Source: Bacteroidota bacterium (GTDB taxonomy: Bacteria > Bacteroidota > Bacteroidia > Bacteroidales > JACABE01). From it: a stretch of DNA of 40,215 nt. The first letter of the stretch is position 1; every line of letters starts with the position of its first letter. Both the position numbers and the translations under genes were made by a program. Positions 1 to 40,215 of the stretch are shown in pieces. The notes below the pieces were generated by a model, which made no database searches, had not been told where the DNA came from, and was given only the letters and a program-made list of their open reading frames with translations. The DNA lies in NCBI GenBank assembly GCA_013377005.1, contig JACABE010000019.1, positions 1 through 40,215 on the forward strand, in the 5' to 3' direction.

Positions 1-11
1 TGCTGATGCAA

Positions 12-38
12 AAATAAATAAAAATTTATTTGTTTTTT
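12..38 (+). terminator. possible AT-rich hairpin terminator
   Basis: An 8-bp AT-only stem (12-19 with 24-31, loop AAAA) is followed by G and six T. It could end a plus-strand transcript entering from the left edge. The stem is weak and could be chance in such AT-rich DNA. Confidence 0.25.
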
Positions 39-140
39 AAGACAGTACCTCGATTTTGACATTTTGATAGCGTAAATTTCCAGTAATTGCTGAGCATTTC
101 GAAGAACCTTATCATTCAAAAAAATAGTAATTTTCAATGT

Positions 141-896
141 TTATTCGTGAGAAATTACACGAAAACCAATATTGAGGTGACGACAGTCCGTTGAATGGCT
201 GTTGCGGGCAGCAACCCTACATAAAGCATCACCTTGGCTCCAGCAACCTCCGCGTAATACACGAGAATTACCAGTTTCAGGTCCTTTTGGATTAGAAACA
301 GTAGCATCTGTATAATATTTTTCATTATACCAATCTAAGCAAAATTCCCACACATTTCCACTCATATCGTATAAGCCTAATTCGTTTGGCTTTTTCTTCA
401 TTACTAAATTGGCTTGTCCTCCTGAATTACTGGTATACCAGGCCACCTCCTCCAAATCATTACAACCTGAATAGCTATATCCAAGACTTTTGTTACCACC
501 ACGGGCAGAGAATTCCCATTCAGCTTCAGAAGGCAAGCTATAATCTCTCTTAAGTTCATTACTTAGCCATTTGCAATAGGCCACGGCATCGTCCCAACTT
601 ACATTTACTATGGGGGCATCATCCTGCCAGCCCCACTTTGGAGGTTCGGGCATTTTTACTCCTATGGCATCACAATAAGTGCGATATTGTGCCACAGTAG
701 CTTCTGTTTTAGCTATCTTAAAGCTCTTAAGTATTACACTATGTGTTGGTTTTTCGTCTTTATTACCTACCCCAAACGCATCACCCATGATAAAAGTACC
801 ACCTTCAACAGCTATCATTTCAGGATAATTTTGGCTATAAGCTCTGAATGAAAAGAGTGCTATAATAAGCACTGTAAGTTTTAGCATTTGTTTCAT
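141..896 (-). CDS. secreted SUMF1 / formylglycine-generating-enzyme-like domain protein
   Basis: 251 aa. Residues 1-22 form a signal peptide ending AYSQ, so the product is exported. The rest is one SUMF1 (FGE-sulfatase) domain: start 'MIAVEGGTFIMGD', middle 'LPSEAEWEFSARGG', 'GLYDMSGNVWEFCLDWY', and end 'RVLRGGCWSQGD...IGFRV'. In true formylglycine-generating enzymes a cysteine pair sits shortly after the 'RGG' motif. Here only C-x7-C (GGCWSQGDALC) is seen, so catalytic FGE activity is not supported. Many Bacteroidota proteins use this fold as a binding or structural module. It is much shorter than the gliding lipoproteins GldJ and GldK, and no lipobox is visible. It stands alone on the minus strand, divergent from mtaB. 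The family is clear; the function is unknown. Confidence 0.85.
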   Translation of the reverse strand: MKQMLKLTVLIIALFSFRAYSQNYPEMIAVEGGTFIMGDAFGVGNKDEKPTHSVILKSFKIAKTEATVAQYRTYCDAIGVKMPEPPKWGWQDDAPIVNVSWDDAVAYCKWLSNELKRDYSLPSEAEWEFSARGGNKSLGYSYSGCNDLEEVAWYTSNSGGQANLVMKKKPNELGLYDMSGNVWEFCLDWYNEKYYTDATVSNPKGPETGNSRVLRGGCWSQGDALCRVAARNSHSTDCRHLNIGFRVISHE

Positions 897-999
897 TGAT
901 TTATTGTTTATATACCACTACTCATAAGGCTTTTCAATTTCACTCCATTTTAATGGTTAAAGTTCTGCTTTTTTTAGATTTTTAATATGAATTGATTCG

Positions 1000-1007
1000 C
1001 AAAAGTA
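1000..1007 (-). promoter_or_regulatory. candidate -7 element for the SUMF1-domain gene
   Basis: On the minus strand this reads TACTTTTG, matching the Bacteroidota TAnnTTTG -7 motif. It would give a leader of roughly 100 nt. No clear -33 TTTG lies at the usual distance. Confidence 0.4.
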
Positions 1008-1125
1008 ATATGTTAGTATGTAATACATAAATTTTTTACAAAAAAATCACATTCGATTAGCATTGCATTAGAAAACGAGCTATCTTAAATACTCAATAAC
1101 CCATCAGACACATTGTATCAAGGAG

Positions 1126-1156
1126 TTGTTACTTAAAGAAATTCTTTGTATTTTTG
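1126..1156 (+). promoter_or_regulatory. mtaB promoter (TTG - 20 nt - TATTTTTG)
   Basis: TTG at 1126-1128 and TATTTTTG at 1149-1156 are separated by 20 nt, the Bacteroidota -33/-7 arrangement. The GTG start of mtaB at 1161 lies only 4 nt beyond the -7 element, so the transcript should begin at or next to the start codon. Confidence 0.65.
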
Positions 1157-1160
1157 CAAC

Positions 1161-2462
1161 GTGAATAAAAAAATAGCTTTCCAAACATTCGGCTGCAAAC
1201 TAAATTTTGCCGAAACCTCCCAGATATCCAGACAATTTATTGAAAATGGCTATGAAATAGCCGATTTCAAAGAAACAGCCGATGTATATGTTATCAATAC
1301 CTGTACCGTTACATCTATTGCCGAAAAAAAATGCAAAACTGCCATCAGAAGTGCAATAAACCGCAATCCTGATGCCAAGGTAGCCGTAATCGGATGTTTT
1401 TCTCAGTTAAAAGCCGAAGAAATTCAGGAAATAGAAGGCGTTGATTTAATTGTAGGCAATAACGAAAAACACAAATTATTTGAAATCATCAGCAATCGCA
1501 ACAACAATAACGCAACCAACTGTGCGTATTGCGATGTAAAACAGATGGAGAAATCAGATGCTTTCGTCCCATCCTATTCCTCCGGCGATCGCACCCGTTC
1601 TTTCCTGAAAATTCAGGATGGCTGCGATTATTTCTGCACGTATTGTGCCATACCTTTTGCCCGAGGCAGAAGCCGAAGCGATACCATTGCAAATATTGTG
1701 AAATCAGCAGAAGCAATTGCCAATGAAGGATTGAAAGAAGTAATTTTAACAGGTGTAAATATCGGCGATTTCGGCAAACAAAACAACGAAAGTTTTTTGC
1801 AATTGATTCAGGCACTCGATAAAGTTAATGGTATTGAACGTTACCGTATTTCATCCATAGAACCCGACTTGCTGACCGATGAAATTATTGAATTTGTTGC
1901 AAACTCCAATAAATTCCTACCTCATTTTCACATCCCATTACAATCGGGCAGTAATAAAATTCTGAAAATGATGAAGCGCCATTATCAGCGTGAATTATTT
2001 GCCGAAAGGGTGTATAAAATAAAATCTGTTATGCCCGATGCATGTATTGCAGCAGATGTCATTTGCGGATTTCCGGGCGAGACCGATGAAGATTTTAAGG
2101 ATACATACAATTTTATTGATGCTTTGCCCATATCCTACCTCCATGTTTTCACCTATTCCGAACGACCCGATACCATAGCAGCCAAATTAGAAGATAAAGT
2201 GCCTGTAAACATTCGCCGCGAAAGAAGTAAAGCATTACAAATTCTTTCAGATAAAAAGAAACATAATTTTTACCTCGAAAACACCACTTCCGTCAGAAAA
2301 GTATTATTTGAATCGGACATTCACAATGGCTATATTTTTGGATTTACTGATAATTACATACGTGTGAAAACAAAGAAAGATTTATCTTTAGTAAACAACG
2401 TATTTAAAGTAAAACTGAAAATTTTAGATAATGATGAGGTATTCTTTGCAGAAAAAGAATAA
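1161..2462 (+). CDS. mtaB: tRNA (N6-threonylcarbamoyladenosine(37)-C2)-methylthiotransferase MtaB
   Basis: 433 aa from a GTG start. It adds a methylthio group to t6A37 in ANN-decoding tRNAs, giving ms2t6A. The N-terminal UPF0004 domain has the three auxiliary-cluster cysteines C12 (FGCKLN), C48 (NTCTV) and C79 (IGC). The radical SAM motif CxxxCxxC is C155/C159/C162 (CDYFCTYC), followed by 'ILTGVNIGDFG' and 'FHIPLQSGSNKILKMMKRHY'. A TRAM-like RNA-binding segment ends the protein. The FGCKLN signature and overall length point to MtaB rather than MiaB or RimO. The start was chosen because family members begin about ten residues before FGCKLN. An upstream TTG at 1146 lies before the -7 element and would need a different promoter. 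No operon partner is seen. Confidence 0.93.
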   Translation: MNKKIAFQTFGCKLNFAETSQISRQFIENGYEIADFKETADVYVINTCTVTSIAEKKCKTAIRSAINRNPDAKVAVIGCFSQLKAEEIQEIEGVDLIVGNNEKHKLFEIISNRNNNNATNCAYCDVKQMEKSDAFVPSYSSGDRTRSFLKIQDGCDYFCTYCAIPFARGRSRSDTIANIVKSAEAIANEGLKEVILTGVNIGDFGKQNNESFLQLIQALDKVNGIERYRISSIEPDLLTDEIIEFVANSNKFLPHFHIPLQSGSNKILKMMKRHYQRELFAERVYKIKSVMPDACIAADVICGFPGETDEDFKDTYNFIDALPISYLHVFTYSERPDTIAAKLEDKVPVNIRRERSKALQILSDKKKHNFYLENTTSVRKVLFESDIHNGYIFGFTDNYIRVKTKKDLSLVNNVFKVKLKILDNDEVFFAEKE

Positions 2463-2706
2463 TCAAATAAACCACATATTTTTTAAAAACTACAACCTCA
2501 AAAACAGAATAATTTTAATGATAATCCTTCCAAAATTTATCTATAATTATTCATTTTTTCTTTAAAACTATTCTTTTAAGATTGGCGAATTCAATAAAAA
2601 TGAGTTCGCAGCAATCATATTTTATGTTATTTTGTTATTAATTACAAGATATCTCATAAATTAATTGCTATAAATCAGTTTTATTATATTCAATGAAAAA
2701 AAATAT

Positions 2707-2714
2707 TATCTTTG
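2707..2714 (+). promoter_or_regulatory. candidate -7 element of the cco operon
   Basis: TATCTTTG matches TAnnTTTG 13 nt before the ccoS start codon. The leader would be very short. A clear -33 TTTG is missing, which fits a promoter needing an activator (see the FNR-like half-sites at 2665-2678). The rest of 2463-2727 is AT-rich with no gene seen. Confidence 0.55.
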
Positions 2715-2727
2715 AACCTAATTTATT

Positions 2728-2898
2728 ATGAATATACTTTACTTGCTAATAGGAGTCAGTCTTTTTGCCGCAATTATTTTTTTGTGGCTATTTATCTGGA
2801 GTGTAAAATCCGGACAATATGATGATAATTACACGCCATCTATCCGAATATTATTTGATGATGACGAAGTAAAGGAAAAAGAAATTACTAAGAAATAA
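2728..2898 (+). CDS. ccoS: cbb3 oxidase assembly protein CcoS
   Basis: 56 aa, beginning MNILYLLIGVSLFAAI. A single N-terminal membrane helix (about residues 3-24) is followed by 'W-x-VKSGQYDD', the family signature, and a short charged tail (FDDDEVKEKE). CcoS is required for incorporating heme and copper cofactors into the catalytic subunit of cbb3 oxidases. The gene lies 22 bp ahead of ccoNO and is the first gene of the operon. In proteobacteria ccoS usually sits at the end of ccoGHIS. The length is normal for the family. Confidence 0.88.
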   Translation: MNILYLLIGVSLFAAIIFLWLFIWSVKSGQYDDNYTPSIRILFDDDEVKEKEITKK

Positions 2899-2920
2899 TA
2901 ATTCACTTAAATCTTAAAGT

Positions 2921-5068
2921 ATGGAGATACAAAAATTCAATTACGACAACGCCATTGTTAGAAATTTTATCTGGGCTACTGTAATCTGGGGAGCCGTTGC
3001 CATCGTTGTTGGTCTGTTAGCAGCCTTACAACTGGCATTTCCTGTATTTAACCTTGGAATAGAATTTACTGCATTTGGAAGGGTAAGACCAGTTCATACC
3101 AATGCTGTTATTTTTGCTTTTATTGGTAATGCCATGTTTGCGGGGGTATATTATTCCTTACAGAGGGTTCTGAAAGCCAGGATGTTTAACGATATTCTCA
3201 GTAAAATTAATTTCTGGGGATGGCAATTAATCATTGTTTTAGCTGCAGTTACCTTGCTTGGAGGCATTACAACCGGCAAAGAATATGCAGAATTGGAATG
3301 GCCTATAGATATCCTTATTGCTATCATCTGGGTTACCTTCGGATGGAATATGATTGGTACCATTATTAAACGCCGCGTCAAACACATATACGTTGCAGTA
3401 TGGTGGTATTTGGCTACATTTATTGGTGTAGCAGTGTTGCATATTGTAAATTCTATAGAAATTCCTGTATCTCTTTTAAAAAGTTATCCCATATACGCCG
3501 GAGCTCAGGATGCTGTTGTTCAATGGTGGTACGGACATAATGCAGTTGCTTTTTTCCTTACTACTCCATGGTTGGGTATTATGTATTATTTCCTTCCGAA
3601 AGCTTCTGAAAGACCAATTTATTCCTATCAGTTATCAATCATTCATTTCTGGGCACTGATTTTTATTTATATGTGGTCAGGACCTCATCATTTATTATAT
3701 CAGGCTTTACCGGATTGGGTTCAGGCATTGGGTGTAACTTTTTCAATAATGCTCATTGCACCTTCCTGGGGAGGTATGATCAATGGATTTTTAACACTCA
3801 GAGGTGCATGGGATAAAGTCCGCGACAGTGCAGCTTTAAAATTTATGGTAGTCGCTATTACTGCTTACGGTATGGCAACTTTTGAAGGACCGATGATGTC
3901 ACTGAAAAGTGTAAATGCCATCAGTCATTTTACTGACTGGACCATAGCTCATACACATATAGCCGGTATGGGCTGGAATGGTGGTTTAATATTCGGAATG
4001 CTTTATTGGCTGGTTCCTAAACTATTCAAAACAAAACTATATTCCGAAAAACTCGCTAATACCCATTTCTGGATTGCTACTTTAGGCATATTAATGTTTG
4101 CAATACCATTGTACTGGGCAGGAATTACCCAATGGTTGATGTTACGCGAATACAATGTTAATGGTTTATTGGCTTATCCTAACTTTATTGAAACTTCTTC
4201 GCGCTTACACCCAATGTATGTATTAAGAATAGTAGGTGGCGTGCTGTTTTTAGCTGGATTTTTAATGTTTTTATTCAACATTGTAAAAACAATTAAAATG
4301 GGAGTTCTTGAAAACAATGAAGCAGCAGAAGCTCCATCACTTGAGAATTCTGAAAAACGCAACAGTGCCAGTGAAACTTTACATCGATGGATGGAACGAA
4401 AAGCAGTTCGGTTCGCTATTTTTGTATTTATTGCACTTGTAATCGGTGGAATAGTAGAGATTATTCCAATGATGATGGTCGATTCAAACATTCCAAGAAT
4501 ATCATCAGTAAAACCATATACTCCACTTGAGCTCGCCGGACGTGATATTTATATCAGCAATGGCTGTTATAATTGTCATTCTCAACAAGTACGTCCACTC
4601 AGATATGAAACAGACCGATATGGTGAATATTCTAAAATCGGTGAATTTGTTTACGATCATCCGTTCCAATGGGGATCTCGCCGTACTGGTCCTGATTTAG
4701 CACGTGCAGGATATATTGGAAGTTCTACTTACAAAACATCTATTTGGCATTATAATCATTTTACCAAACCTCAGGAAATGAATCCTCAATCAATTATGCC
4801 GGCGTATGAGTGGATGGTTAATAAAGATGTGAATTTATCAATGATACCGGCTAAAATAAGAACTATGCAATTCCTTGGTGTACCTTATCCAAAAGACTTT
4901 GATAAAATGGCTACTGATGATTACATTAAACAAGCCGATAAAATTGTTGCAGAACTAAAGACTTCAGGTGTTAAAGTAAACCCAACTTCTGAAATAGTTG
5001 CGATGATTGCATATTTACATAAACTTGGTCGTGATATATCACCTGCTGCTAATAAACCAATTAAATAA
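2921..5068 (+). CDS. ccoNO: fused cbb3 cytochrome c oxidase subunits I and II (CcoNO)
   Basis: 715 aa. Residues 1 to about 465 are CcoN, the heme-copper catalytic subunit with about 12 membrane helices. H59 (RVRPVHTNAV) fits a low-spin heme ligand; other conserved His motifs are 'WWYGHNAVAFF', 'WSGPHHLLYQALP' and 'AHTHIAGMGWNGG'. After a charged linker (about 465-495) comes CcoO: one membrane anchor, then a c-type heme site C549-Y-N-C552-H553 (GCYNCHSQQVRP) and 'IMPAYEWM', giving a likely Met ligand. Proteobacteria encode these as two genes; the fusion is typical of Bacteroidota. The enzyme reduces O2 at high affinity and pumps protons in the inner membrane. ccoQ follows after 4 bp. Confidence 0.95.
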   Translation: MEIQKFNYDNAIVRNFIWATVIWGAVAIVVGLLAALQLAFPVFNLGIEFTAFGRVRPVHTNAVIFAFIGNAMFAGVYYSLQRVLKARMFNDILSKINFWGWQLIIVLAAVTLLGGITTGKEYAELEWPIDILIAIIWVTFGWNMIGTIIKRRVKHIYVAVWWYLATFIGVAVLHIVNSIEIPVSLLKSYPIYAGAQDAVVQWWYGHNAVAFFLTTPWLGIMYYFLPKASERPIYSYQLSIIHFWALIFIYMWSGPHHLLYQALPDWVQALGVTFSIMLIAPSWGGMINGFLTLRGAWDKVRDSAALKFMVVAITAYGMATFEGPMMSLKSVNAISHFTDWTIAHTHIAGMGWNGGLIFGMLYWLVPKLFKTKLYSEKLANTHFWIATLGILMFAIPLYWAGITQWLMLREYNVNGLLAYPNFIETSSRLHPMYVLRIVGGVLFLAGFLMFLFNIVKTIKMGVLENNEAAEAPSLENSEKRNSASETLHRWMERKAVRFAIFVFIALVIGGIVEIIPMMMVDSNIPRISSVKPYTPLELAGRDIYISNGCYNCHSQQVRPLRYETDRYGEYSKIGEFVYDHPFQWGSRRTGPDLARAGYIGSSTYKTSIWHYNHFTKPQEMNPQSIMPAYEWMVNKDVNLSMIPAKIRTMQFLGVPYPKDFDKMATDDYIKQADKIVAELKTSGVKVNPTSEIVAMIAYLHKLGRDISPAANKPIK

Positions 5069-5072
5069 TATA

Positions 5073-5264
5073 ATGGGATTTGTAAGTGATGTATTAAGCA
5101 ACGAAAATGGAATCCAGTGGTATTATATTATCGGATTACTTATTTTTCTTATTTTATTTATTATAATGGTTTATAGAGTTGTAAAAATCCCTAAATCAAA
5201 ATTAACCGATTACAAAGAATCGATTTTTAAAAACGATAATCCTGCTGAAAAAAACAAACATTAA
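5073..5264 (+). CDS. ccoQ: cbb3 oxidase small subunit CcoQ
   Basis: 63 aa beginning MGFVSDVLSNENGIQ. It has one membrane helix (about residues 17-37, WYYIIGLLIFLILFIIMVYRV) followed by a basic then mixed-charge tail. CcoQ-type subunits stabilise the assembled cbb3 complex. The ATG at 5073 was chosen because it lies 4 bp after the ccoNO stop. An in-frame start at 5007 would overlap ccoNO and put unrelated residues ahead of the helix. Identification rests on size, topology and position between ccoNO and ccoP, since these subunits vary greatly in sequence. Confidence 0.8.
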   Translation: MGFVSDVLSNENGIQWYYIIGLLIFLILFIIMVYRVVKIPKSKLTDYKESIFKNDNPAEKNKH

Positions 5265-5276
5265 ACACTGAATATT

Positions 5277-5858
5277 ATGGATGAAAATATTACAGATAAA
5301 AATAATGAAACCAACAAACAAGAAGAAAACCATGAGCATGAATATGATGGAATCAAGGAATTAAATAATCCTTCTCCATTATGGGTAATTTTGCTTTTCC
5401 TTATTACTATTGGATTTTCTGGCATATATGCTGTAAAATACTTTGGATATCCAGACAATGGAATGGATCAATCAAGCGAATACAAAGCATCTGTTGAAGA
5501 TCAAAAACTAAAAATGAGCATGGAAGCTGATAGCAAGGCTGGCTCATTACCAGAACCAGCAATGATTGCAGCCGGAGAAAAAACATTTAAAGAAAAAGGT
5601 TGTGTTGCCTGTCATGGTGCAAATGGTGGCGGAAATGCGGTTGGCCCGAATTTATGTGATAACTTCTGGATAAACGGCTGTAAAACAGAAGATATTATTC
5701 AGACAATTACAGAAGGTCGACCAGAAAAAGGTATGAACCCTTTCAAATCTACTTTAACAGTATCACAAATTAAACAGTTGGCTATCTATATTAAAAAATC
5801 GCTAAGTAAGTCAAATCCTGCAAATGGGAAAGCTGCTCAGGGAATAGAATGTAAATAG
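5277..5858 (+). CDS. ccoP: cbb3 oxidase subunit III CcoP, single-heme form
   Basis: 193 aa. The acidic, His-containing N-terminus includes 'HEYDGIKELNNPSPLW', the conserved CcoP motif just before the membrane helix (about residues 38-60). A single cytochrome c domain follows, with heme site CVACH (about residues 109-113) and 'GMNPFKSTLT' supplying the likely Met ligand. The C-terminus has 'IKQLAIYIKKSL'. Classical proteobacterial CcoP has two heme c domains and is about 300 aa; this one has only one CxxCH. It delivers electrons from soluble cytochrome c to CcoO. It sits 12 bp after ccoQ. Confidence 0.9.
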   Translation: MDENITDKNNETNKQEENHEHEYDGIKELNNPSPLWVILLFLITIGFSGIYAVKYFGYPDNGMDQSSEYKASVEDQKLKMSMEADSKAGSLPEPAMIAAGEKTFKEKGCVACHGANGGGNAVGPNLCDNFWINGCKTEDIIQTITEGRPEKGMNPFKSTLTVSQIKQLAIYIKKSLSKSNPANGKAAQGIECK

Positions 5859-5904
5859 TTATTTAACACATTTTTCTCACACCAAAGTTGGTAATCTAAG
5901 GCTA

Positions 5905-7269
5905 ATGGAAATTAACAACGAAGCTTTTCGAGACAGGCCTCTGAATTTAGACGAAGCTGGTAATACCAAAAGGATACTTGCAAAGCAGCCAAAGGGCAAA
6001 TGGTACACCAGACGTAGTATTTTTGCATGGTTTTGTATCTTATTCCTTGTATTGGCTCCCATCATTAAAATTAATGGAAATCCGCTGATGATGCTCGATA
6101 TTGTCAATCGAAAATTCTCATTGTTTGGCAACCTCTTTTTTGCACAGGACACTTTTATCCTTGCACTTATTATGCTAGTATCTGTCGTTTTTATTGTTCT
6201 TTTCACCGTTATTTATGGAAGATTATGGTGTGGTTGGGCTTGCCCTCAAACTATTTTTCTGGAAATGATATACCGCCGTATTGAGTATCTTTTCGAAGGG
6301 AATCCCCGAAATAATACCAATAAAGAAAAAAATCATTTCTTTGTTTTCCGAAAAATAGGGAAACATATTTCATTTATCATTGTATCTTTTATTATTACCA
6401 ATGTGTTTCTCATGTGGTTTACAGGTCCTGATAAATTACTTGAAATAATAAGCTCTCCTATTAGCGAAAATCAACTTGGATTTATATTTATGGTTGGTAT
6501 TTCAATATTTTATTATCTTGTTTATGCATTTATACGTGAGCAGATTTGTACCGTTTTTTGTCCTTATGGAAGACTTCAGGGTGTTTTATTAGATTCAAAA
6601 TCGATTTCAGTAATTTATGATTTTAAACGCGGCGAACCCAGAGGTAGAAAAAACGGAGGCGACTGCATTGACTGCGGTCAGTGTATTGCAGTTTGTCCAA
6701 CAGGTATCGATATTAAAAATGGCTCGCAATATGAATGTATCAATTGCACTGCCTGTATTGATGAATGCAACAACGTGATGGAAAAAATAAAAAAACCAGG
6801 CAATTTGATTAGATTCGATTCTTACAATGGAATAGAAACAGGAAAAAGATCCAATAAAAACGCCCGTACTTATGCTTATTCTGCAGTATTGATAATTCTT
6901 ATTTTTGTATTGGGTTTTACCGTTTCGAAACGTACTTCTGTTGACGTTACTATTAACCGCATGCCGGGAACAATGTGTCAACTTGTAGATTCAACCTCTT
7001 GCTCAAATATTTACATTGTAAAAGTCTTTAACAAAACAAACATACCTAAAAAATTGACTTTTAAATTGATGGACATCCAACATGGAGCGCTTGATTTTAC
7101 AACTGATATTACTGAACTGGACGGTGGTAAAGCTATTGAAAGTGTATTGATGATAAAGCTTAAAAAACAAGAATTAACAGGAAGAACAACCGATCTAAAG
7201 ATTGGTATTTATGATGCCGACTCTTATATCTCTACCTCATCTATTAATTTTATAGGACCACAACAATGA
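5905..7269 (+). CDS. ccoG: cbb3 oxidase accessory protein CcoG (RdxA/FixG family)
   Basis: 454 aa. Polytopic N-terminal half with 'WCGWACPQTIFLEMIYRRIE' and 'EQICTVFCPYGRLQG', both signature segments of the family. Next come two [4Fe-4S] ferredoxin motifs ('CIDCGQCIAVCPTGIDI' and 'CINCTACIDEC'), then a final membrane helix (about 325-345) and an Ig-like C-terminal domain outside the membrane. CcoG-type proteins are linked to reducing Cu(II) to Cu(I) for delivery to the oxidase. The stop codon overlaps the ccoH start by 4 nt, indicating translational coupling. Length is normal. Confidence 0.93.
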   Translation: MEINNEAFRDRPLNLDEAGNTKRILAKQPKGKWYTRRSIFAWFCILFLVLAPIIKINGNPLMMLDIVNRKFSLFGNLFFAQDTFILALIMLVSVVFIVLFTVIYGRLWCGWACPQTIFLEMIYRRIEYLFEGNPRNNTNKEKNHFFVFRKIGKHISFIIVSFIITNVFLMWFTGPDKLLEIISSPISENQLGFIFMVGISIFYYLVYAFIREQICTVFCPYGRLQGVLLDSKSISVIYDFKRGEPRGRKNGGDCIDCGQCIAVCPTGIDIKNGSQYECINCTACIDECNNVMEKIKKPGNLIRFDSYNGIETGKRSNKNARTYAYSAVLIILIFVLGFTVSKRTSVDVTINRMPGTMCQLVDSTSCSNIYIVKVFNKTNIPKKLTFKLMDIQHGALDFTTDITELDGGKAIESVLMIKLKKQELTGRTTDLKIGIYDADSYISTSSINFIGPQQ

Positions 7270-7712
7270 AGAAATTTAAATTCAACTGGGGACATGGTAT
7301 TTTAATATTCATGACAGTTTTTGTTTTGCTTTCTATTATTTTTATTATTTTCTCGCTTAATCAGTCACAGGATTTGGTATCTGATGATTATTATGATCAG
7401 GGTGCCAGCTACTCAAAACAGATTGAAATAAATAAAAGATCTGAAAATTATCGAGATAGTATTACTATCAATCAGAACAATTTAAGTATTGATATTAAGC
7501 TCTGCCAAAGTCTTATAAATTTAGAAGATACATTATTCGTTTATTTTTACAGACCTTCTGATAAGAAATCGGATGTGAAATATAAAATCCAAATGACAGA
7601 AAATATAAGTTTCCCATCAACAAATCTTAAAAGCGGTAGATATATGGTTAAGATGAAATGGAATCATCTTGAAAACATATATAATATTGAAAAAGAAATA
7701 ACAATAAACTAA
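7266..7712 (+). CDS. ccoH: cbb3 oxidase assembly protein CcoH (FixH family)
   Basis: 148 aa. The N-terminal cytoplasmic stretch 'KFKFNWGHGI' leads into one membrane helix (about 12-35). The conserved 'DLVSDDYYDQGASYSKQIE' segment follows, then a beta-rich extracytoplasmic domain. This is the FixH/CcoH layout. CcoH stays associated with the cbb3 complex and is needed for its assembly. It overlaps ccoG by 4 nt and shares 1 nt with the next gene, so the three are probably translated together. Confidence 0.88.
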   Translation: MKKFKFNWGHGILIFMTVFVLLSIIFIIFSLNQSQDLVSDDYYDQGASYSKQIEINKRSENYRDSITINQNNLSIDIKLCQSLINLEDTLFVYFYRPSDKKSDVKYKIQMTENISFPSTNLKSGRYMVKMKWNHLENIYNIEKEITIN

Positions 7713-8464
7713 TGGAAATTATTTTTGCAGGATTTATACTGGGGTTTGTTGGAAGTTTACACTGTATTGGAATGTGCGGACCTATTGCACTCAACCTTCC
7801 TTTGAACGGAAATTCATTTTCTGAACGATTAACCGGTGGTATTCTGTATAATTTAGGACGTACTTTCATGTATGGTATAATAGGTGCTATATTTGGCTTT
7901 ATTGGCAAAGGGTTTCTGATACTAGGCATTCAGCAATGGGTATCAATTATTATGGGAATATTGCTCATTATATCAGTACTGGCACCCATCTTTTTTAAAA
8001 AAATACGTTTTAAACAATTTAATTTATTTACAGGATTTGTTCGTTCTTCTATACAGAAGCTTTTTAATATGAGATCTTATAAAGGACTCTTTCTGATAGG
8101 AATGCTGAATAGCCTTTTACCTTGCGGACTGGTTTATGTAGCAATAATTGGTGCAATAGCTACCGGAAATATTTATTATGGCAGTCTTTATTTAATCCTA
8201 TTCGGGCTAGGTACATTGCCTTTAATGCTCAGCATATCAATGATAGGTAATACTATAACATTAAAAGCAAGAAATATTCTTAATAAACTCATTCCTTATG
8301 TAGTTATTTTTATAGGTGTTTTATTTATCCTAAGAGGGCTTTGTTTGGGTATTCCATATATCAGTCCTTCAAAACTGAAACTCGAAACAACATTGCAAAT
8401 AAAACAATCTGAGGTTAATCAGGATAGTTTACAAAACCAGGGTGATTGTTGTCATCCTAAATAA
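7712..8464 (+). CDS. TauE/SafE-like (DsbD_2) membrane protein of the cco locus
   Basis: 250 aa with about six membrane helices in two related halves. Half one starts 'GFVGSLHCIGMCGPIAL' and half two has 'GMLNSLLPCGLVYVAI', the H-C-x3-C and PCG motifs of the sulfite exporter TauE/SafE, DsbD_2-type family (COG2836). A hydrophilic tail ends in C246-C247-H248, a possible metal ligand set. Relatives are often found near ccoGHIS in other bacteria, and here the gene is locked between ccoH (1-nt overlap) and ccoI (10 bp). This suggests a role in copper or thiol handling during oxidase maturation rather than sulfite export. That role is inferred. Confidence 0.82.
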   Translation: MEIIFAGFILGFVGSLHCIGMCGPIALNLPLNGNSFSERLTGGILYNLGRTFMYGIIGAIFGFIGKGFLILGIQQWVSIIMGILLIISVLAPIFFKKIRFKQFNLFTGFVRSSIQKLFNMRSYKGLFLIGMLNSLLPCGLVYVAIIGAIATGNIYYGSLYLILFGLGTLPLMLSISMIGNTITLKARNILNKLIPYVVIFIGVLFILRGLCLGIPYISPSKLKLETTLQIKQSEVNQDSLQNQGDCCHPK

Positions 8465-8474
8465 ATAAGCCTAA

Positions 8475-10865
8475 ATGCAATCCGAAAATGCTTGTATTCA
8501 TTGTGGAGCCGATTGCGGTAAAACACCCATCGAATGGAAGGAAAATATATTTTGCTGCAATGGTTGCCAGCAGGTTTATCAGTTATTGAATGAACACAAG
8601 CTTCAACAATACTATACCTTGGCTCAACTACCAGGTATTAAAGCAGAAGAAATAAGTTATAAAGGCAAATACGCTTTCCTCGATAAAGAAGAGATACAAT
8701 CCCGTATCTATGAGTTTTATGAAAACAATTTTGCAAAACTTACATTCTATATCCCTGCTATCCATTGTATTTCCTGTATCTGGTTGCTTGAACATCTTAA
8801 CAAGCTTAATGAGGGAATAAAACAATCTTCTGTTGATTTTATTAAAAAAACATGTAGTATTACTTTTAATACCCAGGAAATTACTTTACGACAAGTAGTT
8901 GAATTGCTGGTTTCAATACACTATATCCCTGAAATATCCCATCAATCACTTGAAGGAAAGGATAAAAAGAAAACAAACAATGCCCTTACCTATAAAATAG
9001 GTATCGCGGGATTCATTGCCGGAAATGTAATGTTATTCAGTCTTCCTGTTTATTTTAACGGTAAGCCGCTCGAAGGATCATTGGGCGTATTCTTTAGCTA
9101 TATTTCTTTTATTCTGACGTTACCTCTGGTATTTTATTGTGGTAGCGATTATCTTATATCAGCATGGAAAGCCATTCGCAAAAAAATAATCAATATTGAT
9201 TTACCAATTGCTTTGGGAGTATTAACACTGTTTTTTGTTACTTGCTACGAAATATTTACCAATACCGGACAAGGATATTCCGATAGCATTTCGGGTTTAT
9301 TGTTCTTTCTGTTATTAGGGAAATGGTATCAGGGGAAAACGTATGAAGCACTTTCTTTTGACAGAAATTATAAATCATACTTTCCGGTTGCAGTTACCAA
9401 AATAACTGATATTGGAGAAGAAAATATTTTGCTAAAAGACATCAAAGTTGATGACCTCCTTTTAATAAGAAATAAAGAACTAATACCTGCCGACGCATTA
9501 CTGGTGGAAGGCATCGGACTTATTGATTATAGTTTTGTATCGGGTGAGTCAACACCCATACGTAAAGAAAACGGAGAGCCTCTTTATGCCGGTGGTATCC
9601 AAGTACAGGGGGCAATTACAATTAAGGTTGCAAAAGAAGTAAGTCAGAGTCATCTTACACAGTTATGGAACCAAAGCGAAACAAAACAACAACCGACTAA
9701 ACATCTGCTTACCTTAATTGACCGCATTAGTGTCTATTTTACTTTAATCATCGTAAGTGTTGCTATAGCTGGTTTCTTATTCTGGTGGTTGCATGGGCAA
9801 TTTCATGTGGCTGTGCTGGTTTTTACTTCTGTGCTTATTATCACTTGTCCGTGTGCTTTGGCACTTTCATTGCCGTTTACAATGGGCAATTCCATTCGTT
9901 TATTAGGCTTACAGGGTGTTTATCTTAAGAACACACAAATTGTCGAAAACCTTACAAAGATTGACAGTATTGTATTCGATAAAACAGGGACAATTACCAT
10001 TCCCGATCAAAACAATATTACTTATACGGGTAAAATTCTTAGTGATAAAGATATGATTGCCATTGTATCTTTGGTTCGGCAGTCAACACATCCCTTAAGC
10101 CAGGTGCTTTCCAAGTATTTTGAGGAAACAATAACATTGCCGGTTGCAGGTTATGTTGAAATATCAGGAAAAGGAAGTTTTGGTATCGTGAATGATTGCA
10201 AAGTAAGGCTTGGGTCAGCAACATATTTAGGCATTGAAAACATAAATCTTGACGATAGATCGGCAAAAGTGTTTATCGAAATTGATACTATTTATTTCGG
10301 TTACTTTACCATCGGAAACAAATACAGAGAGGGGTTTCTGGATGTTGCAAAAATACTTAAACAAAACTTTAAGCTTTATCTGTTGTCGGGCGATAATCCT
10401 TCGGAAAAAGAATTTCTGAAAACTTATTTTGAGGAAGATGCTTTGTTCTTTGAACAAACGCCACAGGACAAGATGAATTTTATAAGAAAATTACAGGAAA
10501 AAGGACATTATGTGCTAATGGCCGGTGATGGTTTAAACGATGCAGGTGCTTTTATGCAAAGCAACGTAGCCGTTTCGGTTGCTGATGATATTTACCATTT
10601 TTCGCCGGCAGGGGATATTATTATTGAAGCCGGAAAATTTCAAAACATAAATAAAATTATTCGTTTCTCTAAGCAATCACTCAATATTGTAAAAATAAGT
10701 TTTACTATTTCTTTTATTTACAATATACTCGGGCTCATTTATGCTTTATCGGGCAACATGTCGCCGGTAGTTGCAGCTATTTTAATGCCGATAAGCTCAG
10801 TATCTGTAGTGGCTATTGCTATCTTCGGAACAAAACTGGCAGCCAACAGCTCAATCAATAAATAA
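8475..10865 (+). CDS. ccoI: P1B-type copper-transporting ATPase for cbb3 assembly (CcoI/FixI)
   Basis: 796 aa. The N-terminal Cys-rich metal-binding module (CIHCGADC...FCCNGC) is typical of CcoI/FixI ATPases. An HMA-like segment has C98-I-S-C101. The membrane CPx motif is C458-P-C460. The phosphorylation site is D502-K-T-G-T, the nucleotide-binding domain has 'THPLSQ', and the hinge is 'GDGLND' (684-689). It exports copper across the inner membrane for the CuB site of CcoN rather than for detoxification. Downstream an AT-rich 8-bp hairpin (10879-10901) could end the operon, though no T tract follows. This is the last cco gene in the window; hemN, ccoA and an fnr regulator are not here. Confidence 0.93.
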   Translation: MQSENACIHCGADCGKTPIEWKENIFCCNGCQQVYQLLNEHKLQQYYTLAQLPGIKAEEISYKGKYAFLDKEEIQSRIYEFYENNFAKLTFYIPAIHCISCIWLLEHLNKLNEGIKQSSVDFIKKTCSITFNTQEITLRQVVELLVSIHYIPEISHQSLEGKDKKKTNNALTYKIGIAGFIAGNVMLFSLPVYFNGKPLEGSLGVFFSYISFILTLPLVFYCGSDYLISAWKAIRKKIINIDLPIALGVLTLFFVTCYEIFTNTGQGYSDSISGLLFFLLLGKWYQGKTYEALSFDRNYKSYFPVAVTKITDIGEENILLKDIKVDDLLLIRNKELIPADALLVEGIGLIDYSFVSGESTPIRKENGEPLYAGGIQVQGAITIKVAKEVSQSHLTQLWNQSETKQQPTKHLLTLIDRISVYFTLIIVSVAIAGFLFWWLHGQFHVAVLVFTSVLIITCPCALALSLPFTMGNSIRLLGLQGVYLKNTQIVENLTKIDSIVFDKTGTITIPDQNNITYTGKILSDKDMIAIVSLVRQSTHPLSQVLSKYFEETITLPVAGYVEISGKGSFGIVNDCKVRLGSATYLGIENINLDDRSAKVFIEIDTIYFGYFTIGNKYREGFLDVAKILKQNFKLYLLSGDNPSEKEFLKTYFEEDALFFEQTPQDKMNFIRKLQEKGHYVLMAGDGLNDAGAFMQSNVAVSVADDIYHFSPAGDIIIEAGKFQNINKIIRFSKQSLNIVKISFTISFIYNILGLIYALSGNMSPVVAAILMPISSVSVVAIAIFGTKLAANSSINK

Positions 10866-10934
10866 AAATAAATCCAAATTATCTTTGATTAAAAAAGATA
10901 AAGAATATTTTACAATATTTTAATCATTTCTTAT

Positions 10935-10942
10935 TATATTTG
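10935..10942 (+). promoter_or_regulatory. candidate -7 element for the T9SS propeller gene
   Basis: TATATTTG matches TAnnTTTG 26 nt before the start codon. A second match, TATCTTTG at 10880-10887, lies inside the weak hairpin after ccoI. Neither has an obvious -33 TTTG. Confidence 0.45.
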
Positions 10943-10968
10943 TTGCTTAATTATTTAATTCAATTTTT

Positions 10969-13071
10969 ATGAAAACAAATTCTAAATTTCGGAAATTAGT
11001 ATCAATATTTCTTATAATTATTTGTTTGTATAGCAATCGCATTTACTCCCAATGGCAACCCACTAATAATCCTTCAGGTGCAAACATTCGTAGTTTACAT
11101 ATTAATGGTAGTAATATTTTTATAGGGACAACCCATGGGATATATGTTTCAATAAATAATTGTAATAACTGGACTGCAATAAACAATGGCTTGCCCACTG
11201 ATAAAGCTATATTTTCAATAGTTACAAAAAATAATTATGTTTTTCTTTCGACATGGGGTGGCATATTTAGATCTACTTTAAACAATTATAACTGGATAAA
11301 AAAAGATAATGGTATTATTGATTATTGGTCAATAACTTGTTTAGCTTTAAATGGAAATAATATTTATGCCGGAACTTACAACAATGAAATTTATGTTTCT
11401 TCTGATGATGGAGAGAATTGGAATTTAATAACAGATAATATTGGTAATCCTAATTGTTTTTTATTTAATGGCATTGATATGTACATTGGCTGCGATAATG
11501 GTGTTTATAAGTCTTCTGATAACGGGTTAACATTGAGTTTAATGAATACCGGAATAGGTGTGTCAAATAAAATTACAGATTTGGCTATTTTAGGTGGGAA
11601 TATTTATGCAACATATACAAATAGCAGTACGATTACAGGAGGGGTATATATGTCAACTAATTATGGGCTGAACTGGACTACAATTAATAATGGCTTACCA
11701 TTGAATTTTATGGCATCTTCAATTGAAGTTTTAAATAATCAGCTTTATGTAAGTTCTTATAATATGGGTCTTTACAAATCAGTAAATAATGGAACAAGTT
11801 GGAGTGCAGTAAATAATGGAATTTACAATTTGAATATTTATACTTTAATGAAAAATACTAACGATATAATTGCTGGAACTACTGGAAGCGGAATATATTT
11901 AACCCATAACAATGGGAATCTATGGACTTCATCCAATAATGGTATTAGTTCAGACTTGTTTGTATCTACACTTGCTACAAAAAATAATGATATTTATGCC
12001 GGTTTGTTTTCTAATGGAATTGGTTATTCCAATGATAACGGTAATACATGGTCCTTATTAAATACAGGTTTGCCAAATACTATTGTTTGGTCAATTGCTT
12101 TTAAAGATACAACCATATTTGCAGGACTTCATTCAAGTGAAGTTTATAAATCTTCTAACAACGGGGGATTATGGACAGATGCCAGTAGTGGAATAACACC
12201 AGCCCTGAGATTACATGTTATATGCGTCAGTGATACGGTTATGTATGCAGGGGTTTATGGTTCAGGGGTTTTTAAAACAACAAATAATGGACAAAGCTGG
12301 ACAGCTATTAATAATGGTTTAACTGACTTATATATAGTATCTATGTTTGTTAAAGACTCTGTATTATTTGCCAGTACCAGTAATGGATTTTTTAGATCTA
12401 CTGACTATGGGAATAACTGGATAACGATAAATAATGGAATCTTTTTATCTTCTTTTGGTTCTTTAACTTATACTGATACTACTGCATATGCATATTCAGG
12501 GCATAGTGTTTATTCTATGCCTTTTAATGGAAATAGCTGGATAAACATCAGCAACTCTTTACCTGGAAGTTACAATATAACTTATATTTACAAAAAGGCA
12601 AATCATCTCTTTGTTTATTCAGATAGTGCTTATGTTTACTATACATCCGATAATGGTCTAAACTGGTCACAAATTAATACAGGTTTGCCTGCTGAGGCAA
12701 ATATATCTTCAATTACGATAAATAATAATTATGCCTTTGCAGGGACTAGTTTATATGGTGTCTGGAGGAGACCATTATCAGAATTTCTTGGAATAAAAGA
12801 AAATACCAGGGTGCGAAATGAAATTAAAGTATACCCAAATCCTTTCTCAAATAATACTACTTTTAGTTTTAATCTCATTAAGACTCAAAATGTAAACCTT
12901 AATATATATGATTTTTCAGGACGATTTTTAAAGCAATTGGTTGATCAAAAATTCGATATTGGTGAGCACAGTATAAACTTTAATGCTTTCGACCTTCCTT
13001 CTGGTATTTACTTTTATACTTTTAAAACAGATAATGATTTTTGTTCTGGCAAGCTTATTTCAACAAAGTAA
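10969..13071 (+). CDS. secreted beta-propeller repeat protein with T9SS type A sorting domain
   Basis: 700 aa. The signal peptide ends near residue 27 (NRIYSQ). From about 28 to 605 there are roughly a dozen 40-50-residue repeats built around 'IYAG-x-GIYxSxNNGxxW--INNGL', the pattern of BNR/sialidase-like (YCF48-like) propeller blades. Asp-box-like 'S-x-D/N-x-G-x-x-W' motifs recur. Residues about 621-700 form a type A C-terminal domain (VYPNPFSNNTTFSF... ending in DLPSGIYFYTFKTDN...KLIST), which directs export through the type IX system and attachment to the cell surface. No catalytic residues can be assigned. It follows the cco operon on the same strand but has its own candidate promoter. 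Confidence 0.85.
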   Translation: MKTNSKFRKLVSIFLIIICLYSNRIYSQWQPTNNPSGANIRSLHINGSNIFIGTTHGIYVSINNCNNWTAINNGLPTDKAIFSIVTKNNYVFLSTWGGIFRSTLNNYNWIKKDNGIIDYWSITCLALNGNNIYAGTYNNEIYVSSDDGENWNLITDNIGNPNCFLFNGIDMYIGCDNGVYKSSDNGLTLSLMNTGIGVSNKITDLAILGGNIYATYTNSSTITGGVYMSTNYGLNWTTINNGLPLNFMASSIEVLNNQLYVSSYNMGLYKSVNNGTSWSAVNNGIYNLNIYTLMKNTNDIIAGTTGSGIYLTHNNGNLWTSSNNGISSDLFVSTLATKNNDIYAGLFSNGIGYSNDNGNTWSLLNTGLPNTIVWSIAFKDTTIFAGLHSSEVYKSSNNGGLWTDASSGITPALRLHVICVSDTVMYAGVYGSGVFKTTNNGQSWTAINNGLTDLYIVSMFVKDSVLFASTSNGFFRSTDYGNNWITINNGIFLSSFGSLTYTDTTAYAYSGHSVYSMPFNGNSWINISNSLPGSYNITYIYKKANHLFVYSDSAYVYYTSDNGLNWSQINTGLPAEANISSITINNNYAFAGTSLYGVWRRPLSEFLGIKENTRVRNEIKVYPNPFSNNTTFSFNLIKTQNVNLNIYDFSGRFLKQLVDQKFDIGEHSINFNAFDLPSGIYFYTFKTDNDFCSGKLISTK

Positions 13072-13147
13072 TTTGTTTTTTAATCAAACCAATTAAAAAC
13101 TTAATAAACAAAGATTTAAAAAAATCAAAAATAAATTTTCAAAAATC

Positions 13148-13178
13148 TTTGTTCGCTATACTTAAAATTCTAACTTTG
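13148..13178 (+). promoter_or_regulatory. promoter (TTTG - 19 nt - TAACTTTG)
   Basis: TTTG at 13148-13151 and TAACTTTG at 13171-13178 with 19 nt between match the Bacteroidota consensus at both elements. The leader to the start at 13229 would be about 45 nt and A-rich, as in strongly translated genes of this phylum. Confidence 0.75.
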
Positions 13179-13228
13179 CAACAAAATATTAAATCAATCA
13201 ATTATTAACATAAAAAGGTCAAAAAATA

Positions 13229-14599
13229 ATGAAAAAAAATGTCATCATTATTGGAGCTGCCGGTCGTGATTTTCACAATTTTAACTGTTATTACAGAGGC
13301 AATGCCAATTACAATGTTGTAGCTTTTACAGCTGCCCAAATTCCTGATATCGATGGAAGAAAATATCCTAAAGAATTAGCAGGCGTTGAATTATACCCTG
13401 AAGGAATTCCTATTTTGGCTGAATCTGAATTGCCAAGATTAATAAAAGAATTAAAAGCTGACGATTGTGTATTTTCTTACAGCGATGTTCCTTACCCAAG
13501 AGTAATGAATGTTAGCTCTATCGTTAATGCTGCTGGTGCTAATTTTATTTTATTAGGACCTAAAGACACTCAAATTGCAAGTACAAAACCGGTTATTGCT
13601 GTTGGTGCTGTTAGAACAGGTTGCGGAAAAAGCCAAACATCAAGAAGAATTATTGAATTATTGATGGCTCAAGGTTTAAAAGTTGTTGCTGCTCGTCATC
13701 CAATGCCTTATGGCGATTTGAATGCACAAAAAGTACAACGTTTTGCAACTGTTGAAGATTTAGCTAAACACAAATGTACCATTGAAGAAATGGAAGAATA
13801 CGAACCACATGTAGTACGTGGAAACGTTATTTATGCTGGTGTTGATTATGAAGCAATTTTAAGAGCTGCTGAAAACGATCCTGATGGATGTGACGTAGTT
13901 TTATGGGATGGTGGAAATAATGACTTCCCATTCTTCAAAGCTGATTTAACAGTTACTGTTGTTGACCCACATCGTCCTGGTCATGAAGTAAATTATTATC
14001 CTGGTGAAGTTACTGCCCGCGTTGCTGACGTTATCGTTATCAATAAAATGGACAGTGCTGCTCCAGAAGCTATTCAAATCGTTAGAGATAACATCGCAAA
14101 AATCAATCCTACTGCTATCGTAGTTGATGCTGCTTCTCCATTAACTGTTCACAATCCTGAACTGATTAAAGGAAAACGCGTATTGGTTGTTGAAGATGGT
14201 CCAACGTTAACTCACGGTGAAATGAAATTAGGTGCCGGTACTGTTGCTGCTATGAAATTTGGCGCAAAAGAATTGGTTGATCCTCGTCCTTTCGTTGTTG
14301 GTAAAATTGCTGAAACTTTCAGAATTTATCCTAACATCGGCACTTTAATGCCAGCTATGGGATACGGTGCTGAACAAGTTAAAGATTTAGAAACTTCTAT
14401 CAACAATACCGATTGCGATGCTGTAGTTATTGCAACTCCTATTGATTTGACAAGAATTATCAAAATCAACAAACCTTATACTAAAGTTGATTACGAATTA
14501 CAAGAAATCGGACATCCTAATTTAACCGAAGTGGTTGCTGATTTTGTTCAGAAACATAATTTAGTTAAAAAAAGCGGCTGCGGTTGCGGCTGTAACTAA
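13229..14599 (+). CDS. cyclic 2,3-diphosphoglycerate synthase-family P-loop protein
   Basis: 456 aa. The N-terminal Rossmann-like region 'NVIIIGAAGRDFHNFN' is followed by a P-loop at 126-137 (GAVRTGCGKSQT). Further motifs are 'AARHPMPYGDL', 'DVVLWDGGNNDFPF' and 'DVIVINKMDSA'. This matches the COG2403 family, annotated as cyclic 2,3-diphosphoglycerate synthetase or predicted GTPase. In methanogens the enzyme makes the thermoprotectant cDPG. Whether bacterial members do the same is not established to my knowledge. The tail 'SGCGCGCN' puts three cysteines at 451, 453 and 455. Codon use (GCT, GTT, GGT rich), a consensus promoter and a strong terminator suggest high expression as a single gene. 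The family assignment is good; the reaction is uncertain. Confidence 0.82.
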   Translation: MKKNVIIIGAAGRDFHNFNCYYRGNANYNVVAFTAAQIPDIDGRKYPKELAGVELYPEGIPILAESELPRLIKELKADDCVFSYSDVPYPRVMNVSSIVNAAGANFILLGPKDTQIASTKPVIAVGAVRTGCGKSQTSRRIIELLMAQGLKVVAARHPMPYGDLNAQKVQRFATVEDLAKHKCTIEEMEEYEPHVVRGNVIYAGVDYEAILRAAENDPDGCDVVLWDGGNNDFPFFKADLTVTVVDPHRPGHEVNYYPGEVTARVADVIVINKMDSAAPEAIQIVRDNIAKINPTAIVVDAASPLTVHNPELIKGKRVLVVEDGPTLTHGEMKLGAGTVAAMKFGAKELVDPRPFVVGKIAETFRIYPNIGTLMPAMGYGAEQVKDLETSINNTDCDAVVIATPIDLTRIIKINKPYTKVDYELQEIGHPNLTEVVADFVQKHNLVKKSGCGCGCN

Positions 14600-14607
14600 C
14601 ATCTTTT

Positions 14608-14640
14608 TAAAAAGGCGACTAATTTAGTCGCCTTTTTTTT
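14608..14640 (+). terminator. strong intrinsic terminator
   Basis: A 12-bp stem (14609-14620 with 14626-14637, core GGCGACT/AGTCGCC) and loop AATTT are followed by a T run to 14640. It lies 9 nt after the stop of the cDPGS-family gene. Confidence 0.9.
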
Positions 14641-14669
14641 GGAATAAAATTTATTATGTAGTATATTTG
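14638..14669 (+). promoter_or_regulatory. pyrBI promoter (TTTG - 20 nt - TATATTTG)
   Basis: TTTG at 14638-14641 and TATATTTG at 14662-14669 have 20 nt between them. The -33 element is made from the last T residues of the preceding terminator plus the next G. The leader would be about 30 nt, too short for an attenuator. Confidence 0.65.
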
Positions 14670-14702
14670 AAAAAAGAAAAATTGAATTAAAACCAATGTA
14701 TT

Positions 14703-15611
14703 ATGAAGAACAGAAGCTTAGTATCCATCAATGATTATTCAAAAGAAGAGTATTTAAAAATACTTGATATTGCCGAAGAGTTTGAGAAAAATCCGAAGCA
14801 AAAAATTCTCGAAAATTATGTGGTAGCCACTTTGTTTTTTGAGCCATCCACACGCACACGTTTGAGTTTCGAAAGTGCCGTTAATCAATTGGGCGGAAAA
14901 GTTATCGGCTTTACCGATGCTGCCAGTTCGAGTGTTAAAAAAGGTGAATCGCTTAAAGATACCATTAAAACAGTAGCCAATTATTCCGATTTAATTGTAA
15001 TGCGTCATCCGCTGGAGGGCAGTGCACGTTTTGCCAGCGAAGTTTCTGCGGTGCCTATTATCAATGCCGGTGATGGTGCCAATCAGCATCCTACGCAATG
15101 CTTGCTCGATTTGTATTCGATACGCAAAACACAAGGTAAATTAGATAATTTGCACATTGCTTTTGTAGGCGACTTAAAATATGGCAGAACCGTTCATTCC
15201 AACGTAATAGCTTTAGCTAATTTTAATTGTACTTTTCACTTTGTTTCTCCATTTGAATTAAAACTACCCAGTGCTGTAAAACGCCATATCAAAGAAAAAA
15301 ATCTTGAATATCATCAATATACCGATTTGAATGAAGTAATACCTTTTGTAGATATTTTGTACATGACACGTATCCAACGCGAACGTTTTTCGGACCCTGT
15401 GGAATACGAAAGAGTGAAAAATGCTTACATTTTAAATGGAAATATGTTGGGAAATTGCAAACCAAATATGAAAGTATTGCATCCATTGCCACGTGTAAAC
15501 GAAATTAACGAAAATGTGGACGATATGAAAGAAGCTTACTATTTTCAACAAGCCCGCAATGGAGTATATGTTCGTCAAGCCTTGATGGCTTCGATATTAG
15601 GTATTAAATAA
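14703..15611 (+). CDS. pyrB: aspartate carbamoyltransferase catalytic subunit
   Basis: 302 aa. It condenses carbamoyl phosphate with aspartate, the first committed step of pyrimidine synthesis. The carbamoyl-phosphate site 'S49-T-R-T-R53' lies in '[15 protein letters not shown]'. Also visible are '[10 protein letters not shown]', '[15 protein letters not shown]', '[13 protein letters not shown]' and 'HPLPRVNEI'. These are ATCase rather than ornithine carbamoyltransferase motifs. Length is typical (about 305 aa). pyrI follows after 30 bp, so this is the holoenzyme-forming class with regulatory subunits. Confidence 0.96.
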
Positions 15612-15641
15612 TAAGATTGCAAATTTTTAATAGTACATACC

Positions 15642-16109
15642 ATGGAAAGTAAAAAAACAAGAAAAGAGTTAATCGTATCGGCATTGGAAAACGGTACTGT
15701 AATTGATCATATCCCATCCAAAAATGTATTTCAGGTAATCAAAATCTTAGGCTTAGATAGTTTTGATAATCAGATATTGTTTGGCACCAATCTCGATAGT
15801 CGCAGATATGGCAAAAAAGGAATCATCAAAGTAAAAAACAAGTTCTTTGAGAAAGAAGAAATCAACAAAATTGCAATTGCAGCCCCTTCGGCTACTTTAA
15901 TTGTGATCAGAGATTTTGAAATTATCGAAAAGAAAGCCGTAGAAGTACCCGAAGTAGTTGATAAATTTATTAAATGTATCAACCCCAATTGTGTTACCAA
16001 TCACGAAAATATACCTACACGGTTTGCCGTGATTGATAAAGATGCCATAAAACTGCAATGCCACTATTGCGAAAAAACAACTTCCAAAGAAAACTTTATT
16101 TTTATATAA
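15642..16109 (+). CDS. pyrI: aspartate carbamoyltransferase regulatory subunit
   Basis: 155 aa. The N-terminal allosteric domain (about 1-100) contains 'ENGTVIDHIPSKNVFQVIKILGL' and binds CTP or ATP. The C-terminal zinc domain has the four ligands C112, C117, C140 and C143 (KCINPNC...LQCHYC). It links catalytic trimers into the feedback-controlled holoenzyme. It is co-transcribed with pyrB. A terminator follows about 55 bp downstream. Confidence 0.96.
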   Translation: MESKKTRKELIVSALENGTVIDHIPSKNVFQVIKILGLDSFDNQILFGTNLDSRRYGKKGIIKVKNKFFEKEEINKIAIAAPSATLIVIRDFEIIEKKAVEVPEVVDKFIKCINPNCVTNHENIPTRFAVIDKDAIKLQCHYCEKTTSKENFIFI

Positions 16110-16165
16110 GCTGTCAGTAATATCTTTTGATGCAAGTTGTCTTTTGACTACTTCGCTGATGTAAT

Positions 16166-16204
16166 AAACCCTTGTTTTGCCAATGCCGGACAAGGGTTTT
16201 TCTA
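16166..16204 (+). terminator. pyrBI terminator
   Basis: Stem AAACCCTTGT (16166-16175) pairs perfectly with ACAAGGGTTT (16190-16199). A 14-nt loop lies between and TTTCT follows. Confidence 0.75.
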
Positions 16205-16288
16205 TACTTTTACAAAGTAAATACACTCATTTATATACATCTGTATTTGTATTTTGCCTGTGTTTAATAGCTGCTAATACCATAAATA

Positions 16289-16503
16289 ATTCATTTTGAG
16301 TATTGAACGGAACAACTATATGCCAAAGTTAATTCACTTTGGGCATTGAGCGGAACAACTATATGTCATTTCGATTTCACTTTGAGTATTGAGCGGAACA
16401 ACTATATACCATTTCGATTCCACTTTGGGCATTGAACGATTCAATTATATATCAAAGTGATTTCATTTTGGGTATTCAGTACTTTAACTATATCTTATTC
16501 GCA
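16289..16503. repeat. five tandem 43-bp repeats
   Basis: Exact 43-bp periodicity over five units: 16289-16331, 16332-16374, 16375-16417, 16418-16460 and 16461-16503. A typical unit begins TTTCACTTTGAGTATTGAGC and continues GGAACAACTATAT plus a variable 10-nt end. Units 1-3 are most alike; units 4 and 5 are degenerate. Unit ends alternate between CAAAGT-type (units 1 and 4) and CATTTCGA-type (units 2 and 3). The CAAAGT ends form inverted repeats with the start of the next unit (CCAAAGT 16323-16329 with ACTTTGG 16336-16342). No open reading frame is carried. It occupies most of the 524-bp gap after pyrI, which otherwise holds the terminator and the 44-bp repeat. Confidence 0.85.
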
Positions 16504-16555
16504 ATGAGAGATTATAAATATTATTTAGTTTCAGTCTAAAAAATGTATATATTTG

Positions 16556-16599
16556 TTAAATAATTGTATTTTTGTCATTCCGAACGGAGTGAGGAATCT
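16556..16599 (+). repeat. 44-bp dispersed repeat, copy 1, with promoter-like element
   Basis: Identical over all 44 bp to 18007-18050. It contains TATTTTTG (16567-16574), a full TAnnTTTG match, then a segment starting GTCATTCCGAACGGAGTGAG. A 5-bp ATTCC/GGAAT inverted pair and CCGAACGG are inside. It ends 34 bp before the start codon of the next gene. Confidence 0.85.
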
Positions 16600-16633
16600 G
16601 TATAATAACACTCAGTTTTGTAGGACAAGTAAA

Positions 16634-17827
16634 ATGAATATTAAAAAAGCCATATTATTTTTCATATTCTCTTTTTGGGGATTAATTTCCAATGGACAAA
16701 TTATTGGACCCAATCTGGTACAAAATCCTTCTTTCGAGGATTATTATCAATGCCCTCCTTACTGTGTTACTGGTAATTTGAATTATTGTAAAAACTGGTT
16801 TTCAGGTCATGGAGTAAATGGTTCAAGTGATTATTTTAATTCATGTTCCTTAGATTTAAATTGTGTTCTTGCTATTAATATTCAACCACCAAGAACGGGA
16901 AACGGAATGGCTGCTATTGCTTTATATGCTGGATATGAATATAGGGAATACTTAATGGATGAACTTTCTGATAGTTTGAAAAGGAATAAATTATATTGTG
17001 CTAAGTTTTACACATCACTTTCAAACTTTAGTAGTGGTGCTATCGAAAATATTGGTATGTATTTTTCAACAGACACTCTATTTAATTTTGCTACATACGG
17101 TTTACTTTTAAAACAACCTCAGATTGAAAATAATAAAGGAATAATCATGGATACTTTAAATTGGGTTAAAGTTAGTGGAAGTTTCATTGCAAATGGCAAT
17201 GAAAAGTATTTTGTAATTGGTAATTTTAGAGATAATAATCATACTAATTATATCGATGTTTTCTTTGGAGCCACTATACCATATTATTTTTTTGACGATG
17301 TTTCTGTTTGTGAATGTGAAAATTTAAAACCTAAATTTAATAAAGACACAACCTTGTGTTTCGGGCAGCAATTATTATTAAAAGCAAACATACCCAAAGA
17401 AGTGGATAGTGTAAACTATACCTGGCAAGATAGCAGCAAAAACAGTACTTTTCTGGTAACACAGCCCGGTACCTATTGGGTAAGTGCATATATAGAAGAT
17501 TATAAAATAACGGTATGCGATAGCATAACTGTTAGTTATGCAGATTGCACAATACCTACACTATGGATACCCAATAGCTTTACACCCAACGGTGATGGAC
17601 TAAATGATAAGTTTGAGTATGCCAATGCAGATAGCTTTATAATAAAAACCTATATTTACAACCGCTGGGGGCAAATGGTATTTGAAGGTGAAAATACTAA
17701 TTTTTGGGATGGCACATTTAAAGGCAAGATAGTTCCATTAGGCGTTTATGCCTATACAATAGAAGCTTTGGATAAAAGGAGCAATGAAAAGAAAGTGTAT
17801 AGTGGGAGGGTAACGGTGGTACAATAA
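16634..17827 (+). CDS. secreted protein with T9SS type B (gliding-associated, CHU_C) sorting domain
   Basis: 397 aa. The signal peptide is residues 1-22 (MNIKKAILFF...SNGQ). Residues about 25-235 resemble a carbohydrate-binding-like module: 'LVQNPSFEDY' at the start and 'FFDDVSVCEC' at the end are typical of Bacteroidota jelly-roll domains. An Ig-like segment (about 240-305, 'CFGQQLLLKA...PGTYWVSAY') precedes the type B sorting domain at about 313-397 (PNSFTPNGDGLNDKF, YNRWGQMVFEG, NFWDGTFKGK, LGVYAYTIEA). The ATG at 16634 is preferred over in-frame starts such as 16553, because that extension only translates the 44-bp repeat (giving VIPNGVRNL) and would push the signal peptide inward. The ligand is unknown. 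Confidence 0.85.
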   Translation: MNIKKAILFFIFSFWGLISNGQIIGPNLVQNPSFEDYYQCPPYCVTGNLNYCKNWFSGHGVNGSSDYFNSCSLDLNCVLAINIQPPRTGNGMAAIALYAGYEYREYLMDELSDSLKRNKLYCAKFYTSLSNFSSGAIENIGMYFSTDTLFNFATYGLLLKQPQIENNKGIIMDTLNWVKVSGSFIANGNEKYFVIGNFRDNNHTNYIDVFFGATIPYYFFDDVSVCECENLKPKFNKDTTLCFGQQLLLKANIPKEVDSVNYTWQDSSKNSTFLVTQPGTYWVSAYIEDYKITVCDSITVSYADCTIPTLWIPNSFTPNGDGLNDKFEYANADSFIIKTYIYNRWGQMVFEGENTNFWDGTFKGKIVPLGVYAYTIEALDKRSNEKKVYSGRVTVVQ

Positions 17828-17862
17828 CCTCACCTAAATCCTCTCCAAAGGAGAGGACTTAA
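17826..17862 (+). repeat. hairpin repeat, left copy of an inverted pair
   Basis: It contains the perfect hairpin CCTCTCC-AAA-GGAGAGG (17840-17856). It starts on the last two bases of the preceding stop codon. Its flanks (AACCTCACCTAAAT, ACTTAA) match the reverse complement of the copy at 17946-17980. Confidence 0.75.
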
Positions 17863-17945
17863 GCAACAAGAAATAAAGGAAATAACAAATTTGACTTTTT
17901 ATACTCTTTAAATAATGAAACAAATAATACAAACTAACACCCAGT

Positions 17946-17980
17946 CAAAAGCCTCCTCTTCGGGGAGGTTTGGTGGGGTT
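17946..17980 (-). repeat. hairpin repeat, right copy of an inverted pair
   Basis: The reverse complement reads AACCCCACCAAACCTCCCCG and onward, aligning with the left copy along its full length. Hairpin CCTCCTC-TTC-GGGGAGG (17952-17968) keeps the same 7-bp stem (one G-T pair) and 3-nt loop. About 83 bp of non-coding AT-rich DNA separate the copies. Confidence 0.75.
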
Positions 17981-18006
17981 ACTTTATTAAAAAATGTTTA
18001 CTATAA

Positions 18007-18050
18007 TTAAATAATTGTATTTTTGTCATTCCGAACGGAGTGAGGAATCT
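18007..18050 (+). repeat. 44-bp dispersed repeat, copy 2, with promoter-like element
   Basis: Exact copy of 16556-16599. TATTTTTG is at 18018-18025. The repeat ends 23 bp before the start codon of the first barrel gene, so the TAnnTTTG element may drive that gene. Confidence 0.85.
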
Positions 18051-18073
18051 ATAAAACTATAATATTTTACAAC

Positions 18074-18739
18074 ATGAAAATTAAATTAATTATTTTACTT
18101 CTTATCTTAAGCAGTAGCCTTTCTTATTCGCAAATTATAAAAGGAATAGGCATCAAAAGCGGATTTACATTATCAAATCAATATTGGGAGGATACTAAAT
18201 TTAGCTACGACTATAATTTTGTTACCACACCGGGCTATTACGAAGCCATTACCATTGATTTTATCAGTAAAGAGTATTGGGAACTCTCAGCCGATCTGGG
18301 TATTTATCAGAGTGGAAGTAAATCAGAAATAAGTCCGTTTTCTGGCTATACATCTGAAACGTATGGGGAGTTTAATTTTAAATTTGGCTTTATTACGTTA
18401 AGCCCTGTTGCAAAGTTTAAAATTCCGATAAATTCTTTTACGCCTTATCTGTTGCTTGCTCCCCGTTTTGATTACTACAATGCTGATGTAAGCAATAAAT
18501 TTGCAAATTCATTTCAATCAACTATTCGCAAACCTATATGGGGTTTTACTGTTGGCGAAGGTGTTGCATATAAAATTAAAAACTTCAGCCTGTTTGCCGA
18601 ATATCAATTCTTTTACAGTTTTAATTATTTAATGGACGAACCGGCAACGTATCCCAATTTTTACGTAAGCAGAGATAAAGTTAAAACCAACACCCATATA
18701 ATTAGCTTGGGATTAAAATATCATTTTACCAAAGATTAA
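18074..18739 (+). CDS. outer-membrane beta-barrel protein, first tandem paralogue
   Basis: 221 aa. The signal peptide ends at about residue 20 (SLSYSQ). The rest alternates polar and hydrophobic residues in strands: 'GIGIKSGFTLSNQYW', 'SLFAEYQFFYSFNYL', ending 'THIISLGLKYHF'. This fits a small porin-like barrel of about eight strands. The terminal aromatic residue lies four residues from the end (YHFTKD). The next gene is a paralogue of identical length that starts 5 bp after this stop, so the two form a duplicated pair in one transcript. Cargo or function cannot be read from the sequence. Confidence 0.8.
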   Translation: MKIKLIILLLILSSSLSYSQIIKGIGIKSGFTLSNQYWEDTKFSYDYNFVTTPGYYEAITIDFISKEYWELSADLGIYQSGSKSEISPFSGYTSETYGEFNFKFGFITLSPVAKFKIPINSFTPYLLLAPRFDYYNADVSNKFANSFQSTIRKPIWGFTVGEGVAYKIKNFSLFAEYQFFYSFNYLMDEPATYPNFYVSRDKVKTNTHIISLGLKYHFTKD

Positions 18740-18744
18740 AACAG

Positions 18745-19410
18745 ATGAAAACTAAATTAATTATTTTACTTCTAATCGTAAGCAGTAGCTTTTCTTATTC
18801 GCAAATTGTAAAAAGCATAGGCATCAAAAGCGGAATTTCACTTTCAAACCAAGATTGGGTTCATTCTTTATATAGTTATAACCGAAACTTTAATTTAATA
18901 CCTGGTATTTACGAAGCTATTACCATAGATTTTATTTCTAAAAAGCATTGGGAATTATCTGCTGAAATAGGGTATTACCAAAGCAATAGCAAAAACGATT
19001 TAAATATTTATTCAATCAATATTAGCGAAGTTACTCCCAGCGATAATTTGTGTTTTGGTTTTATTAGTTTTAGTCCGGTACTTAAGTTAAAAACACAACT
19101 TAAATCGTTTACACCCTATTTACTCTTAGCACCACGATTGGATTGTTACGCTGCTGATTTTAGCAATGATAATGCAAATTCTTTTAAAAATGATATTCAA
19201 AAGAGCATTTGGGGCTTTACTATTGGTGAAGGTGTTGCATATAAAATTAAAAACTTCAGCCTGTTTGCTGAATATCAATTCTTATATAGTTTCAATTATT
19301 TAATTGACCAGCCTGCAGTCTATCAAACAGCACTTTTAGAAAGAGACAGAGTAAAAACCAACACGCATCTAATAAGCATCGGGTTAAAATATCATTTTGT
19401 TAAAGAATAA
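18745..19410 (+). CDS. outer-membrane beta-barrel protein, second tandem paralogue
   Basis: 221 aa, the same length as the preceding gene and collinear with it along its whole length. The signal peptide is MKTKLIILLLIVSSSFSYSQ, the barrel has 'SIGIKSGISLSNQDW', and it ends 'THLISIGLKYHFVKE'. The central loop region (about residues 75-100) differs most, as expected for surface loops. A 41-nt block (19228-19268) is identical in DNA to 18557-18597, although the flanking coding sequence is clearly diverged. Its stop lies only 10 bp from the stop of the convergent sulfatase-like gene, with no terminator visible between them. Confidence 0.8.
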   Translation: MKTKLIILLLIVSSSFSYSQIVKSIGIKSGISLSNQDWVHSLYSYNRNFNLIPGIYEAITIDFISKKHWELSAEIGYYQSNSKNDLNIYSINISEVTPSDNLCFGFISFSPVLKLKTQLKSFTPYLLLAPRLDCYAADFSNDNANSFKNDIQKSIWGFTIGEGVAYKIKNFSLFAEYQFLYSFNYLIDQPAVYQTALLERDRVKTNTHLISIGLKYHFVKE

Positions 19411-19420
19411 AAATCAGAGC

Positions 19421-21391
19421 TTATTTCTTGGCGGTTTTATTATTGCTTTTCATCCATTGGCTGGCTTGCAACATCGAAAAAGCATAGGTCTTCATACTAT
19501 CGGCAATAGCTTTGTGTTGGGGTAAATAGTCGTGCGTATCCTGGTTTTTATATTTATACAAACTCTCGCTGCCATTGGTTTTATAAACATAAAAAAACTC
19601 CTGATTGGTGCATCCGATTTTATCATCAGCACTAAAAAACATAAACGGACGATTTTCTTTCAGCAAGTCAACACCCGGAGTATTGTTTACATACTTATAT
19701 CCTAACAAACCCATAATAGTAGGATAAACATCAATCTGTCCACCGAAATTTTGTATCGCCTGAGCTGTTTTTAATAATTTGGGAGCATACACTATCAGTG
19801 GAATATGATTGTATGAAATTGGCATATCATATACATTGCTTCCTACTACAGCACCATGGTCGGCCAGGAATACAAAAATAGTATTATCAAACCATGTTTG
19901 TTGGCTCGCAATATCTATAAAATGGTGGATGGCCCAATCGGCATATTCTACAATACCTTCGTGAATATCTTTATTTCTGGGTTTAAAATCTATATCTTCG
20001 GGGATAATATAAGGTCCATGGTCGCTGGCAGTCATAAACGTCGCAAAAAAAGGCTTTTGATGAGCATACATATCTTTTAAAACAGGAATAGCATATTCAA
20101 ACATATAATGATCGGGAACACCCAGGGTGCTTAATACTTTGGCAGAAGGATAATCTTTTTGAGAAATAATTTTATCAAAACCATTGGCATGCAAAAAACC
20201 CGAAACATTATCGAATTGTTCATCGTGTGTGGTTATGTAAATATTTTGATACCCACAACCTTTTAAGGTATTCGATAAGCCTGTATATTGAGGAATTACA
20301 GTTCCGTTCATAGGATGTTGTTTCAATAATGCCGGATACGAAAACAAGGTAGAGAATATGCCATTAAAAGTATGAATTCCGGCTGAATAAAAATTATCAA
20401 AGCAATAATTAACGCTCGCCAAACTATCCAGAAAAGGTGTAAGGTTTTTGGTATTGCCATATCTCGCCATTTTATTCGCCGACATACTTTCCATAATAAC
20501 CAACACCACATTGGCATATAAAGGCTGTTCATTGCCTTTTATTTCCCTTACAAAAGGTATATTCCCATCAGGAATGTTCATGTATTGATTGGCATTATAA
20601 ATAGCCTGCTTTTCATCCATCAGATGCAGGCTTTCGTTTTCAGGATTTATTTTATCCAAATAACTTTGTATAAAAGTAAATACGGGGTTCAAGCCTAATT
20701 GATTGGGAAAAGCGTAATTTGAAAAATAAGCAGTACCAACTTTTATTGGCGATTTCTTTTCAATACGTCCACGTATTCCCAGAAACATAATTGCCAATGC
20801 CAGCAATGAAAACAGGAATAGTTTAATAAAATAACGCATCTTATTTTCGTGAACAATATCGTTTATATCCTTAATAATTCTTCTCTTAATAAACGAAATC
20901 GAAAAATAAAAACCAGTACAAACTGCAATAAAAACAAAGAGATAAATCAGATAACTCATCTCTTCAAAAATCATTTTAAAACCAAAGCTTGCATTTTGCA
21001 TCCAACTCAACACAACAATGGTTAAACGAGAAAAATAGTAGTTAAAAAAAGGAATATCAATGGCACAGATAAGAAATGCGAATACGTAAAGTATAAAAAG
21101 AAAAACATGAATAATTTTGTACAACAAGGCTTTGTTAAACCTAAAAAAAGAAGCAACACAAAGAATCAGTAAAGGGAAAAACAAAAGATAGCCCGAAATT
21201 ACAGTATCGAAACGCCAACCCATAAAGAAGGCTTTGCTAATCAATGTAAATTTATCGGGCAGTATTTGGAGTTGCTTAATTTCCGTAAATAAAAGCACCA
21301 ATCGGAACAATGTAAAAAACATAATTCCGATTAGATAGATTGATCCGATATATCTTATTTGAACAGGTATCTTCGATAAAAAACGCTTCAT
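19421..21391 (-). CDS. LTA synthase-family membrane sulfatase/phosphotransferase
   Basis: 656 aa. About five membrane helices occupy residues 10-215, followed by an extracytoplasmic sulfatase-fold domain (about 280-620). The catalytic set of the LtaS-like family can be placed: metal ligand E301 (VLVIMESMS), nucleophile T341 (GIHTFNGIFS), and D511-H512 in 'FLADHGAVVGS'. Such enzymes move phosphoglycerol or phosphoethanolamine head groups onto surface glycans or lipids. Bacteroidota lack classical lipoteichoic acid, so the acceptor here is unknown. It lies 59 bp downstream of purC on the same strand, with no obvious functional link. Confidence 0.88.
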   Translation of the reverse strand: MKRFLSKIPVQIRYIGSIYLIGIMFFTLFRLVLLFTEIKQLQILPDKFTLISKAFFMGWRFDTVISGYLLFFPLLILCVASFFRFNKALLYKIIHVFLFILYVFAFLICAIDIPFFNYYFSRLTIVVLSWMQNASFGFKMIFEEMSYLIYLFVFIAVCTGFYFSISFIKRRIIKDINDIVHENKMRYFIKLFLFSLLALAIMFLGIRGRIEKKSPIKVGTAYFSNYAFPNQLGLNPVFTFIQSYLDKINPENESLHLMDEKQAIYNANQYMNIPDGNIPFVREIKGNEQPLYANVVLVIMESMSANKMARYGNTKNLTPFLDSLASVNYCFDNFYSAGIHTFNGIFSTLFSYPALLKQHPMNGTVIPQYTGLSNTLKGCGYQNIYITTHDEQFDNVSGFLHANGFDKIISQKDYPSAKVLSTLGVPDHYMFEYAIPVLKDMYAHQKPFFATFMTASDHGPYIIPEDIDFKPRNKDIHEGIVEYADWAIHHFIDIASQQTWFDNTIFVFLADHGAVVGSNVYDMPISYNHIPLIVYAPKLLKTAQAIQNFGGQIDVYPTIMGLLGYKYVNNTPGVDLLKENRPFMFFSADDKIGCTNQEFFYVYKTNGSESLYKYKNQDTHDYLPQHKAIADSMKTYAFSMLQASQWMKSNNKTAKK

Positions 21392-21450
21392 TAAATGATA
21401 TTAGATAAATACAGACTTAAAAACTATTAACAGAATACGCAATAGCTAAA

Positions 21451-22398
21451 TTAAAGTGTCTTCAAACATTCTGTTATATTGGCTTCTACTCTCTTTACAA
21501 CATCCGAAACATCGGCTCTTATAAATTTTTCGCCGGTAATATTTTCGTAAAGTTCAATATATCTTTCCGAAACCTGGTGAATAAACTCATCCGTCATTTC
21601 AGGAACATTTTCACCATCTCTGCCTTGGAATCCATTTTCCATCAACCATTCGCGAACAAATTCTTTTGAAAGCTGCTTTTGTTTTTCGCCTTTTGCCTGA
21701 CGTTCGGCATAGCCATCAGCGTAAAAGTACCTGGAAGAATCTGGTGTATGAATTTCGTCAATTAAATAAATAACACCATCGGCTTTTCCAAACTCATATT
21801 TAGTATCTACTAAGATTAATCCTTTTTGAGCAGCAATTTCGCTACCTCTTTTAAAAATAGCAAGAGTATATTTCTCAAGCATTTCATAATCTGATTTACT
21901 TACCAAACCCAATGAAATAATTTCTTCTTTAGAAATATCTTCATCATGTCCAATAACTGCTTTGGTTGTTGGGGTTATGATTGGTTGAGGAAATTTGTCG
22001 TTTTCTTTTAAACCTTCGGGCATTGCAACACCACAGATTGTTCTTTTTCCTTCTTTGTATTCTCTCCAAGCATGACCTGATAAATAGCCTCTTACTACCA
22101 TCTCTACTTTAAATGGTTCGCAAAATCTCCCAATAGTAACCATAGGATCGGGAACTGAAATTTTCCAGTTAGGCACTATATCTAAAGTAGCATCCAAGGC
22201 TTTAGCAGCAATCTGGTTTAAAACCTGTCCTTTGTAAGGAATTCCTTTGGGCAATACTACATCAAAAGCCGAAATTCTATCGCTAACAACCATTACGAGG
22301 TATTTATTATCGATAGTATAAACATCTCTTACTTTACCGATATAAACATTATTTTGCTTTGGAAAATTAAAATGTGTGGAGGTAATTGCGTTACTCAT
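21451..22398 (-). CDS. purC: phosphoribosylaminoimidazole-succinocarboxamide synthase
   Basis: 315 aa. SAICAR synthase ligates aspartate to CAIR in de novo purine synthesis. The N-terminal 'YIGKVRDVY' forms the ATP-binding loop. '[22 protein letters not shown]', '[16 protein letters not shown]' and '[11 protein letters not shown]' are family signatures. The length fits the longer, monofunctional form common in Bacteroidota and yeast. The 174-bp upstream gap is AT-rich and ends in the heptamer array after the neighbouring nitroreductase gene. Confidence 0.96.
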
Positions 22399-22540
22399 AT
22401 TTTATTGATATTTAATAATTAAACTAAATTTTTGCTTGGAATTAAACCACAGCGAAATTATAGAAAATAAACGATTTTAAAAGAACAAATTCATATCATT
22501 TTCTCAAGAATTAAAGAGAAAAACTATCAATAAATCTTTT

Positions 22541-22575
22541 CACTTTCCACTTTATCCTTTAACCTTTAACCCTTA
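22541..22575. repeat. degenerate heptamer array at the 3' end of the nitroreductase gene
   Basis: Five consecutive 7-nt units: CACTTTC, CACTTTA, TCCTTTA, ACCTTTA and ACCCTTA. The last unit contains the complement of the TAA stop (22573-22575) of the minus-strand nitroreductase gene, so the array begins at that stop codon. Confidence 0.6.
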
Positions 22576-23328
22576 ATCATTATTCATAAACCCTGCTTCT
22601 TCAATTACTTTTAAAAACGACTGAGAAAAATAAACATTATCCTTTTTGGTATATCTGTTTTTAGTAAATATCTGAGCCAGATTTTCCAGTTGGTTTTCTT
22701 CTAATAATTTCTTTGTAAGCGGTAATGCTTCTTTTTCACGATAGATTTCCTCAATATCCTGTTCTGAATAATCTTCGTAAAATTCATTGTGCACAATACC
22801 TTTGTATGGTAATCTGTCAACCAATTCCGGATTTTCATCAGGGTAGCCTACCACAAGGGTTGTAATAGGAACAACACCTTTGGGACATTTCAGAAATTCA
22901 ATGATTTTATCAGCCATATAAGTGGTAGTTCCTAAATAACAAATCCCCAAGCCAAAAGATTCAGCAGCAATTGTTACATTCTGAGCTACCAACAAAGCAT
23001 CAATAGCAGCAGTCATAAACGAAAGAAAGTTGTCATAACCAGGTTCTGCATTTCTTTGCTCACACCATTTATTAAAGCGATTAAAATCGGCACAAAATGT
23101 AAGGAGAACTGGTGCTTGTTTAACCATGGCTTGTCCGAAATGAAACTTGAACATTTCGTCTTTTCGTTTTTCATCTTTGGTAATAATAATGCTGTAAACT
23201 TGCATATTACCAGTAGTAGAAGCCTTGAAACCAGCTTCCAGTATCTGATTTAAAATATTATCTTCAATGGGTTGGCTTTTGTACTTTCTGATTGTACGGT
23301 GTTCTAATAAGGTTTGCATTGTATCCAT
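22573..23328 (-). CDS. nitroreductase family protein (NfsA/Frp-like FMN oxidoreductase)
   Basis: 251 aa. N-terminal 'EHRTIRKYKSQPI' provides the Arg residues that contact FMN phosphate. 'GFKASTTGNMQVYSIIIT' and 'AESFGLGICYLGTTTY' are family motifs. The C-terminal extension with 'DRLPYKGIVHNEFYEDYS' matches the oxygen-insensitive NADPH-dependent (NfsA) branch in layout and length (about 240-250 aa). It probably reduces quinones, flavins or nitro compounds with NAD(P)H. The physiological substrate is unknown. It is followed by purC after 174 bp and preceded by the AlkD-like gene (129 bp). Confidence 0.88.
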   Translation of the reverse strand: MDTMQTLLEHRTIRKYKSQPIEDNILNQILEAGFKASTTGNMQVYSIIITKDEKRKDEMFKFHFGQAMVKQAPVLLTFCADFNRFNKWCEQRNAEPGYDNFLSFMTAAIDALLVAQNVTIAAESFGLGICYLGTTTYMADKIIEFLKCPKGVVPITTLVVGYPDENPELVDRLPYKGIVHNEFYEDYSEQDIEEIYREKEALPLTKKLLEENQLENLAQIFTKNRYTKKDNVYFSQSFLKVIEEAGFMNND

Positions 23329-23457
23329 TTTCTGTTTGTTTTATTTTCTCTTGAATTCGGATGAGTGTTTATGTATCTTTTTTGTAAGTTATTTAGAAGT
23401 AATTGTAGTACTGAGAGTATTTATTGTTGTTTAATTTTCAAATTATCACATTATTTA

Positions 23458-24135
23458 CTATCGTTTGATTCTGTTAATGATTTTCTCATCATTTAATTCT
23501 CTTTGAGCGTCTTTGGCTATCCATTGAGCTGTTTTGCTATTATCTTTTAATAATATTTCAATACAATCAAGTGCTTTGCCTCGCATATAAAGACTTCTTT
23601 TGCCTATTTGCCGTAATGCCCAATTGACAGCTTTTTTTACAAAATTTCTATCATCATCCGAATGTTTAACGATTAATTCAAAGAAAGGCAGAAATTTATC
23701 ATCTTTAGCTTTTTTATCTCCTATAGCAAGTGAAGCCATCATTACGAAACCTGCACGTCTAATATATTCAACATCAGAAAAAGACCACTCTACAGCTTTT
23801 TCATAAGCAAAAGAAGTATATCTGAATAAGTTTCCACAACATTGGTCACACAAATCCCATGAATTAAAGTCTTTTACCCATTCGTTCATTTGCAAGGAAG
23901 TAACATCATCAGCTATATCAATCATACTTGCCAAAATACGAGCTTCATGATATGCAGTCTTCCACAACTCAAGAGCCAATTCATGGTTTTTCCCAATTTT
24001 CTTTGCCAAAATACGCAATTGTACCATTGAAATGCCAAAAGCATTTTCAATATTAATTCCAAACCTCGACATACCTTTCAGCGATTTTTCATTTCTAAGC
24101 ATTTGCAATTCGGTTATGACTATATTTTTATCCAT
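23458..24135 (-). CDS. DNA alkylation repair protein, AlkD-like HEAT-repeat family
   Basis: 225 aa from the ATG at 24135. The protein is alpha-helical with repeated HEAT-like pairs. Signature segments are 'GISMVQLRILAKKIGKNHELALELWKT', 'EARILASMIDI', 'WDLCDQC' and 'NFVKKAVNWALRQIGKRS', typical of PF08713 proteins. AlkD removes bulky or charged alkyl bases such as 7-methylguanine without flipping the base. The start at 24135 is chosen because it lies 2 bp after the stop of the upstream membrane-protein gene. A longer start at 24165 would overlap that gene. Membership of a given AlkC/AlkD subgroup is not certain. Confidence 0.85.
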   Translation of the reverse strand: MDKNIVITELQMLRNEKSLKGMSRFGINIENAFGISMVQLRILAKKIGKNHELALELWKTAYHEARILASMIDIADDVTSLQMNEWVKDFNSWDLCDQCCGNLFRYTSFAYEKAVEWSFSDVEYIRRAGFVMMASLAIGDKKAKDDKFLPFFELIVKHSDDDRNFVKKAVNWALRQIGKRSLYMRGKALDCIEILLKDNSKTAQWIAKDAQRELNDEKIINRIKR

Positions 24136-24137
24136 AT

Positions 24138-25115
24138 TTAAAATCCTAAAAATGTAAAAAGCCATGTACCTAGAATGATTAGATACAAAACTTCTGAAAC
24201 AATTAATTTCTTAATCTGCAAGATGTAGTTAGAAAATAAAAAGGATAAAGGAATAAATAGCAAACATAAGTGATAAACAAAAAAAACGTTTGCAAATAAC
24301 AACGACAAAAGTGCTATTATTAAAAACATTATCAGCACAATAACTTTTTTACGATAAAAAATAGATTTTTCGCTAAGACGTGAAGAAATTGAAAAAAAAG
24401 AAAAAATGAATAACAATCCTAATACTCCAAGGAAAATGAAATTTGATATTGTGAAATGCGAAACATTAAAACTCATTTTTTTGAAAAACATTAAATATGA
24501 GGAAATCTTGTTTTCAAAAGTATTACTGAGAAAATAAAAACTAAACAAAAAGAAATAAGGTGTAATAAAACCTAACAAACTTATTATCCATTCTCTCCAT
24601 TTTAGCAGACTAAATACTAAGAAAACCAACCAAATAAATAATATAAAAAAGACTACTGGAAAATAGAACATTGAACCCAATGCAATAAAGAAAGTTGCAT
24701 TAAAAACCTGCTCAAAACTATCAGGTTTACTATATACTGCTAATATTGTTTGCAAAGCAGCTATTAAAAAGAAGTTTGCAAATAACAAAGGATGAATATT
24801 TTGATAACCTGCAAAACTACTCATCAGTAAAACATACAAAAAAGAAGGCAAAATGCTGTTTTTTGGCGATAAATCATTGGATGATAATAGCATTTTAAAT
24901 AAAATGGACTGCCCTATCAGCAATAAAAAGCTAAGAATTATCTTAAAAAAAGGATTGTCGTCTAAAAACCACTTTGCAATATCATACAATGGAGCATTCA
25001 TAGGAGAATAAATCACATCAGCTGACATAAAAGGTTTTATCCAAATAATTATTGAAATTATTATAAAAAAAATGAATTGAAATATATAATCAGATTTAAA
25101 AATCTTAGTAAACAT
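24138..25115 (-). CDS. polytopic membrane protein, DUF6427-like
   Basis: 325 aa with about ten hydrophobic segments and few charged residues. The start 'MFTKIFKSDYIFQFIFFIII' and the motifs 'NIHPLLFANFFLIAALQTI' and 'WLVFLVFSLLKWREW' resemble the DUF6427 family of Bacteroidota, whose role is unknown. It is two bases upstream of the AlkD-like gene and so almost certainly co-transcribed with it. There is no functional motif to assign a substrate. Confidence 0.7.
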   Translation of the reverse strand: MFTKIFKSDYIFQFIFFIIISIIIWIKPFMSADVIYSPMNAPLYDIAKWFLDDNPFFKIILSFLLLIGQSILFKMLLSSNDLSPKNSILPSFLYVLLMSSFAGYQNIHPLLFANFFLIAALQTILAVYSKPDSFEQVFNATFFIALGSMFYFPVVFFILFIWLVFLVFSLLKWREWIISLLGFITPYFFLFSFYFLSNTFENKISSYLMFFKKMSFNVSHFTISNFIFLGVLGLLFIFSFFSISSRLSEKSIFYRKKVIVLIMFLIIALLSLLFANVFFVYHLCLLFIPLSFLFSNYILQIKKLIVSEVLYLIILGTWLFTFLGF

Positions 25116-25134
25116 TTGCAGGAGATTTTGGCTA

Positions 25135-25142
25135 CAAACCTA
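25135..25142 (-). promoter_or_regulatory. candidate -7 element for the DUF6427-like gene
   Basis: It reads TAGGTTTG on the minus strand (TAnnTTTG), 19 nt before the start codon. No -33 TTTG is visible. It lies in the 96-bp gap after the helicase-nuclease gene. Confidence 0.4.
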
Positions 25143-25211
25143 CAAAAAAAAACTCAGATGGATAAAAGCTTTAGAGAGATTTTTTGCAATAATCAAATCA
25201 TGTATTTTAAA

Positions 25212-28200
25212 TTACCAAATCACTACTTCTGTTTTCTCATTAATGTAAATCAAGTATTTCTTAATTTTATTGTAACCCATTTCTTTCAAAGCTGTTTGAT
25301 AATGGTCTAATTGTTTTTTATGGCTGTCTTCCGGTTTCCCTGTTTTATAATCAATAATAAAAACTTCGTCAGCCTTAAACAGTAATCTGTCAGGACGTAT
25401 TGTTTTTCCATTACTTAACAGGATTTCTGCTTCGTTTTTTGCCTCAAACGTATTTTCAAATAAATGCTTCACTTCATCAATTAGCCAAAGTTTGTTGAGT
25501 AATTTTATTAAATCATTTTTTTCTTTTAATGTAATCAAGCCTTTGGTAAACAATTCTACTGCCTCTTTTTCAATTTCAGACTGATTTTTGATTTTTGATA
25601 AAACCAAATGGATGAAATTTCCAAAACGCCTACTACCGTCAGGATCTTCAGTATTCCAATTTGCAGGAGCTAAATTACTAACAATGATGCGTTTTTGCCA
25701 GTCGAAAGAATAAAAATCATTCATGTAAAGCATATTATCAGCTTTTGAGCTTGCTTTCAATAGTATTTGTGAAGTTTTCCCAATAAAATAAGTAGTTTTG
25801 CCTTCTTCCCATAACTGAACATATTGCAAATAATCTTTAAATAATACGGGTAATGATAAGTTTGCCGCTTCTTGTTTTGCTGATGGAAGATTACTGATGA
25901 TGTACAACCTTTCCGAAGGACGCGTTAAAGCGACATACAATAAGTTAATCAAATCGAGTTTCGATTTTTCGGTTTCTTCTTTGTAACTTTCGACGAATCG
26001 GGTATCTTCCAATTGTTTATTCAAGCTGAGTAATGCAGTTTTTAGAGAAGGTAATTCATTATCTTCCAAATCAATCCAAAGCATATCTTTATTGTTTCTT
26101 TGTTTATCTTCGGCAAAAGGGAAAATAACCACCCTAAACTCTAAACCTTTTGATTTATGGACGGTCATAATGTTAACAGCATTGATACCAGATGGCGTTT
26201 TTAATGAAATTTTTCCTTTCTGTTCTTCCCACCAAGCTATGAAATCAATAATATTGGCAGTTTTCTTTACCGAAAAATTTAATATACAATCCAGAAAAAA
26301 CTGTATGTAAGGATTATTGGTCTTATTAAGTTTGAAAATACGAATAAGCGTTTCACAAAGCTCATACAAAGGAAGTTTGACTAAATGTTTACTGTCGAAA
26401 GCAAAGTTATTTTCATTCAAAAAAGCATCAAACTTTTTATTGAGGGAAGTGTCATTTTGTATGCTGTTTTTTAAAATATCCTGAAACAATTCTTCCTGAA
26501 TATTTCCTGTAGCAATTAAATATTGAACGACTTGTGTTTTAGAAATCAAGTCATTAGAGTTACCAAGCAGTTTAAGTAATGCTATCATTAATCTGACATG
26601 AGGTGATGCATTCAAAAGCAATGATTCACTGGAGATTATATCAATTTTATGATCCGATAAAAAACAGGCAACTTTGTTGGCTTGTTTATTGTTCCTGCAT
26701 AAAATTGTAATATCTTTCCACTGATAGCCATCGTTTAAGAGCTGATTGATAGTTGAAAGGACAGTATCAAAAGTATTTTGTTGATATTGTTCCTTGTCTG
26801 CATCTTTATCAAAAAAATCAAATTGTATATATCCCCCATTGTTTTCAGGAATAAACTTCTGTTCAAGATTATCATAAATGATTTTTAAATTATCGGCTAA
26901 ATAATTAGAAACGAAACGAAAAAACTGGTTGTTGAAATTTACAATTTCTGCTTTTGAGCGAAAATTGTTTTGTAGAAATTGTGGATCGAAATTCCGTATC
27001 AGCGTATTTTCTCTTTCTTTGATGATTTCATTGTCAGGTTTTTTGTAAATATGCGGTAAATATGCAAATTGCTCTACTTCGCCTCCTCTGAAACGATAAA
27101 TTGCTTGTTTGCCATCTCCCACTATCATATTAAAATTATTTTCTGCTAGTGAATTATCCAGCAATGGAAGTAAATTTTGCCATTGAAGTATGGAAGTATC
27201 CTGAAACTCATCTAATAAAAAATGTTTGAACCGTTCACCCAATCGTTCATAAATAAATGGGATTGGTTCATTTACCACAATGTCAGAAATGCGTTTATTA
27301 AACTCAGAGATATGTATTACATTCTCGTTTTCACGCATCTCATTCATTATTTTTTCTATTTCATTTAGCAAACCCAAAGAATACAAATTCTTTAACATTG
27401 AATTTCTGATGATATACGTTTCGTAATCTGTTTCTAATAGGTTGTTGATTTTATGATAATTTTCAATCAGAAAAGATTTTAAGTTATCTATATTCATCTT
27501 ATCCTCTGCCGTAGCTTTTCCCGATTGCCATTTATCTTCTTCAATAGCTTTTTTTACATAATTATTAGGTTTTGCAATAATTCCCTGCGATAATTTTTCA
27601 AAATACTTGCCAAATCCCTTGTCTCCCTGAAAAAATACAGCATGAGGAATATTATTTTCCTTTATTTTCCTCCAGACTTCGCTTCCGATAGCTGTTCCTT
27701 TTTGATCAAACGATTTGATTAATTGAGTTAATTGAGTCAGAATAATTTTAAAATCAGCTAATTCAAGCATTTTCAATTTCTCGATCTTAACTTGACTGTC
27801 TTCTTCTAATAAAATCTTTGCAAATTTCTTTAAATCGTTTTCAATGTGCCAGCTCTTGTCGTTATCGGCTTTGGATCTGGCAAAGTCAAACAAAAAAGTA
27901 GTAAGTAGCTCGTCATTGCCCATTCTGTCTATCAATAAATCTACCGCTTGAGAAATCAATGTTTCTCCATCCATTTCTACATTAAAATTAAGCGGCAATC
28001 GCAAATCATGGGCAAAAGTCCTTACGATACGATGCACAAAACTATCAATAGTTCCTACGGCAAAATTACTGTAATTATGTAGTATCAGCGATAAGGTTAA
28101 AGCCGCATTTCTGCATATATCTGCTTCTTTTAAGCCAGTCTGCCCGATAAGATCCGGAAGCAAATGCTGTATTGGTTTTCTTTCATCAGAACTAAGTTCA

Positions 28201-28391
28201 TGATATGCGGAAAGTAACCGAAGCGTTTGCAGCACCCGTTGTTTCATCTCAGCCGCAGCTTTATTGGTGAAAGTGATAGCTAATATAGATTTGAACTGAT
28301 AAGGATTTAGCAATACCAATGCAAGGTATTCTTTCACTAATGTATAGGTTTTGCCCGAACCGGCTGATGATTTATAAACAGAAAAGCTCAT
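25212..28391 (-). CDS. AddA/RecB-like UvrD-family helicase with C-terminal nuclease domain
   Basis: 1059 aa. Superfamily 1A helicase motifs in order: Walker A 'SAGSGKTYTLV' (about 8-18), motif II 'LLDEFQDTS', motif III 'VGDGKQAIYRFRGGE', motif IV 'LQNNFRS', motif V 'IMTVHKSKGLEFRVVI' and motif VI 'VALTRPSERLYI'. The C-terminus has a PD-(D/E)XK nuclease core 'RPDRLLFKADEVFIIDYKTGKP' followed by 'QLDHYQTAL'. This is the layout of the AddA or RecB subunit, which unwinds and resects DNA ends for recombination. The partner AddB or RecC is usually adjacent but is not in this window. It sits 12 bp after the DUF3147 gene. Confidence 0.9.
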   Translation of the reverse strand: MSFSVYKSSAGSGKTYTLVKEYLALVLLNPYQFKSILAITFTNKAAAEMKQRVLQTLRLLSAYHELSSDERKPIQHLLPDLIGQTGLKEADICRNAALTLSLILHNYSNFAVGTIDSFVHRIVRTFAHDLRLPLNFNVEMDGETLISQAVDLLIDRMGNDELLTTFLFDFARSKADNDKSWHIENDLKKFAKILLEEDSQVKIEKLKMLELADFKIILTQLTQLIKSFDQKGTAIGSEVWRKIKENNIPHAVFFQGDKGFGKYFEKLSQGIIAKPNNYVKKAIEEDKWQSGKATAEDKMNIDNLKSFLIENYHKINNLLETDYETYIIRNSMLKNLYSLGLLNEIEKIMNEMRENENVIHISEFNKRISDIVVNEPIPFIYERLGERFKHFLLDEFQDTSILQWQNLLPLLDNSLAENNFNMIVGDGKQAIYRFRGGEVEQFAYLPHIYKKPDNEIIKERENTLIRNFDPQFLQNNFRSKAEIVNFNNQFFRFVSNYLADNLKIIYDNLEQKFIPENNGGYIQFDFFDKDADKEQYQQNTFDTVLSTINQLLNDGYQWKDITILCRNNKQANKVACFLSDHKIDIISSESLLLNASPHVRLMIALLKLLGNSNDLISKTQVVQYLIATGNIQEELFQDILKNSIQNDTSLNKKFDAFLNENNFAFDSKHLVKLPLYELCETLIRIFKLNKTNNPYIQFFLDCILNFSVKKTANIIDFIAWWEEQKGKISLKTPSGINAVNIMTVHKSKGLEFRVVIFPFAEDKQRNNKDMLWIDLEDNELPSLKTALLSLNKQLEDTRFVESYKEETEKSKLDLINLLYVALTRPSERLYIISNLPSAKQEAANLSLPVLFKDYLQYVQLWEEGKTTYFIGKTSQILLKASSKADNMLYMNDFYSFDWQKRIIVSNLAPANWNTEDPDGSRRFGNFIHLVLSKIKNQSEIEKEAVELFTKGLITLKEKNDLIKLLNKLWLIDEVKHLFENTFEAKNEAEILLSNGKTIRPDRLLFKADEVFIIDYKTGKPEDSHKKQLDHYQTALKEMGYNKIKKYLIYINEKTEVVIW

Positions 28392-28403
28392 ATTGTAATT
28401 TTG

Positions 28404-28754
28404 TTATATTTTTATTCCAAATTTTTTCAAAATATAAATCATAAAAAAATAGGATAATATCATCACTATTGTTGCTGTTGTCATTGATAAATAAAATTGA
28501 ACATTCCTTTTTAAAAGATATGGAAATAGCAAGAAAAAGCTCAATGAAGGTATTACCAACCAAAATATACCTGTTGACAAATCAGCAATTTTGCTTACAT
28601 CTTTTGTTTCAATATAGAGCCATATAAAAGCAAGAAATGAAATCAACGGAATAGAAGCTAAAATACTACCGATTAAACTGCTACGTTTTGATATTTCAGA
28701 AATCATAACAATAATAATAGAAGATGTTATAACCTTAATGATATAATACCACAT
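28404..28754 (-). CDS. DUF3147 family small membrane protein
   Basis: 116 aa with four hydrophobic helices: 'YYIIKVITSSIIIVMISEISKR', 'LIGSILASIPLISFLAFIWLY', 'STGIFWLVIPSLSFFLLFPYLL' and 'MTTATIVMILSYFFMIYIL'. The pattern and size match DUF3147 (PF11345), of unknown function. The ATG at 28754 is chosen because it starts directly at the first helix; a 19-residue longer version from 28811 is possible but begins with an ill-fitting hydrophobic stretch. The helicase-nuclease gene follows after 12 bp. It diverges from dnaK, so the palindrome at 28822 lies between two divergent genes. Confidence 0.72.
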   Translation of the reverse strand: MWYYIIKVITSSIIIVMISEISKRSSLIGSILASIPLISFLAFIWLYIETKDVSKIADLSTGIFWLVIPSLSFFLLFPYLLKRNVQFYLSMTTATIVMILSYFFMIYILKKFGIKI

Positions 28755-28821
28755 AATTTTAAATTTTATTGTAAAAGTAATCAGAAAAAAGGAACGAAAA
28801 ACAAAATACAAACAAAATAAA

Positions 28822-28847
28822 CTGACATTTTGTCAGCAAAACTGACA
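28822..28847. promoter_or_regulatory. palindromic site upstream of dnaK, probable activator binding site
   Basis: CTGACATTTTGTCAG (28822-28836) is a perfect 6-bp inverted repeat around TTT. An extra half-site CTGACA is at 28842-28847. Its centre is 62 bp upstream of the GG of the sigma-54-like element, a usual distance for an enhancer-binding protein. Confidence 0.55.
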
Positions 28848-28889
28848 TAAAATTTGTTTTTTTGATCATATATCTGCCAAAATTGACAA

Positions 28890-28904
28890 TGGCACAGGTA
28901 TTGA
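28890..28904 (+). promoter_or_regulatory. candidate sigma-54 (RpoN) promoter of dnaK
   Basis: TGGCACAGGTATTGA resembles TGGCAC-N5-TTGC with the required spacing (GG 12 bp before the second dinucleotide). The one difference is GA in place of GC at -12. Transcription would start near 28915, giving a leader of about 48 nt. No TAnnTTTG element was found between 28812 and 28962. Confidence 0.55.
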
Positions 28905-28962
28905 TAATTGAAAAATGTAATTTTCAGAACATACAATTAATAATTTATAAATACATTAAACA

Positions 28963-30870
28963 ATGGGAAAAATAATAGGCATTGATTTAGGAACTACTAA
29001 CTCATGCGTATCAGTAATGGAAGGCAACGAACCAGTTGTTATACCAAACAGCGAAGGTAGAAGAACAACCCCTTCAATTGTTGGATTTACCGAAAACGGA
29101 GAACGTAAAGTTGGTGATCCTGCAAAACGTCAAGCAATTACAAATCCTAAAAAAACGATTTCTTCTATAAAACGTTTTATGGGTGAAACTTACGATCAGG
29201 TTTTAAAAGAAATTAAAAGAGTACCTTATGATGTAATTAAAGGAGAAAATAATACACCAAGGGTAAAAATTGACGACAGATTATATTCTGCACAAGAAAT
29301 TTCAGCTATCATTTTACAAAAAATGAAAAAAACAGCTGAAGATTATCTTGGACAGGAAGTTACAGAAGCTGTAATTACAGTTCCAGCCTATTTTAGCGAT
29401 TCACAACGTCAAGCTACCAAAGAAGCCGGTGAAATTGCAGGTTTAACAGTAAAACGTATTATAAACGAACCTACTGCTGCAGCTTTAGCTTATGGTTTAG
29501 ATAAAAAACATCAGGATATTAAAATTGCTGTTTTCGATTTAGGTGGTGGAACTTTCGATATTTCTATTCTTGAGTTAGGCGAAGGCGTTTTTGAAGTAAA
29601 ATCAACCAACGGAAATACCCATTTAGGTGGAGATGATTTCGACCATACTATCATTGACTGGTTAGCTGAAGAATTTTTGAAAGACGAAAATATTGATTTA
29701 CGTAAAGATCCAATGGCACAGCAACGGTTAAAAGAAGCAGCAGAAAAAGCAAAAATTGAATTATCAAGCTCTTCTTCTACGGAAATCAATTTACCATATA
29801 TTATGCCTGTTGACGGAATTCCAAAACATTTGGTTCGCACTTTGTCAAGAGCAAAATTTGAACAATTAAATGACAAATTAATACAAGCTTGCATTGAACC
29901 TTGCAAACTTGCACTAAAAGATGCTAATTTAACTGTTTCTGACATCAATGAAGTTATTTTGGTGGGTGGTTCTACACGTATTCCTGCTATTCAAAAATTA
30001 GTTGAGGACTTTTTCGGAAAAACACCTTCAAAAGGAGTAAATCCTGACGAAGTTGTAGCAATAGGTGCTGCCATTCAAGGTGGCGTTTTAACAGGTGAAG
30101 TAAAAGATGTATTGTTATTGGATGTTACACCACTTTCATTAGGAATTGAAACTTTAGGTGGAGTGATGACAAAGCTAATTGAATCAAATACAACCATACC
30201 AACCAAGAAATCAGAAACATTTTCTACAGCTGCTGATAATCAAACTTCTGTTGAAATTCATGTTTTACAAGGCGAAAGACCAATGGCTGTTAACAATAAG
30301 AGCATAGGACGATTCCATTTGGATGGGATTCCTTCAGCTCCAAGAGGTATTCCTCAAATTGAAGTAAGCTTTGATATTGATGCCAATGGAATTATGCATG
30401 TAGCAGCAAAAGATAAAGCTACCGGAAAATCGCAACAAATCCGTATTGAAGCTTCTTCAGGTTTAAGCGATGAAGAAATTAAGAAAATGAGAGCTGAAGC
30501 TGAAGCAAATGCCGAAACTGATAGAAAAGCAAAAGAGGAAATTGATAAATTGAACGGTGCTGATGGCTTGATTTTTCAAACAGAAAAACAAATGAAAGAA
30601 TTTGGTGATAAAGTACCTGCTGATAAAAAAGCTACTATCGAAAGTGCTTTGACTGAACTGAAAGAGGCTCATAAAAACAAAGATATTCCTGCAATTGATA
30701 TTGCCACTGAAAAATTAAATACTGCATGGAATGCTGCCAGCGAAGAAATGTATAAAGCTACACAAGATGCACAGCAAACTGGTGGCGAAAGCAACACCCA
30801 ACAAAATACTGGCAATGAAAAACCAAAAGATGCAGAAGTAACAGATGTTGACTTTGAAGAAGTGAAATAA
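28963..30870 (+). CDS. dnaK: molecular chaperone DnaK (Hsp70)
   Basis: 635 aa. The N-terminal ATPase domain has '[18 protein letters not shown]', '[17 protein letters not shown]' and '[17 protein letters not shown]'. The interdomain linker is '[18 protein letters not shown]'. A substrate-binding domain and helical lid follow, and the C-terminus ends 'DVDFEEVK', the usual DnaK tail. Length is normal. It refolds proteins with DnaJ and GrpE, neither of which is adjacent. It is a single-gene unit: its own unusual upstream region (see 28822-28904) and a terminator directly after it. There is no CIRCE element upstream. Confidence 0.98.
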
Positions 30871-30895
30871 AAAATTGCATTTAAAACAGGAAACA

Positions 30896-30932
30896 ATAAA
30901 AGGCTGTTAATATAACATTGACAGCCTTTTAT
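30896..30932 (+). terminator. dnaK terminator
   Basis: A 12-bp stem ATAAAAGGCTGT (30896-30907) pairs with ACAGCCTTTTAT (30921-30932). The loop is 13 nt and the T-rich side supplies the U tract. Confidence 0.85.
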
Positions 30933-31017
30933 CTATTTAATAAATAGATATTGGGGGTTTTATATTAAATTTTCTTAAAATCTACGTTAAAAAATAATTT
31001 TTTATCATTTTTATATG

Positions 31018-31025
31018 TAGATTTG
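31018..31025 (+). promoter_or_regulatory. candidate -7 element overlapped by an inverted repeat arm
   Basis: TAGATTTG matches TAnnTTTG, about 65 nt before the next gene. It overlaps GTAGATTT (31017-31024), which is the exact inverse of AAATCTAC at 30978-30985. Confidence 0.45.
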
Positions 31026-31089
31026 TAAAATTTTTCTAAAAGAAATTAATAAAAAGAAACAATCATATTAATAATTAATGAAAAACATC

Positions 31090-32922
31090 ATGAAAAAAAC
31101 AATTACTTTTTTTACATCACTTATTGTGATGATTTTAATGGGTATGACCGTAAATGCACAAATTACATTATCGGGTTCATCCTATACGCAAGATTTTGAT
31201 GGTGTAGGAACCGGATATCCTACTGGCTGGATGATAAAATTACATTCAACAGCCACATCATTAGGGACTGATACAGTTCTAACTACTACAAAAACTAAAT
31301 GGAATTTAACTAACAAAGGTGCATATAATTACGCATCTGCGGATGGATTAACAGCAACTTCAGATTCTGCAGCGCAAATGTCTTCTACAGATAGAGCCTT
31401 AGGATTTAGACAAACTAGTACTGTAGGTGACCCTGGTGTTGCTTTTACAATGCAAATTGCAAATACTACCAATATGAATTCTTTTAATCTTGCTTTTAAA
31501 TTACAATCTTTAGATAAGACTTCTCCAAGAAAAGTTACTTGGTTATTACAATATGCAACTGGTGCTGCTCCAGCAGTTTTTACTACAGTTACTACAAATC
31601 CAGCAACTATTGTTACAGGAGATACTGCATTTACTAATACTAATGTAACTGCAAATTTTGGTGCTTTATTAGACAACCAAGCTGGACCAGTATGGATTAG
31701 AATTGTAGCATTAACGGTTTCATCAGCAGGTGGAAATAGACCAACATCTGCAATTGATGATGTAAACTTAACATGGACAAATGGAGTTGCTACAACTGTA
31801 GCTGCCCCAACTTTTACTCCAGTAGCGGGAACTTATTATGGTCCGGTTAGTGTATCTTTATCTTCTTCAACAGCTGGTGCTCAAATTTTTTATACAACAA
31901 ATGGAGTAGATCCAACTATTACAGACTCTTTATATACACTTCCATTTACCGTTGCTCAAACCACAACAGTAAAAGCTATAGGTATTAAAACTGGGTTAAC
32001 AAACAGCAGTGTATCTTCTTCATTATACACAATTGCAACTCCAGTAGTTTGTGCTACTATTGCTGATTTAAGAGCAAAAACAGCAGATAACTCAACTGTA
32101 TATGAATTAACTGGACAAGTTGTCTTAACTTGTAAAGTTGCAAGTAGAAATCAAAAATTTATTCAGGACGCAACGGCTGCAGTTTTAATTGATGATGCAA
32201 CTCCTATCATAACTACAACATACAATGTTGGTGATGGTATTACAGGCATTAAAGGTAAATTAGAAAATTATTATAATTTATTAGAATTTCATCCTATAGC
32301 TAATACTTCTGCGGCTACTTCTACAGGAAATATTATTGCACCTTTAACTGTTACAGCTGCTAATATTCTTGATACTACTTTTATGCACAATCATCAATCT
32401 AAACTTATTAGACTTGAAAATATTTCATTTACAGATGCTAATGGCACATTAAAATTTGGTACAGGTAAAAAATTTAAAATGACTCAAGGTGCAACAACTG
32501 ACTCATTATTTAACTGCTATTTCTACGATGCAGATTATGCTGCTACTGCCACAGCGATGATTATTCCTCAAGGTATAAATACATACATAAACGGTATTGC
32601 AGTTTGGAATAAAAGCCATTATTATATCACAGCAAGAAATAAAGCCGATATAAGCTTGTTAAATGGAATCAACGAAAATGAAGCAAATACAATGGGTATA
32701 TATCCAAACCCAAGTAATGGTAAGTTTACTGTTAATGTTGAGAAATTTAGTAATGGAGAGATAAAAATTTATTCTATTGTAGGTAGTTTAATTTTATCAC
32801 AATCTATTAATAAAGCCAACAACGAATTTGATTTATCAAGCAATGGTAAAGGATTATATTTCGTACAATACACTGATAATAAGTCAGGTAAATCATGGAC
32901 GGAAAAATTGATTGTTAAATAA
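31090..32922 (+). CDS. secreted DUF5689-containing protein with T9SS type A sorting domain
   Basis: 610 aa. The signal peptide is MKKTITFFTSLIVMILMGMT...NAQ. An N-terminal beta-sandwich region (about 25-235) follows, then a chitobiase/hexosaminidase C-terminal-type domain (about 239-316; 'AGTYYGPVSVSLSSSTAGAQ', 'IFYTTNGVDPT'). Next is a DUF5689-like domain (about 321-524, 'CATIADLRAKTADNSTVYEL') and a T9SS tail (about 536-610, 'GIYPNPSNGKFTVNVEKF'). The second Met is chosen as start because the paralogue at 33040 begins MKKTIALFTSL; the alternative Met is at 31078. A strong terminator separates it from the paralogue. The function is unknown; surface or extracellular binding is likely. Confidence 0.82.
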   Translation: MKKTITFFTSLIVMILMGMTVNAQITLSGSSYTQDFDGVGTGYPTGWMIKLHSTATSLGTDTVLTTTKTKWNLTNKGAYNYASADGLTATSDSAAQMSSTDRALGFRQTSTVGDPGVAFTMQIANTTNMNSFNLAFKLQSLDKTSPRKVTWLLQYATGAAPAVFTTVTTNPATIVTGDTAFTNTNVTANFGALLDNQAGPVWIRIVALTVSSAGGNRPTSAIDDVNLTWTNGVATTVAAPTFTPVAGTYYGPVSVSLSSSTAGAQIFYTTNGVDPTITDSLYTLPFTVAQTTTVKAIGIKTGLTNSSVSSSLYTIATPVVCATIADLRAKTADNSTVYELTGQVVLTCKVASRNQKFIQDATAAVLIDDATPIITTTYNVGDGITGIKGKLENYYNLLEFHPIANTSAATSTGNIIAPLTVTAANILDTTFMHNHQSKLIRLENISFTDANGTLKFGTGKKFKMTQGATTDSLFNCYFYDADYAATATAMIIPQGINTYINGIAVWNKSHYYITARNKADISLLNGINENEANTMGIYPNPSNGKFTVNVEKFSNGEIKIYSIVGSLILSQSINKANNEFDLSSNGKGLYFVQYTDNKSGKSWTEKLIVK

Positions 32923-32942
32923 TTCTGTTTTCATATTATATA

Positions 32943-32975
32943 AAAAGGCATCCGTTGTTTCGGATGCCTTTTATT
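32943..32975 (+). terminator. terminator between the two secreted paralogues
   Basis: A perfect 12-bp stem (32943-32954 with 32961-32972, core GGCATCCG/CGGATGCC), a 6-nt loop, and an AT-rich tail. Confidence 0.88.
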
Positions 32976-33039
32976 TTATATAAAATATTGCTAAACAAAA
33001 AAGTATTATTAATTTTACAAAAAATAAATACAAATTATC

Positions 33040-36000
33040 ATGAAAAAAACAATTGCTCTATTCACATCACTTATTGTAATGGTTTTAATGAGTATAACGT
33101 TGAATGCTCAGGTATTGCTTAACGAACAATTTAACTATTCAATTGGAGATACTGTTACATCACACGGATGGAATGAACACGGTAACCTTGGTGTCAACAA
33201 AATTCTTGTCACCAATGGAAACCTTTATTATTCTCATTATTTCACACCAATTGGGCAAAGTGCTCTTCTTTCAAGTGCTGGAGGTCAGGATATCAATCAT
33301 ACTTTTACAACTCAAACATCTGGAAGTGTATATGCGGCAATGCTAATAAATGTATCATCAGTTTCGTCTTCTACAACAGGTGATCATTTCTTCCATTTTT
33401 TAAAAGGTACAACAACCTTTACAGGACGTGTCTATATTAAAAGAGATGCTACTGACACTACTCTGTTTAAGTTAGGTATTTTAAAAGGATCAAATACCGC
33501 AAATATTGTTTTTTCACCTGCATTATTAAGTGTAAATACTACTCACCTTATTGTTTTAAAATACACGATTATCACAGGAACTACCAATGATTCTGTATCA
33601 TTATTTATTAATCCAGTAACCACATCCGAAGGAAGTCCTTCTGTTACCGCCTCTGATATAACCTCTCCAGATATAGATCCTGCTGCTATAGCTTTACGTC
33701 AACCAAGTGCAAGTTCTGCACCCAATATTACGATTGATGGTTTAAGAGTTGCAACTACATGGGCTGATGCTATTGGCTATAGTGGAATAGCGACCTCTGC
33801 TGTAGTTATTACAGGAGCTACTAACGGAATTACATCATTTACTGCCAATTGTGCTGGAAATGTATTATATGACGGAGATTCTGCAGTTATTGAAAGAGGT
33901 ATTTGTTACGGAACCTCTATCAACCCTGATACAACAGGAGCCAAAGTATTAGTTGCAGGGAATACAGGTGTTTTTATTGCCAATCTAACGAGTTTAAATT
34001 CATCTACTTTATATCATTACAGAGCTTTTGCTAAAAATTCTGCTGGTATTTCTTATGGTGCAGATTCTGCTTTTACGACACTAGCTCTCGTTCCTATAGT
34101 CACAACTGCCGGCATTTCAGCAATTGCCACAACTACTGCAACCATTGCAGCTGAAGTAGTAAATGATGGCGGAGCAACAATTTCAGAAAAAGGTATTTGC
34201 TATGGAACTTCTATAAGCCCAACAATAACAGGAACAAAAATTATTGTTACACCTGCTGTTATTGGTCTATTTTCGGGAAATTTAACCGGATTAACATCTT
34301 CTACATTATATCACGTAAGAGCTTATGCAACCAACACAATTGGCACAGGCTATGGTGCCGATTCTACTTTTACAACCGCAATTAATTTTGTTGCACCTAT
34401 TGTTAACACTGGTGGAGCTTCTTCTATTACTATTACAACAGCTACTTGTGCAGGTAATGTTACTTCCGATGGTGGTACTACAATTACAAATAGAGGTATT
34501 TGTTACGGAAACACTATCAATCCTGATACAACAGGAACAAAAGTTATTGCTACTGCTGCTACCGGTGCTTTTACAGGGAATTTAACAGGTTTAACAGCTT
34601 ACTCTTTATATCACTATAGAGCTTATGCAACAAATAGTATAGGAATTTCTTTTGGTGGGGATTCTACTTTTACAACTGCTATGGATACAATATATTGTGC
34701 AACTATAGCTGATTTACGTACAAAAATTGCAAACAACTCTACTATTTATAAGCTTTCAAATCAAGTAGTTCTAACTTGCAAACTAACGAACAGAAGTCAA
34801 AAATATATTCAAGATACTTCTGCTGCAATTATTATTGACGATCCAAATCCAGCAAAAATAACAACAGTATATAATATAGGAGATGGAATTACTGGCATTA
34901 AAGGTAAACTGGAAAACTACTTTGGTTTATTAGAATTTCATCCTATCGCGGACCCTGGTGCTGCAACTTCTACTGCAAACGTTGTAAATCCATTAATTGT
35001 TACTGCTGCAAATATACAAGATACTGCTTTCATGAAAAATCATCAGTCAAAATTGATTAAACTGAATAATGTTAGTTTTACTGATGCAAATGGTACACTT
35101 GCTTTTGCAAATGGAAAAAAATATCGTTTAACACAAAATACTACAATTGACTCATTATTTTATACTTATATTTATAATATTAATTATATTACTAAGATCT
35201 TACCATCTGGAAGTGGAAATATTACTGGTGTGGTTAATCTTTCTTTAAACAAATATTATATTACAGCCCGTGATTCTTCAGATATGGCATTTTTAAATGC
35301 AGTAATACCCACTGTTATTACAGGAAGTACTACTTTAATTACGGCTACAACTGCAACTTGTGCTGGCAATGTTACTTCCGATGGTGGCGCTACAGTTTCT
35401 TTGCGTTGTATATGTTATGATTTGACTCAAAATCCTACTACCGGAAATTATACATCCTGTACTTCAGGTGGAACTGGGTCTTTTTCTGCAAATTTAATCA
35501 GTTTAACTCCAGGAACTACCTATCATTACAGAGCTTATGCAACTAATTTAATAGGAACTGCTTATGGTGCTGATTCTAGTTTTACAACTGCGATTTTGGT
35601 TGTTGCTCCTACTGTTATCACAGGAGCCTCCTCTGCAATTACTACCAATGCAGCTACTTGTGCAGGAAATGTTACATCCGATGGTGGTGCTACTCTTACC
35701 GAAAGAGGTATTTGTTGGAATACAACCGTTAATCCTATAACTACCAATTCAAAAGTAACAGTTTCTGGCAATACAGGTAGTTTCACAGGAAACTTGACAA
35801 GTTTAACAGCTTCTACTTTATACCATTACAGAGCTTATGCTATTAATTCAATAGGAACATCTTATGGTGCTGATTCTAGTTTTACAACAACAACTGTTGG
35901 TATCAAAGAAAATGAAGCCAATAAAATTGGTATTTATCCAAACCCAAGCAATGGTAAATTTACAGTTAATGTTGAAAAGTTTAATAATGGAGAAATTAGA

Positions 36001-36156
36001 ATATACACAATGGTTGGTAGTTTAATTTTGTCACAAGAAATTAATAAAGCAAACAATGAATTTGATTTATCAGGTCATGGCAAAGGAATATATTTCATTC
36101 AATATACTAATCCAAAATCAGGCAAATCTTGGACAGAAAAACTAATAATAAAATAG
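33040..36156 (+). CDS. large secreted protein: FN3-like repeats, DUF5689 domain and T9SS type A sorting domain
   Basis: 1038 aa. The signal peptide ends at about residue 24 (LNAQ). A lectin-like beta-sandwich (about 25-245, 'LLNEQFNYSIGDTV') follows. Next come three FN3-like repeats of about 97 residues (about 253, 352 and 450), a DUF5689-like domain (about 548-752), two more repeats (about 754 and 854) and the T9SS tail (about 953-1038). Each repeat carries 'TATCAGNVTSDGGATxxxRGICY', 'TGSFTGNLTSLT', 'LYHYRAYATNxIGTxYGADSxFTT'. The tail and DUF5689 domain are closely related to the protein at 31090. No catalytic residues are evident, so an adhesin or structural surface role is plausible. It ends at a clear terminator. 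Confidence 0.83.
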   Translation: MKKTIALFTSLIVMVLMSITLNAQVLLNEQFNYSIGDTVTSHGWNEHGNLGVNKILVTNGNLYYSHYFTPIGQSALLSSAGGQDINHTFTTQTSGSVYAAMLINVSSVSSSTTGDHFFHFLKGTTTFTGRVYIKRDATDTTLFKLGILKGSNTANIVFSPALLSVNTTHLIVLKYTIITGTTNDSVSLFINPVTTSEGSPSVTASDITSPDIDPAAIALRQPSASSAPNITIDGLRVATTWADAIGYSGIATSAVVITGATNGITSFTANCAGNVLYDGDSAVIERGICYGTSINPDTTGAKVLVAGNTGVFIANLTSLNSSTLYHYRAFAKNSAGISYGADSAFTTLALVPIVTTAGISAIATTTATIAAEVVNDGGATISEKGICYGTSISPTITGTKIIVTPAVIGLFSGNLTGLTSSTLYHVRAYATNTIGTGYGADSTFTTAINFVAPIVNTGGASSITITTATCAGNVTSDGGTTITNRGICYGNTINPDTTGTKVIATAATGAFTGNLTGLTAYSLYHYRAYATNSIGISFGGDSTFTTAMDTIYCATIADLRTKIANNSTIYKLSNQVVLTCKLTNRSQKYIQDTSAAIIIDDPNPAKITTVYNIGDGITGIKGKLENYFGLLEFHPIADPGAATSTANVVNPLIVTAANIQDTAFMKNHQSKLIKLNNVSFTDANGTLAFANGKKYRLTQNTTIDSLFYTYIYNINYITKILPSGSGNITGVVNLSLNKYYITARDSSDMAFLNAVIPTVITGSTTLITATTATCAGNVTSDGGATVSLRCICYDLTQNPTTGNYTSCTSGGTGSFSANLISLTPGTTYHYRAYATNLIGTAYGADSSFTTAILVVAPTVITGASSAITTNAATCAGNVTSDGGATLTERGICWNTTVNPITTNSKVTVSGNTGSFTGNLTSLTASTLYHYRAYAINSIGTSYGADSSFTTTTVGIKENEANKIGIYPNPSNGKFTVNVEKFNNGEIRIYTMVGSLILSQEINKANNEFDLSGHGKGIYFIQYTNPKSGKSWTEKLIIK

Positions 36157-36186
36157 TTTATTCTTCATAATTCATTAAAATAAAAA

Positions 36187-36213
36187 AGCATCAGAAAATC
36201 TGATGCTTTTTTT
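36187..36213. terminator. hairpin terminator, possibly bidirectional
   Basis: AGCATCAGA (36187-36195) pairs perfectly with TCTGATGCT (36199-36207), loop AAA, with six A before and six or more T after. It lies between the convergent T9SS gene and hslR and could serve both strands. Confidence 0.85.
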
Positions 36214-36240
36214 ATTTTTTAACCATAAAAATTTACTTTA

Positions 36241-36612
36241 TCAATCATACTTAAACTTTTCTATATCTCTGCGTTCACGTTTGGTAGGTCGTCCCACGCC
36301 TCTATCACGTTTCTCAAAATTAGTTTTTCTGGCAAGCCTTAATCTTTCTATTTCTTCGGAAGGTGTTTGATCTTCCACAAAATCAACAGCTATTTTAGCA
36401 GAAACCCTTCTGTCGAGTATATCTTTTACAAACAATATCCTTTTGAGTTGTTCTATCTGAACTTCTATTACCTCGCCTATTTTTACAATATGTGAAGCTT
36501 TGGTTTCATGTCCGTTTATTTTTACTTTACCTGCCCTGCACTCTTCTGTAGCCAGATTGCGGGTTTTAAATACACGTACACACCACAACCACTTATCAAT
36601 ACGTACTTCCAT
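36241..36612 (-). CDS. hslR: S4-domain RNA-binding protein, HslR / Hsp15-like
   Basis: 123 aa. The N-terminal S4 domain (about 1-65) opens 'MEVRIDKWLWCVRVFKTRNLATEECRAGKVKINGH', the Hsp15 signature. The C-terminus is highly basic (GVGRPTKRERRDIEKF). Hsp15 binds stalled 50S subunits carrying peptidyl-tRNA and helps recycle them. It follows der by 5 bp, so it is transcribed with that ribosome-assembly GTPase. Length is typical (about 130 aa). Confidence 0.9.
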   Translation of the reverse strand: MEVRIDKWLWCVRVFKTRNLATEECRAGKVKINGHETKASHIVKIGEVIEVQIEQLKRILFVKDILDRRVSAKIAVDFVEDQTPSEEIERLRLARKTNFEKRDRGVGRPTKRERRDIEKFKYD

Positions 36613-36617
36613 AATAC

Positions 36618-37922
36618 TTATTTCTGACGGAAATAAAGTTGAATTGGTACTCCATTAAAATCAAACAGTTCCCTCATCTTATTCTCAACATAGCGTTTAT
36701 AAGGATCTCTTACATATTGAGGTAAATTGCAAAAGAAAACAAATGAAGGATAAGCTAATGGAAGCTGTGTAATATATTTAATATTAATATGTTTGCCTTT
36801 ATATGCAGGCGGTGGGTTTTCTTTTACTAAAGGCAGGAAAATTTCATTCAACTGAGATGTAGTGATACGACGACATCTGTTTTTATAAACCTGATTTGCA
36901 GTTTCCAATACTTTGAAAATTCTTTGTTTATTAGGTACCGAAGTGAAAATTATGGGAATATCTGTAAATGGAGCTAATTTTTCCCGAATCTTTTCTTCAA
37001 ATTCTTTATGTGTATTGGTTTCCTTTTCAACCAAATCCCATTTATTTACCACAATAACAACACCTTTTCTGTTTTTTTCGGCAAGACTGAAAATATTAAT
37101 ATCCTGTGATTCCAAACCCGCAGTAGCATCTAACATCAAAACACAAACATCGCTATTTTCAATTGCCCTGATGGAACGCATTACAGAATAAAACTCTATG
37201 TTTTCAAATACCTTGCTTTTCTTACGTAAACCAGCAGTATCTACCAATAAAAAGTTGAAACCAAAACTGTTGTAAGGTGTATATACCGAGTCACGTGTAG
37301 TGCCGGCTATAGGAGTAACAATATTTCTTTCAACTCCAATAAAAGCATTGATAATTGATGATTTCCCCACATTAGGTCTGCCAACAATAGCTATTTTAGG
37401 CAAATCAGGTGATTCATCTTCAACTAATGTTTCAAATTCCTCCACAATTTTATCTAATAAATCTCCCGTTCCCATTCCATTAATAGATGAAATAGAATAT
37501 ATTTCACCCAACCCCAAAGAATAAAAATCATTAATATCAGTAATACGAGCATTATTATCCACTTTATTGGCAACTAAAAATACCTTTTTATTGGTTCGTC
37601 TAAGCATATCTGCCACGTCTTCGTCTAAAGGGTTTAAACCTTCTTTTACGTCTACCAAAAATGCAATAATATCGGCCTCTTCAGTAGCCAATACTACTTG
37701 TTTGCGAATTTCCTCTTCAAAAATATCATCGCTGCCAATTACGTAACCACCAGTATCAATTACCGAAAACTCTTTGCCATTCCACAACGATTTGCCATAA
37801 TGCCTATCACGCGTTACACCGCTTGTTGGGTCAACTATTGCGTCTCTTGTTTCGGTTAATCGGTTAAAAAGTGTTGATTTCCCTACATTGGGACGACCAA
37901 CTAATGCTAATATATTTGCCAT
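36618..37922 (-). CDS. der: ribosome biogenesis GTPase Der (EngA)
   Basis: 434 aa with two GTPase domains in tandem, the hallmark of Der. G1 motifs are '[14 protein letters not shown]' (about 8) and '[14 protein letters not shown]' (about 180). G3 motifs are 'DTGGYV' and 'DTAGLR', and G4 motifs are 'NKVD' and 'NKWD'. A C-terminal KH-like domain follows (about 350-434). Der is needed for 50S subunit maturation. It starts 3 bp after the upstream unknown gene and ends 5 bp before hslR. Confidence 0.97.
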
Positions 37923-37925
37923 ATT

Positions 37926-38972
37926 TTATTTCCAATAAGTATATTCAAAAGTACGATTTGAATATATATTTCTTTTTTTAAAAAACAAAAAATAAGTTAC
38001 ATCTATTAATTTCTCATTTATAGGGAGACCTTTTTCGTTATACTCCACATAATATTCAGAAAGTAATTTTGTTGTATCAAAGTATTTATTAGTTTCGTAA
38101 TGTTTAATAAATAATTTATTATTTTGATACTTTTTTTCACTTAAACGATAACTTAAATTCACATTATCATTTAAAACATTTTTAGATAAAAAAGTCTCAT
38201 GAATTATATTCCCATTTTCATAATAATCGTATTTTATTGTATCAGTATCCGTCATTTCAAATTCATCTATCTTTTTAGTATAATTATACGGTTTTCTGAA
38301 ACGATTAATTACCTCACACATTTTACTTCCTTTCTCATCATAATAATTAATAGATTCTTTAATCTCTTTTGTATTACCACCCTTTGAAAAAAATCCTATT
38401 TCTTTAAATAGTTTATTATCTTTAAAAATATAATACTTAGTATCAAAAGTATATGAATCAGCAGAATATATTAAATTATTTGAAGCGATTAAAGTATCTT
38501 GAACCAAACAATATTTTTTAACATAAGTGGAAGTATCACCTTTTATTAAATTAAACATATTAATTTCATTCTCTTCAATGTTATTTTTATTAATAATTTT
38601 AGGATTATTATCATTTTGGGAATATACTTCAATAATATTTAATTCAATACAATTTTTCTCATTTCTAATAAAATTAGTAGAATAAATAAAACTATTATCT
38701 TTTGGTATTGCAATAATTCTTGATACAAGATTATTTTTATTAAATTCAATAATAAAATCAGGATCTAATTTATTAATATAACCATATTCCTTCTGTTTAA
38801 TTTTCTTAATATTTAATAGTTTATCAAAAGGAATACTATTAGATAACATTGAATTTTTTCTTATAATTAAACTATCTTGGGAATATATTGAAGTATTCAA
38901 TAAAAGAAAAATAAATTGAATAAAAAATATCTTTAAAAAAAGTCTAATTATTTGTCTCTTTTGATAATACAT
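37926..38972 (-). CDS. unknown secreted protein, very AT-rich
   Basis: 348 aa. N-terminal 'KIFFIQFIFLLLNTSIYSQ' is a signal peptide (cleavage at about 32). The mature part is rich in Asn, Lys, Ile and Tyr. It has several segments of the type 'YYDEKGSKMCEV', 'YDYYENGNIIHETF' and 'YYVEYNEKGLPINEK', which loosely resemble the MORN-like/YwqK repeats common in Bacteroidota. It ends 'RTFEYTYWK'. I do not recognise a named family. Base composition is visibly more AT-rich than der and era, between which it sits. It is 3 bp ahead of der, so der may depend on its transcript, or the gene may have been inserted there. Confidence 0.7.
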   Translation of the reverse strand: MYYQKRQIIRLFLKIFFIQFIFLLLNTSIYSQDSLIIRKNSMLSNSIPFDKLLNIKKIKQKEYGYINKLDPDFIIEFNKNNLVSRIIAIPKDNSFIYSTNFIRNEKNCIELNIIEVYSQNDNNPKIINKNNIEENEINMFNLIKGDTSTYVKKYCLVQDTLIASNNLIYSADSYTFDTKYYIFKDNKLFKEIGFFSKGGNTKEIKESINYYDEKGSKMCEVINRFRKPYNYTKKIDEFEMTDTDTIKYDYYENGNIIHETFLSKNVLNDNVNLSYRLSEKKYQNNKLFIKHYETNKYFDTTKLLSEYYVEYNEKGLPINEKLIDVTYFLFFKKRNIYSNRTFEYTYWK

Positions 38973-39031
38973 CTCAACTTGTTTATTTTTACAAAATTAC
39001 AAAACTTATTTAATTTTATTTAAAATACTTA

Positions 39032-39067
39032 TAAGTACTTTAGGCACTTTAAGTACTCCAAGTACTT
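39032..39067. repeat. four tandem 9-bp palindromic units next to era
   Basis: TAAGTACTT, TAGGCACTT, TAAGTACTC and CAAGTACTT stand in exact 9-bp register, with a degenerate unit before them. AAGTACTT is itself a perfect palindrome. The array ends 2 bp before the era stop codon complement (39070-39072), so it lies in the 97-bp gap just downstream of era. Confidence 0.7.
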
Positions 39068-39069
39068 TT

Positions 39070-39948
39070 TCAAACCTCGTAACCGAATCTTTTCAAGAAA
39101 GTATCGTTGTTACGCCAATCTTTGTTCACTTTTACATGCAATTCTAAAAAGACTTTTTTCTGTAAAAATTCTTCCATATCTATACGGGCTTCTGTTCCAA
39201 CTTTTTTCAATGCACTGCCTTTGTGTCCAATAATGATTCCTTTTTGCGAATCGCGTTCTACAAAAATAGTAGCCGAAATTTTATCAATATTAGGTTCTTC
39301 TTTGTATGATTCTACTATAACTTCGCAAGCATAAGGAATTTCCTTTTGGTAGTTTTCAAATATTTTCTCACGTATTATTTCTGAAGCAAAAAACCGCATG
39401 GTTTTGTCGGAAATTTCATCTTTAGGAAAGTATGGAGGCGAATCGGGTAATTTATCTAAAATACTTTCAACCACCTTTTCCATATTAAATTTGAGCAAAG
39501 CCGAAACAGGAATTACTTCGGCAGTTGGAAACTTTTCTTTCCAGAATTTCATTTTCAACTCTACCGTTTCCTGATCCGAAAGATCAATTTTATTGATAAT
39601 AATAATAGTTGGTATCAATGAATCTTTAACGGTTTCAAGAATTTCCTGATTTTTAAAATCTTCGCCAATATCGGTAACCAACAAAAAAACATCAGCATCT
39701 TTTAATGCCGACATCACAAAACCCATCATTGATTCGTGTAGCTTGTAATGAGGATTCACAATACCAGGGGTATCAGAATAAACTATCTGATAATCTTCGG
39801 CATTTACAATTCCCATGATACGGTGGCGGGTGGTTTGTGCTTTTGATGTGATAATAGAAAGTTTTTCTCCCACAAAAGCATTCATAAGTGTTGATTTTCC
39901 TGCATTTGGATTACCCAAAATATTAACAAAACCCGATTTATGTGCCAT
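39070..39948 (-). CDS. era: GTPase Era
   Basis: 292 aa. The GTPase domain has G1 'GNPNAGKSTLMNAF' (about 12), G2 region 'SKAQTTRHRIMGI', G3 'DTPGIV' and G4 'NKID'. A C-terminal KH domain follows with 'GIIIGHKGSALKKVGTEAR'. Era binds 16S rRNA near its 3' end during 30S assembly. The ATG at 39948 (MAHKSGFVNI) is chosen because Era proteins begin a few residues before the first strand and about 292-300 aa is normal. A start at 39972 would run into the tRNA terminator hairpin. Confidence 0.96.
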   Translation of the reverse strand: MAHKSGFVNILGNPNAGKSTLMNAFVGEKLSIITSKAQTTRHRIMGIVNAEDYQIVYSDTPGIVNPHYKLHESMMGFVMSALKDADVFLLVTDIGEDFKNQEILETVKDSLIPTIIIINKIDLSDQETVELKMKFWKEKFPTAEVIPVSALLKFNMEKVVESILDKLPDSPPYFPKDEISDKTMRFFASEIIREKIFENYQKEIPYACEVIVESYKEEPNIDKISATIFVERDSQKGIIIGHKGSALKKVGTEARIDMEEFLQKKVFLELHVKVNKDWRNNDTFLKRFGYEV

Positions 39949-39970
39949 TTTTACAATTATTGAATAATAC

Positions 39971-39999
39971 AAAAAAAGGTCAGCTTTTGACTGACCTTT
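39971..39999 (-). terminator. terminator of the initiator tRNA transcript
   Basis: Read on the minus strand, AAAGGTCAG pairs with CTGACCTTT (9 bp, 7-nt loop), followed by four more T. It lies directly after the tRNA 3' end and upstream of era. Confidence 0.8.
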
Positions 40000-40000
40000 G

Positions 40001-40072
<72 letters not shown>

Positions 40073-40120
40073 ATATATCTTTAGTTTATGAACAATCTCT
40101 TTATTCTAAATTTGAGAGTG

Positions 40121-40153
40121 CAAAGATACTATTATTTTTTCACTTTAAACAAA
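40121..40153 (-). promoter_or_regulatory. tRNA-fMet promoter (TTTG - 21 nt - TATCTTTG)
   Basis: On the minus strand TTTG (40150-40153) and TATCTTTG (40121-40128) are separated by 21 nt. This is a close match to the Bacteroidota promoter, with a leader of about 43 nt before the tRNA. Confidence 0.7.
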
Positions 40154-40215
40154 TAATAAAATTTATTTTCTTTTATTTATAGGTATTTACACAATATTAC
40201 TAATATATATTATTG

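Follow-up and report, generated by a model that had tools for sequence, protein, structure and literature searches.

The analysed window, the whole 40,215-nt stretch, carries two exact copies of a 44-bp repeat on its forward strand, each lying shortly before a gene (Table 1). The repeat ends 34 bp before the ATG at 16634 (copy 1) and 23 bp before the ATG at 18074 (copy 2); both the coordinates and these distances, first reported in an earlier note on this DNA, were confirmed. Identity covers exactly 44 bp with no extension on either side, and a looser 69-bp match (88%) encloses this core. Of the two halves of the repeat, the palindromic one of 26 bp is found twice against 0.00 expected from dinucleotide shuffles of the window, and the AT-rich one of 19 bp is weaker when taken alone, with two occurrences at up to 3 mismatches where 0.31 would be expected and 4 of 100 shuffles giving at least two. 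Direct 30-mers occurring twice in the window number 27, of which 15 belong to the 44-bp repeat and 12 to the tandem gene pair behind copy 2 (18557/19228); no other direct repeat of 30 bp or longer was found there. As an observation, the 44-bp repeat is real.

The product of the gene behind copy 1 contains a T9SS type B (CHU_C) sorting domain (PF13585, E 1.8e-16; TIGR04131, E 3.6e-13), in line with the secreted or outer-membrane protein that had been proposed behind each copy. For copy 2 that description is weaker: the gene has no family match of its own and its tandem duplicate has a weak OMP_b-brl match below the curated cut-off, so the name 'outer-membrane-type' is tentative. The 43-bp tandem repeats that lie upstream of copy 1 were not found, at up to 3 mismatches, in the relatives G001 to G004; elsewhere in the genome (C67:11805-11879) a related array of the 43-bp type precedes a different gene, whose product starts with an apparent signal peptide, and the stretch read there contains no 44-bp unit.

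Table 1. Features around the two repeat copies, in coordinates of the window
Feature	Position	Strand	Remark
43-bp tandem repeats	16288..16476	+	4.4 copies, 78% matches; upstream of leader copy 1
Leader copy 1, exact 44-bp repeat	16556..16599	+	looser match 16537-16605
TATTTTTG, candidate -7 box of a housekeeping promoter, copy 1	16567..16574	+	predicted start ~16579
26-bp palindromic dispersed repeat, first arm, copy 1	16574..16599	+	
Second arm of the palindrome doublet, decayed, copy 1	16600..16629	+	best preserved in contig C36
T9SS type B (CHU_C) surface-protein gene	16634..17827	+	
Signal peptide to NPSFE	16634-16738	+	
Variable jelly-roll-like domain	16739-17317	+	
C-terminal part	17318-17827	+	
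152-bp repeat after the surface-protein gene	17828..17979	+	ends ...CCTCTTCGGGGAGGTTTGGTGGGGT
Leader copy 2, exact 44-bp repeat	18007..18050	+	looser match 17988-18056
TATTTTTG, candidate box of copy 2	18018..18025	+	predicted start ~18030
Outer-membrane-type gene (name tentative) behind leader copy 2	18074..18739	+	
Tandem duplicate of the outer-membrane-type gene	18745..19410	+	66% protein identity

Copies of the repeat and the reach of its two halves

At up to three mismatches the 26-bp half has six copies in the 3.69-Mb draft genome, and TA[TC]TTTTG stands directly before all six, an arrangement (TAnnTTTG box directly in front of the 26-bp palindromic repeat) that we call the joined unit. 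Four of the six, the two window copies and those on contigs C36 and C1, have a visible downstream gene, and each of the four points toward a start codon. The distances are 22-38 bp if the first ATG is taken for C36, which lies 22 bp from the repeat (its next ATG lies at 43 bp); the C1 copy is 38 bp from its ATG. Three of these four recipients belong to one gene family. The copies on C25 and C89 stop 13 nt further on, at contig ends, with their downstream genes beyond the assembly. These two contig ends have exactly 55 nt in common, which looks like the word length of the assembler, and because the exact repeat of 44 nt is shorter than such a word, the window copies should be anchored by unique flanks. 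The draft state of the assembly and the two contig-edge copies are the points in favour of an assembly artefact or a chance repeat, an explanation that we regard as extremely improbable, given that shuffling predicts no copies of the 26-bp half and that the joined unit recurs in a second genome, G001. Across the order, sampled at one genome per species, the joined unit was found in two of 394 genomes (393 of a first scan and the same-genus G003, scanned separately), both of one genus, at eight places, six here and two in G001. At six of the eight a downstream gene is visible: five times a T9SS type B (CHU_C) paralog and once the outer-membrane-type gene at 18074.

The box in all joined copies has the TAnnTTTG form of the Bacteroidota housekeeping promoter, reading TATTTTTG in seven of eight and TACTTTTG in one. 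Such promoters also have an upstream TTG 17-23 bp before the -7 box; a TTG at this distance from TAnnTTTG was found in none of the eight. TAnnTTTG is enriched before genes in the ~0.16 Mb of the genome that was examined (all of C11, C50, and stretches of C25, C89, C36 and C1), which contains 80 genes whose free upstream DNA is 60 bp or longer. Within 120 bp upstream, 37 of the 80 carry the box on the coding strand and 14 on the opposite one, and mononucleotide shuffles give it in 8.6%. The accessible part of a study of F. psychrophilum gives TAnnTTTG as the sigma-A -7 box, at position -12 to -5 (PMC9723704), and from that position starts are predicted as in Table 1, inside the palindrome. Judged by its letters and placement, TATTTTTG is plausible as an active promoter. 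Three loci (L015, L016, L019) contain a longer common sequence of the type ...GGTTTTTTTGTTAAAAAATATTGAAGTGAATTAAATTATTGTATATTTG, which is another repeated TAnnTTTG-containing stretch of this genome.

The palindromic half is a dispersed repeat, as the earlier note had surmised: it is present in 13 of the 59 genomes of the first sample, this genome included, and abuts TAnnTTTG on contigs titled as several phyla. For 12 relatives we listed 80 palindrome places, or 78 after merging copies identical over 25 bp on both sides, and TAnnTTT abuts the palindrome at 3 of the 78, all in G002, and is absent from 75. A promoter half in most copies, expected of a mobile promoter, is thus found only in the window's own genome. 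Among the relatives' 55 evaluable intergenic copies, placed against simple ATG ORFs and not the output of a gene caller, 29 point toward a co-directional start and 26 toward a converging end; the gene start lies within 60 bp in 3 of the former, the gene end in 8 of the latter. A wider contig scan for TAnnTTTG plus the repeat takes in one place of G001 and two of G002, and the window's own genome may be missing from it. It found 41 matches, on 40 stretches: 16 facing co-directional starts, 18 facing converging ends, 3 inside ORFs and 4 without a downstream ORF, with 2 starts (one of them that of the same-genus G001 gene) and 8 converging ends within 60 bp. Taken as a whole, the palindrome shows no preference for gene starts, which is the outcome that the earlier note had itself named as telling against its mobile promoter. 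All four visible copies of this genome lie near a start codon and are oriented toward it, and no such bias is seen in the relatives or in the wider scan; the suggestion that the promoter half travels with the repeat is not supported by these counts.

One alternative is an autonomous mobile promoter, a discrete element of TAnnTTTG and palindrome that would insert before genes and drive their transcription. Consistent with it are the four upstream contexts among the six own copies (window copy 1, or C11a, with C1; window copy 2, or C11b, with C89; C36; C25), the left homology borders near -40 in several comparisons, and the one unrelated recipient gene. The fixed ends expected of such an element were not seen, however: left borders differ between copy pairs and two right borders are hidden by contig ends, the +38 border of the C25 and C89 copies being merely the end of the contig. 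In C36 the end of another gene, with its final codons and stop, falls within the ~25 bp that precede the box; the product of this gene has a T9SS type A sorting-domain match reaching residue 209 of 212. This, again, does not look like a fixed end. In the upstream regions of homologs in relatives (n=12; compared as letters), ATTAAATAATT occurs in 3 and ATTAAATAA in 6. Part of the common AT-rich half thus resembles the 3' end of an adjacent gene that came along with the leader, and borders made by recombination would for that reason fit better than those of a transposable unit. No clean empty site was found around pyrB-pyrI, a pair present in G001 to G004 with a different visible next gene in G001, G002 and G004. 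With the joined unit in so few genomes of the order and five of its six visible recipients in one gene family, we think an autonomous mobile promoter unlikely, and it was abandoned as the main reading because the promoter half rarely accompanies the palindrome in relatives and the palindrome has no bias toward gene starts.

The palindrome could alternatively be kept by selection on its sequence as a conserved 5'-UTR hairpin RNA, serving as a stability or attenuation element. Its doublet does fold (-22.0 kcal/mol for a 51-nt stretch of C36 and -17.5 for G001 C248, as raw energies), and the arms are recognisable in five copies. On the other side, pairing-preserving change on both strands of the stem affects 1 of 19 consensus pairs, the covariation term (+1.28) is unfavourable, copy 1 has a decayed second arm and copy 2 no recognisable one, and no Rfam family was found at the 44-bp repeat copies at the gathering threshold. 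Such an RNA element is very unlikely in our estimation, and we set it aside on account of the weak covariation.

Near-identical forms of the 26-bp palindrome GTCATTCCGAACGNAGTGAGGAATCT occur on contigs titled Bacteroidota, Nitrosomonas, FCPU426, Firestonebacteria, Ruminococcus, Clostridiales, Chloroflexi, Armatimonadetes and Sulfotelmatobacter, where binning errors may play a part; on viral contigs the palindrome is found in 7 stretches and AATTGTATTTTTGTCNTTCC in 2. The GTAG or CGTC tag of REP/BIME repeats is missing, the repeat reading, by eye, GTCATTCC...GGAATCT. Five Y1_Tnp (IS200-like) genes of equal score and without stops lie on C12, C23, C36 and C56, one of them directly after the core-bearing C36 gene, and two further Y1_Tnp loci, on C8 and C21, are broken by TAG. 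Their presence raised the idea of an IS200-type carrier for the repeat, which we did not adopt.

Mosaic structure of the surface-protein genes

The genes behind window copy 1 and behind the C36 and C1 copies are paralogs. Six near-full-length members of the family are present in the genome: three with the joined unit, two (C50a and C50b) without it, and one, C1:25, that is cut off before its leader and has, in the part that can be seen, the same signal-peptide DNA as the C50 genes. In G001 the homologs C345 and C248 have the unit, and among those examined C35, C287, C370, C3 and C368 lack it. Nine genes were compared over four segments (leader, signal peptide, central domain, C-part). Among the five core-bearing genes (10 pairs), identity is 70-87% in the leader and 48-60% in the central domain, and core and non-core leaders are 23-43% identical (20 pairs). 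The two G001 genes C345 and C248 are 87% identical in the leader, 89% in the signal peptide, 48% in the central domain and 61% in the C-part; of the nine genes those nearest to C248 are C370 and C368, at 64 and 63% in the central domain and 80 and 83% in the C-part, with leaders at 43 and 33%. Leader, central domain and C-part group the genes in conflicting ways, as is expected of a recombining paralog family.

Near-identical ends around a diverged middle are found in C50a and C50b, which are identical from 304 nt upstream of the ATG to 100 nt past it, drop to 54% identity in the centre, and then share 474 identical nt to the contig end. One near-identical end block is found in the window gene and C1:25, whose proteins are 96% identical in the C-part and 45% in the N part, and in G001 C345 and C248, where it is the 5' block. 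These comparisons must be tempered by the draft assembly, in which the long identical C50 stretches are possibly mis-joined, although mis-joining alone would hardly yield near-identical C-parts on several different central domains. The high leader identity could be due in part to purifying selection.

On trees of 23 rows, the core label takes 5 changes for five genes on both the N-part and the C-part tree, of which at least 3 and at least 4, respectively, are forced by well-supported branches; this labelling enters C1:25 as core-less with its leader unseen, the leader of G003 C140 is likewise unseen, and G002 C9 has only ~69 bp of upstream sequence. With shuffled labels the mean is 4.6-4.7 changes; the core-bearing genes therefore show no clustering on these trees. 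Unless the trees are seriously in error, the scatter contradicts plain vertical duplication, by which each gene copy would have inherited its leader and selection would have kept it, with no shuffling. The homology between window copy 1 and the C1 copy, which runs from about -154 before GTCATT through +507 and so reaches far beyond the leader on its upstream side and enters the gene on the other, is what plain duplication gives and counts against shuffling, and the leader goes with the gene family in two species. Nevertheless, the groupings of leader, central domain and C-part conflict within G001, the C50 pair joins identical ends to a diverged middle, and copy 2 is not on a family member. 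We consider unshuffled descent quite unlikely, and simple duplication was dropped because the trees and the module identities conflict.

A structural model of the variable domain (mean pLDDT 83.6, pTM 0.67) matches CBM4 carbohydrate-binding modules (4bj0_A, TM 0.66 by target length, E 9.7e-6) and also K1, a cleaved adhesin domain from Kgp (4itc, 0.58); the lowest E-values go to multi-domain MAM-Ig proteins, whose superposition is poor. The model suggests that the variable domain may bind a ligand.

Origin of the leader copies

The 44-bp repeat is probably the core of a promoter-leader module that has been shuffled by homologous recombination among T9SS type B paralogs and has once captured an unrelated gene. 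This module would comprise the TAnnTTTG box, the palindrome doublet in the 5' UTR and, in some pairs, signal-peptide codons, and ordinary homologous recombination between paralogs, as gene conversion or unequal crossing-over, would exchange three blocks separately: leader with signal peptide, the variable ligand-binding-like central domain, and the T9SS C-terminal part. Directly observed are the copy count, the association with one gene family, the mosaic structure and the absence of the unit from the examined homologous genes in relatives; promoter activity of TATTTTTG, recombination of RecA type and the direction and order of events are inferred. On the best reading 'mobile promoter' is too strong a term, the unit being the 5' block of a recombining family with one escape among the visible copies. 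If this is correct, surface diversification in this lineage, which its relatives place in Bacteroidota, may proceed through a carbohydrate-binding-like domain that varies between recombining end blocks, one of which carries promoter and leader, and repeats at gene fronts may mimic mobile promoters while being parts of a shuffled gene family.

As far as the accessible parts of the reports extend, the closest known kind is the recombination of paralogs through conserved blocks in the esaG and tipC immunity genes of firmicute type VII secretion, which recombine via conserved homology blocks and give conflicting segment trees (PMC9484751), as the genes here do. Unlike those immunity genes, the present family consists of T9SS surface proteins spread over several contigs, and its common 5' block includes a promoter-leader and appears to have reached an unrelated gene. 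In Porphyromonas gingivalis, the Kgp adhesin domains, FimA and RagAB are described as surface-protein mosaics formed by domain rearrangement and exchange (PMC5266723); these too are Bacteroidota surface proteins, and the variable domain here structurally matches the cleaved adhesin domains of Kgp. That variation, unlike the present one, is between strains and in other protein families, and the abstract mentions neither a promoter-leader module nor capture by an unrelated gene. REP/BIME repeats with their RAYTs, in the accessible portion of that account (PMC3733652), resemble the present repeat as short palindromes, in doublets at some places and dispersed in many genomes, and differ from it in that it begins with neither GTAG nor CGTC and has six copies in this genome. 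Among the matches listed in open-licence literature (titles and abstract starts), none concerned the 44-bp repeat or recombination in the CHU_C family.

The gene behind copy 2 and the neighbouring repeats

Homologs of the outer-membrane-type gene are found in G001, G003 and G004, and none was found in G002 at E up to 1e-8. The joined unit is absent from nine homolog loci in G001, G003 and G004 (up to 4 substitutions in 20 nt); the G001 homolog on C212 closely follows another gene, and the first copy in G003 has its own TACTTTTG. This comparison of sequences makes the gene at 18074 a candidate for capture by the leader, once and in one lineage, and offers a possible example of an unrelated gene that has acquired the promoter of another family. 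A single event would have joined the leader, beside the 152-bp repeat, to this gene, which would now be transcribed from it. We give little credence to the further idea that the promoter-leader serves as an exchangeable module for expression, in which recombination between the direct repeats at 16556 and 18007 would delete the surface-protein gene and leave the outer-membrane-type gene directly behind the upstream copy, so that the locus might switch between two envelope states.

Leader copy 2 shortly follows the 152-bp repeat, and the C89 copy is preceded by its right-hand part. The 32-bp right end of this repeat occurs 8 times in the genome, in 6 of them together with the left end. The repeat as a whole is dispersed, and its ends are imperfect inverted copies of each other (CCTCACCTAAATCCTCTCC... 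/ ...GGAGGTTTGGTGGGGT); elsewhere it is found with its left end on C1, C27, C36, C50 and C67 and in partial form on C89 and C17. It lies just after a CHU_C reading frame on C11, C1, C50 and C67, and on C27 and C50 it is followed by apparent T9SS gene fragments.
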